From Rhodobacteraceae bacterium HLUCCA08 (GTDB lineage: Bacteria > Pseudomonadota > Alphaproteobacteria > Rhodobacterales > Rhodobacteraceae), in the NCBI GenBank assembly GCA_001314655.1, contig LJSF01000001.1, positions 62,001 through 126,000 of the forward strand: a DNA stretch of 64,000 bases, read 5' to 3'. Both the position numbers and the translations under genes were made by a program. The first letter of the stretch is position 1. Each line of letters begins with the position of its first letter. Shown here in pieces: positions 1 through 64,000 of this stretch. The notes below the pieces were generated by a model. That model searched no databases. It was not told where the DNA came from and saw only the letters and a program-made list of their open reading frames with translations.

Positions 1-1
1 T

Positions 2-1624
2 GACGCGGCGCTGGCGGTGCTGTCGAACCCGGCGCCCTGGACCATCGCGGGGATGTTCATCGTGATGGGTGCGCTGGTGCGCACCGGCGCGCTGGAGGCG
101 CTGACCCAGCAGGCCGGGCGCTGGGCGAAAAGCCATCCGCGCACCGCCATCGCGGCGCTGATCGCCTTTGTCATCGTGGCCTCGGCCATCGTGTCGAACA
201 CGCCGGTCGTGGTGGTGATGATCCCGGTCTTCGTGCAGATCGCCCGGACGCTGGACATGCCGGCCTCCAAGCTGCTGATCCCGCTGAGCTATGCCGCGAT
301 CATGGGCGGCACGCTGACGCTGATCGGCACCTCGACCAACCTGCTGGTCGACGGTGTCGCCCGATCGAACGGGCTGGCGCCGTTCACGATCTTCGAGGTC
401 ACGCCGCTGGGGCTGATCGTGGTGGGCTGGGGCATGGTCTATCTGTGGCTGGTCGCGCCGCGGCTGCTGCCGGACCGGGCGAGCATGGCGAACCTGTTGT
501 CGGACCGCTCCAAGATGCGGTTCTTCACCGAGGCGGTGATCCCGCCCGACAGCAACCTGATCGGGCGCGAGGTGCTGGGCGTGCAGCTGTTCAAGCGCGA
601 CGGCGTGCGGCTGGTCGACGTGATCCGCGGCGATACCTCGCTGCGGCGTGACCTGCAGGGCGTGGTGCTGCAGGTCGGCGACCGGGTGGTGCTGCGCACC
701 GCGATGACCGAGCTTCTGAGCCTGCAGCGCAACAAGTCGCTCAGGCGGGTCGACCAGGTCAGCGCGGTCGAGACGACGACGGTCGAGACGCTGATCACCC
801 CGGGCTGCCGGATGGTGGGCCGGACCCTGGGCAGCCTGCGCTTGCGGCGGCGGTTCGGGGTCTATGTGCTGGCCATGCACCGGCGCAACCAGAATATCGG
901 CCGACAGCTGGACGACCTGGTGGTGCGGGTCGGCGACACGCTGCTGCTGGAAGGGGCGGCCGAGGATATTCACCGGCTCGCCTCCGAGATGGAGCTGGTC
1001 GATGTCTCGCACCCGTCGGGGCGGGCCTACCGCCGGGCCAAGGCGCCGATCGCGATCGGGGCGCTGCTGGGCATCGTCGGGCTGGCCGCCTTCGGCGTCG
1101 CGCCGATCCTGGTGCTGACGGTGATCGCGGTGGCGCTGGTGCTGGTCACCCGCTGCATCGACGCCGAAGAGGCGTTTTCCTTCATCGAGGGGCGTCTGCT
1201 GGCGCTGATCTTTTCCATGCTGGCGGTGGGGGCGGCGCTGCAGGCGACCGGCGCGGTCGAGATGATCGTGAACGCGATGGCGCCGCGGTTGATGGATCTG
1301 CCGCCGGTCCTGGTGATCTGGGCGATCTACCTGCTGACCAGCGTTCTGACCGAACTGGTCAGCAACAACGCGGTGGCGGTGGTGGTCACCCCGATCGCCA
1401 TCGGCATCGGCCAGGCGCTGGGCATCGATCCGCGACCCTTGGTGATCGCGGTGATGGTCGCGGCGTCGGCCAGTTTCGCCACGCCGATCGGCTACCAGAC
1501 CAATACGCTGGTCTACGGGCCGGGGGGCTACAAGTTCACCGATTTCCTCAAGGTCGGCATTCCGCTGAACCTGAGCATCGGGTTGCTGGCCTCGGCCGCG
1601 ATCCCGCTGATCTGGCCGTTGTGA
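2..1624 (+). CDS. SLC13/DASS-family permease with two TrkA-C (RCK-C) domains, 5' end missing
   Basis: The reading frame is open from the first bases of the window, so the gene starts upstream; 540 residues are visible. Hydrophobic segments at both ends flank two soluble modules (about residues 185-245 and 265-330) of the TrkA-C/RCK-C type, the second ending VGDTLLLEG. The membrane parts carry the paired SNT/SNN signatures (VSNTPVVVV and SNNAVAVVVTP) of the divalent-anion:Na+ symporter superfamily. The domain order N-membrane, 2x RCK-C, C-membrane is that of bacterial SLC13-like permeases of unknown or sulfate/dicarboxylate specificity. A GTG at 17 lies within this frame and is unlikely to be the true start. 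The stop overlaps the next start by 4 bp, suggesting co-transcription. Family is clear; substrate is not. Confidence 0.85.
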   Translation, partial: DAALAVLSNPAPWTIAGMFIVMGALVRTGALEALTQQAGRWAKSHPRTAIAALIAFVIVASAIVSNTPVVVVMIPVFVQIARTLDMPASKLLIPLSYAAIMGGTLTLIGTSTNLLVDGVARSNGLAPFTIFEVTPLGLIVVGWGMVYLWLVAPRLLPDRASMANLLSDRSKMRFFTEAVIPPDSNLIGREVLGVQLFKRDGVRLVDVIRGDTSLRRDLQGVVLQVGDRVVLRTAMTELLSLQRNKSLRRVDQVSAVETTTVETLITPGCRMVGRTLGSLRLRRRFGVYVLAMHRRNQNIGRQLDDLVVRVGDTLLLEGAAEDIHRLASEMELVDVSHPSGRAYRRAKAPIAIGALLGIVGLAAFGVAPILVLTVIAVALVLVTRCIDAEEAFSFIEGRLLALIFSMLAVGAALQATGAVEMIVNAMAPRLMDLPPVLVIWAIYLLTSVLTELVSNNAVAVVVTPIAIGIGQALGIDPRPLVIAVMVAASASFATPIGYQTNTLVYGPGGYKFTDFLKVGIPLNLSIGLLASAAIPLIWPL

Positions 1625-2508
1625 GGGGCGATCCGGCCTATCTGCGCGGTCTGACGATCACGCTGTTCGGGGTGCTGGTGATTTCGCCAGACACCCTGCT
1701 GATCCGGCTGATCGAGGCCGATCACTGGACCCAGCTGGCCTGGCGCGGCAGTCTGTCGGGGCTGGCGGTCCTGGTCGGGGCGGCGCTGGTGACGCGCGGC
1801 GCGGCGTTGCGCGACCTGGCCCGGCCCGGGGCGGCGGGGTTGGCGATGATCGTGGTCTATGCCGCCGGCAATATCGGCTTCGTCTATTCGGCGACCCATA
1901 CGCTGGTGGCCAACACGCTGTTCCTGCTGGCGACCTCTCCGGTCTTTGCCGCGCTGATCGCGGTCTTCGTTCTGCGCGAGCGGGTCGGGCTGCGGACGGT
2001 GCTGACCATCGCCGCGGTCCTGGTCGGGATCGCGGTGATCGCCAGCGGGTCGATGCGCGGCGGCGGCGGATCGCTGGCCGGCGATGCCGCGGCGCTGGTC
2101 GCGGCCCTGGCGCTGGCGGTGGCGTTCTCCATCGCGCGGCACCACCGGGCGCGGTCCATGGTGCCGTTCATCGGGCTGGGCGCGATGCTGGGCGCGGCGA
2201 TCTCGGCCGTCATGGCGCCGGGGCTGGCCCTGCCGCGCGAGGATTGGGTCTGGATGGGCCTGATGGGGCTGGTCGTGGTGCCGGTGGCCTTCGCCTGCCT
2301 GACCACCGGCCCGCGCTACCTGCCGGCGGCGGATGTCGGCCTGCTGATGCTGCTGGAGGCGGTCTTCGGCCCGCTGCTGGTCTGGTGGGTGCTGGGCGAG
2401 GATCCCGGCCCGCGCACCCTGTGGGGCGGCGCGATCGTGCTGGGCGCGCTGGTGGCGAGCAACCTCTGGGCGTTGCGCCGCAGCCGCCGCCGGGCGCGCG
2501 CATCCTAG
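1621..2508 (+). CDS. EamA/DMT-family permease
   Basis: A 295-residue, almost wholly hydrophobic protein with about ten membrane segments in two related halves, the usual size and shape of an EamA (drug/metabolite transporter) permease in the inner membrane. The C-terminal half has the typical glycine/alanine-rich helices and ends in an Arg-rich tail (RRSRRRARAS). The GTG start at 1621 overlaps the stop of the SLC13 permease by 4 bp (GTGA), so translation is probably coupled. Substrate cannot be read from the sequence; metabolite or amino-acid export is the family norm. Confidence 0.85.
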   Translation: MRGDPAYLRGLTITLFGVLVISPDTLLIRLIEADHWTQLAWRGSLSGLAVLVGAALVTRGAALRDLARPGAAGLAMIVVYAAGNIGFVYSATHTLVANTLFLLATSPVFAALIAVFVLRERVGLRTVLTIAAVLVGIAVIASGSMRGGGGSLAGDAAALVAALALAVAFSIARHHRARSMVPFIGLGAMLGAAISAVMAPGLALPREDWVWMGLMGLVVVPVAFACLTTGPRYLPAADVGLLMLLEAVFGPLLVWWVLGEDPGPRTLWGGAIVLGALVASNLWALRRSRRRARAS

Positions 2509-2526
2509 GCCGGGCCCCGGGCGCGT

Positions 2527-3261
2527 TCAGCCGTAGCGCTGCACGAAATTGCGCAGGATGCCTTCGGGTGCGGTGACGTCGGCCGCCCGGCACATGGCCA
2601 CCAGGTCCTGCGCGGTTTCGGGCGGAAAATAACCGTAGTCGCGGTAGATCCTTATCCGGGTCTCGAACCCGTCGGCATCGGCCTCGGGGTGGAACTGGGT
2701 CGCATAGACGTTGCGGCCATGGCGGATCATCTGGAACGGGCAGGGGCCGCTTTCGACCAGGTGCACGCAGCCCGGCGGCAGGGCCTGGACCGCCTCCTTG
2801 TGGCCGACGAAGGCGTCGAAGCGTGCGGGCAGGCCGGCCAGCAGCGGATCGGCCGCGCCCTCTGGGGTCAGGGCGCAGGGCGAGGTGCCGACCGGTTCGC
2901 CGTATCGCGCCTTGGACACGGTGCCGCCCAGGTGATGGGCCAGGATGCCGATCCCGTAGCAGCAGCCCAGGAAGGGCAGGTCGTCGGCCACGGCGCGGGC
3001 CAGCAGGCGGAAACAGGCCGCCTCCATCCGCGCATCGAGCGGTGACTTGGTTTCGGCCGGGTCGCTGACGCAGCCCGGGCCGCCGCCGACGATGGTGCCG
3101 GCGTAATCGGCCGGATCGAGCGCCTCGGGCGGGTCGCCCTGGTCCAGGCGGATGCGGTGGACGTCGCCTTCCGTCAGGCCGCCCTTGGCCAGGATCGCGG
3201 CGAATTCGTCGTCGCTGGCGTCGGTTTCCGGGCGCAGCTGGAGGATCAGGAATGTCTTCAT
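2527..3261 (-). CDS. Class I glutamine amidotransferase-like protein (GATase1)
   Basis: 244 residues with a GMP-synthase-type GATase1 fold. The nucleophile elbow reads LGCCYGIGIL (about residues 98-107), with the catalytic Cys in the G-x-C-x-G position, and the His of the triad is in QFHPEAD near residue 193. Stand-alone proteins of this size are annotated as GuaA-like amidotransferases with no fixed partner; they may hydrolyse glutamine or gamma-glutamyl compounds. It is convergent with the EamA permease (18 bp apart) and divergent from yebC. The usual Q after the elbow glycine (GxCxGxQ) is replaced by I, so strict glutaminase activity is uncertain. Confidence 0.8.
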   Translation of the reverse strand: MKTFLILQLRPETDASDDEFAAILAKGGLTEGDVHRIRLDQGDPPEALDPADYAGTIVGGGPGCVSDPAETKSPLDARMEAACFRLLARAVADDLPFLGCCYGIGILAHHLGGTVSKARYGEPVGTSPCALTPEGAADPLLAGLPARFDAFVGHKEAVQALPPGCVHLVESGPCPFQMIRHGRNVYATQFHPEADADGFETRIRIYRDYGYFPPETAQDLVAMCRAADVTAPEGILRNFVQRYG

Positions 3262-3312
3262 GGCCTTCGCTTAGCGCGCGCGCCCCGACTTGGCCAGATC
3301 GCAAGCCGCGTA

Positions 3313-3342
3313 TTGCCCCGGCCCCGCCCGCTGGCCTATAGG
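3313..3342 (+). promoter_or_regulatory. Candidate sigma70 promoter for yebC
   Basis: TTGCCC (3313-3318) and TATAGG (3337-3342) are separated by 18 bp, 33 bp before the yebC ATG. The -10 plus downstream GGGACGGC nearly repeats the one before tRNA-His (CATAGGGACGG), which supports a shared promoter style. Read by eye; no transcription-start data. Confidence 0.45.
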
Positions 3343-3374
3343 GACGGCTGAACCAGGCAAGCGCGAGGACGACA

Positions 3375-4124
3375 ATGGCCGGCCATTCCAAATGGGCGAA
3401 TATCCAGCACCGCAAGGGGCGCCAGGACGCGGCCCGCTCCAAGCTTTTCTCCAAGCTCGCCAAGGAAATCACCGTGGCGGCCAAGATGGGCGATCCGGAC
3501 CCGGACAAGAACCCGCGCCTGCGGCTGGCGGTCAAGGAGGCCAAGTCGCAATCGGTGCCCAAGGACGTGATCGAGCGGGCGATCAAGAAATCCCAGGGCG
3601 GCGATGCCGACACCTACGAGGAAATCCGCTACGAGGGCTATGCCGCGGGCGGCGTGGCGGTGATCGTCGAGGCGATGACCGACAATCGCAACCGCACCGC
3701 CAGCACGGTGCGGTCGACCTTCGGCAAACATGGCGGCAACCTGGGCGAAACCGGGTCGGTCGGCTTCATGTTCGAACGCAAGGGCCAGATCATGTATCCG
3801 GTCGAGGCCGGCGATGCCGACACCGTGATGATGGCGGCGATCGAGGCCGGGGCGGAGGATTGCGAAAGCTCGGAAGAGGGCCACGTGATCATCTGCGCCG
3901 ATACCGATCTGAACGAGGTGTCGACCGCGCTGGAGGGGACCTTGGGCGAGGCCGCCTCGACCCGGCTGATCTGGCAGCCGCAGACCACCGCGCCGGTGGA
4001 CCTGGAGGGGCTGCAGAAGGTGATGAAACTGGTCGAGGCGCTGGAGGATGACGACGACATCCAGAACGTGACGACCAATTTCGAGGCCCCGGACGAGGTG
4101 ATGGACGCCTACGCCGCCGGCTGA
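3375..4124 (+). CDS. yebC: YebC/PmpR/TACO1-family protein
   Basis: 249 residues, the normal length for the family. It opens with the hallmark [15 protein letters not shown] and continues with the three-domain YebC pattern, including [14 protein letters not shown] and an acidic C-terminus ([15 protein letters not shown]). Family members bind DNA as regulators (PmpR) or act in translation; TACO1 and recent bacterial work link them to relief of ribosome stalling at proline-rich stretches. A strong terminator follows, and a promoter candidate precedes it, so it looks monocistronic here, whereas in many genomes it lies next to ruvC. Confidence 0.95.
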
Positions 4125-4146
4125 TCCGGGCCTGTTGCCATATTGT

Positions 4147-4188
4147 GAAGGCCGCGACGCCGGGGGCGCCGCGGCCTTCGCCGTTTTC
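4147..4188 (+). terminator. Rho-independent terminator after yebC
   Basis: A GAAGGCCGCG arm (4147-4156) pairs perfectly with CGCGGCCTTC (4170-4179), extended inwards by further GC pairs, and is followed by CGCCGTTTTC. It lies between convergent yebC and argP and could serve both strands. Confidence 0.75.
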
Positions 4189-4229
4189 TGGTGCGGGGTG
4201 GCGGGCGGCGGCGCGGGGGTCGGTCGCGG

Positions 4230-5117
4230 CTATGCCGCGGGGGTCACGAGCGTCGCCCGGGCCTGGTCCAGAAGGGCGCGGCTGAGCGGCGCGAGGGCCG
4301 GTTTCGCAAGCCGTGCGACCTGCCAGAAGAGCGGGGTCACCACCGGGTCGGGGTCGAGCAGCGCGAGGGTGCCGGCCCGAAGCTCGGCCTTGAGCGTCGC
4401 GGTCGGGTTCATGCCCCAACCGAGGCCGAGGCGGATCGCCGTCGTGATCTCGGTCGTCGAGGGCAGGTAGTGGGTCGGCAGTGCTACGGGGCGGCCGGCG
4501 ATGCGGGTGGCCCAGCGCGATTGCAGCGCGTCCTTGCGGTTGAAGGTCAGGGCCGGGGCGCGTTCCAGGGCGGCGGCGGTGGGGCCGTCGGGAAAATGGC
4601 GGGCGATGAAATCGGGCCGGGCGACGACGCTGTAGGCCAGCCCGCCCAGCGGGGTCGCGTCGCAGCCCTGGACCGGGGCCGCGCGGGCGGTGACGGCGGC
4701 CGAAACCGCGCCGTCGCGCAGCCAGGCGTCGGAATGGTCCTGGTCGTCGATCACGAAATCGAAGAGCACGCCCGGCACCGCGGCAAAGCCGGGCAGGGCC
4801 CAGGCGGCCAGGCTGTCGGCATTGACCGCGATGCGCAGCAGGCCGGGGCTGTCCATCGGGCCCAGAACCTCTGCCAGCCCGGCTTCGAGCGCGCGCAATT
4901 CGCCCAGGTGACGCACGAGGCGGGCGCCCAGCGGCGTGGGTTCGGCCGGGCTTTGCCGGCGCACCAGCGTGGCGCCCAGGCGGTTCTCAAGCCCGCGCAG
5001 GCGCTGAGAGACCGCGCCGGTGGTGACGTGCAGTCGGGCGGCGGCGCGCTCGAAGGAACCGGTTTCGACGATTGCGGCCAGGGCTTCGAGGGCGGGGTAG
5101 TCGCTTGTCTTCAGCAT
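4230..5117 (-). CDS. argP: LysR-type regulator, ArgP/LysG family
   Basis: 295 residues from the ATG at 5117. The N-terminal winged helix has the ArgP-type pattern (DYPALEALAAIVETGSFERA, then TGAVSQRLRGLENRLG), followed by a two-lobe ligand-binding domain. Known homologues sense lysine/arginine and activate a divergently transcribed basic-amino-acid exporter. That is the arrangement here: a LysE-family exporter begins 63 bp away on the other strand. The open frame continues upstream across the divergent gene, but that extension is shadow sequence and ATG 5117 matches the family N-terminus. The effector in this organism is inferred. Confidence 0.85.
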   Translation of the reverse strand: MLKTSDYPALEALAAIVETGSFERAAARLHVTTGAVSQRLRGLENRLGATLVRRQSPAEPTPLGARLVRHLGELRALEAGLAEVLGPMDSPGLLRIAVNADSLAAWALPGFAAVPGVLFDFVIDDQDHSDAWLRDGAVSAAVTARAAPVQGCDATPLGGLAYSVVARPDFIARHFPDGPTAAALERAPALTFNRKDALQSRWATRIAGRPVALPTHYLPSTTEITTAIRLGLGWGMNPTATLKAELRAGTLALLDPDPVVTPLFWQVARLAKPALAPLSRALLDQARATLVTPAA

Positions 5118-5180
5118 GGCTGAACAGATCACAGAATCTTTAGCTGGAGTCGATGGGCGATCCGGTCCAGACCGGCGCCC

Positions 5181-5786
5181 ATGCTGAGCGCCTTCACCAC
5201 CGCCTATGGCCTGGCCTTTTCCCTGATCCTGGCGATCGGGGCGCAGAACGCCTTTCTGCTGCGCCAGGGGCTGCGGCGCGAACATGTCCTGCCGCTGGTG
5301 CTGTTCTGCGGCATCTCGGATGCGCTGCTGATCGGGGTCGGCGTGTTCGGCTTCGCGGCGCTGACCGCCTGGGTGCCGGCGCTGGCCCCGGTGATGATCT
5401 GGGCCGGTGCGGCCTTTCTGCTGGTCTATGGCGGGCTGAGCTTCCGGCGCGCCTGGCGGGGCGGCGAACACCTGGACCCGGCCTCGGGCGGGGGGGTATC
5501 GCTGCGCGCGGCGCTGCTGGTCTGCGTGGTGATCACCTGGGGCAACCCGCATGTCTACCTGGACACGGTGCTGCTGATCGGCTCGGTCGCCACGCGGTTC
5601 CCCGAGGACCGGGCGGCATTCTGGGCCGGCGGCAGCCTGGCCTCGCTTTCGTTCTTTGCCACGCTGGGCTATGGCGCCCGCCTGCTGGCGCCGGTGATGG
5701 CCCGGCCCGGCGCCTGGCGGGTGCTGGAGGCGATCATCGGCGCCGTCATGTGGGCGATCGCGGCCAAGCTGCTGCTGGGGCAATGA
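5181..5786 (+). CDS. argO: LysE/ArgO-family basic amino-acid exporter
   Basis: 201 residues with about six membrane helices. Family signatures are IGAQNAFLLRQGL near the N-terminus and WGNPHVYLDTVLLIGS in the middle, both characteristic of LysE/ArgO exporters. These inner-membrane proteins expel excess lysine and arginine. It is divergent from the ArgP-type regulator; the 63-bp spacer (5118-5180) should carry the operator and both promoters. Lysine versus arginine preference cannot be judged. Confidence 0.88.
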   Translation: MLSAFTTAYGLAFSLILAIGAQNAFLLRQGLRREHVLPLVLFCGISDALLIGVGVFGFAALTAWVPALAPVMIWAGAAFLLVYGGLSFRRAWRGGEHLDPASGGGVSLRAALLVCVVITWGNPHVYLDTVLLIGSVATRFPEDRAAFWAGGSLASLSFFATLGYGARLLAPVMARPGAWRVLEAIIGAVMWAIAAKLLLGQ

Positions 5787-5789
5787 CGC

Positions 5790-5874
5790 CCGGTTTCTTT
5801 GGGTCGGAACTGTCCCGGGGGGGAGTCGCCATTGGCGACGGAGGCAGCGCCCCCCGACCCCCTTGCCCCCGGCG
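5790..5874 (+). repeat. Dispersed GC-rich palindromic repeat, copy 1
   Basis: Contains GGGGGGGAGTCGCCATTGGC, GACGGAGGCAGCGCCCCCC and CCCCTTGCCCCC. It is the inverse of the element at 6814-6894, and the two copies flank the EamA gene at 5899-6792. A more diverged relative is at 25369-25448. The internal GTCGCC/GGCGAC dyad could form a hairpin and may act as a terminator. Rhodobacteraceae genomes are known to hold many intergenic elements of this look, but that recognition is from memory. Confidence 0.6.
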
Positions 5875-5898
5875 GGTCGATCGGGTCATGTCGCGGCC

Positions 5899-6792
5899 AT
5901 GACCCGCCACAACCCGGCTCTCGGTATCTTCTGGATGGTCGTCACCGGGCTCTGTTTCGTGGCGGTGACGGCGCTGGTGAAACATGTGGGCGATGACATC
6001 CCCGCCGCCCAATCGGCCTTTTTGCGCTATGCGCTGGGGCTCGTGTTCCTGGTGCCGATGATTCGGCCGATCCTTCGGGCGCGGTTGACGGCGCGGCAGT
6101 TGCGGATCTTCGGCGCGCGCGGGGTGCTGCACACGATCGGCGTGGTGCTGTGGTTCTATGCCATGACCCGGATCCCGATCGCCGAGGTGACGGCGATGAA
6201 CTATCTCAGCCCGGTCTATGTCACCATCGCCGCGGCCCTGTTCATGGGCGAGGACCTGCCGCCGCGGCGGCTGGCGGCGGTGGTCGCGGCGCTGGTGGGA
6301 GCGCTGATCATCCTGCGGCCGGGGCTGCGCGAACTGAATGCCGGGCATGTGGCGATGCTGTTCACCGCCATCGGCTTTGCCGGGTCCTACCTGATGGCCA
6401 AGCTGCTGTCGGGCGAGGTCAGCGCGGCGGTGGTCGTCGGCATGCTGTCGATCACCGTGACGATCGGTCTGGCGCCGCTGGCGGCGCTGAACTGGGTGAC
6501 GCCGACCCCGGCGCAACTGGGCTGGCTGTTCGCGGTCGCCTGTTTCGCCACGGCGGGGCATTACACGATGACCCTGGCCTTCGCCGCCGCACCGCTGACC
6601 GTGACCCAGCCAGTGACCTTCCTGCAGCTGGTCTGGGCCGTGGCGCTGGGGGCATTGGCCTTTGATGAGGCTGTGGATGGCTGGGTGATCCTGGGCGGCA
6701 CGGTGATCGTGGCGGCGGTGAGTTTCATCACCTGGCGCGAGGCGCGGGCGCGGCGGCTGGTGACGCCGCCGGTGCCGGCGACCAAGGGCTAG
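5899..6792 (+). CDS. EamA/DMT-family permease
   Basis: 297 residues from ATG 5899, ten predicted membrane helices and a duplicated EamA domain. The first half includes the family-typical PIAEVTAMNYLSPVYVTI and the second the matching PLTVTQPVTFLQLVWAV. Upstream in-frame codons would add a GC-rich, non-membrane extension, so 5899 is preferred. The gene stands alone between two inverted copies of a GC-rich repeat. Substrate unknown. Confidence 0.85.
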   Translation: MTRHNPALGIFWMVVTGLCFVAVTALVKHVGDDIPAAQSAFLRYALGLVFLVPMIRPILRARLTARQLRIFGARGVLHTIGVVLWFYAMTRIPIAEVTAMNYLSPVYVTIAAALFMGEDLPPRRLAAVVAALVGALIILRPGLRELNAGHVAMLFTAIGFAGSYLMAKLLSGEVSAAVVVGMLSITVTIGLAPLAALNWVTPTPAQLGWLFAVACFATAGHYTMTLAFAAAPLTVTQPVTFLQLVWAVALGALAFDEAVDGWVILGGTVIVAAVSFITWREARARRLVTPPVPATKG

Positions 6793-6813
6793 CGCCAGTC
6801 GGGGGCGGTGAAC

Positions 6814-6894
6814 GCCTGCGGCGGGCGGGGCCGGGGGCGCTGCCCCCCGTCGCCTGCGGCGACTCCCCCCGAGGTATTTTCGGGACAAAGGCAG
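6814..6894 (-). repeat. Dispersed GC-rich palindromic repeat, copy 2
   Basis: Core GGGGGCGCTGCCCCCCGTCG, then CCTGCGGCGACTCCCCCC and GAGGTATTTTCGGGACAAAG. It is the reverse complement, with substitutions, of copy 1 at 5790-5874. The GTCGCC-TGC-GGCGAC hairpin followed by an AT-rich tail would make it a plausible transcription terminator for the preceding permease gene. Confidence 0.6.
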
Positions 6895-6968
6895 CCGGAA
6901 CGGGCGATGCGACGGGCGATGTGATGGGCGACTCGACTCCGGGCCGGGGGGGCACGATATAGTGGGGC

Positions 6969-8924
6969 ATGAGCCTGCCCCCCGGTTTCCTGGATGAATT
7001 GCGCAACCGCCTGTCGATCGCCGATGTGGTCGGGCGCAAGGTGATGTGGGACAACCGCAAGTCCAACCCGGCCAAGGGCGACCTGTGGGCGCCATGCCCG
7101 TTCCACCAGGAAAAGACCGCGTCGTTCCACGTCGATGACCGCAAGGGCTATTACTATTGCTTCGGCTGCCACGCCAAGGGCGACGCGATTTCCTTTGTCC
7201 GCGAGACCGAGAACGTGGATTTCATGGAGGCCGTGAAGATCCTGGCCGGCGAGGCCGGGATGCCGATGCCCGAACGCGATCCGCAGGCGCAGCAGAAAGC
7301 CGACCGGCGGGCGCTGCTGGCCGAGGTGATGGAGCAGGCGGTGCAGTTTTTCCGCCTGCAGTTGAAGACCGGGCAGGGGGCGGCGGCGCGGGATTATCTG
7401 GCCGGCCGCGGCCTGGACGCGGCGGCGCTGGACCGCTGGGAGATCGGCTTTGCCCCGCCGGGCTGGTCGCACCTTTGGGAGCATCTGCGCGGCAAGGGCG
7501 TGGAGGCCGGGCTGATCGTAGATGCCGGCCTGGCGCGGAAAAGCGACAAGGGGCGCGACCCCTATGACGTGTTCCGCAACCGGATCATGTTCCCGATCCG
7601 CGATGCCCGGGGCCGGGCGATCGCCTTTGGCGGCCGGGCGATGGATCCGGATGACAACGCCAAATACCTCAACAGCCCCGAGACCGAGCTGTTCGACAAG
7701 TCGCGGGTGCTGTTCAACCACGGCCCGGCGCGCGAGGCCGCCGGCAAGAGCCAGCCGCTGATCGTGGCCGAGGGCTACATGGATGTGATCGCCCTGTCCG
7801 AGGCGGGCTTCGGTGCGGCCGTCGCGCCGCTGGGCACCGCGGTGACCGAGCACCATCTGGCGCTGCTGTGGCGCATGGCCGACGAACCGGTGATCACCCT
7901 GGACGGCGACACCGCGGGCCAGCGCGCGGCGATGCGGGTGATCGACCTGGCGCTGCCGCTGCTGGAGGCCGGCAAATCGCTGCGCTTTGCGATGATGCCC
8001 GAGGGGCTGGACCCCGACGACGTGCTGCGCCGGCAGGGCCGGGCCGCGCTGGAGGCGCTGATCGGCGCCGCGCGGCCGATGGTCGAACTGCTGTGGAGCC
8101 GCGAGACGGACGGGCGCAGTTTCGACAGCCCCGAACGGCGCGCGGCCCTGGACAAGGCGCTGCGCGACCGGATCGCGACGATCCGCGACGCCTCGATCCG
8201 GCATCATTATGGCGCGGCCATCAAGGAGATGCTCTGGCAGCTGTTCCGCCCCGGCCGGCCAGCGGGCGCGCGCCGCGCGGGCTGGCGGCCCCGCGGCCAG
8301 GTCCCGGTCGCGCCGCGGCCCGATACCCGCGCCTCGGCCCTGGCGGCGGGTCGGGCCGACGAGGAGACGATCCGCGAGGCGGTGATCCTGGCCGTGGTGA
8401 TCCGCAATCCCGGTATGCTGGCCGAATTCCTGCATGAAATCGAGACGCTGGAGTGCCGCGACCCGGCCCATGCGACGATCCGCGACGCGCTGCTGCGCTG
8501 TGATCCCGAGGCCGATCCGACCCCTGCGATCACCGGGGAAATCGGCCCGGCGCCTCTTGAAAAGCTGTTCTCTCAGCCCCACGTCGCGATTACGCCGGCG
8601 GTGCGCCGACCGGGCGATGCGGACAAGGCGCGTCTGTGCCTGGCCGAGGAACTGGCCAAGATGAAGGCCAGACGCGGCCATGAACACGAGATCGCCGAGG
8701 CGATCGAGGATCTGGCCTCGGACCTGGCAGACGAACGCCTGACCCGGCGCCTGGCCCAATCGACGGCCGCCATGCACCGTGCCGGGCAGCAACAGGAGGA
8801 TCGCACGGAATATGAGACCGGTCCGAATGGAGCCCGTATCAACCGCGACGAGCGCGACGCGCTGGACGCGCTCATGGACCGGATCGACTATGGACGGGGC
8901 GGACGCCGGCCCAAGGGGACCTGA
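6969..8924 (+). CDS. dnaG: DNA primase
   Basis: 651 residues. An N-terminal CHC2 zinc finger (CPFHQEKTASFHV with YYCFGCHAKGD, residues about 40-68) is followed by the catalytic core and TOPRIM motifs VAEGYMDVIAL (about residues 263-273) and LDGDTAGQRA (about 310-319), then a helicase-interaction C-terminus. It synthesises RNA primers for lagging-strand replication. rpoD follows 141 bp downstream in the same direction, as in the classical macromolecular-synthesis operon, but rpsU is absent. Two adjacent GANTC sites lie 30-40 bp before the start codon. Confidence 0.97.
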   Translation: MSLPPGFLDELRNRLSIADVVGRKVMWDNRKSNPAKGDLWAPCPFHQEKTASFHVDDRKGYYYCFGCHAKGDAISFVRETENVDFMEAVKILAGEAGMPMPERDPQAQQKADRRALLAEVMEQAVQFFRLQLKTGQGAAARDYLAGRGLDAAALDRWEIGFAPPGWSHLWEHLRGKGVEAGLIVDAGLARKSDKGRDPYDVFRNRIMFPIRDARGRAIAFGGRAMDPDDNAKYLNSPETELFDKSRVLFNHGPAREAAGKSQPLIVAEGYMDVIALSEAGFGAAVAPLGTAVTEHHLALLWRMADEPVITLDGDTAGQRAAMRVIDLALPLLEAGKSLRFAMMPEGLDPDDVLRRQGRAALEALIGAARPMVELLWSRETDGRSFDSPERRAALDKALRDRIATIRDASIRHHYGAAIKEMLWQLFRPGRPAGARRAGWRPRGQVPVAPRPDTRASALAAGRADEETIREAVILAVVIRNPGMLAEFLHEIETLECRDPAHATIRDALLRCDPEADPTPAITGEIGPAPLEKLFSQPHVAITPAVRRPGDADKARLCLAEELAKMKARRGHEHEIAEAIEDLASDLADERLTRRLAQSTAAMHRAGQQQEDRTEYETGPNGARINRDERDALDALMDRIDYGRGGRRPKGT

Positions 8925-8964
8925 AGCGCAACAGAGCCGTCGAAACAGGCCCGCCGGGCATTGC

Positions 8965-9014
8965 GAATCATTCCCGGGCCGGGTTGATTCGTCTTTAACC
9001 GAATCAGCCGAATC
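8965..9014 (+). promoter_or_regulatory. Cluster of four GANTC (CcrM-type) sites upstream of rpoD
   Basis: GANTC occurs at 8965-8969, 8986-8990, 9001-9005 and 9010-9014, the last two inside a direct repeat of CCGAATCAG. GANTC is the target of the CcrM adenine methyltransferase, found in most alphaproteobacteria. Such a density (four in 50 bp) is well above expectation for GC-rich DNA and sits 52-101 bp before the rpoD start, so methylation-sensitive control is possible. Function is inferred. Confidence 0.5.
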
Positions 9015-9065
9015 AGCTGGGCGGACGGCCGTGCCGCCGATCGCCGCTTAAGGGAGCACTTCTTC

Positions 9066-11042
<1,977 letters not shown>

Positions 11043-11050
11043 GGCGCGCC

Positions 11051-11335
11051 ATGTCCTGGCTTTCCAGATTGCTGGGCGGGTCCGGCACGGGCGGGGAGAG
11101 GGCCGCGGCGGCGGAGCCTGTGGCCTACGAGGGGTTTCGCATCTACCCCGAGCCGATCCCCGAAGATGGCCAGTTCCGCCTGGCCGCACGGATCGAGATG
11201 GGAGAGGGCGAGGCGCTGAAGACCCATCACATGATCCGGGCCGACCTGTTGCGCGACCGGGACGAGGCCGTCGAGGCCGCGATCCGCAAGGCGCAGCAGA
11301 TGATCGACCAGTTGGGTGCGCGGATCTTCGACTGA
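11051..11335 (+). CDS. HlyU-family protein
   Basis: 94 residues starting at ATG 11051, only 8 bp after rpoD. It opens with MSWLSRLLGG and has YEGFRIYPEPIPEDGQFRLA, HHMIRADLLRDRDEA and a C-terminal KAQQMIDQLG, the pattern of the HlyU/DUF family found alone in alphaproteobacteria. In Vibrio, HlyU is a transcriptional activator of haemolysin, but these short alphaproteobacterial proteins lack a recognisable winged helix and their role is unknown. Likely co-transcribed with rpoD. Confidence 0.75.
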   Translation: MSWLSRLLGGSGTGGERAAAAEPVAYEGFRIYPEPIPEDGQFRLAARIEMGEGEALKTHHMIRADLLRDRDEAVEAAIRKAQQMIDQLGARIFD

Positions 11336-11431
11336 GGGCCCCGCCTGACGAGCGCCCCGAGCGCCGGTCCCTGCGGGCCCGGCCCCGGCCCGCCCGCCAG
11401 CCGCGGCCCGTCGCCGTGAAAGGATCGTCCG

Positions 11432-11764
11432 GTGCCGAACTTGCCGCCCGACATGGTGCCCTGGCTGCTTGTGGGCCTGGTGGTGACCTTTGCCAATGGG
11501 TTGGCCTTCGCCCTGTTCGGGATCGACAAGGGCCTTGCACGGGCCGGACGCCGGCGGATTTCCGAGGGCACCTTGCTGATCTGTGCCCTGGTCGGCGGCT
11601 ATCTTGGCGCGAAGGCCGGCCAGCAGGTGTTTCGCCACAAGACCCGCAAGCAACCGTTTCGAAGCACGCTCGACCTGATCGGCGCGGTGCAGGCGGGGGT
11701 CGTGATCGCGATGATCGTCCCGCAGAGCCGGGCCTGGCTCTTGGGCCAGATCGGCCTCGGTTGA
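11432..11764 (+). CDS. DUF1294-family small membrane protein
   Basis: 110 residues from a GTG at 11432. Two or three membrane helices are visible. The DUF1294 signature is present: FGIDKGLARAGRRRISEGTL, GGYLGAKAGQ and FRHKTRKQPF. Members are inner-membrane proteins of unknown function, some fused to cold-shock domains in other bacteria. A terminator follows directly. Confidence 0.8.
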   Translation: MPNLPPDMVPWLLVGLVVTFANGLAFALFGIDKGLARAGRRRISEGTLLICALVGGYLGAKAGQQVFRHKTRKQPFRSTLDLIGAVQAGVVIAMIVPQSRAWLLGQIGLG

Positions 11765-11765
11765 C

Positions 11766-11789
11766 GCCGTCCGTGACGGCTGCGTTTTT
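11766..11789 (+). terminator. Rho-independent terminator after the DUF1294 gene
   Basis: GCCGTC (11766-11771), loop CGT, GACGGC (11775-11780), then TGCG and a run of five T (11785-11789), beginning one base after the stop codon. Confidence 0.7.
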
Positions 11790-11791
11790 CA

Positions 11792-11819
11792 CTGACCGCG
11801 GGGGAATTCTGGGCTATCC
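11792..11819 (+). promoter_or_regulatory. Candidate promoter for the 11857 gene
   Basis: CTGACC (11792-11797), 16-bp spacer, CTATCC (11814-11819), immediately after the preceding terminator. The same -10 and spacer occur before rpsD with a perfect TTGACA. Confidence 0.4.
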
Positions 11820-11856
11820 ATTCGGCAACGTGATTGCCAGTTCAAGGAGCCCCGAT

Positions 11857-12141
11857 ATGGCCGAAGACACGCCGAATTTTGCCGCCGAGACCGACATCGC
11901 CGCTGAAAAGACCGCGCTGAACCCCGAACAGGCCCTGCGCAAGCGTGCCGGCCGCACGATCGGACGGGGTGTCTGGTTGACCGGCTACAAGGCCGAACAT
12001 CCCGATGCGACCCGCGAGGAAACCAAGTTGGCCTGGGCCGAGGCGCGCAAGGATTTCACCCGGATCGGCATGCGGGCCTTGAAGACGCTGGAAAATGCCG
12101 GGATGACGGTGGTCGAGGCCGCGCCCGACGACAAGAGCTGA
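11857..12141 (+). CDS. Small conserved-looking soluble protein, function unknown
   Basis: 94 residues, no signal peptide or membrane helix. The N-terminal third is acidic (MAEDTPNFAAETDIAAE). A central basic stretch (ALRKRAGRTIGRGVWLTGY) is followed by a helical segment with many Lys/Glu (EETKLAWAEARKDFTRIG). A ribosome-binding site (AAGGAG) sits before ATG 11857, and a terminator/promoter boundary isolates it from its upstream neighbour. I do not recognise the family. Confidence 0.65.
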   Translation: MAEDTPNFAAETDIAAEKTALNPEQALRKRAGRTIGRGVWLTGYKAEHPDATREETKLAWAEARKDFTRIGMRALKTLENAGMTVVEAAPDDKS

Positions 12142-12283
12142 TCCGGCTGTCATTCGGTCTTGCCGCGCCGGGTCGGGCGGGGTTCACTGAGGCCATGGCT
12201 GTCGCCGCTTCGCCGCATTCCGTTTCGTTCCGGCCCGTTCGGGCCGAGGCCAGGGCTGATCGCCGGATCATGGGGCGCGCGTG

Positions 12284-12703
12284 ATGCAAGGCTTGTTCGT
12301 GATCGAGACGCGAGGGCCGGGGATCTACGAATTCACCGACCGGGTCGCCGATTGGGTGCGCGGTGACGGGCTGCTGACTCTGATGGTCCGGCATACCTCG
12401 TGCAGCCTGCTGATCCAGGAAAACGCCGACCCGGATGTGCGGCGCGACCTGCTGGGCTGGTTGGGGCGGATGGTGCCGCGGGCCGACGATCCGTCGATGG
12501 CCTGGCTGAGCCATGTGCTGGAAGGCCCGGACGACATGCCGGCCCATATCAAGGCGGCATTGCTGCCGGTCTGTCTGCAGATCCCGGTGCAGGGCGGTCG
12601 GATGCGGCTGGGGACCTGGCAGGGGATCTACCTGGTCGAACACCGCGACCGGCCGCATCGGCGCGAGGTGGCGGCGCATTTCCACGAGGACCGGGATGGC
12701 TGA
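12284..12703 (+). CDS. YjbQ-family secondary thiamine-phosphate synthase-like protein
   Basis: 139 residues (a GTG at 12281 could add one). The UPF0047/YjbQ pattern is complete: TDRVADWVR, LMVRHTSCSLLIQENADPDV, the conserved GPDDMPAHIKAALL and the C-terminal GTWQGIYLVEHRDRPHRR. Family members have weak thiamine-phosphate synthase activity in E. coli, but their physiological role is open. The stop overlaps the start of the amidohydrolase by 8 bp, suggesting translational coupling. Confidence 0.9.
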   Translation: MQGLFVIETRGPGIYEFTDRVADWVRGDGLLTLMVRHTSCSLLIQENADPDVRRDLLGWLGRMVPRADDPSMAWLSHVLEGPDDMPAHIKAALLPVCLQIPVQGGRMRLGTWQGIYLVEHRDRPHRREVAAHFHEDRDG

Positions 12704-14246
12704 GCGCGCGGCGGCCACGGCGCAGGCCTGGGTTGCGGCCAATGCGGGCGCGCTGTCGCGGGCCTGCGCGACGATCTTCGATTTCGCGGAGCCGGCCTGG
12801 CGCGAATACCGCTCGGCCGCATGGTATGTCGCGCGGCTGCGTGCCGAGGGCTTCACGGTCGAGGAAGGCTCGGGCGGGATGCCGACGGCGTTCTGCGCGC
12901 AGTGGTCGAACGGGCCCGGCCCGGTTCTGGGGATGTATGCCGAATACGACGCGGTGCCGGGCAATTGCCAGGCGGCCGCGCCGTATCAGGCCCCGCGCGA
13001 CGGCCTGTCGGTTCATGCCGCGGGCCATACCGACCCGCATTCGGCACTGGGCATCGGTGCCCTGGGCGGGTTGTTGGCCACGAAGGCGGCGATGCAGGCG
13101 CATGGGATTGCCGGGGGCTTGCGCTTTACCGGCGAGCCCGCCGAAAAGCTGCGCGGGTCGAAGCCGATCCATGCCGCCAAGGGCTATTACGACGGGCTGG
13201 ATGCGATGCTGTCGTTCCATCCGTTCTACATGCTGCCGCTGTGCAATACCCTGCGCTGGGACACCCAATGCGGCGCCGCCTGGTCGATGATCTATCGCTT
13301 CGTCTGCGATGCGCCGCATCTTTGGGGGGCCGGGGATGGCGCGCCGATCCCGCAAAGCCATTCCGATGTGCGCGCCCCCGGCGCCAATGACGCGCTGGTG
13401 ATGATGTATGCGCAGGGCCGGATGCTGCGGGATGCGATGCTGCCCCATCAGGGCGGCTGGTCGGTGAGCGAGGCGATCCTGAGCGCGGGCCAGGCGACGG
13501 CGGACAACCTGCCCGCCGGGCTGGCCGAGCTGCAATACATGATCCGGGTGCCGGATATTGCGATGGCCGAACGGATCACCGCGCGGCTCGATACGCTGGC
13601 CGAGGCGGTGGCGGCGCAGACCGGCTGCCGGGTGGAGCGGCACTGGGTGTCGAAGTCGCGGCCCGGGCTGACCAATCATGCAGTGGCGCATGTCGTCTGG
13701 GAGGCCCTGCAACAGGTCGGCCCCCCGGTCTGGGACGCTGCCGCGCGCGCCCTCATGCGGCAGGTGCAGGAGGCCTGCGGGATCGTGCCGGACGACGACC
13801 CGCTTTTGCCCGCTTGCACCGCGCTGATCGCCCCGCAAGAGGCCGAGGCGATCCTGCGCCGGGATCTGCCGCCCAGCCAGTCGCACAGCACCTCGGACGA
13901 TTACACGGACATGACCTGGCATGCGCCCACGGCGCGGGTCTATATCGCCCGTCCGGCGCTCAAGGGGGGGCCTTACCCGCCCTGGGCGATGAACGCGCTG
14001 GGGGGCATGCCCGACTGCATCGACCCGACGGTGCAATGTGCGGCGCAGGTGCTGGCCCTGTCGGCCCTGCGGCTGCTTGAGGATGGCGTGGCACGGCAGG
14101 CGGCGCGGGATGAATTCGACCGGCGCCGGGCCGAGGCGGATATCCCGCCCCTGTGCGATTACGCACCGCCGATCCACTTCGCCTGGCCGGAATACGTGGA
14201 CACACCGCGTGGTCGGGATTGGCATATTCCGACATGGAGGACGTGA
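12696..14246 (+). CDS. M20-family amidohydrolase (AbgB-like)
   Basis: 516 residues. Motifs of the AbgB/aminoacylase branch: GMYAEYDAVPGNCQ (about residue 75), SVHAAGHTDPHSALGIGALG (about 105-125), then FTGEPAEKLRGSKPIHAA and SFHPF. These enzymes hydrolyse N-acyl or p-aminobenzoyl-glutamate type amides using a dinuclear metal centre in the cytoplasm. ATG 12696 overlaps yjbQ by 8 bp, and the stop shares one base with the next start (TGATG), so the three genes form a tightly coupled operon. Substrate unknown. Confidence 0.85.
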   Translation: MAERAAATAQAWVAANAGALSRACATIFDFAEPAWREYRSAAWYVARLRAEGFTVEEGSGGMPTAFCAQWSNGPGPVLGMYAEYDAVPGNCQAAAPYQAPRDGLSVHAAGHTDPHSALGIGALGGLLATKAAMQAHGIAGGLRFTGEPAEKLRGSKPIHAAKGYYDGLDAMLSFHPFYMLPLCNTLRWDTQCGAAWSMIYRFVCDAPHLWGAGDGAPIPQSHSDVRAPGANDALVMMYAQGRMLRDAMLPHQGGWSVSEAILSAGQATADNLPAGLAELQYMIRVPDIAMAERITARLDTLAEAVAAQTGCRVERHWVSKSRPGLTNHAVAHVVWEALQQVGPPVWDAAARALMRQVQEACGIVPDDDPLLPACTALIAPQEAEAILRRDLPPSQSHSTSDDYTDMTWHAPTARVYIARPALKGGPYPPWAMNALGGMPDCIDPTVQCAAQVLALSALRLLEDGVARQAARDEFDRRRAEADIPPLCDYAPPIHFAWPEYVDTPRGRDWHIPTWRT

Positions 14247-14668
14247 TGCGGGGATTTCTGGCCGCGATGGCTTTTCCGAATGCGATCTGGGCCGAATGTT
14301 TGCCCCAGGAGGATCCTTTCCTGTCCTGCCGCTTCGACAATGGCAAGGCGGTCGAGGTCTGCCTGACCGAAGAGACGGCCCGCTACAGCTTTGGCCGCCC
14401 GGGCCAGGCGCCGGAACTGGCCCTGACCCTGGCCTTCGGCGGTGGGGCGGAGTTCGTGCCGTGGAACGGCGTCGGCCGCGACATCTGGGAGGCTGTCCGC
14501 CTGACGAACAACGCGATCACCTACGAGGTCTATGGCGGGTTCGACCGGATGACCGCCGCCGATGACAGCGTCGTGTCGCATTTCGGCGGGATCGTCGTGC
14601 TGGACGCGAAGGGTGTCGAACTGGCCCACCTGATCTGCCGCCCCGAAACCGTGTCCTATGCCTATTGA
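14246..14668 (+). CDS. Small secreted protein of unknown function
   Basis: 140 residues. The N-terminus MRGFLAAMAFPNAIWAECLP looks like a short signal peptide cleaved around residue 16. The mature part has few cysteines (ECLP, SCRF, VCLT, ICRPE) that could form two disulfides in the periplasm. The ATG overlaps the amidohydrolase stop. An alternative ATG at 14234 would add four residues (MEDV) before the signal peptide and is less likely. I recognise no family. Confidence 0.65.
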   Translation: MRGFLAAMAFPNAIWAECLPQEDPFLSCRFDNGKAVEVCLTEETARYSFGRPGQAPELALTLAFGGGAEFVPWNGVGRDIWEAVRLTNNAITYEVYGGFDRMTAADDSVVSHFGGIVVLDAKGVELAHLICRPETVSYAY

Positions 14669-14801
14669 CGATCGGTTGTGGCCGATCAGACTCATGATCT
14701 AGTGGCGGCAATTGCCCTCTACCCAAATTTTGCCGTGACCCCTATAGTGACTGTGGATAAATGGGGCGTCAGACCCCAAGGCAAGACAAGAGGTCAGGAC
14801 A

Positions 14802-15269
14802 ATGCGTTGCCCGTTTTGCGGAAACGTCGATACTCAGGTGAAGGATTCCCGCCCGGCAGAAGATCACGTGGCGATCCGGCGGCGCCGGTTCTGCCCGGCC
14901 TGTGGCGGCCGGTTCACGACCTATGAACGGGTCCAGCTGCGCGATCTGGTGGTGATCAAGTCGAACGGACGGCGCGAGGATTTCGACCGGGACAAGCTGG
15001 AACGGTCGATCCGGATCTCGATGCAGAAACGGCCCGTCGAACCCGAGCGCGTCGACCAGATGATTTCCGGCATCGTGCGGCGGCTGGAAAGCATGGGCGA
15101 GACCGACATCCCCTCCAAGGTGATCGGCGAGATCGTGATGGAGCGGCTGGCGGCGATCGACACCGTCGCCTATGTGCGCTTTGCCAGCGTCTACAAGAAT
15201 TTCCAGGCCGCGGGCGATTTCGACAAGTTCGTCAGCGAGTTGCGGCCCCAAGGCAAGCCGGAAGAGTGA
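14802..15269 (+). CDS. nrdR: Transcriptional repressor NrdR
   Basis: 155 residues, standard length. It has an N-terminal zinc ribbon ([18 protein letters not shown] and [18 protein letters not shown]) followed by an ATP-cone domain ([19 protein letters not shown]). NrdR senses ATP/dATP and represses ribonucleotide-reductase genes. It heads the riboflavin/nusB cluster, as in many bacteria; its stop overlaps the ribD start by 4 bp. I could not identify NrdR boxes in this window. Confidence 0.97.
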
Positions 15270-16369
15270 CCGACGCCGCCGATGCGCGGTTCATGGACCT
15301 GGCGCTGGCGCTGGGCCGTCGGGGGCTGGGCCGGGTGGCGCCCTGGCCCTCGGTCGGCTGCGTGATCGTGCGCGCCGGCCGGATCGTCGGGCGCGGCACC
15401 TCGGACCCGGTCAGCCTGCGCCATGCCGAGCGGGTCGCTCTGGACCAGGCCGGGCAGGCCGCAGGTGGCGCCACGGTTTACGTGACGCTCGAACCCTGTG
15501 CCCATCATGGCCGCACGCCGCCCTGCGCCGATGCGCTGGTGGCGGCGGGGGTGGCCCGGGTCGTGGTGGCGACGGGCGATCCCAATCCGCTGGTGGCCGG
15601 GCAGGGGCTGGCGCGGCTGCGCGCGGCGGGGATCGCTGTCGACCTTGGCCTGCGCGCGGCCGAGGCGCGGGCCGATCAGGCCGGGTTCCTGTCGGTGCAG
15701 GAACGCGGCCGACCCTTCGTGACGCTCAAGCTGGCCACCAGTTTCGACGGCCGGATCGCCACGGCCAGTGGGGAAAGTCGCTGGATCACCGGCCCCGAGG
15801 CGCGCCGCGCGGTGCATGCGCTGCGGGCGCGTCATGATGCGGTATTGGTCGGCGCCGGCACGGTGCGCGCCGATGATCCGGCGCTGAACGTGCGCGGCCT
15901 TGGTCCGGTGCCGCAGCCACGCCGGGTCGTGCTGTCGCGGCGGCTGGACATCCCCGAAGGGCGGCTGGTGGCGACGGAAAACGCCGGTCCGTTGGTTCTG
16001 GTCCATGGCGCCGAGGCGCCCGACGCGACGGTGGCGCGCTGGACCGGGCTGGGCGCGACCTGCCTGGCCTGCCCGGTCGAGGCGGGCGAACTGGCCCCGG
16101 GCCCGGCGCTTGCCGCCCTGGCCGGGGTGGGGCTGACGCGGGTGTTCTGCGAAGGCGGCGGGACGCTCGCGGCTTCGCTTCTGGCGGCCGGCTTGGTGGA
16201 CGAGGTGGTGGGCGTGACCGCCGGGTTGATGATCGGCGCAGAAGGCATGCCGGCGATCGGCGCGCTGGGCCTGAGCGCGCTGGCCGAAGCACCGCGCTTC
16301 ACCCTGGTCGAGACGCGCGCCCTGGGCGGCGATGTGATGCATCGTTGGGTTCGGGCGCAACAATTTTAG
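15266..16369 (+). CDS. ribD: Bifunctional riboflavin deaminase/reductase RibD
   Basis: 367 residues with a GTG start at 15266. The N-terminal deaminase has the zinc motif H-A-E ([13 protein letters not shown]) and [15 protein letters not shown]. The C-terminal reductase begins at [20 protein letters not shown]. It performs the second and third steps of riboflavin synthesis. The gene overlaps nrdR. Its stop codon lies inside an AT-rich palindrome, and ribE is separated from it by three capsule genes on the other strand. Confidence 0.96.
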
Positions 16370-16383
16370 GTAAAATTGTTGCG
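16356..16383. repeat. AT-rich inverted repeat overlapping the ribD stop
   Basis: Two 13-bp arms (CGCAACAATTTTA, 16356-16368, and its exact complement, 16371-16383) are separated by GG. The ribD stop TAG (16367-16369) is inside. The element is very AT-rich against GC-rich surroundings. It may be an operator or a weak bidirectional terminator; there is no GC-rich stem or clean T-tract. Confidence 0.8.
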
Positions 16384-16385
16384 GT

Positions 16386-16409
16386 CATGAAAATTATATA
16401 ATTTTCATG
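16386..16409. repeat. Perfect 24-bp AT-rich palindrome between ribD and kpsC
   Basis: Half-site CATGAAAATTAT (16386-16397) is followed directly by its exact reverse complement to 16409, with no spacer. It lies 2 bp after the preceding inverted repeat and 3 bp before the end of kpsC. A spacer-free perfect palindrome suggests a dimeric DNA-binding-protein site more than a terminator. Confidence 0.8.
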
Positions 16410-16412
16410 GGC

Positions 16413-18446
16413 CTAGCGCCAAAGGTGGGCCTGGCTGGCAAGCCAGCCCTGGAGCTTGGACAGAGCGCGGTTGGCGCGCGACGGGCGCGGGATGTCGCCG
16501 GTTTCCAGCCGCTCGACGGCGATTTCCACCGGGCAGGGCTGGTCCGTGACCGGGTCATGATAGCGCGGGTAATCGATCAGTGCCGCATGGGCCAGGGCGA
16601 TCAGGTCGGGCCGTGCCGCGCGGCGGGGCAGGGGCGGGCCGCGATCGTCGGTCAGGCCCCATCCGGCATAGAAGGGCATCCCCAGACAGGTCACGCGCTT
16701 GCCGCGCAACAGGGCTTCGAACCCGAGCAGCGAGGTCATGGTCCAGACCTCGTCCACCGCGTCGAGCGCGGCGATCGGGTCGGTCCGGTCCAGCACCGCG
16801 TCGGCCAGATCGGCGGCATCGGGCACGGCGCCGGGGCGCAGGCCGGCCTCGACATCCGGGTGCGGTTTGTAGAGCACCACGGCGGCCGGGTTGGCCTTGC
16901 GCGCCGCCTGCAGCAAGGCGCGGTTGGTGCGGACCATGCCGGCTCCCAGACGGATCGAGGCGTCGTCCTCGACCTGGCCCGGCACCAGGATCCGGCGGCC
17001 GACGGGCAAGCCGGGGGGCGGCGCCGCGCCGCCGAGGTTGTATTTGGTCACGCCGGCCCGGGTCAGCCGGGCGATCAGCCGTTCGGCCCGGGCGCGGGCC
17101 GGATCGGGCAGGGTTACCGAGGCCGCGATCAGCCATTCCAGCCGGCTTTCCGTCGTCGGATCGTAGTAGATCCCCAGATCGTCCAGCACCAGCGACAGCG
17201 GCGGCACCAGCTCCGCCCCCAGCCCGCGCGAGCGCAGGAACCCGTCCTCGACCCGCACCGCGCCGTCATGGCCTTCGGCCTTGCCGGCCCAGACCATGCG
17301 GCGGCGATTATCCTTGTCCGCCCGCGTTCTGGCCTGGTCGGGGCGGTCCTCGAACAGGATCTTGCGGTGCCGGCCGAACACCCGTTGCAGGGGCGCGCGT
17401 TTCCACAGCCGCATGCCGGAGGCGACCCAGCCGCGATGGTCGTCGCGCCAGGCGCGGGTCCGGGCGTCGAGGGTCGCGATGGCGTCCTCGAGCTCGCACA
17501 GGCGATCGCGACAGGGGTCATACCAGCGCGGATAGAGGATCATCGCGGCAGCGAAGAGCTGTGCCCGGGTCAGGCGGCGCTGGCGGCGGTCGAGCGGCTT
17601 GCGGTCATCGGTCAGCCCCCAGCCGATGTAGAAGGGCTGGCCGAAGGTGACGGGCCTGTGGCCGGCCAGGATCGCTTCGAACCCCAGCTGGGACGACACG
17701 GTATAGACGCCGACGGCGCCTTCGAGCAGCCGGTGCGGCGAAACCGCGGCATCGAAAAAGATCACGTCGGCATCGCCGTCGCCGTCGCGAAAATGCCCGG
17801 GGCGATGGCCGGCGACGGTTTCGGGATGGGTCTTGACCAGGATCCGCGCGCCCGGGTGTTCGTCGCGAGCGTAGTAGAGCATTTCCAGAAAGGTGTTGCG
17901 ATCGGCGCCCGAGGCGGTGACCGAGGCGTCGCCTTCGGTCTGGTCGATCACCAGCACATAGCCCGGATCGGGCACCGGGGCGTCCGGATCGAAGCCGTTG
18001 TATTTCGACAGATGGGCGCGGGCGATCGCCTCGATCCCCGCGCGGGCGCGGTTCAGCAGGGCGGTATCGTCCAGCGGGTGGTCGGCCAGCAGGCGTTCCA
18101 GATCGGACGGGTGCGCCGGGTCGAAATGCAGCCCGCTTTCGTCCAGGCACAGGCCCAGCGGCGGCTCTTTGCCGCTGCGGCCGGGCAGGACCGAGCGCAG
18201 GAAGGCATCCTCGACGCGCAGCACCGGGGCCTCGGTCCGGGCCGAGACGGCTTCGCCGCGCCAGGCGGTGGGGGATTGGCCCCAGACCCCGATCATGTCC
18301 GTCGGGCCGGGCGTGCCGATGCGGACCCGGTAGCCCGACAGTTCGAGGATGCGGCGCACCTTTCCTTGCGTCAGGAAGCCGCCGTTATAGACGTAAAGAC
18401 GCCGCGGAGGGGGCTCCGCGGCGCTGTGCCCGAGGGCGTCGACCAT
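16413..18446 (-). CDS. kpsC: Capsular polysaccharide glycosyltransferase KpsC (dual beta-Kdo transferase type)
   Basis: 677 residues with two homologous halves. Each has RVED-F-LRS followed by PL-L-LD--G--YDP (about residues 80-130 and 395-440), a H-P motif (VKTHPE and YKPHPDV), and LGFEA-L-G--V---G-PFY-GWGLTDDR. This tandem arrangement is that of KpsC, which builds the poly-Kdo linker on lyso-phosphatidylglycerol that anchors group 2-type capsules. It follows the Wza-like gene by 5 bp and forms a minus-strand capsule block with kpsS. It is convergent with ribD. Confidence 0.88.
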   Translation of the reverse strand: MVDALGHSAAEPPPRRLYVYNGGFLTQGKVRRILELSGYRVRIGTPGPTDMIGVWGQSPTAWRGEAVSARTEAPVLRVEDAFLRSVLPGRSGKEPPLGLCLDESGLHFDPAHPSDLERLLADHPLDDTALLNRARAGIEAIARAHLSKYNGFDPDAPVPDPGYVLVIDQTEGDASVTASGADRNTFLEMLYYARDEHPGARILVKTHPETVAGHRPGHFRDGDGDADVIFFDAAVSPHRLLEGAVGVYTVSSQLGFEAILAGHRPVTFGQPFYIGWGLTDDRKPLDRRQRRLTRAQLFAAAMILYPRWYDPCRDRLCELEDAIATLDARTRAWRDDHRGWVASGMRLWKRAPLQRVFGRHRKILFEDRPDQARTRADKDNRRRMVWAGKAEGHDGAVRVEDGFLRSRGLGAELVPPLSLVLDDLGIYYDPTTESRLEWLIAASVTLPDPARARAERLIARLTRAGVTKYNLGGAAPPPGLPVGRRILVPGQVEDDASIRLGAGMVRTNRALLQAARKANPAAVVLYKPHPDVEAGLRPGAVPDAADLADAVLDRTDPIAALDAVDEVWTMTSLLGFEALLRGKRVTCLGMPFYAGWGLTDDRGPPLPRRAARPDLIALAHAALIDYPRYHDPVTDQPCPVEIAVERLETGDIPRPSRANRALSKLQGWLASQAHLWR

Positions 18447-18451
18447 GCCGT

Positions 18452-19582
18452 CTACTGCCCGATGTTGGACAGCGACCCGACCTGGCCGAGCGAGCCCAGC
18501 AAGGCCGAGATCGTCTTGTTGAACTGGGTGATCGGCGCCTCGGTGACATAGAGCGTGTCCTGGTCGCGAATGGCGAAGTCGCGGGCCATGAACATGCCGT
18601 TGGGGCTGGTCAGGTCAAGCACGTAGACCACGCGCTGGGCGCCGACCACATCCTGGCCCACCAGCTGTTCGGCGATCTCCTCGGGTTCGTTGCGGAACAC
18701 GAAGACGCCGGTGGGATCGGCCAGGTTGGGGGTGAGACCGCCGACCTGGGCGATCGCCTCGATGGCGCTGATGGTCTGGCTTTCGAAGGGCACGCGGGTC
18801 TGGGTGCCGGTGGCCCCGAGCGCGGTGAACGACCGCGTGTCTTGTTCGACGAAGATCCGGTCGCCGCCACGCAGGGCGATGTCATGGCCGGGGTGATCGT
18901 ACAGGTCCTGGAACCAGATCCGGCCGGTGTGATTGCCCCGGACCACCGTGACCTGGGCGATCTCGGGCGGGATCGAGACGCCACCGGCCGCGGCCAGCAT
19001 CGACGCCAGGGTGCGGGTCGGCCGCTCGATCGGGTAGACGCCCTGACCGCCCACGGCGCCGACGATCGACACGGTGGCGCCGTCACCGGCAAGGCGGCGG
19101 ACCTGGACCTGCGGGTCGGGGGTTTCGCTGGCCAGCCGTTCCGAGATGATCCGGCGGATGCCCTCGGGGGTGTTGTCGGCGGCGCGGATGCGGCCGGCAT
19201 AGGGGATGAAGATGAAGCCGGCGCCGTCGACCTGGACCTCTTCCAGCACCGTGGCGTTCTGGCCCTGGGGCACCAGCAGCCCGTCATCGACGTTTTCCCA
19301 GATCGTCAGGCCCAGCACGTCGCCGGGACGGATCGTGTCCGATCCCAGTTCGCCGGCATTGCGAAAGCCCGCGGCAAAGCCGAGCGCGGGGGTGACCGAC
19401 GCGACCTGGTTGACGCGGTCATTGACGACAAGGATGAAGGCATCGCCTTCCCGCAGCACCGATCCGGCGAAGATTTCCTGCTTGTTCGGGCCCGATCGGG
19501 GCAACCAGCTGCAGGATGCGGTTGCACTCAGCGCGGCAACAAGGGCCACGCCGCGCAGGATGCGACGGAGGTTCTGGGTCAC
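18452..19582 (-). CDS. Outer-membrane polysaccharide export protein (Wza/KpsD-like)
   Basis: 376 residues from a GTG at 19582 with an AGGAG site upstream. A lipoprotein-type signal ends in SATASC, giving a lipid-anchored Cys near residue 24. It has a PES domain (GDVLGLTIWENVDDG, then VQVDGAGFIFIPYAGRIR) followed by SLBB-type modules (VSIVGAVGGQGVYPI and a second at VEAIAQVGGL-like spacing). It should form the outer-membrane/periplasmic conduit for capsule export. The ABC exporter (KpsM/KpsT) and KpsE are not in this window. Confidence 0.85.
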   Translation of the reverse strand: MTQNLRRILRGVALVAALSATASCSWLPRSGPNKQEIFAGSVLREGDAFILVVNDRVNQVASVTPALGFAAGFRNAGELGSDTIRPGDVLGLTIWENVDDGLLVPQGQNATVLEEVQVDGAGFIFIPYAGRIRAADNTPEGIRRIISERLASETPDPQVQVRRLAGDGATVSIVGAVGGQGVYPIERPTRTLASMLAAAGGVSIPPEIAQVTVVRGNHTGRIWFQDLYDHPGHDIALRGGDRIFVEQDTRSFTALGATGTQTRVPFESQTISAIEAIAQVGGLTPNLADPTGVFVFRNEPEEIAEQLVGQDVVGAQRVVYVLDLTSPNGMFMARDFAIRDQDTLYVTEAPITQFNKTISALLGSLGQVGSLSNIGQ

Positions 19583-19744
19583 TGCTCGGTCTCCTGGACC
19601 TGTTGTTCTGCCTCGACTTTTGCGGGCAAGGTATCGGAATCCTGTGGTTTTGCCTAGCCATGGGCGGCGCGCCGCGCCGTGGGTCGGGCGCGAGTGTTGC
19701 CATGCTGCACGATCGGGAGGGCGGATCCCTAGGTGTGGTGGCGC

Positions 19745-21052
19745 TCAGGTCACGACACGCAATTTCTGGCGCGGTGCGGCGCGTCCCGTGATCAGGGCGT
19801 CATAGGGATCGTCCGCGTCCAGCATCATGTCGACCACCTGGCGCAGCAATTGCCGGCGGCCGCGATAGGAATAGAAACCGCCCGACACCTGCGAGGTTTC
19901 CAGCAGGAACCGGCGATAGTCGCGATAGGCGCGGTTGTCGGGCCGGCCCGGTTCGGCAAAGAATTGCGGCAGCGGCGCGGCCGACACGAAATCCGGCTTG
20001 GCATAGACGGCGGCGCCAAAGACCTTGAGCGGGATCCCGCGCCACAGCACCTGCTGGGCGGCGGTGGAATTCACCGTCACCGCGGTGCGGGCATGGTCCA
20101 GAAGCTGAGCCAGCTTGCCGCCGCGGACATAGTGGATCCGGCCGGCGACGCCGTGCTTGCGGGCCAGGCGGCGGATTTCCGCCCGGGCATCGGTCTGGCC
20201 GTTTTCCAGCGGATGGGCCTTGAACACCAGGTGGTGATGGCGCGGGGCGCCCTTGGCGAAGCCGTCGATCACGGTGTCGAGGAAATCCGACATGCTGTCG
20301 AAGGGGCCATGCATCCGGAAGCTGGCATCATGTTCCAGCTGCATCAGCGCCAGGTGGTAGGGATAGCCGCCATGGGTGATGCGAAAGGTCGCCAGCATCC
20401 GGTCCAGGTGCATCAGCGGCATCAGCACCAGGCGCATCGTGTAAAGCCAGGTTTCCCGCAACAGCGACAATTCGCGGTGCCGGCGGAAATTGCGGTAGCC
20501 GTGGTTCAGGCACAGCACGAACCAGTGGTAGAGCGCGCCGTAGAAGACGTGCTGGCGCATGTCGCCCCAATGGGTCGGCGCCTCGGGCAGGTCGGGGTCG
20601 CAGGTTTCCAGCGCCTTGCGCATGCTTGCGATGTCCATCTCCATGAGCCGCGAATGGCCGTTGGAGCCGCCGCGTTCATAGGTCACCCAGAACGGGCGCA
20701 GATAGCCTTCCTCGAAAACATGGATGCCAAGGCCCAGCTCGCGCGCCGCCGCCACCGCCTGGGCATGGATCGGCCGGGTGTCGCCATACAGCACGATATC
20801 GGTCACGCCCTTGTCGGCGACGATGGCGCGGAAACGATCGGGCCAGTCCTGAGGCCGGTCGCGATAGGCGATGTAGCTGGCCCGGTCGCGCCAGAAGAAC
20901 CGGTCACCGGCATTGAAGCCCACACGCCAGACGCGCGACCCCGCCCGGGTCAGCATATGCCCGAGCCGGCTGAAGAAGGGCCCGTGCGGCCCTTGCAGGA
21001 ACAGGAATGTGCGCGTCTTCGGATCGGTCACGATACGGGCCTGTTTGGGCAT
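19745..21052 (-). CDS. kpsS: Capsular polysaccharide glycosyltransferase KpsS
   Basis: 435 residues from ATG 21052, chosen because an AAGGGA site lies 8 bp upstream; an ATG one codon earlier (21055) is too close to it. The N-terminus has TFLFLQGPHGPFFSRLG (KpsS-like), then FEEGYLRPFWVTYERGG, KAHPLENG and VNSTAAQQVLWRGIP. KpsS adds the first beta-Kdo to the lipid acceptor; KpsC then extends it, so the two belong together. A 162-bp gap separates it from the Wza-like gene. It is divergent from ribE. Confidence 0.88.
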   Translation of the reverse strand: MPKQARIVTDPKTRTFLFLQGPHGPFFSRLGHMLTRAGSRVWRVGFNAGDRFFWRDRASYIAYRDRPQDWPDRFRAIVADKGVTDIVLYGDTRPIHAQAVAAARELGLGIHVFEEGYLRPFWVTYERGGSNGHSRLMEMDIASMRKALETCDPDLPEAPTHWGDMRQHVFYGALYHWFVLCLNHGYRNFRRHRELSLLRETWLYTMRLVLMPLMHLDRMLATFRITHGGYPYHLALMQLEHDASFRMHGPFDSMSDFLDTVIDGFAKGAPRHHHLVFKAHPLENGQTDARAEIRRLARKHGVAGRIHYVRGGKLAQLLDHARTAVTVNSTAAQQVLWRGIPLKVFGAAVYAKPDFVSAAPLPQFFAEPGRPDNRAYRDYRRFLLETSQVSGGFYSYRGRRQLLRQVVDMMLDADDPYDALITGRAAPRQKLRVVT

Positions 21053-21184
21053 CATCCGGTCCCTTGTCGTAAACCCGCGAAGCGGCATCCTTGGGGCGCG
21101 AATGCGTCCGCTCGGCGGCAGTCTGACCGCTTGCCCGGGCCGCCGCAAGGGGCTAGGTCGGGGGAAAGACGGGGGAAACCGATC

Positions 21185-21778
21185 ATGTTCACGGGGATCA
21201 TCACCGATCTGGGCGAGGTGCTGGAGCTGCACCGCGCGGGCGATCTGCGGGCGCGGATCGGCACCGGCTACGATGTCGACGGCATCGCGCTGGGCGCCTC
21301 GATCGCCTGCGACGGGGTCTGCCTGACGGTCGTGGCCAAGGGCGCCGCGCCGCGGGGCTGGTTCGATGTCGATATCTCGGCCGAGACGGTGGACAAGACC
21401 AACATCGCCGCCTGGACGGTGGGCAAGCGGCTGAACCTGGAACGGGCGCTGAAGGTCGGCGACGAGCTGGGCGGGCATATCGTGTCGGGCCATGTCGACG
21501 GCGTGGCCGAGGTGGTGCAGATCCGCGACGAGGGCGACAGCACGCGGATCGGCTTTCGCGCCCCGGCGGCGCTGGCGAAATTCATCGCCCCCAAGGGCTC
21601 GGTGGCGCTGAACGGCACCTCGCTCACGGTGAACGAGGTGGCGGGGGCCGACTTCGGCGTCAACCTGATCCCCCACACCAAGCAGGTCACCACCTGGGGC
21701 GCGGTCGCGGCGGGCGACGCGGTGAACCTGGAGATCGACACCCTGGCGCGTTACGTCGCGCGGCTGCAGGAGGTCTGA
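21185..21778 (+). CDS. ribE: Riboflavin synthase alpha chain
   Basis: 197 residues from ATG 21185. It has two lumazine-binding repeats: the first starts MFTGIITDLGEVLEL and the second has GGHIVSGHVDGVAEV. Conserved LNGTSLTVNEV lies near residue 143. It dismutates two lumazines to riboflavin plus the pyrimidinedione. Divergent from kpsS; the 132-bp gap must hold its promoter, because the rib operon is interrupted upstream. No FMN riboswitch was seen. Confidence 0.96.
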   Translation: MFTGIITDLGEVLELHRAGDLRARIGTGYDVDGIALGASIACDGVCLTVVAKGAAPRGWFDVDISAETVDKTNIAAWTVGKRLNLERALKVGDELGGHIVSGHVDGVAEVVQIRDEGDSTRIGFRAPAALAKFIAPKGSVALNGTSLTVNEVAGADFGVNLIPHTKQVTTWGAVAAGDAVNLEIDTLARYVARLQEV

Positions 21779-21822
21779 GCGGGGCTTGCCAAGGCGCAGG
21801 GCTGTCGGTCAGACTGCGGCGC

Positions 21823-22374
21823 ATGAACCACGGGATCGGACATAACAGGGGCCCGACGCTGGAGCCCGGCCAAAGCTGGCGCCGGATCAGCTGGCAGAAG
21901 GCCCGGGACCAGCTGCTGCCGAACCTGCCGATCGAGATCGTCCGGCTGCGGGTGAAGCGTGCGCAGGCGCTGGGATTGCCCTACAGGACCTATGCCGGGA
22001 TCCGCGCTGCCTCGGGGCGCGATGTGATCGGATTTCTGTTTTCGTCCAATGCCTTGCGGATGCTCGACGACGAAGGCCTGCCGCCCGACCGGGCGGCGCG
22101 GCTGGCGGCGATGCGCGGGGCCGACCGCGTCGCCCTGGTGCATCCGCCGCGGGATCCCGACCGGGTCGCGGCGCCGCTGGATGCGGCCTTTGCCGCCCCC
22201 GGGATCGTCCACAGCTGGTCCGAGACCGCGGCCATTCTGCGGGCCGCGCTGCGGGCGCGCGGCCTGCCCTGCGACGGCACGGTGATCGTCGGCGACACCG
22301 ACCTGGAGCGCGACTGGCTGCCGGCCGCGCGGGCGGCCGGTTATCTGGGGGCGGAGCAGCTGTTCCCGGGCTGA
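21823..22374 (+). CDS. Hypothetical protein with N-terminal GHNRGP motif, inside the riboflavin cluster
   Basis: 183 residues. It begins MNHGIGHNRGPTLEPG, a motif I have seen at the start of several alphaproteobacterial hypothetical proteins, sometimes linked to small DNA-binding or phage-like genes. The middle reads LRVKRAQALGLPYRTYAGIR and GRDVIGFLFSSNALRML, the rest resembles an alpha/beta domain with repeated HPPRDPDRV and VIVGDTDLERDW. No signal peptide or membrane helix. It lies between ribE and ribB in the same direction, with gaps of 44 and 111 bp. Function unknown. Confidence 0.7.
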   Translation: MNHGIGHNRGPTLEPGQSWRRISWQKARDQLLPNLPIEIVRLRVKRAQALGLPYRTYAGIRAASGRDVIGFLFSSNALRMLDDEGLPPDRAARLAAMRGADRVALVHPPRDPDRVAAPLDAAFAAPGIVHSWSETAAILRAALRARGLPCDGTVIVGDTDLERDWLPAARAAGYLGAEQLFPG

Positions 22375-22485
22375 GCGGCAAGGGCGGAACCGCCCCGACC
22401 CGGTTCGCGCCGGCCGGTCGCCGGGCCTTTCCAAAGCCGGGCGCTTGGGCTATCTGCGCCCGGCACGATGCCAGGGAAGCTTGCC

Positions 22486-23616
22486 ATGACCGACGCCTAC
22501 GAGACCCCCGGACCCGTGGAAGGGAACTGGCGCGATGCCATTTCTCCGGTCGAGGAGATCATCGACGAGGCCCGCAACGGCCGGATGTTCATTCTGGTCG
22601 ATCACGAGGATCGCGAGAACGAGGGCGACCTGGTGATCCCGGCGCAGATGGCGACGCCGGAGGTGATCAACTTCATGGCCACCCATGGGCGCGGCCTGAT
22701 CTGCCTGGCCCTGCCCGGCGAGCGGATCGACGCGCTGGGGCTGCAATTGATGTCGACCAACAATTCGAGCCGGCACGAAACCGCCTTCACGATCTCGATC
22801 GAGGCGCGCGAGGGGGTCAGCACCGGCATTTCGGCGGCCGATCGCGCCCGCACCGTGGCGGTGGCGATCGACCCCGCAAAGGGGCCCGCCGATATCGCCA
22901 CCCCGGGCCATGTCTTTCCCCTGCGCGCCCGGGCCGGCGGGGTGCTGGTGCGCGCGGGCCATACCGAGGCGGCGGTGGATATCGCGCGGCTGGCGGGGCT
23001 GAACGCCTCGGGAGTGATCTGCGAGGTGATGAACGATGACGGCACCATGGCGCGGCTGCCGGACCTGGTCGCCTTCGCCCAGCGGCACGGGCTGAAGATC
23101 GGCACGATCAGCGACCTGATCGCCTATCGGCGGCGCCACGACAACCTGGTGCGCCAGCGCAGCGAAGCGGTGATCGCATCGGAATTCGGCGGCGATTGGC
23201 TGATGCGGATCTATGCCGATGAAACCCATGGCGACGAACATGTGGTGCTGATCAAGGGGGACATTTCGGGCGCCGACCCGGTGCTGGTGCGGATGCATTC
23301 GCTGGACCCGCTGCTGGATATCGTCGGCACCGGCCCGCGCGGCCGCGCGGCCGAGTTTTCCGAGGCGATGAAGGCCGTCGCCGCCGAGGGGCGCGGGGTC
23401 GTCGTGCTGCTGCGCGACACCTCGATGAAGATGCAATGGGGCGACGATGTCAGCCCGCAGACCCTGCGCCAATACGGTCTGGGCGCGCAGATCCTGTCCT
23501 CGCTGGGCCTGTCGCGGATCGAATTGCTGACGAATTCGCCGAAACCCAAGGTGGTCGGGCTCGAGGCCTACGGGCTCGAGATCACCTCGACCCGCAAGAT
23601 ATCGGAGCTGGGCTAG
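22486..23616 (+). CDS. ribB: 3,4-dihydroxy-2-butanone-4-phosphate synthase with degenerate GTP cyclohydrolase II domain
   Basis: 376 residues from ATG 22486 (AGGGA upstream). The N-terminal DHBP synthase domain is intact: VDHEDRENEGDLVIPAQMA, ATHGRGLICL, HETAFTISIEAREGVSTGIS and HTEAAVDIARLAGL. The C-terminal half aligns with RibA (VLVRMHSLDPLLDIVG, GLGAQILSSLG, LLTNSPKPKVVGLEAYGLEI) but contains no cysteine at all, so the three zinc ligands of the usual C-x10-C-x-C motif are missing. It should be monofunctional, making the four-carbon unit of riboflavin; GTP cyclohydrolase II must be encoded elsewhere. Confidence 0.93.
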   Translation: MTDAYETPGPVEGNWRDAISPVEEIIDEARNGRMFILVDHEDRENEGDLVIPAQMATPEVINFMATHGRGLICLALPGERIDALGLQLMSTNNSSRHETAFTISIEAREGVSTGISAADRARTVAVAIDPAKGPADIATPGHVFPLRARAGGVLVRAGHTEAAVDIARLAGLNASGVICEVMNDDGTMARLPDLVAFAQRHGLKIGTISDLIAYRRRHDNLVRQRSEAVIASEFGGDWLMRIYADETHGDEHVVLIKGDISGADPVLVRMHSLDPLLDIVGTGPRGRAAEFSEAMKAVAAEGRGVVVLLRDTSMKMQWGDDVSPQTLRQYGLGAQILSSLGLSRIELLTNSPKPKVVGLEAYGLEITSTRKISELG

Positions 23617-24155
23617 TGGCCGGACCTGCGCATCACATCCTTGACCTGCCGTCCTTCGAGACGGCGCCGAAACTGCTGATCGTCGTGGCGCCTTATTACA
23701 AGGACATCGCCGAGGGGCTGGTCGCCGGCGCCCTGGCCGAGGTCGACAGGGTCGGCGGCAGCCACGAGGTCACCGAAGTGCCCGGCGCGCTGGAAATCCC
23801 CACCGCCATCGGCATGGCCGAGCGGCTGTCGAATTTCGATGGCTACGTGGCGCTGGGCTGCGTGATCCGGGGCGAAACCACCCATTACGAAACCGTCTGC
23901 AACGACAGTTCGCGCGGGCTGATGCTGCTGGGGTTGCAGGGGCTCGCGATCGGCAACGGCATCCTGACCGTGGAACACCACGACCAGGCGGCGGTGCGGG
24001 CCGATCCGCAGGGCCAGAACAAGGGCGGCGGCGCGGCGGCGGCGGCGCTGCATCTGATCGCGCTGGCCCGCAGATGGGGCGGCGCGCGCAAGGGCGTCGG
24101 CTTTGCCAGCGAGATCCTGCTGGCCGGCAAGACCGGAGGGGATGGCACGGCATGA
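23616..24155 (+). CDS. ribH: 6,7-dimethyl-8-ribityllumazine synthase
   Basis: 179 residues from a GTG at 23616, sharing one base with the ribB stop. Lumazine-synthase motifs: VPGALEIPTAIG, LGCVIRGETTHYETV and NKGGGAAAAALHLI. It condenses the RibB product with the pyrimidine from RibD. nusB overlaps its 3' end by 4 bp. Confidence 0.96.
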   Translation: MAGPAHHILDLPSFETAPKLLIVVAPYYKDIAEGLVAGALAEVDRVGGSHEVTEVPGALEIPTAIGMAERLSNFDGYVALGCVIRGETTHYETVCNDSSRGLMLLGLQGLAIGNGILTVEHHDQAAVRADPQGQNKGGGAAAAALHLIALARRWGGARKGVGFASEILLAGKTGGDGTA

Positions 24156-24622
24156 CCGAATTGTCGGGCAACCAGAAGCGCAAGATGCGGTCGGCCGCGC
24201 GGCTCTATGCCGTTCAGGCGCTGTTCCAGATGGAGGCCGCGGGCCAGGACGCGACCCGGGTGATCGAGGAATTCGAAACCCACCGGTTCGGCGCGCGCTA
24301 TGACGAGGTCGAATTCGCCGACGGCGACGTGGACCTGTTCCGCCTGTTGGTGAACGACGCCGTGACCTGGCAGGCCAGGATCGACCAGATGACCGACCGG
24401 GCGCTGGTCGCCAAATGGCCGATCGCCCGGATCGACCCGACCCTGCGCGCCCTGTTCCGCGCCGCGGGGGCCGAATTGATCCGGTCCGACACGCCGCCGC
24501 GTGTGGTGATCACCGAATTCGTCGATGTCGCCCGAGCCTTCCACGACGGCGGGGACGAGCCGAAATTCGTCAACGCCGTGCTCGATCACATGGCGCGCGC
24601 GGCGAAACCGGAGGCATTCTGA
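24152..24622 (+). CDS. nusB: Transcription antitermination protein NusB
   Basis: 156 residues from ATG 24152. All-helical NusB pattern: RSAARLYAVQALFQME at the N-terminus and EFVDVARAFHDGGDEPKFVNAVLD at the C-terminus. NusB binds boxA RNA with NusE/S10 in rRNA antitermination. Its coupling to ribH is widespread in bacteria. Confidence 0.96.
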   Translation: MTELSGNQKRKMRSAARLYAVQALFQMEAAGQDATRVIEEFETHRFGARYDEVEFADGDVDLFRLLVNDAVTWQARIDQMTDRALVAKWPIARIDPTLRALFRAAGAELIRSDTPPRVVITEFVDVARAFHDGGDEPKFVNAVLDHMARAAKPEAF

Positions 24623-24727
24623 GCCTGCATACGCGGCAGAAGGTCGCCGATCCGGCGTCATTTGCGCGCGCCCCTTTACACTTCGCCAACCAGTGTTAGC
24701 TATTGAAGGGCAAGGAGGGCTGTTCCC

Positions 24728-25048
24728 ATGTCGACCCGCAAGCCACCCGATCTTATCCGCCTCTACGTGAAAAGCGTGGGGATCGGTTTCGCTGCCGCCG
24801 CCGGTTTCGTCGGCCTGTTGCTGTATTTCGATGTCGCCGGTCTCTGGCGCCTGATTTCGGGCTCGGACATGGGCCTGGTCGCGCTGGCGATGATGTGGAT
24901 CTTCAACGGGATCGTGTTCTCGGGCGTGCAGTTCGGCCTGGCGATCATGGGCATGGCCGATCGCGACGATGACGATGATGACGGCCCCAAGGGCAAGGTC
25001 TGGCTGGCGGAACCGGTGCCGGTCCGGGTCGGACCCGATCGCGGCTGA
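24728..25048 (+). CDS. Small two-helix membrane protein, unknown function
   Basis: 106 residues with a strong ribosome-binding site (AAGGAGG). Two membrane helices (about residues 17-36 and 45-75) are followed by an acidic cytoplasmic or periplasmic patch (DRDDDDDDGPKGK). No known domain seen. It follows nusB by 105 bp and precedes a GC-rich hairpin. Confidence 0.7.
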   Translation: MSTRKPPDLIRLYVKSVGIGFAAAAGFVGLLLYFDVAGLWRLISGSDMGLVALAMMWIFNGIVFSGVQFGLAIMGMADRDDDDDDGPKGKVWLAEPVPVRVGPDRG

Positions 25049-25076
25049 AACCCCAGGCCAGACCCCAATCCGCCGA

Positions 25077-25102
25077 CGCCCGCGCCACAAGGCCGCGGGC
25101 GT
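25077..25102 (+). terminator. Hairpin terminator after the 24728 gene
   Basis: CGCCCGCG pairs with CGCGGGCG (with CC/GG inside and an ACAA-type loop), 29 bp after the stop and followed by TTCGTGTGTTG. Strong stem, imperfect T-tail. Confidence 0.6.
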
Positions 25103-25185
25103 TCGTGTGTTGGGCGAAGTGACGGGCCCCGCAGCGACCGTGAAAGGCATGGATTCCCGAGGACCTGCATGTACAGGTGGGCGCC

Positions 25186-25340
25186 AGGTAACCGGACCAG
25201 GATCCGGTCAGAGCCAGCTCCCTCGGAGATATTTAAGGCCACCGGAATGTGCCTGTGCACACGAGAAGAGCAGAAGCCCGTCAGACCAACAGGTAGGGCA
25301 GGGGGGCGATCCGCTCAAGGGCCCGGATGCCGATTTGTGA
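25186..25340 (+). ncRNA. ssrS: Probable 6S RNA (ends approximate)
   Basis: No ORF is convincing here. The stretch around 25210-25252 matches the E. coli 6S RNA 5' bubble as I remember it: GAGCCAGCTCCCT, then GATATTT, CCACC and GGAATGTG occur in the same order and almost the same spacing as GGGCCAGTCCCCT, GATATTT, CCACA and AGAATGTG in E. coli. ATCCGG-N3-GAGC (about 25201-25213) can pair with GCTC-N5-CCCGGAT (about 25313-25328), giving a closing stem, and internal hairpins include TGTGC-CTGT-GCACA. 6S RNA mimics an open promoter and sequesters sigma70 polymerase. Ends and promoter are not defined; a covariance-model search would decide. Confidence 0.5.
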
Positions 25341-25368
25341 AATGGCCCGCCGCACCGGTGGCCGGCGC

Positions 25369-25448
25369 GCCTGCGGCGGGCGGCGGCGGCGGGCGCTGCC
25401 CCCGTCGGCCGGGGGCCACACCCCCCGGGAACTTTTTGACCCGAAGAC
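25369..25448 (-). repeat. Dispersed GC-rich palindromic repeat, copy 3 (diverged)
   Basis: GCGGGCGCTGCCCCCGTCGG, then GGGGGCCACACCCCCCGGGA and ACTTTTTGACCCGAAG. Same orientation as the 6814-6894 copy. The GCCGTCGGC-type inner stem differs, but the flanks (GGCGCTGCCCCC and CCCCCCG-GG-A-TTTT) are shared. Confidence 0.5.
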
Positions 25449-25464
25449 CCGTGCATTGATTTTT

Positions 25465-25479
25465 GTTCACGGATTGTTC
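25465..25479 (+). promoter_or_regulatory. LexA (SOS) box of mmcB
   Basis: GTTC-ACGGATT-GTTC matches the alphaproteobacterial LexA consensus GTTC-N7-GTTC exactly and lies 12 bp before the mmcB ATG. MmcB belongs to the DNA-damage regulon in Caulobacter, so context and motif agree. Confidence 0.85.
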
Positions 25480-25490
25480 ATCATCCTCGA

Positions 25491-25973
25491 ATGAGCATCG
25501 TCACCGATCAGAACTTGCCGATGCCCGGCCAGGTCCTGGCCCGCGGGGTATGCCGGCACCTGCGGCGGGCGCATGATTTCGTCTGTGTCGAGGAATTGGT
25601 GCCGCGGCCCGGGCTGCGGGTCGACGTGATGGCGCTGGGCCCGAAATCCGAGGTCTGGGTGATCGAATGCAAGTCGAGCCGGGCCGATTTCAGGGCCGAC
25701 CACAAGTGGCAGGGCTATCTGGAGTGGTGCGACCGGTTCTTCTGGGCTGTCGATGCGGATTTCCCGACCGAGCTGCTGCCGGACGGGACCGGGCTGATCC
25801 TGGCCGATGGCTATGATGCCGAGATCGTGCGGATGGGGCCGGAAACCCGGCTCGCCGGGGCGCGGCGCAAGGGGATGATGCAGAAATTCGCCCGCCATGC
25901 CGCGGCGCGGCTGCAACTGGTGAATGATCCGGGCCTGGCCGGAATGTTTCAGGATCGGGGGTCCCGACCCTAG
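25491..25973 (+). CDS. mmcB: MmcB-family DNA-repair protein
   Basis: 160 residues with the MmcB/DUF1052 pattern: RVDVMALGPKSEVWVIECKSS, then RADFRADHKWQGYLEWCDRF and FAVDADFP-like segments. The E-x-K within WVIECKSSR resembles a PD-(D/E)xK nuclease core, so a nuclease-like fold is plausible. In Caulobacter mmcB is LexA-controlled and acts with the ImuA/ImuB/DnaE2 mutagenesis machinery. A perfect SOS box precedes it. Its stop shares CTAG with the convergent 62-residue gene. Confidence 0.9.
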   Translation: MSIVTDQNLPMPGQVLARGVCRHLRRAHDFVCVEELVPRPGLRVDVMALGPKSEVWVIECKSSRADFRADHKWQGYLEWCDRFFWAVDADFPTELLPDGTGLILADGYDAEIVRMGPETRLAGARRKGMMQKFARHAAARLQLVNDPGLAGMFQDRGSRP

Positions 25974-26158
25974 CGCGCCAGGGCGCGGGCGGTCTTGGCG
26001 GCGGCCTGGATTTCCTGGGCGATTTCCTCGGCCTCGTCGGGGTCGAAATCCATCGGGATCTCCTGCCCCCCCGCCTCGACGAAGATCCGCACCATGCCGT
26101 GATCGGTGGGGCCGATCTGCAGGTTGGCCTCGATCTCGCGTTCGGAATTGATGCCCAT
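25970..26158 (-). CDS. DUF6324-family small protein
   Basis: 62 residues from ATG 26158 (AAAGGAA upstream). Sequence starts MGINSEREIEANLQIGPTD, with VRIFVEAGGQEIPMDFDPDE and a helical tail. It is short, acidic and soluble; I recall it as a conserved Rhodobacterales family of unknown function. Convergent with mmcB, sharing the four bases CTAG at the stops. Confidence 0.75.
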   Translation of the reverse strand: MGINSEREIEANLQIGPTDHGMVRIFVEAGGQEIPMDFDPDEAEEIAQEIQAAAKTARALAR

Positions 26159-26233
26159 CGGCGCGGTTCCTTTCGTCACGGCCGGGCATCTATCCCGCCC
26201 CCCGGCGAAAGGCAAGCGGCGCGCGGATCGCGG

Positions 26234-26262
26234 TTGCATCCGCCGCGCGGCTCTGGCATAGG
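26234..26262 (+). promoter_or_regulatory. Candidate promoter for tRNA-His
   Basis: TTGCAT (26234-26239), 17-bp spacer, CATAGG (26257-26262), followed by GACGGCC, about 44 bp before the mature tRNA. It resembles the yebC -10 region. Confidence 0.5.
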
Positions 26263-26305
26263 GACGGCCAGTTTCCGCACCGATCTGGGCGGGGACGATC
26301 AGCGT

Positions 26306-26382
26306 GCCGCCTTAGCTCAGTTGGTTAGAGCGCTGGATTGTGGATCCAGAGGTCCCCCGTTCAAGCCGGGGAGGCGGTACCA
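26306..26382 (+). tRNA. tRNA-His (GTG anticodon)
   Basis: Cloverleaf is complete: acceptor GCCGCCT/AGGCGGT, D-arm with GCTC-AGTTGGTTA-GAGC, anticodon arm CTGGA-TTGTGGA-TCCAG with anticodon GTG, and T-arm CCCCG-TTCAAGC-CGGGG. CCA is encoded (26380-26382). The discriminator is A (26379) and the base before position 1 is T, so there is no encoded G-1; this matches the unusual alphaproteobacterial tRNA-His class recognised by a divergent HisRS. Confidence 0.96.
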
Positions 26383-26401
26383 TTCCCCCCAAGCTGCCGG
26401 G

Positions 26402-26722
26402 TCAGTCGATCGTCACGCGCTGGCGCAGCGCGCCGGTTTCGGCGTCGAAGATGAGGATGTCATCGGCGGTCGTGACCACCGCATACCAGCCCCGGCCCAG
26501 GGTGACGGCGGCGGCGGTGTCGCCGTCGGGCAGGGTGATCGTATCGGGCAGGGTGATCGTATCGGGCAGGGCGATCCGCGGCGTGGCGCCGAAGCGGGTG
26601 ACAAACAGCACCACCAGCACTATGAACCCGACGATCATCACGCCCGTCAGGGTCAGGACCATGGCGCGCAGCAGTTTCAGGCTGGGCGGCAGGTCGGGAA
26701 GGTCGTCTTCGGGAGTGTCCAT
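26402..26722 (-). CDS. Small membrane-anchored protein (DUF6476-like)
   Basis: 106 residues from ATG 26722. An acidic/proline N-terminus (MDTPEDDLPDLPPS) is followed by one membrane helix (about residues 22-44) and a small beta-rich periplasmic domain (GRGWYAVVTTADDILIFDAETG). An 18-bp tandem DNA repeat encodes repeated T-I-T-L-P-D. Its start codon overlaps that of divergent rluD within CCATGG. Family name is tentative; function unknown. Confidence 0.75.
   Translation of the reverse strand: MDTPEDDLPDLPPSLKLLRAMVLTLTGVMIVGFIVLVVLFVTRFGATPRIALPDTITLPDTITLPDGDTAAAVTLGRGWYAVVTTADDILIFDAETGALRQRVTID
26526..26561. repeat. Two exact 18-bp tandem units plus a degenerate third
   Basis: The unit TCGGGCAGGGTGATCGTA occurs at 26526-26543 and 26544-26561, with a diverged third to about 26579. 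It is in frame with the minus-strand membrane-protein gene and encodes the repeated ITLPDT segment. Confidence 0.9.
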
Positions 26723-27755
26723 GGAGCCCACGCTGATCGTTTTCCGGATCGCCGCCGATCCGCCCGGCCGCCTTGATAAGGCATTGGCCCGCGACGTGCC
26801 AGAGAGCGCGGATCTGAGCCGGTCGCGGCTGGCGCGGCTGCTGGCCGAGGGCGCGGTGGTGGTGAACGGCGCGGTGGCGGCCGATCCGCGCGCCAGGGTG
26901 GCCGAGGGCGACGCGGTGGAGATCAGCGTCGCAGCGGCGACCGAGAGCCATATAGGGGCCGAGGCGATCGCGCTGGACGTGATCCACGAGGATGCCGACC
27001 TGGTGGTGGTGAACAAGCCGGCGGGGATGGTGGTGCATCCGGCGCCGGGATCGCCCGGGGGCACGCTGGTGAATGCGCTGATCCATCATTGCGGCGACAG
27101 CCTGTCGGGGGTGGGCGGCGAAAAACGGCCCGGGATCGTGCACCGGATCGACAAGGACACCTCCGGCCTGCTGGTGGTGGCCAAGACCGACCGCGCCCAT
27201 CACGGGTTGGCCGCCCAGTTCGAGGCCCATAGCGCCGAGCGGCGCTACCTGGCGGTCTGCCACGGGGCGCCGGATGCGGGCGATCCGCGGCTGCGCGGAT
27301 TGCGGGGGACCAGTTTCGAGCCGGGCAACGTGCTGAAGATCCAGACGCAACTGGCGCGGCACAAGACCGACCGGCAGCGCCAGGCGGTGGTCTGGTCCGG
27401 CGGGCGGCATGCGGTGACGCGGGCGCGGGTGCTGGAGCGCTTCGGCACCCCGGCCCAGGTGGCGCTGATCGAATGCTGGTTGGAAACCGGGCGCACGCAT
27501 CAGATCCGGGTCCACATGGCCCATGCCGGCCATGCGCTGGTCGGCGATCCGGTCTATGGCGGGAAACGAAAGCTTCATCTCAAGGCGCTATCCCCCGATG
27601 CGGTGGCGGCGGTGCAGGGCTTTCCGCGCCAGGCGCTGCATGCGGCCACCTTGGGTTTCGTGCATCCGGTCACCGGAGAGGCGATGCGATTCGAGGTCGA
27701 TCCGCCGGTGGACATGGCCGATCTGCTGTGCGTCCTGCAGGGCGGCGGGCTGTAA
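26721..27755 (+). CDS. rluD: 23S rRNA pseudouridine synthase, RluD family
   Basis: 344 residues. An N-terminal S4 domain (LSRSRLARLLAEGAVVVNG) precedes the catalytic core. The catalytic Asp is in GIVHRIDKDTSGLLVVAK, and the RTHQIRVHMAHAGHALVGD motif is near the C-terminus. RluD modifies helix 69 of 23S rRNA (positions 1911/1915/1917), but RluC-type specificity cannot be excluded. Its ATG overlaps the start of the divergent membrane-protein gene, so the promoter must lie inside that gene. Confidence 0.92.
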   Translation: MEPTLIVFRIAADPPGRLDKALARDVPESADLSRSRLARLLAEGAVVVNGAVAADPRARVAEGDAVEISVAAATESHIGAEAIALDVIHEDADLVVVNKPAGMVVHPAPGSPGGTLVNALIHHCGDSLSGVGGEKRPGIVHRIDKDTSGLLVVAKTDRAHHGLAAQFEAHSAERRYLAVCHGAPDAGDPRLRGLRGTSFEPGNVLKIQTQLARHKTDRQRQAVVWSGGRHAVTRARVLERFGTPAQVALIECWLETGRTHQIRVHMAHAGHALVGDPVYGGKRKLHLKALSPDAVAAVQGFPRQALHAATLGFVHPVTGEAMRFEVDPPVDMADLLCVLQGGGL

Positions 27756-27792
27756 CACCCTTTCCCATCTGCGTGAGAGGTGGTTCCACCCC

Positions 27793-27821
27793 TTCGACAA
27801 CGCAACACAAAGCTCTAATAT
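27793..27821 (+). promoter_or_regulatory. Candidate distal promoter of rpoH
   Basis: TTCGAC (27793-27798), 17-bp spacer, TAATAT (27816-27821), a good sigma70-type -10 in an AT-rich stretch 99 bp before the rpoH ATG. Confidence 0.45.
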
Positions 27822-27852
27822 AAGGGCAAGCGAAAAACCGAACCGTTCGGTC

Positions 27853-27881
27853 TTGTCACGGGCCGGTAGCGCCACCATATT
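27853..27881 (+). promoter_or_regulatory. Candidate proximal promoter of rpoH
   Basis: TTGTCA (27853-27858), 17-bp spacer, CATATT (27876-27881), 39 bp before the ATG. CCCCATAT at 27890-27897 also resembles a sigma32 -10, but I find no CTTGAAA at the right distance, so autoregulation is unproven. Confidence 0.45.
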
Positions 27882-27919
27882 CATGTTAACCCCATATACA
27901 TTAGGGAGGGGACAGACAC

Positions 27920-28816
27920 ATGAGCACCTATGCCAATCTTCCGGCGCCGTCGCCGGAACAGGGCCTGAACCGCTATCTTCAGGAAATCCGCCGGTTTCCC
28001 ATGCTGGAACCCGAGGAAGAATACATGCTGGCCAAACGCTGGGTCGAGCAGGAGGATACCGAGGCCGCCCACAAGATGGTCACCAGCCACCTGCGGCTCG
28101 CCGCCAAGATCGCCATGGGCTATCGCGGCTATGGCCTGCCCCAGGCCGAGGTGATTTCCGAGGCCAATGTCGGCCTGATGCAGGCGGTCAAGCGGTTCGA
28201 TCCCGAAAAGGGCTTTCGCCTGGCGACCTATGCGATGTGGTGGATCCGCGCCGCGATCCAGGAATACATCCTGCGGTCCTGGAGCCTGGTCAAGCTGGGC
28301 ACGACCAGCGCGCAGAAAAAGCTGTTCTTCAACCTGCGCAAGGCCAAGGCCCGGATCGGCGCGCTCGAGGATGGCGATCTGCGCCCCGAGAACGTCCAGC
28401 GGATCGCCCATGACCTGGGCGTGACCGAGGACGAGGTGGTCAGCATGAACCGGCGCCTGTCGGGCGGGGACGCGTCGCTGAACGCGACCGTCGGCCAGGA
28501 AGGCGAAGGCACGATGCAATGGCAGGACTGGCTGGAGGACGAATCCGCCACCCATGCCGATGATTTCGCCGAACGCGACGAACTGGACGCCCGCCGCGAA
28601 TTGCTGGCCGAGGCGATGGACGTTCTGAACGAGCGCGAGCGCGACATCCTGACCCAGCGCCGGCTGAGCGAGGAAACCATCACGCTGGAGGATCTGTCCG
28701 AGGTCTATGACGTCAGCCGCGAACGCATCCGCCAGATCGAGGTCCGCGCCTTCGAAAAGCTGCAGAAACGGATGACCGAACTGGCCAGGCAGAAGGGCCT
28801 GCTGACGCCGGCCTAG
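27920..28816 (+). CDS. rpoH: Heat-shock sigma factor RpoH (sigma32)
   Basis: 298 residues. Region 2 has SEANVGLMQAVKRFDPEKGF and RLATYAMWWIRAAIQEYILR; the RpoH box QKKLFFNLRKAKA is present, which separates it from RpoD-type factors. Region 4 helix-turn-helix: [19 protein letters not shown]. It controls heat-shock and oxidative-stress genes. GGGAGGGG precedes the ATG. Some Rhodobacteraceae have two RpoH paralogues; which this is cannot be told. Confidence 0.96.
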   Translation: MSTYANLPAPSPEQGLNRYLQEIRRFPMLEPEEEYMLAKRWVEQEDTEAAHKMVTSHLRLAAKIAMGYRGYGLPQAEVISEANVGLMQAVKRFDPEKGFRLATYAMWWIRAAIQEYILRSWSLVKLGTTSAQKKLFFNLRKAKARIGALEDGDLRPENVQRIAHDLGVTEDEVVSMNRRLSGGDASLNATVGQEGEGTMQWQDWLEDESATHADDFAERDELDARRELLAEAMDVLNERERDILTQRRLSEETITLEDLSEVYDVSRERIRQIEVRAFEKLQKRMTELARQKGLLTPA

Positions 28817-28835
28817 AACGATCCGACCTGCCTCG

Positions 28836-28870
28836 GGAGCGTCCCCTGTCGAGGGGGCGCTCTTTCCGTT
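28836..28870 (+). terminator. Rho-independent terminator after rpoH
   Basis: GAGCGTCCCC pairs with GGGGGCGCTC (one T-G wobble) around loop TGTCGA, then TTTCCGTTT. Confidence 0.75.
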
Positions 28871-28946
28871 TGCGGGTCGCGATCCGCGCGGCCCCTTTCG
28901 CTTGATGGGCGCTGGCGCTAACCTCCCTGTCAAAGGGAGAGACACC

Positions 28947-29924
28947 ATGACCGATCCGATCCGCTGGGGCGTCCTTGGCGCCGCGAATTTCGCGTTGCAG
29001 CACATGGCGCGGGCCATCCATGCCGCCGAGGGGGCGGAATTCGCCGCCCTGGCCACCTCGAGCGCCGACAAGGCCGCGCCGTTCCGGGCCTTCCAGCCGG
29101 GGTTGCGGGTGCATGACAGCTATGACGCGCTGCTGGCCGATCCCGGTATCGACGCGGTCTATGTACCGCTGCCCAACCACCTGCATGTGGAATGGACGAA
29201 AAAGGCGCTGGAGGCCGGCAAGCATGTGCTGACCGAAAAGCCCATCGCCCTGGCCGCCGACCAGATCGACCCGCTGATCGCCCTGCGCGACAAGACCGGC
29301 CTGCTGGCGACCGAGGCCTACATGATCGTCCATCACCCGCAATGGATCCGTGCGCGCCAGATGCTGCGCGACGGCGCGATCGGCGATCTGGTCCATGTCG
29401 AGGGCGTGTTCAGCTATGACAATTCCGACGATCCGGGCAATGTGCGCAACGATGCCTCCAAGGGCGGCGGCGGCATTCCCGATATCGGGGTCTATACCTA
29501 TGGCAGCACCCGCTGGATGACCGGGCAAGAGCCGCAGGAGATCACCCTGGCCGACATCACCTGGGAACACGGGGTCGACGTGATCGCCCGGGTCGGCGCC
29601 CGGTTCGACGGGTTCACCGCGCATTTCGTCAATTCCATGCGGATGCATCCGACCCAGCAGATGATGTTCATCGGCCGCAAGGGGCGGATCGTGCTGGACG
29701 CGCCGTTCAACGCCAATATCTATGGCGAGGCACGGGTCGTGCTGGTGCAGGAGGACGGCGCCCACCGGATCGAACGCTGGCCCGCCGCCAACCATTACGT
29801 GCTGCAGGTCGAGGCCTTCGGGCGCACGATCCGCGACGGGGTGCCCTTTGCCTGGAGCCTGGAAGATGCCCGCGGCACCCAGGCGATGATCGACGCGGTT
29901 TTCGCGCGCGCCAAGGCAGGCTAG
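28947..29924 (+). CDS. Gfo/Idh/MocA-family oxidoreductase
   Basis: 325 residues from ATG 28947 (AAAGGGAGA upstream). The N-terminal Rossmann fold starts WGVLGAANFALQHMA, with YVPLPNHLHVEW and the EKPIAL signature (about residue 98). The C-terminal alpha/beta domain has GGGGIPDIGVYTYGSTRWM, with conserved Asp-Xn-Tyr catalytic-type residues. NAD(P)-dependent dehydrogenases of sugars, inositols or related polyols are typical; substrate unknown. No sugar-transport genes adjoin it. Confidence 0.85.
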   Translation: MTDPIRWGVLGAANFALQHMARAIHAAEGAEFAALATSSADKAAPFRAFQPGLRVHDSYDALLADPGIDAVYVPLPNHLHVEWTKKALEAGKHVLTEKPIALAADQIDPLIALRDKTGLLATEAYMIVHHPQWIRARQMLRDGAIGDLVHVEGVFSYDNSDDPGNVRNDASKGGGGIPDIGVYTYGSTRWMTGQEPQEITLADITWEHGVDVIARVGARFDGFTAHFVNSMRMHPTQQMMFIGRKGRIVLDAPFNANIYGEARVVLVQEDGAHRIERWPAANHYVLQVEAFGRTIRDGVPFAWSLEDARGTQAMIDAVFARAKAG

Positions 29925-29945
29925 GATAGCGCCAGGAGGTGCCCC

Positions 29946-30266
29946 ATGGCCGACCCGAACGAATTCGACCACGTCCTGCCCGAAAACACCGCCCGCACCG
30001 GGGCGGGCCATCCTGACGAGATCCGGGAAAACATCTGGTCGCGCCTGATCCACACGATCCTGATCGGGATCATGCTCTGGGTCGCGCGGACGGTTCTGGG
30101 TGTCATCACGGTGATCCAGTTCATCATCCTGCTGGCCGACAACAAGAAGCCGAACGAACGGCTGGCCGCGTTCGGGGAATCGGTGGGTATCTGGTATGCC
30201 AAGGCCGTGCGCTACCAGACCGCGGCCTCGGAGGTGAAGCCCTGGCCCTGGACGGATCTGGATTGA
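29946..30266 (+). CDS. DUF4389-family protein
   Basis: 106 residues with a strong GGAGGT site. A membrane region (about residues 34-64) contains LIHTILIGIMLWVARTVLG and QFIILLAD, followed by the amphipathic ERLAAFGESVGIWYAKAVRY typical of DUF4389. Function unknown. Its stop overlaps the next start (TGATG). Confidence 0.8.
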   Translation: MADPNEFDHVLPENTARTGAGHPDEIRENIWSRLIHTILIGIMLWVARTVLGVITVIQFIILLADNKKPNERLAAFGESVGIWYAKAVRYQTAASEVKPWPWTDLD

Positions 30267-30730
30267 TGTCGGATTTGCGCACCTGCCTGTGGTTCGACGG
30301 CGCCGCCGAAGAGGCGGCACGAACGCACGTGGAGTTGATCGCGGGCTCTGAAATCGAGAGCGTCGTGCCGGGCCCCGAGGGGCGGGCGCTGATGGTCAGC
30401 CTGCGGCTGGCCGGCCTGCCCTATACCTATCTCAACGGCGGGCCGCATCACCGGCTGTCGCCGGCGGTCTCGATCCAGGTCTTCACCGATGACCAGGCGC
30501 AGACCGATGCGCTGTGGGCGGCGCTGACGGCGGGCGGCGCGGAAAGCATGTGCGGCTGGTGCACCGACCGGTTCGGGGTCAGCTGGCAGGTGATCCCCAA
30601 GGATCTGCCGGCCTATGTCGGTGGCGAGGATCCCGAGGGCGCGGCGGCGGCGACCGAGGCGATGCTGCAGATGACCAGGATCGACATCGACACGCTGAAA
30701 GCCGCCTATGAGGCCGCCGCCGGAGGCTAG
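30266..30730 (+). CDS. VOC-superfamily protein (PhnB-like)
   Basis: 154 residues from ATG 30266. It shows the beta-alpha-beta-beta-beta pattern of PhnB/3-demethylubiquinone-methyltransferase-like proteins: LRTCLWFDGAAEEAARTHVE, GLPYTYLNGGPHHRLSPAVS and CTDRFGVSWQVIPKDL. These dimeric folds often bind metals or small electrophiles; function is not assigned. Translationally coupled to the DUF4389 gene. Confidence 0.8.
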   Translation: MSDLRTCLWFDGAAEEAARTHVELIAGSEIESVVPGPEGRALMVSLRLAGLPYTYLNGGPHHRLSPAVSIQVFTDDQAQTDALWAALTAGGAESMCGWCTDRFGVSWQVIPKDLPAYVGGEDPEGAAAATEAMLQMTRIDIDTLKAAYEAAAGG

Positions 30731-31043
30731 GGTCATGGCTCCGGGGATGGTCGCGCGACGGCGCCGGGACTGCGCAGCTGGATGCCTCGATCGCCGAAGA
30801 ACCGGAACGGCGGTCGGCGTGCGTGCGCCCGTCGGGCGAAAGCCGGGCCCTTTGTGCCGAGGGCGAAGGGGCGACCCCCGCGGCGCGGCGCGCGGCCCTG
30901 CCCGGGGTCAAGCCCTGGGGGCGCCAACCGGAGAGCGACGCGGCCTTTCGCGCGCGTCCGGGGATCACCCGGCGCGGGTCCGGGGACACATCTGACGTGA
31001 GGCCCCGGGGGCTGCGACAAAAAATCATAGCAAAACGCTCGGG
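30731..31043. other. Intergenic stretch without a convincing gene
   Basis: About 310 bp of very GC-rich sequence. Open frames on both strands are Arg/Pro/Gly-rich with no start-site or codon support and look like shadows. Short G/C dyads occur near 31001-31015 (GGCCCCGGGGGC). Nothing recognisable; the AT-rich bfd promoter region follows. Confidence 0.6.
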
Positions 31044-31044
31044 A

Positions 31045-31073
31045 TTGACTTTTCCGACCAAACCACTCAGATT
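31045..31073 (+). promoter_or_regulatory. Candidate bfd-bfr promoter
   Basis: TTGACT (31045-31050), 17-bp spacer, CAGATT (31068-31073) in an AT-rich block, directly followed by a dyad. The -10 match is only three of six. Confidence 0.4.
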
Positions 31074-31074
31074 T

Positions 31075-31097
31075 GTCCCGACTCGCAATTTCGGGAC
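31075..31097. promoter_or_regulatory. Perfect 7-bp dyad (GTCCCGA-N9-TCGGGAC) upstream of bfd
   Basis: Arms at 31075-31081 and 31091-31097, just downstream of the candidate -10 and before the leader ORF. Placement suits a repressor operator; iron control (Irr, IscR or RirA type) would fit the genes, but the half-site is not one I recognise. Confidence 0.45.
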
Positions 31098-31103
31098 ACG
31101 CCC

Positions 31104-31247
31104 ATGTTCAACCCATCCTCGCGCGATCGCGACCCCGCGCCGGTGCCTTCGGGCACAGACCTCGTCGCCGCACCGGGCGGCGCGCTCGGCCGGTCCTTCG
31201 GCAGGAGGCGGGAGCGGTTGATCGAGCGGCGGGGGGCCGGGTCATGA
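31104..31247 (+). CDS. Possible 47-residue leader peptide overlapping bfd
   Basis: ATG 31104 opens a 47-codon frame ([17 protein letters not shown] at the start, then an Arg-rich C-terminus with [16 protein letters not shown]). Its TGA overlaps the bfd ATG (ATGA), a classic coupling arrangement. The frame begins 6 bp after the dyad. It may be a regulatory leader, or merely chance; there is no clear ribosome-binding site. Confidence 0.35.
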
Positions 31248-31480
31248 TCATCTGCCACTGCACCGGCATCAGCGATGCCGACATCCACAGCGCCATCGAC
31301 TGGATGCGCGCCGCCGACCCCGAAACGATCATCACGCCCGGCAAGGTCTACCGCGCGCTTGGCAAGAAATCCGATTGCGGCGGCTGCCTGCCGCTTTTCA
31401 TGTCCACCATGCAGGTCTCGCCGGCGCTCGGTGTTCCGGCCGAGTTGCGCGGGCTCAGACGCCGCGGCGCGACCGGCTGA
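31244..31480 (+). CDS. bfd: Bacterioferritin-associated ferredoxin
   Basis: 78 residues from ATG 31244. [2Fe-2S] BFD-type cysteines: CHC near residues 5-7 ([14 protein letters not shown]) and CGGC near 44-47 ([12 protein letters not shown]). Bfd reduces the haem of bacterioferritin to release stored iron. The bfr gene follows in the same direction. Confidence 0.92.
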
Positions 31481-31587
31481 GGGGCGATGCCGCGGGACAG
31501 GACGACGCCTTTCGTCTACACTCTTGTCCTCCATACTCAAGCCACGGGCGTATCCTTTCCCGGGCCAGACAGACGAGAGGAAGTCCC

Positions 31588-32073
31588 ATGAAAGGCGACG
31601 ACAAGGTCATCGAATATCTCAACGCAGCGCTGCGCAGCGAATTGACGGCGGTCAGCCAGTACTGGCTGCACTACCGCCTGCAGGAGGATTGGGGTTTTGG
31701 CCGGATCGCCGAGAAATCGCGCGAGGAAAGCATCGAAGAGATGCACCACGCCGACAAGCTGATCGAGCGAATCATCTTTCTTGGCGGTCATCCCAACCTG
31801 CAGAAGCTCGACCCGCTGCGGATCGGTGAAAACCTCAAGGAGACGCTGGACTCCGACCTCGCCGCCGAGCATGACGCCCGCACCCTCTATATCGAGGCGC
31901 GCGACCATTGCGACAGCGTCAAGGATTATGTCTCGAAGAACCTCTTCGAGGAGCTGATCGCGGACGAGGAAGGTCATATCGACTATCTCGAAACCCAGAT
32001 CGATCTTCTTGGCACGCTGGGCGATGCCCATTACGGCCTGCTCCAGGCCAAACCGGCGAACGAGGCCGAGTGA
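31588..32073 (+). CDS. bfr: Bacterioferritin
   Basis: 161 residues, ATG 31588 with AGAGGAAG upstream. Ferroxidase ligands sit at family positions: Glu18, Glu51, His54, and Glu/His in [11 protein letters not shown] near residues 127-130; haem-binding Met52 is present (EEMHHAD). The 24-mer stores iron as a ferric core. It lies 107 bp after bfd, whose product mobilises the iron. Confidence 0.96.
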
Positions 32074-32316
32074 CCGCACCGGGGCGGGCCGCGCCTGCGG
32101 CCTGCCTCGACCCGCCCGTCGGACGCCGCGGCGCAACCAGCGCCGCATCGGCAGGGTCGGGACGGTGGGCGCAGCGGCGCGGGCATTCCGCCCCTTCGGA
32201 CATCGGCCGCGCGGGACAGCCGGCGGGGCGATCCCCGCGACCGGCCGCTTCCCGGTGGGAAGCGCGGCCCCGGTCGCAGGTCCTTCGCTGGCCCCCCGGC
32301 AGCGCGACGGAGGGCG

Positions 32317-34128
32317 TCACCCGTCCATCGCCTCCAAGTCGTCGATCATGGTTTCGATCATGCTCAGCCCCTTGTCCCAGAAGGCCGGGTCGGCGGCGTT
32401 CAGGCCGAAGGGCGCCAGCAGCTCCGAATGGTGCTTGGACCCGCCCGCCTTGAGCATCTCGAAATACTTGTCCTGGAAGCCCTCGGGCGCGGCCTCGTAG
32501 GCGGCGTAGAGCGCGTTCACCAGCCCGTCGCCGAAAGCATAGGCATAGACGTAGAAGGGCGAATGGACGAAATGCGGGATATAGGCCCAGAAGGTTTCGT
32601 AGCCCTCCATGAAGTCGAAGACCGGGCCCAGGCTTTCGCCCTGCACCGACATCCACAGGGCGTTGATGTCGTCGGGGGTCAACTCGCCGCCGCGGCGCGC
32701 CGCGTGCAGCTTGCATTCGAAATCGTAGAAGGCGATCTGGCGGACGACCGTGTTGATCATGTCCTCGACCTTGCCGGCCAGCAGGACCTTGCGTTCGGCC
32801 TCCGAAGGCGCCTCGGCCAGCAGTTTGCGGAAGGTCAGCATCTCGCCGAAGACCGACGCGGTTTCGGCCAGCGTCAGCGGGGTGGAGGACAAGAGTTCGC
32901 CCTGTTCGGCGGCCAGCACCTGGTGCACGCCATGGCCCAGCTCATGCGCCAGTGTCATCACGTCGCGCGGTTTGCCCAGGTAGTTGAGCATCACGTAGGG
33001 ATGCACGTTCGTGACCGTGGGATGGGCGAAGGCGCCGGGGGCCTTGCCGGGCTTCACGCCGGCGTCGATCCAGCCCTTGTCGAAGAAGGGCGCGGCCAGG
33101 TCGGCCATGCGCGGGTCGAACCCGGCATAGGCGCTCATCACGGTGGTCTTCGCTTCGTCCCAGCCGACGATCCGGTCGCTTTCCATCGGCAGCGGGGCGT
33201 TGCGGTCCCAGACCTGCATCCTGTCGAGGCCGAGCCACCTGGCCTTGAGCGCGTAATAGCGGTGGCTCAGCCGCGGATAGGCGGCGACCACGGCGTTGCG
33301 CAGCGCCTCGACCACCTGCGGTTCCACGTCATTGGCCAGGTGGCGGCCGGTCTGGGGTGTTTCCATCCCGCGCCAGCGGTCCTCGATTTCCTTTTCCTTG
33401 GACAGGGTGTTGTGCACCCGGGCGAAGAGGCCGACATTGTCACCGAACACCCGGGCCAGTTCGCGGGCGCCCTTTTCACGGGCCGCGCGGTCCTGTTCGG
33501 ACAGCAGGTTCAGCGTCGCCTCGATCCCCTGGACCTCTCCGTCGATCTCGAATTCCAGGCCGGCGATGGTTTCGTCGAACAGCTTGTTCCAGGCCGAGGC
33601 GCCGACAACGGATTGATCGTGCAGGAATTTCTCCAGCTCGTCGGACAGCTGATAGGGTTTCATCTTGCGGATGCGGTCGAAGATCGGCTTGAAGCGGGCC
33701 AGCCCGGCATCGGCACCGACCAGCCCGTCGATATGGGCATCCTCCATCCGGTTGAATTCCAGCGTCCAGAACACCAGCGGCGTGGTATGGGTGGTGATCC
33801 GGTCCTGGCAATCGGACAGGAACTTGGCGCGTTCGGGGTCGGTCGTCTTTTGATAATAGCGCAGGCCGGCGAAGGACATGATGCGGCCCGCGATCAGGTC
33901 GATCGCCTCGTAGCGCTGCACCGCCTCCAGCAGGCCCGCGGCATCGAGCCCGGCCAGCTTGCCTTCGTAATCATCGGCGAAGCTGCGGCAGGCCTCTTCC
34001 AGCCAGCCCATGTCGCGCGCGAGTTCGGGGGCGTCGGTGGTGGCATAGAGGTCGCTCAGGTCCCAGTCGGGCAGGTCGCCGAGGTCGCGGGCTCCGGTCG
34101 GTTCGGCATCGAAGACGGGCGTTTTCAT
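32317..34128 (-). CDS. pepF: Oligoendopeptidase F family metallopeptidase (M3B)
   Basis: 603 residues from ATG 34128, which has GGAGG 9 bp upstream; a longer frame (34143) is less likely. The zinc motif HELGHGVHQVLA (about residue 383) and a downstream Glu (LAETASVFGEMLTFRKLL) complete the M3 active site. Cytoplasmic enzyme that cuts medium-sized peptides. M3B length is normal. Followed by 243 bp with no gene. Confidence 0.93.
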   Translation of the reverse strand: MKTPVFDAEPTGARDLGDLPDWDLSDLYATTDAPELARDMGWLEEACRSFADDYEGKLAGLDAAGLLEAVQRYEAIDLIAGRIMSFAGLRYYQKTTDPERAKFLSDCQDRITTHTTPLVFWTLEFNRMEDAHIDGLVGADAGLARFKPIFDRIRKMKPYQLSDELEKFLHDQSVVGASAWNKLFDETIAGLEFEIDGEVQGIEATLNLLSEQDRAAREKGARELARVFGDNVGLFARVHNTLSKEKEIEDRWRGMETPQTGRHLANDVEPQVVEALRNAVVAAYPRLSHRYYALKARWLGLDRMQVWDRNAPLPMESDRIVGWDEAKTTVMSAYAGFDPRMADLAAPFFDKGWIDAGVKPGKAPGAFAHPTVTNVHPYVMLNYLGKPRDVMTLAHELGHGVHQVLAAEQGELLSSTPLTLAETASVFGEMLTFRKLLAEAPSEAERKVLLAGKVEDMINTVVRQIAFYDFECKLHAARRGGELTPDDINALWMSVQGESLGPVFDFMEGYETFWAYIPHFVHSPFYVYAYAFGDGLVNALYAAYEAAPEGFQDKYFEMLKAGGSKHHSELLAPFGLNAADPAFWDKGLSMIETMIDDLEAMDG

Positions 34129-34202
34129 GGGGGCCTCCTGCATCTGGTTTCGCCCTGTTTAGGGGGGCTCTGCGGGGAAGGCCAGTGGGCAGGCGCGCAG
34201 GG

Positions 34203-35150
34203 TCAGGCCTCGGCGGTCACGTGTCCGTCAAAGAAGGCCGCGCAGCGGTCCAAGATCGTCTTGCGCACCGTCGGCCCTTCCAGCAGGACCTCGTGACGGG
34301 CCCCGTCGATGACGATCAATTCGCCATTGGGCCAGGTGTCGATCCGCGCGCGGATCGCGGCGGCATCGACGATCGCCTCTTCGCTGCCCAGGAAGGTCAG
34401 GCAGGGCGTGGCCGGCGCGGGCCGGGCCATCAGGTCGCGCATCTCGGTCAGGCTTTCGTGCAACCAATGCAGCGACGGGCCGCCGATGCTGAGTTCGGGA
34501 TGCTTGGTCACCTGTTCCTGCATCAGCGCGAACATCTGTGCGTCCGAGGTCAGGCGGTTCTCGTCCAGCCCGACACGCAGCACGTAAGGATCGCCGCGCT
34601 GGCCCGGCGCCATGACGCCGGAAAAGCCCAGAGGGCGCGACAGGGCCGACAGGCCCCAGGCGACCGGGCGCAGGGCCGGGCCCATGTAGATGCCCCATTT
34701 CGGCGCCGAAAAGACCGCGGTTTCGACCGGGTAGGCTTCGTAAAGCGCACGCAAGCCGATGCAGCCGCCCATGGAATGGCCGATCATGTGGAACGGCTCG
34801 GGCAGGCCCAGCTCGCGCGCCAGGGCCAGGGCGGCGCGGGCGTCGTGCTGGTAATCGGGAAACCGGCCGACATGGCCGATCAACTGGTTGCGATGCACCC
34901 GGTCGGCCAGGCCCTGGCCGCGCCAGTCGATGGCAAGCGAGGCATAGCCGCGCGCCGCCAGGTCGGCGGCGGTCAGGCCGTATTTCTCGACGAATTCGGT
35001 GCGGCCGGGAAACAGCAGGACCGTTCCCCGGGCGCCGGTGCTGGCAAAGACGCCGATGCGGATCCGCACCCCGTCGGCGGTGGTGCACCAATAGGCCGCC
35101 CCGGTGTCATTCCGGGCGATATCCGCGAAATAGGGGGCGGTTTCGGGCAT
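34203..35150 (-). CDS. Alpha/beta hydrolase, lysophospholipase (PldB-like)
   Basis: 315 residues. The nucleophile elbow is GHSMGGCIG (about residue 120); the oxyanion/HG region is FPGRTEFVEKY, and the catalytic His is in GARHEVLLE near residue 288. LAIDWRGQGLADR is typical of the lysophospholipase L2/monoacylglycerol lipase branch. It overlaps by one base the upstream SCP2 gene, so a lipid-related two-gene operon is likely. Confidence 0.85.
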   Translation of the reverse strand: MPETAPYFADIARNDTGAAYWCTTADGVRIRIGVFASTGARGTVLLFPGRTEFVEKYGLTAADLAARGYASLAIDWRGQGLADRVHRNQLIGHVGRFPDYQHDARAALALARELGLPEPFHMIGHSMGGCIGLRALYEAYPVETAVFSAPKWGIYMGPALRPVAWGLSALSRPLGFSGVMAPGQRGDPYVLRVGLDENRLTSDAQMFALMQEQVTKHPELSIGGPSLHWLHESLTEMRDLMARPAPATPCLTFLGSEEAIVDAAAIRARIDTWPNGELIVIDGARHEVLLEGPTVRKTILDRCAAFFDGHVTAEA

Positions 35151-35440
35151 CAGGACAGGACACCTGCCAGTTTCATCGCGGCGCCCATGTCGCCGTCGAC
35201 GGTCAGTTTGCCGGCCATGAAGGCGGCCGTGGGGTTTTCGTCGCCCTCGAGGATCGCCTTGAAGGTCTCGGCGCTGGCGGTCAGCGTCACGGTGGCGGCA
35301 TCGTCGCCGGCGCGGGCGCCGGAGCCGTCGATCATCACCGCGCCTTCCCCCTCGATCACGAACTTGGCGGTGTCGTCGAAAGACGCCCCGGCCAGCTTTG
35401 TGTTCAGGGCGGTCACCGCCTCGGTCACTACGTCGCTCAT
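35150..35440 (-). CDS. SCP2 sterol-binding-domain protein
   Basis: 96 residues covering only the SCP2 fold: KFVIEGEGAVMIDGSG, then ASAETFKAILEGDENPTAAFMAGKLTVDGD, the conserved core of bacterial SCP2 proteins. Such proteins bind acyl-CoAs or other lipids. It is followed directly by the lysophospholipase-like gene. Confidence 0.9.
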   Translation of the reverse strand: MSDVVTEAVTALNTKLAGASFDDTAKFVIEGEGAVMIDGSGARAGDDAATVTLTASAETFKAILEGDENPTAAFMAGKLTVDGDMGAAMKLAGVLS

Positions 35441-35507
35441 GTCACTTCCTTCTGATCAGGGTCCGCGGCCTCTGGTATCGGGCGCGCGGCGCGTTACATT
35501 CGCGACT

Positions 35508-36080
35508 ATGGGCATGATGACTCGCAGCTTCAATTCTACCGTTGCGTCGCTGGCGACCGCAGTCTGGATTTCCATACTGGCGGTCGGGCCGGCGCAGGCA
35601 CAGAGCGACCGAATCGAAGAATTGTTCGACGAATTGCAGCAGGTCGAGCCCGAGCGCGTGATGCGCATCGAAGAACAGATCTGGACCGAATGGTCGAAAA
35701 GCGGCTCCCCGGCGATGGATCTGTTGCTCAGGCGCGGCGAAGAGGCGCTGGAGGCCGGCAAGCCCGAACTGGCGGCAGACCACCTGACCGCGCTGATCGA
35801 CCATGCGCCGGATTTCGCCGAAGGCTATCACGCCCGGGCGACGGCCTATTACGGCCTGGGCCTGATCGGGCCGGCGCTTGACGATCTGCGCCAGACCCTG
35901 GTGCTGGAGCCGCGCCATTTCGGCGCCATGGCCGGGTTCGCCGTGATCCTGGAGGAAGTCGGCCGCCCCGAGGATGCGCTGGCGGTCTGGCGCGAGGTCG
36001 AGAAGATCACGCCGAACAATCCGGATGTGCGGATGCAGCTTGAGCGGCTCGAGCTGGAACTGGAGGGCCGGGCGCTCTGA
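35508..36080 (+). CDS. TPR-repeat exported protein
   Basis: 190 residues from ATG 35508. A signal peptide (ASLATAVWISILAVGPAQA-Q) precedes a TPR region with three helix-turn-helix units: LADHLTALIDHAPDFAEGYH, ARATAYYGLGLIGPALDDLR and VILEEVGRPEDALAVWREVE. It should act as a periplasmic adaptor. The gene is 24 bp from the helicase gene; an alternative ATG lies at 35514. Confidence 0.8.
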   Translation: MGMMTRSFNSTVASLATAVWISILAVGPAQAQSDRIEELFDELQQVEPERVMRIEEQIWTEWSKSGSPAMDLLLRRGEEALEAGKPELAADHLTALIDHAPDFAEGYHARATAYYGLGLIGPALDDLRQTLVLEPRHFGAMAGFAVILEEVGRPEDALAVWREVEKITPNNPDVRMQLERLELELEGRAL

Positions 36081-36104
36081 CGCGCACCGGTTGGGCTGAC
36101 AGCG

Positions 36105-39017
36105 ATGACCCAGCGTGGCACGGTCACGGCCGTCCTTGGCCCGACCAATACCGGCAAGACGCATTACGCGATCGAGCGGATGCTGGCCTATCGCACCGGC
36201 GTGATCGGCCTGCCGCTGCGGCTGCTCGCGCGCGAGGTCTTTGACCGGATCGTCGGCTTGCGCGGCCCCAATGTGGTGGCCCTGGTCACCGGCGAGGAGC
36301 GGATCGTGCCGGACCGGGCGCAATACTGGGTCTGCACGGTCGAGGCGATGCCCGAGGGCATGGGCTGCGATTTCCTGGCCGTCGACGAGATCCAGCTGTG
36401 CGCCGATCCCGAGCGCGGCCATGTCTTCACCGACCGGCTGCTGCGCGCCCGCGGCCAGCACGAAACGCTGTTCCTGGGCTCCGAAACCATGCGCGCGGCG
36501 ATCCAGGCCCAGGTGCCGGGGGTCGGGTTCCTGAAGCGCGAGCGGTTCAGTGAATTATCGTGGTCAGGTTCGAAAAAGCTAAGCCGCATGCCGCGCCGAT
36601 CGGCGATCGTGGGCTTTTCGGTCGAAAATGTCTATGCGATCGCCGAGTTGCTGCGCCGTCAGAAAGGCGGCGCGGCGGTGGTGATGGGCGCGCTGTCGCC
36701 GCGGACCCGCAACGCCCAGGTCGAGATGTATCAGAACGGTGACGTGGATTACCTGGTCGCCACCGATGCGATCGGCATGGGGCTGAACCTGGATATCGAC
36801 CATGTGGCGTTTTCGGCGCTGTCCAAGTTCGACGGGCGCCGGATGCGCCCGCTGGCCGCCGATGAACTGGCCCAGATCGCCGGCCGCGCCGGGCGGCACA
36901 CCAGCAACGGCAGTTTCGGCGTGACCGGCGAAGCGCCCGAGATCGAGCCGGCGGTGGTCGAGGCGATCACCAGCCACAGCTTTCGCCCGGTGCGCAAGCT
37001 GCACTGGCGCAATGCGCGGCTGAACTTCGGCTCTGCCGCCCGGCTGATCGCGGCGCTGGAGGAACGGACCGAGGATGAATGGCTGACCCGGGTGCGGGAA
37101 TCGGACGATCTGCGCGCGCTCAAGGCGCTGGCCGAGGATCCGGTGATCGCTGCGCGGGCGTCTGACGGGTCCTCGGTCCGGCTGCTGTGGGATGTTTGCC
37201 GGGTGCCGGATTTCCGCGGCATTTCGGCCGCCGAACATGCAAGCCTGCTGACCGAAATCTTCGGCTTTCTGCATGAGAACGGCCATGTCCCCGAAGATTG
37301 GCTGGCCCGCCAGGTCAGGCGGATCGACAACCCCCAGGGCGATATCGACATGTTGTCGCGGCGGTTGGCGTTCATCCGCACATGGACCTATGTCGCGCAG
37401 CGCAAGGGCTGGGTTCTTGATCAAGAGCATTGGCGCGGCGCCACGCGCGCGGTAGAAGACCGATTGTCGGATGCGCTGCACGGCGCACTGACGCAAAGAT
37501 TTGTGGACCGGCGCACATCCGTGCTGCTGCGCCGGCTCAAGCAACGGGAGGGCCTCGTGGCCGACGTGAACGATCAAGGTGAAGTCAGCGTGGATGGTCA
37601 GGTGCTGGGCCGTCTGGAAGGGTTCCGGTTCCGTCAGGACCAGACCGCGACACCGGACGAGGCCAAGACGCTGCGCCAGGCCGCCGCCGCGGCGCTGACC
37701 CCGCAATTCCACCTGCGCGCCGACCGGTTCTACAACGCGCCCGATACCGAGATCGATTTCACCGAACAGGGCGGGCTGATGTGGGGCGCACAGGCGGTGG
37801 GCAAGCTGGTCTCGGGCGACGACCCGCTCAAGCCGCGGGTCCGCGCCTTCGTCGATGACGAGGCCGGGCCGGAGGTGGTGCAGAAGGTCGAACGGCGCCT
37901 GCAGCATTTCATCGACCGCAAGATCGCCAAGGATTTCGAACCTTTGCTGAAGCTGCGCGACGATCCTGAGCTGACCGGCCTGGCCCGCGGCTTTGCCTAT
38001 CGGCTGGTCGAGGCCTTCGGCGTCATCCCCCGCGGCGACATCGCCGACGAGGTGCGCGCCCTGGACCAGGACGCCCGCGGCGCCCTGCGCAAACATGGTG
38101 TGCGGTTCGGGCAGTTCACGATCTTTCTGCCGCTGCTGCTGAAACCGGCGCCGACGCGGCTGCGGCTGGTGTTGTGGGGCCTGGCCCAGGGGCTGGATGC
38201 CTTTCCCGAGGCGCCGCCGCCGGGCCTGGTCACGGTGCCGGCCACGGATATGCCCCGGGGCGCCTGGGCGATGTCGGGCTACCGCGCGGCGGGCGAAAGG
38301 GCGATCCGGATCGATATGCTGGAACGGCTGGCCGACATGCTGCGCGACCGTGACAGCCGGGCCGGGTTCGAAGCCGGCGCCGACATGCTGTCGATCACCG
38401 GCACCACGCTGGAGCAGTTCGCGGATCTGATGCAGGGCCTGGGCTACAAGGCCGAACGCGGCGAACGCGAAAAGGTCCGCGAGGCCCCGGTTGCGGCCCC
38501 GGTTGCGGCCCCCGTCGTGGTCCCCGTCGCGACCCCGGTCGCGGCCGGAGAGCCCGGAACACCCCCGGAAACGCCGCCCGAACAGCCCCCCGAAACGCCG
38601 CCCGCGCCGCCGCAGGAAACGCCGGTCGACCCGCCGTCCGAAACCCCGGCCGAACCGCCGCAGGAGGTTCCGCAGGACACCCCGACCGAAGTGCCGCCGA
38701 TGGCTCCGCCCGAAGCCCCGATGATGGCGCCAGCCGAAGCGGCCGCCGCGCCCGAGATCGAGGTGTTCTATACCTTCACCTGGGGCGGGCGCCGGGGCGG
38801 TGCCGACCGGCGCGGTGCGGGTGACAGGCGGGGCCCGGCCGCCGGTCAGAAACCCAAGCCGCGCGGCAAGGGCAAACCGCGTCAGGGCGCCAAGGGCGGC
38901 GGCAAGCCGCAGCCGGACAAGCAGCGCCAGTTCGAGGCCCGGCCGCCGAAAAAGGACAAGCCGATCGACCCGGACAATCCGTTCGCCGCCGCGCTGGCGG
39001 GGTTCAAGACCGAGTGA
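36105..39017 (+). CDS. SUV3-like DExH RNA helicase with Pro/Glu-rich C-terminal tail
   Basis: 970 residues. Walker A GPTNTGKTH (about residues 11-19) and DEIQ box (LAVDEIQLCADP) mark it as SUV3-like, as do the helicase C-terminal motifs ATDAIGMGLNLDI and QIAGRAGRHTSNG. The eukaryotic homologue unwinds RNA in the mitochondrial degradosome with PNPase. From about residue 780, a low-complexity tail of repeated P-E-T-P units is followed by a basic region (RGKGKPRQGAKGGGKPQ). The S4-domain, fdxA and carD genes follow. Confidence 0.88.
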   Translation: MTQRGTVTAVLGPTNTGKTHYAIERMLAYRTGVIGLPLRLLAREVFDRIVGLRGPNVVALVTGEERIVPDRAQYWVCTVEAMPEGMGCDFLAVDEIQLCADPERGHVFTDRLLRARGQHETLFLGSETMRAAIQAQVPGVGFLKRERFSELSWSGSKKLSRMPRRSAIVGFSVENVYAIAELLRRQKGGAAVVMGALSPRTRNAQVEMYQNGDVDYLVATDAIGMGLNLDIDHVAFSALSKFDGRRMRPLAADELAQIAGRAGRHTSNGSFGVTGEAPEIEPAVVEAITSHSFRPVRKLHWRNARLNFGSAARLIAALEERTEDEWLTRVRESDDLRALKALAEDPVIAARASDGSSVRLLWDVCRVPDFRGISAAEHASLLTEIFGFLHENGHVPEDWLARQVRRIDNPQGDIDMLSRRLAFIRTWTYVAQRKGWVLDQEHWRGATRAVEDRLSDALHGALTQRFVDRRTSVLLRRLKQREGLVADVNDQGEVSVDGQVLGRLEGFRFRQDQTATPDEAKTLRQAAAAALTPQFHLRADRFYNAPDTEIDFTEQGGLMWGAQAVGKLVSGDDPLKPRVRAFVDDEAGPEVVQKVERRLQHFIDRKIAKDFEPLLKLRDDPELTGLARGFAYRLVEAFGVIPRGDIADEVRALDQDARGALRKHGVRFGQFTIFLPLLLKPAPTRLRLVLWGLAQGLDAFPEAPPPGLVTVPATDMPRGAWAMSGYRAAGERAIRIDMLERLADMLRDRDSRAGFEAGADMLSITGTTLEQFADLMQGLGYKAERGEREKVREAPVAAPVAAPVVVPVATPVAAGEPGTPPETPPEQPPETPPAPPQETPVDPPSETPAEPPQEVPQDTPTEVPPMAPPEAPMMAPAEAAAAPEIEVFYTFTWGGRRGGADRRGAGDRRGPAAGQKPKPRGKGKPRQGAKGGGKPQPDKQRQFEARPPKKDKPIDPDNPFAAALAGFKTE

Positions 39018-39388
39018 CCGACGCGGCCGAGACGATCCGGCTGGACAAGTGGCTTTGGCAGGCGCGCTTTTTCAAGACCCGGGGCCTGGCCACCAGGCTG
39101 GTCGGCGCCGGCAGGGTGCGTGTCGATGGCCAGCCGGTCAGCAAGCCGGCGCGCGCCGTCGGGCCCGGCGCGGTGCTGACCTTTCCGCAAGGTGACCAGG
39201 TGCGGGTGGTGCGGGTCCTGGCCTGTGGTCTCCGGCGGGGTCCGGCGCCCGAGGCCCGGGCGCTCTACGAGGACCTGACCGAGTGGAAAACCGCCGGTCC
39301 GCGAAACCCCGCCTATGACGGCGGCGGCCGGCCCGACCGGCGCGACCGCGACGCCCTGGCGCGGCTGCGCGGGCGCGGGGATGCTTGA
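39014..39388 (+). CDS. S4-domain RNA-binding protein (Hsp15-like)
   Basis: 124 residues from GTG 39014, overlapping the helicase stop by 4 bp. The S4 fold IRLDKWLWQARFFKTRGLA and VGAGRVRVDGQPVSKPARAV is at the N-terminus, followed by a basic C-terminal region. Hsp15 binds stalled 50S subunits with peptidyl-tRNA. Coupling to an RNA helicase suggests RNA/ribosome work, but this is inferred. Confidence 0.85.
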   Translation: MTDAAETIRLDKWLWQARFFKTRGLATRLVGAGRVRVDGQPVSKPARAVGPGAVLTFPQGDQVRVVRVLACGLRRGPAPEARALYEDLTEWKTAGPRNPAYDGGGRPDRRDRDALARLRGRGDA

Positions 39389-39440
39389 AGGGCCGGGCGG
39401 CTTGTTCTAGGTGAGGCACAGACAGACAGGATCCTGACCC

Positions 39441-39776
39441 ATGACCTATATCGTCAACGACAACTGCATCGCCTGCAAATACACCGATTGTGTCGAGGTC
39501 TGCCCCGTGGATTGCTTCTACGAGGGCGAGAACATGCTGGTGATCCATCCCGACGAATGCATCGATTGCGGGGTCTGCGAACCTGAATGCCCGGCCGACG
39601 CGATCCGCCCCGATACCGAGGCGGACATGGAGAAATGGGTCGAGTTCAACCGCAAGTATTCCGAGATGTGGCCGGTGATCATCTCCAAGAAGGATCCGCT
39701 GCCGGGGGCCGAGGAAATGGACGGCAAGCCGGGCAAGATGGAGCTGTTCTCGGAAAAGCCGGGCGAGGGCGGCTAG
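39441..39776 (+). CDS. fdxA: Seven-iron ferredoxin FdxA
   Basis: 111 residues. Its cysteines align with Azotobacter ferredoxin I: Cys9, Cys17 and Cys50 for the [3Fe-4S] cluster; Cys21, Cys40, Cys43 and Cys46 for the [4Fe-4S] cluster. Motifs [17 protein letters not shown] and [12 protein letters not shown] are intact. The C-terminus matches 7Fe ferredoxins. Low-potential electron carrier. Confidence 0.96.
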
Positions 39777-40012
39777 GCGATTCGCTGCGCCGTGCTGCGA
39801 TGCGGCAAGTGAAACAGGGGCGATGGCCCTGATTTTACAGGGTTTCGCAGTCGCCATGCATGCATGTGCTTCTCTGGGGCCGCTTTTTGTGGTATGCTCG
39901 GTAGAATGCCGGTGAATACCTGATCCGAGACAGACTGCCCGACCCGACGGAGCCTGTGCGCGCCGCCGGATCGCGTGTCGTTTGTGCCCGGTTCGGCGAG
40001 GAAAGGAAACCG

Positions 40013-40522
40013 ATGAGCAAGAGCAAGAAAAACGGGTTCGCGCCCAATGACTTCGTGGTTTATCCCGCCCATGGTGTGGGCAAGATCGTCTCGATCGAGA
40101 AACAGGAAGTGGCGGGGTTCGAACTGGAACTCTTCGTCATCTCGTTCGAAAAGGACAAGATGACCCTGCGGGTGCCGACCAACAAGGCGACCGAGGTGGG
40201 CATGCGCTCGCTGTCGTCGCCCGACGTGGTGGCCGATGCGATGAAGACGCTCAGGGGCAAGGCCCGGGTGAAAAAGGCGATGTGGTCGCGCCGGGCCCAG
40301 GAATACGAGCAGAAGATCAATTCCGGCGACCTGATCGCCATCGCCGAGGTGGTGCGCGACCTGCACCGCGCCGACGACCAGCGCGAGCAGAGCTATTCCG
40401 AGCGCCAGCTTTACGAGGCGGCGCTGGAGCGGCTGACGCGCGAAATCGCGGCGGTGTCGAACGGGTCGGAAACCGATGCGGCCAAGGAAATCGACAGCGT
40501 GCTGGTGGGCCGCGCCGCCTGA
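40013..40522 (+). CDS. carD: CarD-family transcriptional regulator
   Basis: 169 residues from ATG 40013 (GAAAGGAAAC upstream). CarD_CdnL_TRCF domain: FVVYPAHGVGKIVSIEKQEV and FVISFEKDKMTLRVPTNKA (residues about 15-70), then an all-helical DNA-binding C-terminal part with MWSRRAQEYEQKINSGD and the conserved Trp of the CarD C-domain. CarD binds RNA polymerase beta and stabilises open complexes; in alphaproteobacteria it supports growth-rate and stress control. A strong terminator follows. Confidence 0.96.
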   Translation: MSKSKKNGFAPNDFVVYPAHGVGKIVSIEKQEVAGFELELFVISFEKDKMTLRVPTNKATEVGMRSLSSPDVVADAMKTLRGKARVKKAMWSRRAQEYEQKINSGDLIAIAEVVRDLHRADDQREQSYSERQLYEAALERLTREIAAVSNGSETDAAKEIDSVLVGRAA

Positions 40523-40547
40523 GCCGGACCGCCTGTTGCCACACTGA

Positions 40548-40577
40548 GAAAGCCGCGTTCCGGGGAACGCGGCTTTC
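40548..40577 (+). terminator. Strong terminator after carD
   Basis: GAAAGCCGCGTTCC (40548-40561) is perfectly complementary to GGAACGCGGCTTTC (40564-40577), followed by GCAGTTTTGC. It lies between convergent carD and purD and could act on both. Confidence 0.8.
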
Positions 40578-40612
40578 GCAGTTTTGCGGGACCGGTTGCG
40601 GGCGCGCGCCCG

Positions 40613-41878
40613 TCAGTCGAGCGCGCGCCAGCCGATATCGGTGCGGTTGAAACCATCCGCCCAGTCGATCCGGTCGATCATCGCATAGGCGCGGTCACGG
40701 GCCTGTTGCAGCGTGGCCCCGCGGGCGGTGACGTTCAGGACGCGGCCGCCATTGGCCAGGATGCGGCCGTGATCCTCGACCGTGCCGGCGTGAAAGACCA
40801 TGTGGGCGCTGTCCTCGGGCAACGCGTCCAGGCCGTTGATCTCGGTGCCTTTTGCGTAGGGTCCGGGATAGCCGCGCGCGGCCATGACCACGGTCATGGC
40901 GTGATCGTCGGCCCAGTTGACGCGGACCTGGTCCAGCCGCCCGGCGGCGCAGGCCTGGATCAGGTCGAGCGCCTGGGCGCCCAGCCGCAGCATCAGCACC
41001 TGGGCCTCGGGATCGCCGAAGCGGGCATTGTATTCGACCAGGCGGGGGTCGCCGTTCTCGATCATCAGCCCGACATAGAGCACGCCCTGGTAGGGGGTGC
41101 CGCGCCGGGCCATTTCGCGGATCGTGGGGCGGACGATCCGGTCCAGGGTCTTTTGCACCACCGCGTCGGTCAGCACCGGGGCCGGGGAATAGGCGCCCAT
41201 GCCGCCGGTATTGGGGCCGGTGTCGCCATCGAAGGCGCGCTTGTGGTCCTGGGCGGTGCCGATCGGCAGCAGGGTTTCGCCGTCGCACAGCACGAAGAAG
41301 GAGGCCTCTTCGCCGGTCATGAATTCCTCGATCACCACCTCGGCGCCGGCGGCGCCGAACTGCCCGTCGAACATGTCGTCGATGGCGGCCAGTGCCGTGG
41401 CCTCGTCCATCGCCACGATCACGCCCTTGCCGGCGGCCAGCCCGTCGGCCTTGATGACGATCGGTGCCCCTTGGGTCTTGATGTATTCCCTGGCCGCGCC
41501 GGTTTCGGTGAAGCGGGCATAGGCGGCGGTCGGGGCACCGCAGGCGTCGCAGATTTCCTTTGTGAAGGCCTTGGAGGCTTCGAGCCGGGCGGCGGCGGCC
41601 GACGGTCCGAAAACCGAAACCCCCGCGGCGCGCAGATCGTCGGCGACACCGGCGGCCAGCGGGGCTTCGGGGCCGATGATGACCAGGTCGATGGAATGGG
41701 TTGCGGCGAAATCCACCACCGCGGCGCCGTCCTCGATCTCCAGGGCGGGGCAATCGGCGATCCGGGCGATCCCGGCATTGCCCGGGGCGACGATCAGCCG
41801 GTCGCATTTGGGGTTCTGCTTGACCGCCCAGGCCAGGGCATGTTCCCGCCCGCCGCCGCCGAGGATGAGAATGTTCAT
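40613..41878 (-). CDS. purD: Phosphoribosylamine-glycine ligase
   Basis: 421 residues, ATG 41878. It starts [17 protein letters not shown]; the ATP-grasp part has [13 protein letters not shown] and [14 protein letters not shown]; the C-terminal signature FGDPEAQVL is present. Second step of de novo purine synthesis. Divergent from xseA. Confidence 0.97.
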
Positions 41879-41945
41879 GCCGCCCGCCTTTCGCTTGGAT
41901 CGTGGGCGTTCTAAGGTCGCCGGAATAGCAGCACAAGGGCCGGAC

Positions 41946-43490
<1,545 letters not shown>

Positions 43491-43493
43491 GCC

Positions 43494-43895
43494 TCAGGCG
43501 CCGAAACCCGGGCAGGTGATTTCCTCGTCCGGGGCGGGCGGGCGCAGAAAGGCGACAAAGCCGCTGTCGACATGGATCGCGCGCAGTTGGTCGCCGGCTT
43601 CGAAATACAGCCAGCATTCCGGGCCGTCGCCGTCGATATCCTCGTCATAGGCGAAACAGATCGCCGCGCCCTCGGGATACCAATGGCCCGGGCGGCAGGC
43701 GCGCTCGTCCAGGAAATGCCAGATCACCCGCCGCCCGGGCAGATAGATCTCGGCGCCATAGGGGACGCCCGTCTCGGTGTCATGGGCGAAGGTGCCGCCC
43801 CTGGTGAAGGCTTCGAATTCCTCCGCGGTCAGGGGGCGGTCCTGGGCGCCGGCCGGAACGGCGAACATGGCGAGGGCAAGGACAGTCAGGCGCAT
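43494..43895 (-). CDS. Small secreted protein, tandem paralogue B
   Basis: 133 residues from ATG 43895 with signal peptide MRLTVLALAMFAVPAGAQD. Shared pattern with the next gene: LTAEEFEAFTRG, then Y-G-E-Y/I-LPGRRVIWHF, a Cys-containing C-xG-WYPEGAAICFAYDED and C-WLYF. Probable periplasmic or secreted domain with two disulfides. It ends a minus-strand operon alkB, paralogue A, paralogue B with 4-bp gaps. Confidence 0.75.
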   Translation of the reverse strand: MRLTVLALAMFAVPAGAQDRPLTAEEFEAFTRGGTFAHDTETGVPYGAEIYLPGRRVIWHFLDERACRPGHWYPEGAAICFAYDEDIDGDGPECWLYFEAGDQLRAIHVDSGFVAFLRPPAPDEEITCPGFGA

Positions 43896-43899
43896 CCGC

Positions 43900-44313
43900 T
43901 CAGGCCCCCGGTCCGGCGCAGACCAATGGCGCGGCATCGCCCTTTTCGACCAGTTCGACCATGGGCGCGTCGACATCGTTCACAATCAGCTTGCCGTCGC
44001 GTTCATAGACGAACCAGCAGCCGGGGACGTCGTCGGGGCCATAGACGAAACAGATCGCGTCGCCTTGGGCGAACCATTCCCCGGCGGTGCATTCGTCGCG
44101 ATCGACCTGCCACAGGACCTGGCGGTTCGCCATGTAATATTCGACCCCGACCGCACCGTTGGGATAGCGCCAGCCGATGGTGCGGCCCTCGGTGATGGCG
44201 TCGAATTCATCGGGGGTGACGGTGCGTTGGCCGTCGATCGTCGGGGCGGTCTGGGCGGCCAGCGGCGCCGGAGACAGCGCGAGGGCAAGGCAAAGGGCGC
44301 GAACCGGGCGCAT
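43900..44313 (-). CDS. Small secreted protein, tandem paralogue A
   Basis: 137 residues from ATG 44313 with signal peptide RALCLALALSPAPLAA. It shares with paralogue B the order V/LTPDEF-AIT-G-T, Y-N--V-Y-M-RQVLWQ, ECTAG-WFAQGDAICFVYGPDD and PGCWFVY. Gap to alkB is 4 bp. I do not recognise the family; cysteines are placed identically in both paralogues. Confidence 0.75.
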   Translation of the reverse strand: MRPVRALCLALALSPAPLAAQTAPTIDGQRTVTPDEFDAITEGRTIGWRYPNGAVGVEYYMANRQVLWQVDRDECTAGEWFAQGDAICFVYGPDDVPGCWFVYERDGKLIVNDVDAPMVELVEKGDAAPLVCAGPGA

Positions 44314-44317
44314 CGGG

Positions 44318-45385
44318 TCAACCTTTCGACGGGGCCCCGGGGGCGGGGCGTTCGGCACCATCCTGCCAGTCCGCGACGCGCGGGTCCATGACCCGGCGCC
44401 AAAGTCGCGGAAACAGCGCCAGCGTCGCCATGGCCGGCAGCGACCGGGGCAGGACCGGCATGTCCTCGGTCAGGCGCAGCGCCGGATAGACCCGGGCCGG
44501 ATGGGTGTGGTGGTCGGAATGGCGCGGCGCGTTCAGCATCAGCGCCGACGAGAACCAGTGCGGCGCATTCCAGGAATGCCGCACGCCCATCGGTTCGGGC
44601 CGTCCGTCCGGGCGCGGCCGGCGCTGCAGCCCGTAATGCTGGACGTAATCCGACATCAGCAACTGGACCTGCGCCATCAGCGACAGCCCGATATAGCCCG
44701 CCAGCCCGACCGGTCCGCCGATCAGCGCGGCCAGGGCCAGAAAGCCCGCGCCCCCGGCAAGGTAGCTCAGGTAGGGATTGCGCCAGCGCGGGCGGCCGGC
44801 GCGTTCGGCCCGGGCGCGTTCGGCGGCCAGCCCGGCGCGGAATTCCCCCGGCCAGGCGCGCCGGATGAAACGATAAAGCCCTTCGCCGCGCCGGGCGCTG
44901 TTGGGATCGTTCTTTGTCGCCGCATGGACGTGATGCACCAGCAGATGGGCCGAGGCATGCTGGCCATACAGCATCGAGATATAGACCCATTTCCCCAGAC
45001 CATGCAGCCATCGTGCGCCGCGATGGATCAATTCATGGGCATTGGAATTGCTGACCTGGCCCATGAACTGAACCGCGCCGAAGAACAGCACGACCCGTTC
45101 CCAGCCGGCCAGGCCGGTGCGCCCCGCCAGGGCGGCGACAACCAGGGCCAGCAGCGCGAAATGCACTGCCGCCAGCGCCACCGACAGCGTGTCGGCGTGG
45201 GGAAACTCGGCCCCCTCGGGGGCGTTTTCGGTGGCCCGGGCAACGGCCTCGTCCAGGGTCGCGGTCAGCAGGGTCATCCAGACCAGCCCGGCGACGGCCC
45301 AGACGCCGCCCAGAACGGCCCCGAGGCCAAGAAGCGTCGGCGCGCCGAGGGTTGCGATGGCGAACAGGCGGAGCGGAGCGGTCAC
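44318..45385 (-). CDS. alkB: AlkB-type membrane fatty-acid/alkane hydroxylase
   Basis: 355 residues from GTG 45385; a TTG at 45406 would add seven residues. The His clusters of the AlkB/desaturase family are present: NAHELIHRG, LLVHHVHAATK, YVQHYGLQR and RHSDHHTHP, with about six membrane helices. It hydroxylates terminal carbons of alkanes or related chains using a di-iron centre and needs rubredoxin and rubredoxin reductase, which are not in this window. Operon with two secreted paralogues. Confidence 0.9.
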   Translation of the reverse strand: MTAPLRLFAIATLGAPTLLGLGAVLGGVWAVAGLVWMTLLTATLDEAVARATENAPEGAEFPHADTLSVALAAVHFALLALVVAALAGRTGLAGWERVVLFFGAVQFMGQVSNSNAHELIHRGARWLHGLGKWVYISMLYGQHASAHLLVHHVHAATKNDPNSARRGEGLYRFIRRAWPGEFRAGLAAERARAERAGRPRWRNPYLSYLAGGAGFLALAALIGGPVGLAGYIGLSLMAQVQLLMSDYVQHYGLQRRPRPDGRPEPMGVRHSWNAPHWFSSALMLNAPRHSDHHTHPARVYPALRLTEDMPVLPRSLPAMATLALFPRLWRRVMDPRVADWQDGAERPAPGAPSKG

Positions 45386-45465
45386 TTTCGGGCCTTGAAC
45401 TGGCAAAGGGTCGGCGGGACGATAACAACGGCGACGGCGAAGGTGGAGTCTCCGAAAGGCCGCAG

Positions 45466-46104
45466 ATGGGTATCCTTGCGATCTTTTGTGCCGCGGCGCT
45501 GGCCGCGCTGTTCTGGGTGCGTTTTGCCCTGGCGCCGGCCTCGTGGCCGAAATCGGCGGTCAAGACCGGGTCGGTCGCCTTGCTGGCCGTCGCGGCCCTG
45601 GGCGCGGGGGCGCCGTGGGTCGCGCTGGCGCTGGCCCTGGGGGCGGCGGGCGATTTCAGCCTGTCGCGGCCGGGAAGGCGCTGGTTCCTGGCCGGCATGG
45701 CGGCTTTCGCGGCCGGGCATCTGGCCTATGCCGGGCTGTTGCTGGGCCTTGGGCCGCCCCGATTGCACGTCGCGCCGATGGTGGCGCTGGTGGTCTTCGG
45801 GCTGGTGATGGGCGCGCTGTTGTGGCGCCCGACGGGGGCGCTGCGCGGACCGGTGCTGGCCTATGTGGCGGTGATCGTCGCGATGGGCCTGGCGGCGCTG
45901 GGCCTGCCGGCGGGGCAGGGCGGCCGGATCGTGCCGGCGGTGCTGCTGTTCATCCTGTCCGACAGCCTGCTGGCGGCCGAGCTGTTCTGGGCCCGTGACC
46001 CCGGGCTGCGGCGGGGGCTGGGTCTGGCGGTCTGGCCCTGCTACTGGTTGGCCCAGCTGGGCCTTCTGCTCGGGTTGGCCGGGTCGGGCAGCTTTGCACC
46101 TTAA
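45466..46104 (+). CDS. YhhN/TMEM86-family membrane protein (lysoplasmalogenase-like)
   Basis: 212 residues from ATG 45466 (AAAGG upstream). About eight helices; family-specific GAAGDFSLSRPG near residue 60 and ILSDSLLAAELF near residue 165 carry conserved acidic residues. Mammalian TMEM86B is a lysoplasmalogenase; bacterial function is uncertain. Divergent from alkB, with 80 bp between starts. Confidence 0.85.
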   Translation: MGILAIFCAAALAALFWVRFALAPASWPKSAVKTGSVALLAVAALGAGAPWVALALALGAAGDFSLSRPGRRWFLAGMAAFAAGHLAYAGLLLGLGPPRLHVAPMVALVVFGLVMGALLWRPTGALRGPVLAYVAVIVAMGLAALGLPAGQGGRIVPAVLLFILSDSLLAAELFWARDPGLRRGLGLAVWPCYWLAQLGLLLGLAGSGSFAP

Positions 46105-46160
46105 CCTTTCCGCCGCGGGCGATTAGGTGTGAAGGCGAGCATATCGAGGAGCCGCCGCGC

Positions 46161-47438
46161 ATGTCGTTTTTCGGGAAACTCAAGGATCGCCTGTTCCGGT
46201 CCTCGTCAAGGCTGGAGGAAGGCCTGGACGCGATCGTCGAGGATGGCGGCACCGCGGAAGAGCTTGCCGAGGACACCTCCCGGCACGCCCCGGCGCCCGG
46301 ACCGCAGCCCGCGCCCGAACCGGAGGAGGCGCCCGAACCGGAGGAGGCGCCCGCGCCCGCACCAGCCTCCCAAACGCCGCCGGACGCGGCGCCGGACACC
46401 CCGCCGGCCCAGCCCCCCGCGCCAGAGCCGACCCCGGAGCCCGCCTTTACCCGGGGTTCCGAGCCGGCCCCCGAGCCCGATCCGGAACCGGCCCCGGTCC
46501 CGGTCGAGCCGGTCAAGATCGAGGACGCCGCCGCCGCGCAGGATGAGCGCAAGCCGGGTCTGATCGGCCGTCTGCTGGGCCGGGGCGAGGCGAAAACGGT
46601 GGTGCGGCGCGAACTGGACGACGCCATGCTCGAACAATTGGAGGAATTGCTGATCGCCGCCGATATGGGCGTCGAGACCGCGTTGCGCGTGACCGCCAAC
46701 ATGGCCGAGGGCCGCTATGGCAAGCGGCTGTCGACGGACGAGATCAAGACCCTGCTGGCCGGGGAAATCGCCCGGATCATGGACCCGGTCGCCCGGCCGC
46801 TGCCGCTATATCCGTCCAAGCCGCAGGTGGTGCTGGTGGTCGGCGTCAACGGGTCGGGCAAGACCACGACCATCGGCAAGCTGGCCAGCCAGTTCCGCGA
46901 GGCCGGCAAATCGGTCGTGATCGCCGCCGGCGACACCTTCCGCGCCGCGGCGGTGGAGCAATTGCAGATCTGGGGCGACCGGGCCGGGGTGCCGGTGCTG
47001 ACCGCGCCCGAAGGCTCGGACCCGGCCAGCCTGGCCTTCGACGCGCTGACCAGGGCGCAGGCGGATGGCGCCGATCTGCTGATGATCGACACGGCGGGCC
47101 GGTTGCAGAACCGCGCCGACCTGATGGAGGAGCTGGCCAAGATCGTCCGGGTGATCCGCAAGAAGGACCCCGATGCGCCGCACAACACCCTGCTGGTGCT
47201 GGATGCCACCACCGGCCAGAACGCCCTGAGCCAGGTCAAGACCTTCCAGGAGCTGGCCGATGTGACCGGCCTGGTGATGACCAAGCTCGACGGGACCGCC
47301 AAGGGCGGGGTGCTGGTGGCGCTGGCCGACAGGTTCGGCCTGCCGATCCATGCGATCGGCGTGGGCGAACAGATCGACGACCTGGCCCCCTTCGACCCCG
47401 AGGAGTTCGCCGCGGCGCTGACCGGGGCGGCGCGGTGA
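46161..47438 (+). CDS. ftsY: Signal-recognition-particle receptor FtsY
   Basis: 425 residues. An acidic, Pro/Glu-repeat N-terminal domain (repeated E-P-E-E-A-P units) precedes the SRP54-type NG domain: VVGVNGSGKTTTIGKLA (G1), DTFRAAAVEQL, IDTAGRLQNR and TKLDGTAKGGVL. Membrane-bound GTPase that receives SRP-nascent-chain complexes. A small ORF overlaps its 3' end and is frameshifted. Confidence 0.97.
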   Translation: MSFFGKLKDRLFRSSSRLEEGLDAIVEDGGTAEELAEDTSRHAPAPGPQPAPEPEEAPEPEEAPAPAPASQTPPDAAPDTPPAQPPAPEPTPEPAFTRGSEPAPEPDPEPAPVPVEPVKIEDAAAAQDERKPGLIGRLLGRGEAKTVVRRELDDAMLEQLEELLIAADMGVETALRVTANMAEGRYGKRLSTDEIKTLLAGEIARIMDPVARPLPLYPSKPQVVLVVGVNGSGKTTTIGKLASQFREAGKSVVIAAGDTFRAAAVEQLQIWGDRAGVPVLTAPEGSDPASLAFDALTRAQADGADLLMIDTAGRLQNRADLMEELAKIVRVIRKKDPDAPHNTLLVLDATTGQNALSQVKTFQELADVTGLVMTKLDGTAKGGVLVALADRFGLPIHAIGVGEQIDDLAPFDPEEFAAALTGAAR

Positions 47439-47805
47439 CGGCGGCGTTGGCCGCGCTCGCGCCGCTGCTGGACGCGCGACGGACCGACGCAAGCGATGCA
47501 GGGTTTCTGCCCGGGCCGGTCGAGGCCGTGGTCGGCCTGGCTCCGGCACTCTGGACGCCGCGGCGCAGGAGGTTCTGGCCTGGCGCGGACCCCTGCCGGA
47601 TTCTGGCGCCCGGGCCGCGGTCGGGACCCTGCCGGACGATCGGCCGGCGGATGGCCGGATGGAGGGCGCGCGGCCGACGGATCCGCCCCTGCCCGTTGCC
47701 AGGACGGTGCTTTGGCTGCTTTATGCCGGAAAGCCGCGGATCGGCCTGGACCCGGCATCGCTGCTCGACACCCTGTCGATCGGCGCGACCTGGAATGTGA
47801 AATGA
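47435..47805 (+). pseudogene. Frameshifted small ORF after ftsY
   Basis: The GTG at 47435 (GTGA overlap with ftsY) starts a frame that reads sensibly for about 39 codons (FLPGPVEAVVGLAPAL), then turns Arg-rich. From about 47552, another frame reads DAAAQEVLAWRGPLPDSG and ends WLLYAGKPRIGLDPASL, with its TGA at 47803-47805. Removing two bases near 47549-47552 (for example one CT of GCACTCTGGACG) joins the two into a 122-residue protein, so this is a frameshifted gene or a sequencing error. Function not recognised. Confidence 0.65.
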
Positions 47806-47824
47806 AACGGTGTCGGAGGTCTGC

Positions 47825-48772
47825 ATGAAACGGGGTCTGATCGGGGTGGCGCTGGCGCTGGCGCTGGGCGTGGGGGGCGCGCAGGCGCAGGACCGCATGA
47901 CGCAACCGCTGTGCGACGCGGGACCGGGCGCGGTCTTCGGGCTGGTCGGGCAGGACGTGCCCGAGATCATCGGCCAGCCAAGGGTCGATGAGGCCGGCTG
48001 GTGCGTGCTCGAGGCCGTGCAGGTCTTCGAAGGCTCTTTCAATGCCGTCATCGACAGGCTGCGCTGGCGCGGCGCCGACATGGCCCGGCTTGTCGACGCG
48101 GGTCTGCCGCCGCGTAGCCTGGACCTCGAGATGGTAGGCCTGCGCCAGCAACCGAAGGTCGACTACGATCCACTCTACAGCTACCTGATCGGTGTCCAGT
48201 TGCATCGCAATGCCATCGACGCGACCCTGACGGTGCGCTGGGATGGCGTGCAGAAGGCGCTGATCCTCGACCGGCTTGCGATCGACTTTCCCGGCGAGAA
48301 CCGGGTCGAGGCCTCGGCCCGGCTGGACGGCATCGACCTGACCGATACCGGCACGATGCAGATGAGCATCGGCACGGTCGCGCTGTCCGATCTGGACCTG
48401 TTGGTCGAAAGCAACGGGTTGTTCGAGGATTTTCTGCTGTTTCCGCTGGGGTTCACGCTGCTGGAGCATGGCGACACCCCGCCCGAGGTGCAGGTGCGCT
48501 GGTGGATCGGCCAGGCGCAGCGCCTGGTGGCGGGGCTGTCGGACGAGCTGCTGCCGCCGCGCAGCAAGGCGGCGCTGAGCGCGCTGCTGGACGAGATGCC
48601 GATGCCGTCGGGCATCCTGCGCCTGACCCTCGATACGGCCGAGCCGCTTGGCGTGATGCGGGTGCTGCTGGCCGCCGGAGACGAGCCCGACCCGGCGGTG
48701 CTGATCGACACGGTCCTTGCCGGCGCGACGCTGATCGCCGACTGGCAGCCCACGCCGGAGCGCGCGCGATGA
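47825..48772 (+). CDS. Secreted hypothetical protein, family A
   Basis: 315 residues, ATG 47825 with GGAGG upstream. Signal peptide RGLIGVALALALGVGGAQA. Two cysteines (PLCDAG, GWCVLEAV) are followed by DRLRWRGADMARLVDAG and a long beta-rich domain. It resembles the protein encoded next (48769-49623) in the order GWC-, then RL-WR---, then -L-L---LGLR, suggesting an old tandem duplication. Probably periplasmic. Family unknown. Confidence 0.7.
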   Translation: MKRGLIGVALALALGVGGAQAQDRMTQPLCDAGPGAVFGLVGQDVPEIIGQPRVDEAGWCVLEAVQVFEGSFNAVIDRLRWRGADMARLVDAGLPPRSLDLEMVGLRQQPKVDYDPLYSYLIGVQLHRNAIDATLTVRWDGVQKALILDRLAIDFPGENRVEASARLDGIDLTDTGTMQMSIGTVALSDLDLLVESNGLFEDFLLFPLGFTLLEHGDTPPEVQVRWWIGQAQRLVAGLSDELLPPRSKAALSALLDEMPMPSGILRLTLDTAEPLGVMRVLLAAGDEPDPAVLIDTVLAGATLIADWQPTPERAR

Positions 48773-49623
48773 GGGCGCTGGCGCTGACGCTTGCCCTGCT
48801 GGCCGGTCCGGTGGCGGCCGAACGGATGACCCTGGGCAATTGCATCGCCGGGCTGGAGGCCCTTGCGGAGCGTTCGAATGCCGCCCTCGACGCCACGGTG
48901 CGGCGGTTGCGGCAGGGCGTGACCGGCGATGGCTGGTGCGAAATGCGCGGCACCCAGCCGGGGATCGAAGAGCTCGGCTTTGACCGGCTGTTGTGGCGCG
49001 CCGAGGGGATCGACGGCTTCATCGCCGAGGGCACGCCGCCGATGGCGTTGTCGGTTCGGGTGCTGGGCCTCCGGCCAGACGATGCGCCCGTCGGGGCGGT
49101 TTTCGACGCCTCGCTGGTGCTCCGCCAGGTGCCCGAGGCCCGGCAATTGCTGGTCGAGGAACTGCGCGTGACCTCGTCGCTGGGCGACGAGGTCCATATC
49201 ACCGCGGTGTTCGACCGGGTCGATGTCTCGACCTGGTCGATGGCGCAGGTCAGCCTGGGGTCGCTGCTGCTGACCCGGGTGATCCTGCGGGCCGAACTGG
49301 AACCGATCCTGGCCCGGGCCCTGTGGTCGGAGTTGAGCGTCGAATTCAAAGGCGACCCGGGCGCGGCGCGGGCGGCGGTCGAACGGGGGCTGGACGCGCT
49401 GCCCGACACCTTGCTGGCGCCCGGGGCCGATGCCCAGATCCTGGCCTTTGTCGACGACATGCCGAGCCCGCGCGGGGAGTTGGAAATTGGGCTGAGCGCC
49501 GATCCGGGGCTTGGGGTCCTGCAATTCGTGCTGTACGGACAAAGCCTGTATGCCGCGCTCGGGCAGGCGCCTGTGCCCGCGCTGCAAGGCGTGACGATCG
49601 ACGTGATCTGGGCGCCGGAATGA
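48769..49623 (+). CDS. Secreted hypothetical protein, family A-like
   Basis: 284 residues from ATG 48769, overlapping the previous stop by 4 bp (ATGA). Signal peptide RALALTLALLAGPVAA. The mature part has NCIAGLEAL and GWCEMRGTQ, then FDRLLWRAEGIDGFIAEG and SVRVLGLRPDD, mirroring the preceding gene. The rest is beta-rich with many Val/Leu repeats. Function unknown. Confidence 0.7.
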   Translation: MRALALTLALLAGPVAAERMTLGNCIAGLEALAERSNAALDATVRRLRQGVTGDGWCEMRGTQPGIEELGFDRLLWRAEGIDGFIAEGTPPMALSVRVLGLRPDDAPVGAVFDASLVLRQVPEARQLLVEELRVTSSLGDEVHITAVFDRVDVSTWSMAQVSLGSLLLTRVILRAELEPILARALWSELSVEFKGDPGAARAAVERGLDALPDTLLAPGADAQILAFVDDMPSPRGELEIGLSADPGLGVLQFVLYGQSLYAALGQAPVPALQGVTIDVIWAPE

Positions 49624-49627
49624 CCCC

Positions 49628-50536
49628 CTGAGCCCGGCCGAATGGATCATCACGCTTGAGGGCACGCCTGCCGGGGCGCGGGCGGCGCTGATCCTGGCGC
49701 TGACCAGCGCGCTGGCCCATGCGGTGTTCGGCGCGCTGCAGAAAGGGCGGTTCGACCCCTGGATCACCCGGGGCGCGATCGACGCCTGGCTGGTGGTGAT
49801 CTCGGCCCCCGTGGCCCTGCTGCTGGTGCCCTGGCCGGACGGGCGCGGGGCGCTGATCCTGGCCGGCGCGGTGGCGATCCATTTCCTTTACAAGGTCACG
49901 GTGGCGCTGGCCTATCAGCGCGCGGCCTATACGGTGGTCTACCCGGTGATCCGGGGCACCGGGCCGGTTGTGACGGTGCTGGCGGCCTCGGTCCTGTTCC
50001 AGGAGCATTTCACGCCCGCGCAATGGCTGGGGGTCGCCTGCCTGTCGGGCGCGATGGGCCTGCTGGCGCTGCGCAACCTTGCGGTCGATCCACAGGCGCG
50101 GGCCGGGATCGGCGCCGGGATGGCCTGGGCCGTGGCCGGCGGGCTGATGGTCGCGCTCTATACCGTCTACGACGCCTGGGGGATCCGGCAAAGCGCCGAT
50201 CCCTTCACCTTCCTGGCCTGGTTCTTTTTCGTCACCGCGCTGGATTTTCCGCTGCTCGCGCTGTGGCGCATCCGCCGCTACGGGATGCCGGTGCGGGCCC
50301 GCGGGCTGGTCTGGCGCGGGCTGGCCGGGGCTTTGATCGCCTGGGTCAGCTTCGGCGGGGTGATGCTGGCCACGCGGCTGGACAAGGTCGGCGAGGCGGC
50401 GGTGCTGCGCGAAACCTCGACCGTGTTCGCGGCGCTGATCGGCTGGTTCATCCTGGGCGAAACCGTGGGAAAGCGGCGGCTGATCCTGATGGCCCTGATC
50501 GCTTTGGGGGCTGTCATTGTCGAACTGGGCGCATAG
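49628..50536 (+). CDS. EamA/DMT-family permease with apparent CTG start
   Basis: A 302-residue EamA protein if read from CTG 49628; the frame is open from 49607 to 49724 but holds no ATG, GTG or TTG until GTG 49724. The upstream part reads SPAEWIITLEGTPAGARAAL and then LALTSALAHAVFGALQKGRF, the normal first helix of an EamA permease, so GTG 49724 would delete one helix. Membrane pattern ends GETVGKRRLILMALIALGAV. Either a CTG start or a mutated ATG is implied. Substrate unknown. Confidence 0.75.
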   Translation: MSPAEWIITLEGTPAGARAALILALTSALAHAVFGALQKGRFDPWITRGAIDAWLVVISAPVALLLVPWPDGRGALILAGAVAIHFLYKVTVALAYQRAAYTVVYPVIRGTGPVVTVLAASVLFQEHFTPAQWLGVACLSGAMGLLALRNLAVDPQARAGIGAGMAWAVAGGLMVALYTVYDAWGIRQSADPFTFLAWFFFVTALDFPLLALWRIRRYGMPVRARGLVWRGLAGALIAWVSFGGVMLATRLDKVGEAAVLRETSTVFAALIGWFILGETVGKRRLILMALIALGAVIVELGA

Positions 50537-50545
50537 ATAGGCCCC

Positions 50546-51166
50546 ATGAGCGATGCCAAGACGATTCCGCCAAAGCTGAAATGGGCGCTGGAACTGGGCC
50601 CGACCCTGGCCTTCCTGGTGCTGTATTTCCTGATCAAGGACCGGACCTTCACGATCGGCGGAACCGCCTATTCGGGTTTCATCGTCGCCACGGTGATCTT
50701 CATCCCGGTGATCCTGACGGCGATCGCGGTGAACTGGCGCCTGACCGGGAAATTGTCGCGGATGCAGGTGTTCACCGCCGGGATGGTGATCGTCTTTGGC
50801 GGTTTGACCGCCTATTTCAACGATGAACGCTTCTTCAAGATGAAGACGACGATCGTCTACGGGCTGTTGGCCTCGGTTCTGGTGCTGGGCCTGATCCTGC
50901 GCAAAAGCTGGCTGGAATACATGATGGGCGATCTGATCCCGATGCGCCACGAGGGCTGGATGATCATCGCCCGCGGCATGGCGATCGGGTTCGCCGGCGC
51001 GGCGGTGCTGAACGAGGTGATCTGGCGCACCCTGCCGACGCCCTGGTGGGTGACGCTGGAAAGCATCGCCCTGCCGCTGGCGCTGTTCGGCTGGATCTTT
51101 TTCGTGATGATGAAGGCCGAGCCCTATCTGATCGAGGAAGAGGCCGGCGGCGACGGGCCCGAGTGA
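50546..51166 (+). CDS. yciB: YciB/IspZ-family inner-membrane protein
   Basis: 206 residues with about five membrane helices. Family-typical LELGPTLAFLVLYFLIKDR at the N-terminus and WMIIARGMAIGFAGAAVLNE with FGWIFFVMMKAEPYL towards the end. YciB-family proteins support cell-envelope integrity and septation. Nine bp after the EamA gene in the same direction. Confidence 0.9.
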   Translation: MSDAKTIPPKLKWALELGPTLAFLVLYFLIKDRTFTIGGTAYSGFIVATVIFIPVILTAIAVNWRLTGKLSRMQVFTAGMVIVFGGLTAYFNDERFFKMKTTIVYGLLASVLVLGLILRKSWLEYMMGDLIPMRHEGWMIIARGMAIGFAGAAVLNEVIWRTLPTPWWVTLESIALPLALFGWIFFVMMKAEPYLIEEEAGGDGPE

Positions 51167-51173
51167 TCGGCGC

Positions 51174-51201
51174 TTGACAGCCCCGGCCGGCCCGGCTATC
51201 C
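51174..51201 (+). promoter_or_regulatory. Strong promoter of rpsD
   Basis: TTGACA (51174-51179), 16-bp GC-rich spacer, CTATCC (51196-51201). A perfect -35 and the same -10 as upstream of the 11857 gene. It implies a leader of about 190 nt before rpsD. Confidence 0.6.
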
Positions 51202-51217
51202 GGCGCGCTCATTGGTG

Positions 51218-51366
51218 TTGGCGGCCCCCGCAAGGGGATGCCTGTCGGGCTTCGGCCAGAGGACAACGCCCTTCAAACCGGCATCAGGTCGGAGTCGAAG
51301 CCAGGCCCACGGGCGAGCGGAAACGCGATTTCGTCCTGAAAAGTGGGAACCGGTTTTCGGATCCAG
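51218..51366 (+). promoter_or_regulatory. rpsD leader with tetraloop hairpins and a dispersed repeat-like motif
   Basis: Two compact hairpins with stable tetraloops occur: CCCC-GCAA-GGGG (about 51225-51238) and GGC-TTCG-GCC (about 51247-51258). Further on, AAAAGTGGGAACCGGTTTTC (about 51338-51358) resembles a motif I recall in many alphaproteobacterial intergenic repeats. Autoregulation by S4 at a leader RNA is known in other bacteria, but no homologous structure can be claimed here. Confidence 0.4.
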
Positions 51367-51397
51367 TCGAAATGCCCCCAAAGAAGGAGATCAGACG

Positions 51398-52018
51398 GTG
51401 ACCAAACGCACCTCTGCCAAGTACAAGATCGACCGCCGGATGGGCGAAAACATCTGGGGTCGTCCGAAATCCCCGGTCAACCGCCGCGAATACGGCCCCG
51501 GCCAGCACGGCCAGCGCCGCAAGGGCAAGATGTCCGATTTCGGCCTGCAGCTGCGCGCCAAGCAGAAGCTGAAGGGCTATTACGGCGACCTGACCGAAAA
51601 GCAGTTCCGCCGCATCTTTGGCGAGGCCGAGCGTCAGCGCGGCGATACCGGCGAGCTTCTCATCGGCCTGCTGGAGCGTCGCCTGGACGCCGTCGTCTAT
51701 CGCGCCAAGTTCGTGCCGACCGTGTTCGCCGCGCGTCAATTCGTGAACCACGGCCATGTCCTGGTGAACGGCAAGCGGGTCAACATCCCCTCCTACCGGG
51801 TCAAGGAAGGCGACGTGGTCGAGGTCCGCGAGCGGTCCAAGCAGCTGGCCTCGGTGCTGGAAGCGACCCAGCTGCCCGAACGCGACGTGCCCGATTACCT
51901 GGATGTCGACCATTCCAAGATGACCGCGACCTTCGTGCGCACCCCGGGCCTGGGCGATGTGCCCTATGCGGTCCAGATGGAACCGAACCTGGTCATCGAA
52001 TACTACGCCCAGAACTGA
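51398..52018 (+). CDS. rpsD: 30S ribosomal protein S4
   Basis: 206 residues from GTG 51398 (AAGGAGA upstream). N-terminal extension starts [20 protein letters not shown]; the S4 domain has [20 protein letters not shown] and [20 protein letters not shown]. Primary 16S rRNA-binding and assembly protein. Strong promoter upstream, strong terminator downstream. Stand-alone rpsD outside the alpha operon is usual in alphaproteobacteria. Confidence 0.98.
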
Positions 52019-52040
52019 GGCTGTGGCGCGACGCAATCCG

Positions 52041-52069
52041 AAAGGCCGTGCCGCCGGGCGCGGCCTTTT
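52041..52069 (+). terminator. Rho-independent terminator after rpsD
   Basis: AAAGGCCGTGCC pairs with GGGCGCGGCCTTT (one T-G mismatch region) followed by T and GTGCG; 23 bp after the stop. Confidence 0.75.
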
Positions 52070-52110
52070 GTGCGTTGAGGCCCCGATCCGGCACCGAAAG
52101 GATCCTGCAG

Positions 52111-53532
52111 ATGACGAATGCCCACCCCGTTCACGGCCGCATCGACGGCCCCATCGTGATGATCGGCTTCGGGTCGATCGGCAAGGGCACCTGGCCGCTG
52201 ATCGAACGCCATTTCGACTACGAGTCCGATCGGTTCACGGTGATCGAACCCGATGCCCGCCAGCACAATTTCCTGCGCCAGCACCGGCTCAATTTCGTCG
52301 ACACCGCCCTGACACCCGACAATTACCGCCAGGTGCTGGGGGCGCTGTTCCCCGAGGGCCGCGGGTTCTGCGTGAACCTGAGCGTCGACACCTCGTCGCT
52401 GGACCTGATGACCTTCTGCCGCGAGCTGGGGGTGCTTTATATCGACACCGTCGTCGAACCCTGGGCGGGGTTCTATTTCGACACGCCCGACAATGCCGCG
52501 CGCACCAATTACGCCCTGCGCCAGGCGGTGCGCGACGAAAAGGCGCGCAATCCGGGCGGCACCACGGCGGTCAGCTGCTGCGGCGCCAATCCCGGCATGG
52601 TCAGCTGGTTCGTCAAGGAGGCGCTGCTGACCCTGGCCCGCGATACCGGCCGCGACGCCACCGCGCCCGCCAGCCGCGACGGCTGGGCCGCGTTGATGCG
52701 CTCTCTGGGCGTTCAGGGTGTGCATATCGCCGAACGCGACACCCAGGCCCGGGCCCGGCCGCGCCCGCGCGAGGTCTTCGTCAACACCTGGTCGGTCGAG
52801 GGGTTCATCGCCGAAGGGTTCCAGCCGGCCGAGCTGGGCTGGGGCACGCATGAACCCTGGTTCCCCGACAACGGCCACCGCCATGCGACCGGCTGCCAGG
52901 CCGGCATCTGGCTGGACCGGCCCGGGGCGATCACCCGGGTGCACAGCTGGTGCCCGACGCCGGGGCCGCAATTCGGGTTCCTGGTGACCCATAACGAGGC
53001 GATCAGCATCGCCGATTACTATACCGTGGGGCAGGGGGCCGATCCCGACTATCGCCCGACCTGCCACTATGCCTATCACCCCTGCGACGACGCGGTGCTG
53101 TCCCTGCACGAGATGTTCGGGTCGGGCCGCCAGCAGACCCGCCACCACATCCTGACCGAGGACGAGATCGTCGAGGGCATCGACGAGCTGGGCGTGCTGC
53201 TTTACGGGCACGAACGGAACGCGCTGTGGTTCGGATCGCGCCTGTCGAACGCGGAAACCCGAGACCTTGCCCCCTACCAGAACGCCACCGGGCTGCAGGT
53301 GACATCCGCCGTGCTGGCCGGCATGGCCTGGGCGCTGGAAAACCCGAATGCGGGGATCGTCGAGGCCGACGAGATGGACCATGCCCGCTGCCTGGAGGTG
53401 CAGCGCCCCTATCTGGGCCCGGTCGAGGCGCATTACACCGACTGGACCCCGATCCAGGACCGGTGGGAGCATTTCCCCGAGGATATCGACGAAAGCGCCC
53501 CCTGGGCTTTCCGCAACGTGCTGGCGACCTGA
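52111..53532 (+). CDS. hss: Homospermidine synthase
   Basis: 473 residues from ATG 52111 (AAAGGA upstream). Rossmann motif VMIGFGSIGKGTWPLIERHF at the N-terminus, then VNLSVDTSSLDLMTFCRE and FYFDTPDNAARTNYALR, with TAVSCCGANPGMVSWFVKEA. It makes homospermidine from putrescine and NAD+-dependent transfer of an aminobutyl group. Homospermidine is a major polyamine in many alphaproteobacteria. No polyamine-transport genes adjoin it. Confidence 0.93.
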   Translation: MTNAHPVHGRIDGPIVMIGFGSIGKGTWPLIERHFDYESDRFTVIEPDARQHNFLRQHRLNFVDTALTPDNYRQVLGALFPEGRGFCVNLSVDTSSLDLMTFCRELGVLYIDTVVEPWAGFYFDTPDNAARTNYALRQAVRDEKARNPGGTTAVSCCGANPGMVSWFVKEALLTLARDTGRDATAPASRDGWAALMRSLGVQGVHIAERDTQARARPRPREVFVNTWSVEGFIAEGFQPAELGWGTHEPWFPDNGHRHATGCQAGIWLDRPGAITRVHSWCPTPGPQFGFLVTHNEAISIADYYTVGQGADPDYRPTCHYAYHPCDDAVLSLHEMFGSGRQQTRHHILTEDEIVEGIDELGVLLYGHERNALWFGSRLSNAETRDLAPYQNATGLQVTSAVLAGMAWALENPNAGIVEADEMDHARCLEVQRPYLGPVEAHYTDWTPIQDRWEHFPEDIDESAPWAFRNVLAT

Positions 53533-53623
53533 CCCGGCGGCGCGGCGCGGGGTGGTCCGGGGCCTCTGGCCTTGGCCCGCGCGGCGCTTTAAGAGGGGGC
53601 GGATACTGCCAAGGACCGCCCCG

Positions 53624-54706
53624 ATGTGCCCCATCGCCCCCCAGCCCGGCATCATGGAGATCGCCCTCTATCAGGGCGGTGCCTCGGCCCTGCCCGGGCG
53701 CGCCGAGGTGTTGAAACTGTCCAGCAACGAAAACCCGCTGGGCCCGCCGCTTTCGGCCCAGGCGGCGATCCGGGCGGCGGCGGACAAGGTGCATCTGTAT
53801 CCCGATACCGATCATGCCCCGTTGCGCGCGGCGATCGGGCAGGTGCACGGGCTTGACCCCGAGCGGATCATCTGCGGCGTGGGCAGTGACGAGGTGCTGC
53901 AATTCGTCACCCAGGCCTATGCCGGGCCGGGCGACGAGATCATCCATACCGAACATGGGTTTTCGATGTATCCGGTGCTGATCCACATGGCCGGCGCGAC
54001 CCCGGTCCGCGTGCCCGAGGCCGCGCGGGTCGTGGATGTGGACGCGATCCTGGGCGCGGTCACGGACCGCACCCGGATCGTGCTGCTGACCAATCCGGGC
54101 AATCCCACCGGCACGATCCTGCCCGATGCAGAGCTGCAGCGGCTGGCCGACGGCTTGCCCGGCGACGTGATCCTGGTGATCGACGCGGCCTATGCCGAAT
54201 ATGCCGAAGGGTATGACGGCGGCGCGGCGCTGGCCGGCAGCCGCGACAACGTGCTGATGACCCGGACCTTTTCCAAGATCTACGGGCTGGGCGGGCTGCG
54301 CATCGGCTGGGGCCATGGCCCGCGCGCGCTGATCGAGGTCATGACCCGCATCCGCCAGCCCTTCAACCTGTCCGCCCTGCAGATGCAGGCGGCCGAGGCC
54401 GCGGTGCGCGATCGCGACTGGATCGCGCGCTGCACCGCGCTCAATGCCGCACAACGGGCGCGGCTGACCGGGGCGCTGCGGCAGCTGGGCATCGCCTGCG
54501 ACGACAGTGCCACGAATTTCGTGCTGGCGCGGTTCGCCGATGCGGAAGAGGCCGGGACGGCCGATGACGCGCTGCGCGCCGAGGGCATCCTGGTGCGCCG
54601 CGTCACCGGCTACGGCTTTCCCGAAGCCCTGCGGATCACCGTCGGCGACGACGCCCAGACCGGCCGCGTGATCGCGGCTCTGACCCGGTTCCGGGAGGGC
54701 GGCTGA
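53624..54706 (+). CDS. hisC: Histidinol-phosphate aminotransferase
   Basis: 360 residues from ATG 53624. Fold-type I PLP enzyme: KLSSNENPLGPP at the N-terminus, LLTNPGNPTGTIL, the conserved ID-AYAEY, and the PLP lysine in TFSKIYGLGGLRIG. It catalyses the aminotransferase step of histidine synthesis and may also act on aromatic 2-oxo acids. The adjoining gene belongs to aromatic amino-acid synthesis; their coupling (one shared base) is common in alphaproteobacteria. Confidence 0.94.
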   Translation: MCPIAPQPGIMEIALYQGGASALPGRAEVLKLSSNENPLGPPLSAQAAIRAAADKVHLYPDTDHAPLRAAIGQVHGLDPERIICGVGSDEVLQFVTQAYAGPGDEIIHTEHGFSMYPVLIHMAGATPVRVPEAARVVDVDAILGAVTDRTRIVLLTNPGNPTGTILPDAELQRLADGLPGDVILVIDAAYAEYAEGYDGGAALAGSRDNVLMTRTFSKIYGLGGLRIGWGHGPRALIEVMTRIRQPFNLSALQMQAAEAAVRDRDWIARCTALNAAQRARLTGALRQLGIACDDSATNFVLARFADAEEAGTADDALRAEGILVRRVTGYGFPEALRITVGDDAQTGRVIAALTRFREGG

Positions 54707-55632
54707 TGGCGGTGATCTATGACCGGGTCGCGCTGATCGGGCTGGGGCTGATCGCCTCGTCCATGGCCCATGCCATGCGCCGGGCCGGGGTGGCGGGCCA
54801 GATCGTCGGCACCGCGCGATCGGCCGAAACCCGGGCCGTGGCGGCCGAGCTGGGGTTCTGCGACCGGGTGGTCGAGACCGCGTCGGCGGCGGCCGAGGGC
54901 GCCGACCTGGTGGTGCTCTGCGTGCCGGTCGGGGCCATGGGCGCGCTGGCCAGGGACATCGCCCCGGTGCTGAAACCCGGCGCGACCGTCACCGATGTGG
55001 GGTCGGTCAAGCGCGCGGTGATCGAGGCCGTGGCGCCGCATATCCCCGTGGGCGTGCATTTCGTTCCCGCCCATCCCATGGCCGGCACCGAACAAAGCGG
55101 CCCCCGCTCGGGCTTTGCCGAATTGTTCGACAATCGCTGGACGCTGATCGTGCCCGAGGCTGCGGAGGCAGCGGCGGTGGACCGGCTGGAGGCGCTCTGG
55201 CATGCGCTGGGCGCCCATACCGAACGGATGGAGGTCGAACATCACGACCTGGTCTGCGCCATCGTCAGCCACATCCCGCACCTGATCGCCTATACGATGG
55301 TCGGCGTCGCCGACGATTTTCGTCGGGTGTCGGAACAGGAGGTGGTGAAATTCTCGGCCGGGGGGTTTCGCGATTTTACCCGGATCGCCGCCAGCGATCC
55401 CAGCATGTGGCGCGACGTGTTCCTGACCAACAAGGAAGCGACGCTCGAAATCCTGGGCCGCTTCACCGAAGAGCTTTTCGTGCTGCAGCGGGCGATCCGG
55501 CAGGGCGACGGCGATCACCTGTTCGACTATTTCACCCATACCCGCGCGATCCGGCGTGGCATCATCGAGGCCGGCCAGGATACCGACGCGCCCGATTTCG
55601 GCCGCAGCACCAAGCCCGGGTCGGGCCGGTGA
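54706..55632 (+). CDS. Prephenate/arogenate dehydrogenase
   Basis: 308 residues from ATG 54706, sharing a base with the hisC stop. NAD(P)-binding motif LIGLGLIASSMAHAMRRAG, then VTDVGSVKRAVIEAV and HFVPAHPMAGTEQSGP, which holds the catalytic-type His. TyrA-fold enzyme of tyrosine synthesis; prephenate versus arogenate use cannot be decided. The 4-bp overlap with the next gene (GTGA) extends the operon. Confidence 0.93.
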   Translation: MAVIYDRVALIGLGLIASSMAHAMRRAGVAGQIVGTARSAETRAVAAELGFCDRVVETASAAAEGADLVVLCVPVGAMGALARDIAPVLKPGATVTDVGSVKRAVIEAVAPHIPVGVHFVPAHPMAGTEQSGPRSGFAELFDNRWTLIVPEAAEAAAVDRLEALWHALGAHTERMEVEHHDLVCAIVSHIPHLIAYTMVGVADDFRRVSEQEVVKFSAGGFRDFTRIAASDPSMWRDVFLTNKEATLEILGRFTEELFVLQRAIRQGDGDHLFDYFTHTRAIRRGIIEAGQDTDAPDFGRSTKPGSGR

Positions 55633-56639
55633 GGGCGGCGCCGGTCGCGCTGGCGCTGCTGCTGGGCATCCTGGGCACCCTGTCTGTCACGCCCGCCATG
55701 GCCGAGGCACCCGCCCGGTCGCCGCGCCCCGAGGCGCGGGCGATGCCCGAGCCCGCGATCCGTCCGGTCGCGCGGCCCTTGCCGGTGCGCGCCGCGCCGC
55801 AGGAACTGCGCGCCGAGCGGCTGATGGCCGCCACCCGTTCGACCGACGCGATACCGGTCGAGGTCGGCCGGGCGCAATCGCTGCCGCTACTGGCGCCGCC
55901 GGTCGACCCCGACCCAAGGGCGGTCCTGCCGGGCATGACCACGCCCCGTCCGGTGGCGCGGCCCGTCGCCGCGCCGGTCGACCGGGTCGGCCCCGAGGCA
56001 GGGGCCGAGGCGCGGATGCCGCAGATCAGCCCCTTCGCGGTGCCCTTGTCGCTGCATCCGCAAGACCGGCCCGCGACGATCGAGGCGACCGCGCGTCGGA
56101 TCGACGAAGAGCGCGCCCGCGGCGCGATCTGCGATGACCTGGACATCCAGGGCGACCGGATCGGGGCCCATCCCGGCCCGGGGTCCTGTGGGGTCGACGC
56201 GGCGGTGCGGGTCCGCGCGGTGGCCGGTGTCCGGCTGTCGACGCCGGCGGTGATGGATTGCGCCACGGCGCGGGCGCTCAAGACCTGGGTCGAGCACGGC
56301 CTGCGCCCGGCGGTCGGCACTGCGGGCGGCGGCGCCGAGGCGATCCGCGTCATGGGGCATTATTCCTGCCGGCCGCGCAACAACCAGCCCGGCGCGCGGC
56401 TGTCGGAACATGCCTTCGGCCGGGCCATCGATGTCGGCGGCATCCGCCTGCGCGACGGGACCGAGATCAGCGTGCTGCGCGACTGGAACGGCAGCGCCCA
56501 CGGCGCGCGTCTGCGGCAGATGTGGCAGGCGGCCTGCGGGCCCTTCGGCACCGTGCTGGGGCCGAATGCCAATGCCGCCCATCGCGACCATTTCCATTTC
56601 GACACGGCCCGGTATCGGTCGGGGTCGTATTGCCGCTAG
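55629..56639 (+). CDS. Extensin-like C-terminal-domain protein
   Basis: 336 residues from GTG 55629. Signal peptide ALALLLGILGTLSVTPAMA; a long Pro/Ala/Arg-rich linker (to about residue 120) leads to the extensin-like C domain: CDDLDIQGDRIG, GSCGVDAAVRVRAV, NNQPGARLSEHAFGRAID and HRDHFHFDTARY. Similar domains resemble M15/VanY-type cores with His/Asp (SEHAFGRAIDV and HFHFD), so a peptidoglycan-related role is plausible. Stop shares CTAG with the convergent DUF2125 gene. Confidence 0.85.
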   Translation: MRAAPVALALLLGILGTLSVTPAMAEAPARSPRPEARAMPEPAIRPVARPLPVRAAPQELRAERLMAATRSTDAIPVEVGRAQSLPLLAPPVDPDPRAVLPGMTTPRPVARPVAAPVDRVGPEAGAEARMPQISPFAVPLSLHPQDRPATIEATARRIDEERARGAICDDLDIQGDRIGAHPGPGSCGVDAAVRVRAVAGVRLSTPAVMDCATARALKTWVEHGLRPAVGTAGGGAEAIRVMGHYSCRPRNNQPGARLSEHAFGRAIDVGGIRLRDGTEISVLRDWNGSAHGARLRQMWQAACGPFGTVLGPNANAAHRDHFHFDTARYRSGSYCR

Positions 56640-57631
56640 CGCAGCATCGGCGCGGCGCCGATGGGATACTCGCCCAGGGACAGGACGCCGTCGGACAGGC
56701 GCAATGTCACGGTCAGGGTCGTCGGATCGTCGGGGCTTTCGTCCAGGTTCCGGGCCATGGCCGAATAGGTCAGCACCGCGCCTTCGTTCAGCGCCCCGGC
56801 GGCACGGGCCAGGCCCAGCGCCTGTTCCCAGTTCGCCGCACTCAGCGCGATTTCGCCGCTGGCGCGGCCCTGGTCATCGGGCGCGATCTCTCCGCTGGCG
56901 CGGATCGCGATGTCGCCCCAGGTGAAGGCGATGTCGCGCAGCGTCGCCGCCTCGATCGCCGGCAGGCCCTGCGCCATGCCGTGCCGGTCGAGCGGCGCGG
57001 CAAAACGCGCGGCGCCGTCGATCCGAAGCTCGCGGATCAGCGGCGGCAGGGCGCCCTCCGGGTCAAGGCCCAGGCGGATGAACTCCGGCAGGACCACGCC
57101 CGTCGCCTCGGCATAGATGTCGTAGTCGTTCGCCTCTCCCCCGGCATCGCGCGCCGCCAGCAGCAGTCGGGCCATCGCCAGTTCCGCCCCCTCGGAGGTG
57201 CGCAGACGGGGGGTCTGGATGTCGAAGGTCGCCTCGGCGAAACTGAGCGCGGCATTGGGCCGGACCCGGGCCGAGGCGCGCATGTCGCTGCTGACCAGGG
57301 TCAGTTCGGTCGTGCCGACCATGATCCGCTGTTCCTCGGGAAACAGCACGATCACCTCGTTGGGTCGATAGGACAGGGCAAAGACCTGCAGCCAGGGCGC
57401 GGCCCAGGCCCAGCCGGCGGCGGGATCGGCCAGGGCCGGGTCGCGCAATGTGGTGTCGAAACGCGACGGAAAGCCGACCACCGACAGGTCGGAATAGGTC
57501 AGGTCCAGCGGGCCGGCATCGACCTGTTGCAGCGCCGCTTCGGCGCGGGCCGCGATCTGCGACCGGCCGACGAACCAGTATCCCGCGTAAAGCGCCGCCA
57601 GAACGGCGACCAGCCAGACCAGTTTGCGCAT
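56636..57631 (-). CDS. DUF2125-family protein
   Basis: 331 residues from ATG 57631. An N-terminal membrane anchor (KLVWLVAVLAALYAGYWF) is followed by the DUF2125 body: GFPSRFDTTLRDPAL, FEEPLGEV-like AALSFAEATFDIQTP and repeated beta strands. Proteins of this family are periplasmic or inner-membrane-anchored in alphaproteobacteria, function unknown. Convergent with the extensin-like gene. Confidence 0.85.
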   Translation of the reverse strand: MRKLVWLVAVLAALYAGYWFVGRSQIAARAEAALQQVDAGPLDLTYSDLSVVGFPSRFDTTLRDPALADPAAGWAWAAPWLQVFALSYRPNEVIVLFPEEQRIMVGTTELTLVSSDMRASARVRPNAALSFAEATFDIQTPRLRTSEGAELAMARLLLAARDAGGEANDYDIYAEATGVVLPEFIRLGLDPEGALPPLIRELRIDGAARFAAPLDRHGMAQGLPAIEAATLRDIAFTWGDIAIRASGEIAPDDQGRASGEIALSAANWEQALGLARAAGALNEGAVLTYSAMARNLDESPDDPTTLTVTLRLSDGVLSLGEYPIGAAPMLR

Positions 57632-57695
57632 CACCCGCGCCCCCTTTGCTTCGCTTCGCGCGCAGATGTATCAGGAGGCCGGAGGGAAGCGCCAG

Positions 57696-58229
57696 ATGAA
57701 CGACATGTGGGTCTTCGGCTATGGATCACTTCTTTGGCATCCGGGGTTCGATCCGGCCGAAGTGGTGACCGCGCGGCTGGACGATTACCACCGGTCGTTC
57801 TGCATGTTGTCGATCCATCACCGCGGCACCGAAGAGCGGCCCGGCCTGGTGCTGGCGCTGGACGCGATGCCCGGCGCGCGCTGCACCGGCGCCGCGCTGC
57901 GGGTCGCGCCGGGGCAGGAAGACGACGTGCTGGCCTATCTGCGTGACCGGGAGCTTGTCTCGGCCGCTTACCTGGAGGCGCATGTGCCGCTGGCCCTGCA
58001 GGACGGACGCGCGGTGCGGGCGCTGGCCTATGTGATCGATCCCGATCACCGGCAATATTGCCGTTTCGACCTGGAAACCCAGGCCCGGATGATCGCAATG
58101 GCCCATGGCGGGCGGGGGCCCAACACCGATTACCTGTTCAACACCGTGGCGCATCTGCAGGCGATGGGGATCGCGGATGCCGAACTGGACTGGCTGACCG
58201 AACGGGTTCGGGCGCTGGCCGCGACATGA
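57696..58229 (+). CDS. Gamma-glutamylcyclotransferase, ChaC-like
   Basis: 177 residues from ATG 57696 (GGAGGGAAG upstream). The YGSLLW motif (MWVFGYGSLLWHPGF) near the N-terminus and the conserved catalytic-type Glu region (RDRELVSAAYLEAHVPLALQ) fit the ChaC family, which degrades glutathione to 5-oxoproline and Cys-Gly. Bacterial specificity is not established here. Confidence 0.9.
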   Translation: MNDMWVFGYGSLLWHPGFDPAEVVTARLDDYHRSFCMLSIHHRGTEERPGLVLALDAMPGARCTGAALRVAPGQEDDVLAYLRDRELVSAAYLEAHVPLALQDGRAVRALAYVIDPDHRQYCRFDLETQARMIAMAHGGRGPNTDYLFNTVAHLQAMGIADAELDWLTERVRALAAT

Positions 58230-58290
58230 CCCCATTTTCATTTGGCCAAACCGGGCGCGCGGCCCTATGCTGCGCTCAACGATACCAAGG

Positions 58291-59517
58291 ATGACGGACA
58301 ACCGGGACGTCATGGACTTCAGCGCCGCCGAGCAGGCCAGCAAAACCCGCGCGTATTTCTCGCAGCCCGTCCGCCAGGTCACCTCGATGCTGATCGTGCT
58401 GGGGCTGGTCGGGGCCGGCGTCTGGCTGGCCTTTCCGCGGGTGGCGCCGGTCTTTGTCGCCAACCCCTATCTGAACGGCTTCATCTTCGCCGTGTTCCTG
58501 ATCGGCGTGATCTCGTGCTTCATGCAGGTCGCGCAGCTGATCCGTTCGGTCCGCTGGATCGAAGGCTTTGCCGGCGAACGGATCGGGCACGAACTGGTCA
58601 CGCCGCCGGGCCTGCTGACGCCGCTGGCGACGCTGTTGCGGGGCCGGGGCGCGCGGCGGCACCTGTCGCCGTCCTCGTCACGCTCGATCCTCGATTCCGT
58701 GGCGCAGCGGATCGACGAAGACCGCGAAATCACCCGCTACATCGTCAACACGCTGATTTTCCTGGGGCTTCTGGGCACGTTCTATGGCCTGGCCACCACC
58801 GTGCCGGCCCTGGTCGAGACGATCCGCTCGCTCACCCCGCAAGAGGGCGAGACCGGCCAGGACGTGTTCGCCCGCCTGCAGACGGGGCTCGAAGGCCAGC
58901 TGGGCGGGATGGGCGTGGCCTTTGCCTCGTCCCTGCTGGGGCTGGCCGGATCGCTGGTCGTGGGCCTGCTGGAATTGTTCGCGGGACATGGCCAGAACCG
59001 GTTCTACCGCGAGCTCGAGGAATGGCTGTCGACCATCACCCGGGTCGGCATGGCCGATGGCGAAGGCGGCGGCGAACATGGCGCGATCGCCGCGGTGATC
59101 GACCAGCTGGCCGAACAGATGGAGGGGTTGCAGGGCATCGTCATCCAGTCCGAGCAAAGCCGCGGCGCGGTCGATGCAAGGCTGGCCGCCCTGGCTGGCG
59201 CGGTCGAACACCTGGCCGCGCGGATGGACCGCGACGAGACGGCCGGCCAGCTGGCCCGGGTCGCCGAGGCGCAGGAGGCTCTGGTCCGGACCTTTGCCGA
59301 AAGCGGGATCGAGGGGCTGGACGCGGAAAGCCGGATGCGCCTGCGCTCGATCGATGTGGGGCTGATGCGGATCCTCGAGGAAATGGCCGCCGGCCGCCAG
59401 GAGGCCTTGCAGGAATTGCGCGCCGACATGGCGTCGCTGTCGCGCGCCTTGCGCCAGGGCCAGAACCGGGCCCGCAGGGCGCCGGGCGGCGAGGATCGCG
59501 ACGGGGGCGGAGGCTAG
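58291..59517 (+). CDS. MotA/TolQ/ExbB-family proton-channel protein
   Basis: 408 residues from ATG 58291; alternatives at 58267 and 58312. Four predicted helices: about residues 31-50, 63-88, 149-178 and 217-240 (positions from the longer frame). TM3 has NTLIFLGLLGTFYGLATTVPAL, and TM4 has GGMGVAFASSLLGLAGSLV, the conserved elements of ExbB/TolQ/MotA channels. The C-terminal third is helical and charged (DQLAEQMEGLQ, REALQELRADMASLSRALRQ). It is 3 bp from a MotB-like gene. No flagellar or Tol genes adjoin, so this is likely a stand-alone stator-like unit. Confidence 0.85.
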   Translation: MTDNRDVMDFSAAEQASKTRAYFSQPVRQVTSMLIVLGLVGAGVWLAFPRVAPVFVANPYLNGFIFAVFLIGVISCFMQVAQLIRSVRWIEGFAGERIGHELVTPPGLLTPLATLLRGRGARRHLSPSSSRSILDSVAQRIDEDREITRYIVNTLIFLGLLGTFYGLATTVPALVETIRSLTPQEGETGQDVFARLQTGLEGQLGGMGVAFASSLLGLAGSLVVGLLELFAGHGQNRFYRELEEWLSTITRVGMADGEGGGEHGAIAAVIDQLAEQMEGLQGIVIQSEQSRGAVDARLAALAGAVEHLAARMDRDETAGQLARVAEAQEALVRTFAESGIEGLDAESRMRLRSIDVGLMRILEEMAAGRQEALQELRADMASLSRALRQGQNRARRAPGGEDRDGGGG

Positions 59518-59520
59518 GCC

Positions 59521-61929
59521 ATGGCCCTCAGCCGCCGCACGGGAACCCGGTTCCAGGCCTCGATCTGGCCGGGCTTCGTCGATGCCATGACCGGCCTTCT
59601 GCTGGTGCTGATGTTCGTGCTGACCATCTTCATGGTGCTGCAATACACCTTGCGCGAAACCATCACCGGGCAGGAAAGCCGCCTGAGCCAGCTGTCGGCC
59701 GAGATCGCGAGCCTGTCCGAAGCGCTGGGCCTGGAACAGGACCGGTCCGCCGCGCTGGGCCAGCAGGTCGGCGCCCTGTCCGAGGATCTGGCCGATGCCG
59801 AGGGGCGGCTGGGCGCCCAGGCCCGCCTGATCGCCGACCTGACCGCCGAACGCGACGCGACCCAGGCCGCCCTGAGCGAGGCCGAAACACGGATCACCGG
59901 GTTCGAGGCGCAGGTGGCCGGGCTTCTGGCCCAGCGTGCCGACAACGAGGCCGCGATCGCCGGGCTGGAGGCCGAGCAAGAGCGGCTGATCGGCGAACAG
60001 GAGGCGCTCACCCTCGCCCTGGCCGAGGCGCGGGACGAGATCGACGCCGCGTCCGAGGCCGCCCGGCTGGCCGCGGCCCGGCGCGAGGCGCTGCAGACCC
60101 TGGTCGCCAACCTCGAAGGCGCGGCCGCGGTCAGTGCCGACCGGATCGCGGCGCTGGAGACCGATATCGCCGCCGGGACCGACCGGATCTCGGATCTGGA
60201 GGCGCAACGCCTGGCCGATGCCGCCGCCGCCCAGGCCCTGCGCGAACGGCTGCAGGAGGCCGATACGGAACTGACCGCGATGACCCTGGCGCTGGAGGAA
60301 CAGCGGCGCGAGGCCGAGGAAACCCTGACCCTGCTGGCCGCGGCCGAGGCGGCGCGCGACGGGCTGGAAGAAGACCTGGCCCTGGCCCTTTTGGCCCGGC
60401 AAGAGGCCGATGCGGCGCTGGCGCAGGCCCGGGACGACCTGACCCGGGCCGACGCGGAGGCGCAGGCGCGTCAGGCGGAGCTTGCGCAGGCCGACAGCCG
60501 GGCCGAGGATCTGAGCGCGCAATTGCAAGCCGCCCTGGCGGCGCGCGACGACGGCGAAGCGGCCCTGGCCGAGGCGCGCGCCGCGCTGGCGGCACAAGAC
60601 GATGCCGCGGCGGCGTTGCAGGGCCGCCTTGATGCAGCGCTTGCGGCCCGGGACACGGCCGAAGTCGCCCGTGCCGACGGCGAAACGGCCCTGGCCGAGG
60701 CCCGTGCCGCGCTGGCCGATCAGCAGGCGGAACGCGACGCGTTGCAGCGCCGCCTTCTCGCGGCCGTGACCCTGCAGGAGGAGGCCGAGGCCGCCCGCGC
60801 CGCGGCCGAGGCACGCAGCGCCGAACTGGATGCCCGGTTGTTGGCGGCGCTGGCCGATCGGGATGCCGTCCGTTCCGACCTGGAAGCGACCCGCACCGAT
60901 CTGGAGGCCGCCCGCGCCGCGCTGGACGAGGCACAGGCCGCCGGCGCCGACCTGGACGAACTGCGCCAGCGGATGGCCGCGGCCTTGCTGGCCCGGGACG
61001 AGGTGGCGCTGGAGCGTGACGCATTGCGCGACCGGCTGACCGCGGCGCTTCTGGCGCGCGACGCGGCCGCGGGGCAGGTCGACACGCTGGAAACCGAACT
61101 GGCCGATGCGGTCGCCGCCCTGGCCGATGTGCAGGCCAGCCTGGGCGGGCAGATGGATGCGGTCGACCGGCAGGCCGCGCTGCTGGACCAGGCCAATGCC
61201 GCCCTGGCCGCCGAAGAGGCAGAGAGCGCCGAGGCCCGGCGCGAAGTGGCGCTGCTCAATGAACAGGTGGCGCAGTTGCGGGCCGATGTCGCCCGGCTGC
61301 AGGGGCTCCTGGACCTGGCCGAGGCAGAGGACGTGGCGGCCAATGTGCGGATCGAGACCCTGACCGAGGATCTGAATGTCGCCATGGCGCGTACCCTGAT
61401 CGCCGAACGCCGCACCCGCGAACTGGAAGCGGCCGAACTGGCCCGGCTGGAGGCCGAGACCGAGCGGCTGGAACGCTATCGGTCGGATTTCCTGGGCCAG
61501 TTGCGCGACGTTCTGGAAGGGGTCGAGGGCGTGCGCATCGTGGGCGACCGCTTCGTCTTCAGTTCGGAGGTGCTGTTCGCGCCGGGCAGTGCGACCCTGT
61601 CGGCCCAGGGCCGGGCCGAGATCGCCAAGGTCGCCGGGATCATCCAGGGCGTCGCCGACGACATCCCGTCGCAGATCGACTGGATCCTGCGGATCGACGG
61701 CCATACCGACGACCTGCCGCTGTCCGGCTTCGGCCAATTCGCCAACAACTGGGAACTGAGCCAGGCGCGGGCGCTGTCGGTCGTGCTGTTCATGACCGAA
61801 GACCTGGGCATCCCGCCCGAACGGTTGTCGGCCAACGGGTTCGGCGAATTCCAGCCGGTGGCCACGGGCGATACCGAGGCCGCCCGGGCGCAGAACCGGC
61901 GGATCGAGCTGAAGCTGACCGAGCGCTGA
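59521..61929 (+). CDS. MotB/TolR-like stator protein with very long Ala-rich coiled coil and OmpA domain
   Basis: 802 residues. One N-terminal membrane helix contains WPGFVDAMTGLLLVLMFVL; Asp21 sits where MotB/TolR carry the proton-binding Asp. Residues about 45-650 are Ala/Leu/Glu/Arg-rich with heptad-like spacing and no Pro breaks; an L-x-A-A-L-x-A-R-D-type motif recurs at least six times between about residues 286 and 515. The C-terminal OmpA-like domain (GHTDDLPLSGF, NWELSQARALSVV, RAQNRRIELKL) has the residues that bind peptidoglycan. It pairs with the preceding ExbB-like gene. Such proteins are usually shorter; function unknown. Confidence 0.85.
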   Translation: MALSRRTGTRFQASIWPGFVDAMTGLLLVLMFVLTIFMVLQYTLRETITGQESRLSQLSAEIASLSEALGLEQDRSAALGQQVGALSEDLADAEGRLGAQARLIADLTAERDATQAALSEAETRITGFEAQVAGLLAQRADNEAAIAGLEAEQERLIGEQEALTLALAEARDEIDAASEAARLAAARREALQTLVANLEGAAAVSADRIAALETDIAAGTDRISDLEAQRLADAAAAQALRERLQEADTELTAMTLALEEQRREAEETLTLLAAAEAARDGLEEDLALALLARQEADAALAQARDDLTRADAEAQARQAELAQADSRAEDLSAQLQAALAARDDGEAALAEARAALAAQDDAAAALQGRLDAALAARDTAEVARADGETALAEARAALADQQAERDALQRRLLAAVTLQEEAEAARAAAEARSAELDARLLAALADRDAVRSDLEATRTDLEAARAALDEAQAAGADLDELRQRMAAALLARDEVALERDALRDRLTAALLARDAAAGQVDTLETELADAVAALADVQASLGGQMDAVDRQAALLDQANAALAAEEAESAEARREVALLNEQVAQLRADVARLQGLLDLAEAEDVAANVRIETLTEDLNVAMARTLIAERRTRELEAAELARLEAETERLERYRSDFLGQLRDVLEGVEGVRIVGDRFVFSSEVLFAPGSATLSAQGRAEIAKVAGIIQGVADDIPSQIDWILRIDGHTDDLPLSGFGQFANNWELSQARALSVVLFMTEDLGIPPERLSANGFGEFQPVATGDTEAARAQNRRIELKLTER

Positions 61930-61942
61930 GCCGGGCGCGCCG

Positions 61943-62914
61943 TCAATCCCGCCGGGTCGAGATCGCAACCGCGCCGCTGTCCTGGTCGATCAAGGCGCCA
62001 TCACGCAGGATCGCGACGGTCCCGACATAGGAGCCCTCGGGCCAGCCGCCCGGCGGCGCGCGGCGGCCGGCGGCGCGGAAATACTCGGCCTGCGCCCGGT
62101 CGAGCGTTTCGCGGTGCGCGTGCACCGGGGCGCCGTCCGGGCCGGTGATGGTCAGCACCACGACGTCACCGGGGCGGCTGCCATAGGCATGGGCGAAGAG
62201 GACCAGCGGCGCGTCGCTGTGCAGCTCCTCGCGTGCCGCGCGGCCGGCCTTGATCGTGTCATAGTCCGGCACGCCCGCGGCAAAGCCCCAGGACAGCAGC
62301 GCGCCGGGCGCAAGGGCAGGCGGATCGGACCAGAGCGTGTCCGTCGACACCGCGCCGCAGGTGATCGCGCCGTCCGGGTCGAACGGGTCCACCACCGCGC
62401 CGTCCCGGCGCACCGACAGGTGCAGATGCGGAAACTCGGTCCGGCCGGACAGGCCGATGTCGCCCAGGGGCTGGCCCAGACGCACCCGGTCGCCCGGCGC
62501 CACGAGGACCGAGCCGCGCGCCAGGTGGCAATACTGGGTTTCCCAGCCGTCGCCATGGTCGATCAGCACGCCGTTGCCGCAATCGCGGCCTGTTACGTCC
62601 GGCGCCCCCGGGCCGCCCTGGACGATATCCGGCATCCCGTCCCGGACCGCCCGCACGGTGCCGGGGGCCGCGGCCAGCACCGCGACGCCGGCGGCCAGGT
62701 CGGCGCGGGTGGGCAGGGAGATGTCGGTGCCCTTGTGCCCGTCATAGGTCAGCTGGCCACAGGCGAAGTCCGAGGCGCCGGGCCCCGGATCATGGTCGAC
62801 GAATTGCCGGATGTGGCAGGTATCGCCCGGCACGCAATCGACCGGAAATCCCAGGGTGATATCGCGGGCGGCGGCGTGCAGGGGCAGCAGCAGCAGGATC
62901 GGCAGGAGGCGCAT
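61943..62914 (-). CDS. Secreted M23 (LytM) family metallopeptidase
   Basis: 323 residues from ATG 62914. Signal peptide LLPILLLLPLHAAA. The LytM core has GHKGTDISLP (zinc His and Asp) and HLHLSVRRDG (catalytic/zinc His), with DCGNGVLIDHGDGWETQYCH between. Envelope peptidase likely to cut peptidoglycan cross-links, or a regulator if inactive. Convergent with the stator-like pair (13 bp) and downstream of clpA across a terminator. Confidence 0.88.
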   Translation of the reverse strand: MRLLPILLLLPLHAAARDITLGFPVDCVPGDTCHIRQFVDHDPGPGASDFACGQLTYDGHKGTDISLPTRADLAAGVAVLAAAPGTVRAVRDGMPDIVQGGPGAPDVTGRDCGNGVLIDHGDGWETQYCHLARGSVLVAPGDRVRLGQPLGDIGLSGRTEFPHLHLSVRRDGAVVDPFDPDGAITCGAVSTDTLWSDPPALAPGALLSWGFAAGVPDYDTIKAGRAAREELHSDAPLVLFAHAYGSRPGDVVVLTITGPDGAPVHAHRETLDRAQAEYFRAAGRRAPPGGWPEGSYVGTVAILRDGALIDQDSGAVAISTRRD

Positions 62915-62930
62915 CGGGGGCGTCCAGGCG

Positions 62931-62958
62931 AAAAGGCCGGACCCTTTCGGATCCGGCC
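62931..62958 (-). terminator. Rho-independent terminator after clpA
   Basis: On the minus strand, GGCCGGATCC, a GAAA tetraloop and GGGTCCGGCC (one wobble pair) are followed by TTTTCGCC. It begins 6 bp beyond the clpA stop and ends before the M23 gene start at 62914. Confidence 0.85.
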
Positions 62959-62964
62959 CCCTTG

Positions 62965-64000
62965 TCACTCGGCCGTCAGAAGCGGCGGCTTGTTGCCCGA
63001 CAGGCGCGGGTTCTGCGGCGGCTCGATCTGCAGATCCAGCGCGCCCTTCTTGATGCCGACCTTGACCAGGCCACCCTTGGCCAGCTTGCCGAACAGAAGC
63101 TCTTCGGCGAGCGGTTTCTTGATGTGTTCCTGGATCACGCGGCCCAGGGGGCGGGCGCCCATCTTGTCGTCATAGCCCTTGTCGGCCAGCCATTCGGCGG
63201 CTTTCGGGGTCAGTTCGATGCTGACATTGCGGTCCAGCAGCTGCGCCTCGAGCTGGAGGACAAACTTCTCGACCACCTGCAGGATCACCTCCTTGGGCAG
63301 CGGCTGGAACGAGATCACCGCATCCAGGCGGTTGCGGAATTCCGGCGTGAACTGGCGTTCGATCGCCGCCGTATCCTCGCCCTCGCGGCGGTCGCGGCCG
63401 AAACCGATCGCTTCCTTGGCCTGTTCGGAGGCGCCGGCATTCGAGGTCATGATCAGGATCACGTTGCGGAAATCCGTGGTCCGGCCGTTGTGATCGGTCA
63501 GCTGGCCGTGATCCATGACCTGCAGCAGGATGTTGTAGACATCCGGATGGGCCTTTTCGATTTCGTCCAGCAGCAGCACGCAATGCGGGTTCTGGTCGAT
63601 ACCGTCGGTCAGCAGACCGCCCTGATCGAAGCCGACATAGCCCGGCGGCGCGCCGATCAGGCGGCTGACGGCGTGTTTCTCCATGTATTCCGACATGTCG
63701 AAGCGCATCAATTCGACGCCCAGGGTATCGGCCAGCTGCTTGGCCACCTCGGTCTTGCCGACGCCGGTGGGGCCGGCGAACAGGTAGTTGCCGATCGGCT
63801 TTTCCGGTTCGCGCAACCCGGCGCGGGCCAGCTTGATGGCGCTGGACAGCGCCTCGATCGCCGCATCCTGGCCGAAGACCACGCGCTTGAGGCTGGCCTC
63901 CAGATCCTTGAGCACCTCGGCATCGTCCTTGGAGACGTTCTTCGGCGGGATCCGGGCGATCTTGGCCACCACGGCCTCGATCTCCTTGGCGCCGATGGTC
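62965..64000 (-). CDS. clpA: ATP-dependent Clp protease ATPase subunit ClpA, 3' part
   Basis: About 345 residues are visible; the frame continues past the window end, so the N-domain and first AAA module are missing. The second AAA+ module has Walker A GPTGVGKTEVAKQLA and Walker B VLLLDEIEKAHPD, with the D2 pattern GAPPGYVGFDQGG. The C-terminal region ends PPLLTAE. ClpA unfolds substrates for ClpP, which together with ClpS is outside the window. Confidence 0.95.
   Translation of the reverse strand, partial: TIGAKEIEAVVAKIARIPPKNVSKDDAEVLKDLEASLKRVVFGQDAAIEALSSAIKLARAGLREPEKPIGNYLFAGPTGVGKTEVAKQLADTLGVELMRFDMSEYMEKHAVSRLIGAPPGYVGFDQGGLLTDGIDQNPHCVLLLDEIEKAHPDVYNILLQVMDHGQLTDHNGRTTDFRNVILIMTSNAGASEQAKEAIGFGRDRREGEDTAAIERQFTPEFRNRLDAVISFQPLPKEVILQVVEKFVLQLEAQLLDRNVSIELTPKAAEWLADKGYDDKMGARPLGRVIQEHIKKPLAEELLFGKLAKGGLVKVGIKKGALDLQIEPPQNPRLSGNKPPLLTAE

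Follow-up and report, generated by a model that had tools for sequence, protein, structure and literature searches.

A conserved alphaproteobacterial membrane pair predicted to join an ExbB/TolQ-type subunit to a wall-binding coiled-coil rod

In the studied membrane complexes that share the kind of A/B core described here, ion flow either performs mechanical work or activates a partner. A survey divides such motors into flagellar ones, in which B has a long linker and ends in an OmpA domain, and generic ones, in which B is compact and has no OmpA domain (PMC12505986). We describe a gene pair at positions 58291 to 61929 of a 64,000-nucleotide stretch of DNA (the window) from Rhodobacteraceae bacterium HLUCCA08. 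Like ExbB-ExbD and TolQ-TolR, it has the A core fold, invariant Thr/Ser residues in TM3 and TM4 and a membrane Asp in B; unlike them, its A subunit combines four TM helices with a cytoplasmic tail of considerable length, and where ExbD and TolR carry a compact non-OmpA domain (PMC12505986), B has a very long coil and then an OmpA domain. MotAB and PomAB share this OmpA end, but the present pair has no flagellar context and the linker of B contains no proline. The closest whole architecture is that of ZorA-ZorB, a tailed A with a B that has both a TM Asp and an OmpA domain; here, however, the coil is far longer, no ZorC, ZorD or ZorE is among the six neighbours and the pair is a widely conserved core one. 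In the A/B family, an A of the ExbB/TolQ type is thus combined with a B whose OmpA end follows an exceptionally long linker, and the pair belongs to the core gene set of much of Alphaproteobacteria.

Komagataeibacter hansenii, which has no flagella, carries neighbouring genes called motA and motB, whose products (348 and 321 aa) have four TM segments and one TM segment plus an OmpA domain, respectively (PMC6570709). From this description (lengths, topology and named BLAST hits) they are probable orthologues of A and B. When the pair was over-expressed, cells became elongated and chained and spreading increased, and GFP fusions were polar; the authors describe the two as motility genes and list the energy-receiving partner as unknown (PMC6570709). 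Over-expression phenotypes of this kind are weak evidence, and GFP on the periplasmic end of B would not be expected to fluoresce readily. We found no experiment on the pair in Rhodobacteraceae, and searches of the literature under the family name of B, PRK09039, and for the Sinorhizobium meliloti locus tags near rgsF returned nothing on it.

Architecture of the two subunits

The A subunit (58291 to 59517, forward strand; 408 aa) has four TM segments predicted from its sequence and is a putative proton-channel subunit of the MotA/TolQ/ExbB/ZorA type; B follows on the same strand after 3 bp. In the AlphaFold2 model of A (mean pLDDT 83), TM3 and TM4 are long helices (residues 127-180 and 189-255, respectively), and residues 262-395 form a helical tail. 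Its best Foldseek matches are TolQ, ExbB and ZorA chains, with probabilities near 1, TM-scores of at most 0.59 by target and E-values of 0.009 or weaker, and they place the TM and cytoplasmic core in the MotA/TolQ/ExbB proton-channel superfamily. All 50 best matches are ExbB, TolQ or ZorA; none is MotA. Searching solved structures with the sequence of A returned nothing relevant, and a profile of A matched only generic coiled coils, through the tail.

An ExbB/TolQ signature in TM3-TM4 had been proposed in a preliminary description of this DNA. It stands as a set of columns invariant in 86 homologues (G159-L-L-G-T163-F...G-L and F211..S214..G-L) within a core at residues 150-229 (58738 to 58977), with T163 in TM3 and S214 in TM4. 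It does not stand as a match to Pfam MotA_ExbB (PF01618), against which A scores 15.7 bits (E = 0.013), under the 22.9-bit gathering score; two A homologues are likewise sub-threshold. The alignment indicates that the signature is real, though divergent from MotA_ExbB, and T163 and S214 may be the counterparts of the pore Thr residues of ExbB and TolQ. The tail (about residues 256-400; 59056 to 59490), also anticipated, is modelled as helices 262-313, 316-337 and 345-395; close to the end of the tail, the homologue consensus shows a conserved R-x-IDV-x-L element.

The B subunit (59521 to 61929, forward strand; 802 aa) is not an orphan. It matches NCBIfam NF006542 with 753.2 bits (E = 3e-226; cut-off 388) and so belongs to PRK09039 (NF006542-NF006546), from which it shows no structural difference and which NCBI already annotates as 'peptidoglycan-binding protein' with no assigned function; its entry is likewise silent on partner and mechanism, and papers bearing the name concern other subjects. 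In the TM helix (59566 to 59649), W16, P17, G18, F19, V20 and D21 are invariant in 30 homologues, D21 being presumed to carry the ion. The residues expected of a 5:2 motor are thus invariant on both sides, D21 in B and T163 and S214 in A. The C-terminal part (61477 to 61929) comprises a YRSEFFGRLR...GDRFVF element, marked by conserved columns, and an OmpA domain (Pfam, residues 685-793, E = 1.2e-15). Within this domain G-H-T-D and N-W-x-L-S-x-x-R-A are invariant, and D730 and R750 make up the Asp/Arg pair that typifies domains binding diaminopimelate. The family profile matches the structures of MotS, MotB and PomB (down to 1.7e-26), whereas the C-terminal piece alone found no match in the PDB. 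The earlier claims of a stator-like pair, a membrane Asp and a peptidoglycan-binding end are all borne out.

The coiled coil of B

The 594 residues of B between the TM motif and the OmpA end are rich in Ala, Leu, Glu, Arg and Asp and include no proline, in good agreement with the coil of about 600 residues first described. Over about 400 residues, the predicted coil (about residues 45-640; 59653 to 61440) repeats in heptads that stay in register with the TM Asp. One of the two core positions carries Leu/Ile/Val and the other Leu/Ala, the pattern that a parallel dimer should show. Across the family, 97 loci encode the WPGFVD motif and GDRF in one frame, and the spacing from the TM Asp to GDRF is a multiple of 7 in 65 of these; so are 37 of the 65 distinct lengths (binomial p = 1.6e-15). 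When periods from 3 to 15 were scanned, a signal appeared only at 7 and at its multiple 14. The tail of A and the Pro-rich linker of an OmpA-like neighbour described below, used as controls, were flat. Proline accounts for 3 of 27,828 coil residues, against 662 of 12,227 in the C-terminal part. Because its length changes by whole heptads and proline is nearly absent, the coil is best read as an uninterrupted coiled-coil rod, whose length would be roughly 15-130 nm if straight. The variation of B by whole heptads is new here; slippage of 21-bp units could be partly responsible for it.

The spacing runs from 166 to 770 residues outside Rhodobacteraceae and from 329 to 957 inside, plus one repeat-rich outlier, and the giant coil of the window is the long end of this continuum. 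Its own spacing, 654, is 3 mod 7 rather than an exact heptad multiple, and it is not among the 12 of 23 Rhodobacteraceae coils that are exact multiples; the data fit a two-stranded rod with register shifts in some Rhodobacteraceae, including the window. The AlphaFold2 monomer model of B, which is of low confidence (pLDDT 70), contains helices 19-211, 230-342, 349-474 and 479-624. The coil is broken in it at four places, so the long Rhodobacteraceae coils might fold back. Since a coil of 600 residues (about 88 nm if straight) greatly exceeds the width of a normal periplasm, the original suggestion that it spans a wide periplasm appears less likely than a rod that lies along the periplasm or folds back.

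Distribution and genomic context

The pair is a class-wide family, not a peculiarity of the window genome. Of 289 alphaproteobacterial genomes, about 180 carry B; within the window's own family, A is nearly universal (117 of 120 genomes; 116 of 119 genera). At 73 of 80 loci, drawn from about 75 alphaproteobacterial families, the two genes lie side by side. This conservation is more than chance would give, and the lack of conserved synteny that had been named as a refuting outcome was not observed. No genome checked carries B without A, whether the two genes are neighbours or unlinked, and both are kept even when unlinked, including in genomes of 0.7-1.0 Mb. Five lone B copies have A elsewhere in the same genome; two more are extra copies with a signal peptide and no TM helix, in genomes that hold a normal pair. 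B is missing from several large-genome alphaproteobacterial families, implying that it is not universally essential. Co-occurrence of A and B is constant and independent of flagella, as detailed below.

Upstream of the pair in the window lies a ChaC gamma-glutamylcyclotransferase gene (57624 to 58229, forward strand; Pfam ChaC 1.8e-41). It adjoins A in 18 of 23 Rhodobacteraceae loci and is specific to that family, its position being taken elsewhere by suhB or the OmpA-like gene; we do not think it part of the system. The convergent M23 peptidase gene (61943 to 62968, reverse strand; Pfam M23 2.2e-18) had been called suggestive but perhaps incidental. The latter seems correct: because it is present in only 9 of the 15 Rhodobacteraceae loci that reach clpA, it is probably an incidental neighbour, and we rejected it as a partner.

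Outside the window's family, the pair sits inside a conserved synteny block. A gene for a secreted OmpA-like protein with a Pro-rich linker is upstream of A in 57 of 81 loci, and B length shows no clear trend with its presence (medians 424 and 392 aa). It is beside the pair in none of 73 Hyphomicrobiales loci, 53 of which have a Sel1 gene upstream; the Sel1 product matches a MotX profile (4e-12). By its domains and the closeness of locus tags, this neighbour is probably rgsF/SMc03995, an essential gene (PMC5929573) whose product is located at the growing pole and septum (PMC7327166), although the Rgs interaction partners named in PMC7327166 do not include A or B. The OmpA-like and Sel1 proteins are likely partners of the pair in these lineages and recall MotY and MotX, respectively, a resemblance that may reflect only generic Sel1 and OmpA domains. 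Neither gene is beside the pair in Rhodobacteraceae, and a search of the window genome for the OmpA-like third component returned BON-OmpA, YiaD-like and Pal-region matches but no clear orthologue. The earlier statement that no flagellar, Tol-Pal, Ton or Zorya partner lies beside the pair is accurate for the window genome, but should not be extended to lineages with these likely partners.

A proposed wall-clamped motor and competing readings

We favor, with a probability of about one half, a proton-driven A5B2 motor whose B rod is clamped to the wall and which acts on peptidoglycan, or senses it, in envelope growth or remodelling. The computations establish the family, its architecture and conserved residues, the continuous heptad coil and the flagella-independent co-occurrence of A and B; the stoichiometry, proton use, direction of force and role in envelope growth are what we infer. 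A pentamer of A would surround a dimer of B, a motor of the 5:2 type, and the two B chains would emerge from the membrane in a parallel coiled coil and continue, almost or entirely without a hinge, to a pair of OmpA domains. B would serve as a stiff, wall-clamped strut or drive shaft. Proton flow at the A/B interface, past D21 of B and T163 and S214 of A, could turn or strain A against the anchored rod, with the A tail relaying motion or a signal to a cytoplasmic partner; alternatively, A might be held, in which case the rod would rotate or exert a pull on the wall. Movement along peptidoglycan or its remodelling, as first suggested, may be the outcome. The work would most likely be done in envelope growth or remodelling, at zones of peptidoglycan synthesis or in division, helped by the secreted OmpA-like protein in many lineages and by the periplasmic Sel1 protein (RgsF) in Hyphomicrobiales. 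This role is suggested indirectly by the synteny block, the Sel1/rgsF neighbour and the K. hansenii phenotypes, and makes the pair a candidate energy source for alphaproteobacterial envelope growth. More tentatively, the family might be a further class of ion-driven motor for cell-wall growth, with an ExbB/TolQ-fold wheel, a phase-locked shaft of 15 to over 100 nm and MotX/MotY-like accessories, core to most Alphaproteobacteria yet unstudied as a motor. If the rod is heptad-locked, B should tolerate the loss of 7 residues but not of 3-4, which offers a test of B as a rigid shaft.

The alternative that survives best, although we consider it unlikely, is an energizer like Tol-Pal or Ton, in which proton flow powers a distinct effector in the periplasm, such as the OmpA-like protein, TolB/Pal or some outer-membrane protein, and the coil transduces force to the outer envelope as TolA does. 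The TolQ/ExbB folds nearest to A and the OmpA-like gene at 57 loci are consistent with this. However, the window genome has Tol-Pal and Ton-type loci of its own, with tolQ-tolR-tolA on another contig, and B already carries the wall-binding domain at its OmpA end. That the OmpA-like gene was not found in Rhodobacteraceae, or beside the Hyphomicrobiales pair, also makes its product an unlikely obligatory effector.

A continuous coil ending in a peptidoglycan-binding domain, and the conserved tail of A in the cytoplasm, would equally suit a mechanosensor or gated ion leak, in which the rod gauges the position or strain of the wall and responds by opening the A/B channel or by signalling along the tail. 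We regard this as slightly less likely again, given that studied relatives with the same core perform work or activate partners.

A spare or alternative stator for flagellar or surface motility is very unlikely. The MotB-type architecture of B, its best end-domain profile matches and the spreading of over-expressing K. hansenii (PMC6570709) speak for it, but 20 of 60 B-bearing genomes lack the rotor protein FliG, and 13 of 17 genomes without B have it. Together with the separate, ordinary MotA encoded elsewhere in the window genome, this led us to reject a flagellar role, and the lack of MotA among the structural matches of A points the same way.

A Zorya-like anti-phage role, suggested by PADLOC hits to ZorA1 (4.9e-9, for A) and ZorB3 (1.9e-23) and by the cytoplasmic tail of ZorA, is extremely unlikely: A scores 11.7 bits against the NCBIfam ZorA cut-off of 500, none of ZorC, ZorD or ZorE is among the six neighbours of the pair, and presence in nearly all genomes of the family with class-wide synteny is unlike patchy defence cargo, so we rejected it. 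Finally, large antisense ORFs overlap the coil, but the idea that it is a mis-annotation or a composition artefact of GC-rich DNA is refuted by TM and OmpA ends that share a single frame in 97 of 97 loci analysed, by the 753-bit family match and by the heptad-locked, proline-poor lengths.

Pairing and distribution of A and B

Two genes on one strand, three bases apart, encode A (58291-59517) and B (59521-61929). The preliminary description had credited A with the conserved TM3-TM4 signature of ExbB and TolQ. Residues and fold bear this out: the TM3 string GLLGTFxGL and the TM4 residues F211, S214, G217 and L218 are invariant across 86 homologues, the AlphaFold2 monomer (pLDDT 83) has long TM3/TM4 helices as in the MotA/TolQ/ExbB superfamily, and the nearest Foldseek folds are TolQ, ExbB and ZorA (probabilities close to 1, E-values no stronger than 0.009). 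The profile search does not, since Pfam MotA_ExbB matches A only below threshold. The membrane Asp and C-terminal OmpA domain ascribed to B are both present, the former as D21 and the latter at E=1.2e-15, with invariant G-H-T-D and N-W-x-L-S-x-x-R-A residues that, by analogy with OmpA/MotB relatives, would bind diaminopimelate.

B matches NCBIfam NF006542, 'PRK09039.1-1 peptidoglycan -binding protein', with 753 bits where the cut-off is 388. Its family is therefore already in the databases, named and functionally blank; in the literature searched, we found no function discussed under the name PRK09039. Neighbouring 'motAB' genes in several Alphaproteobacteria were noticed in a Komagataeibacter paper (PMC6570709). 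As far as these searches go, it is previously undescribed that PRK09039 B and an ExbB/TolQ/ZorA-type A constitute one system throughout a bacterial class.

At E of 1e-40 or better, B is present in about 180 of 289 alphaproteobacterial genomes (a hand count from the table). A is present in 117/120 Rhodobacteraceae genomes, mostly as one match each. The pairing proposed from this single locus is kept widely: A lies directly 5' of B in 73 of 80 loci from about 75 families. In five more genomes (two of them 0.7-1.0 Mb) A is unlinked from B. The remaining two loci, L072 (6998-8413) and L112 (6737-8188), are second B copies in genomes that also carry the normal pair; a cleavable-looking signal peptide replaces the TM helix, and from their sequences they would be soluble periplasmic coil-plus-OmpA proteins with no A of their own. 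Outside Alphaproteobacteria, a small number of other classes in the phylum have the pair (families f188, f200 and f213); within Alphaproteobacteria, several large-genome families lack it. In all three f188 genomes (L269, L271, L272), stop codons interrupt A, by gene decay or frameshift, and B is open.

A long heptad coil in B

The spacing between the TM Asp and the GDRF motif ahead of the OmpA domain runs from 166 to 957 residues (median 294), with a median of 514 in Rhodobacteraceae versus 252 elsewhere. The spacing is divisible by seven in 65 of 97 loci, as are 37 of the 65 distinct spacings (binomial p=1.6e-15). Of the periods 3-15, none is prominent apart from 7 and its multiple 14, and the modulo-7 count is flat in two controls, A's tail and the Pro-rich linker encoded by an adjacent gene. 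Spacings not divisible by seven are mostly 3 or 4 modulo 7, which matches in size a stammer or stutter of a coiled coil. Taken together, the coils hold 3 prolines in 27,828 residues, versus 662 in 12,227 of the C-terminal parts of B. One core position carries Leu/Ile/Val and the other Leu/Ala, a pattern typical of parallel dimers.

Because the stretch from Asp to coil start is of nearly constant length, what is locked is in effect one end of the coil relative to the other. Only 12/23 Rhodobacteraceae spacings are exact multiples of seven; that of the window's B, 654, is 3 modulo 7, the register of the TM Asp being held for ~400 residues and then shifted. Units of 21 bp are visible in the coil DNA, and their slippage may be part of the origin of whole-heptad length changes, so that the heptad lengths demonstrate that the coil is continuous in heptads but are no proof that phase is under selection.

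At the standard coiled-coil rise of 0.15 nm per residue, the window's rod, if straight, would measure about 88 nm, far more than the width of the periplasm. It must therefore run along the envelope or fold back, which makes the earlier suggestion that it spans a wide periplasm less likely. The low-confidence AlphaFold2 monomer (pLDDT 70) is interrupted near residues 220, 345, 476 and 630. In another Rhodobacteraceae B (locus L171, 5231-12190), nearly identical repeats of about 70 residues each make up a coil that exceeds 2,000 residues; the outlying spacing of 2215 in this protein includes an assembly gap (a run of X), making the true length uncertain.

Relation to known ion motors

In function, A would resemble ExbB/TolQ/ZorA, and B MotB/ZorB. 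Flagellar stators are judged here by FliG, which is absent from 20/60 B-bearing genomes and present in 13/17 B-lacking ones, arguing that the pair is independent of flagella. Tol-Pal was rejected since B has an OmpA end and the tol operon is separate. Zorya fails too: scores fall short of the model cut-offs, and none of its partners is encoded among six neighbouring genes. In a 2025 survey, generic B subunits were reported to have no homology to OmpA (PMC12505986), whereas the B described here ends in an OmpA domain. These failed assignments, together with that exception, lead us to place the pair as a variant of the 5:2 ion motor type, within an already named protein family lacking an assigned function.

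The conserved ion-path residues and the fold suggest a proton-driven A5B2 motor. As a proline-free rod with a wall-binding end domain, B would serve as the fixed or driven shaft, with the work received by A's cytoplasmic tail or by the wall itself.

Gene neighbourhood and a possible role in envelope growth

The Rhodobacteraceae gene order is tyrC - extensin - DUF2125 - ChaC - A - B - (M23) - clpA. The M23 peptidase, which the preliminary description had already thought possibly incidental, is present in only 9 of 15 loci extending to clpA, and we regard it as such. Most families have thiE - (Sel1) - efp - suhB - (OmpA-like) - A - B, in many cases with a divergent ABC exporter after B.

In Hyphomicrobiales, a Sel1-repeat gene lies 5' of the pair in 53/73 loci, including Ensifer, Agrobacterium and Brucella. 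Shared domains, a signal peptide and a locus tag close to those of rgsB and rgsC indicate that its product is probably RgsF (SMc03995). SMc03995 is essential (PMC5929573); RgsF is periplasmic and localises to the septum and the growing pole, and cells depleted of it become shorter and rounder (PMC7327166). One such protein, 5' of suhB-A-B (locus L246, 2187-3431), matches the MotX profile at 4e-12, which may merely reflect the Sel1 repeats.

Komagataeibacter hansenii has no flagella and encodes a 'motA/motB' of 348/321 aa, over-expression of which causes elongated, chained cells and faster spreading; GFP fusions are polar (PMC6570709). By their description, these are probably the A/B pair. Together with the gene neighbourhood and retention in flagella-free genomes, these data point to a role in envelope growth. 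We give the whole account a probability of about 0.5, with high confidence in the architecture and much less in the exact job.

The OmpA-like gene was detected in 57/81 loci. Its product has a signal peptide, a linker rich in Pro and an OmpA-type domain in which the Asp of G-H-T-D is gone and R-R-x-S-L-x-R is kept. The gene was not found in Rhodobacteraceae, and adjoins the pair in 0/73 Hyphomicrobiales loci. As in L102 (3969-5102) and 56 similar loci, it encodes a conserved, unnamed, secreted protein whose peptidoglycan-binding motif is degenerate, and lies 5' of A in many families. In the window, an Extensin-like-C protein (55407-56639; Pfam PF06904, 8.9e-50) is encoded 5' of the pair; of the Rhodobacteraceae loci that extend far enough upstream, many have this gene as a neighbour.
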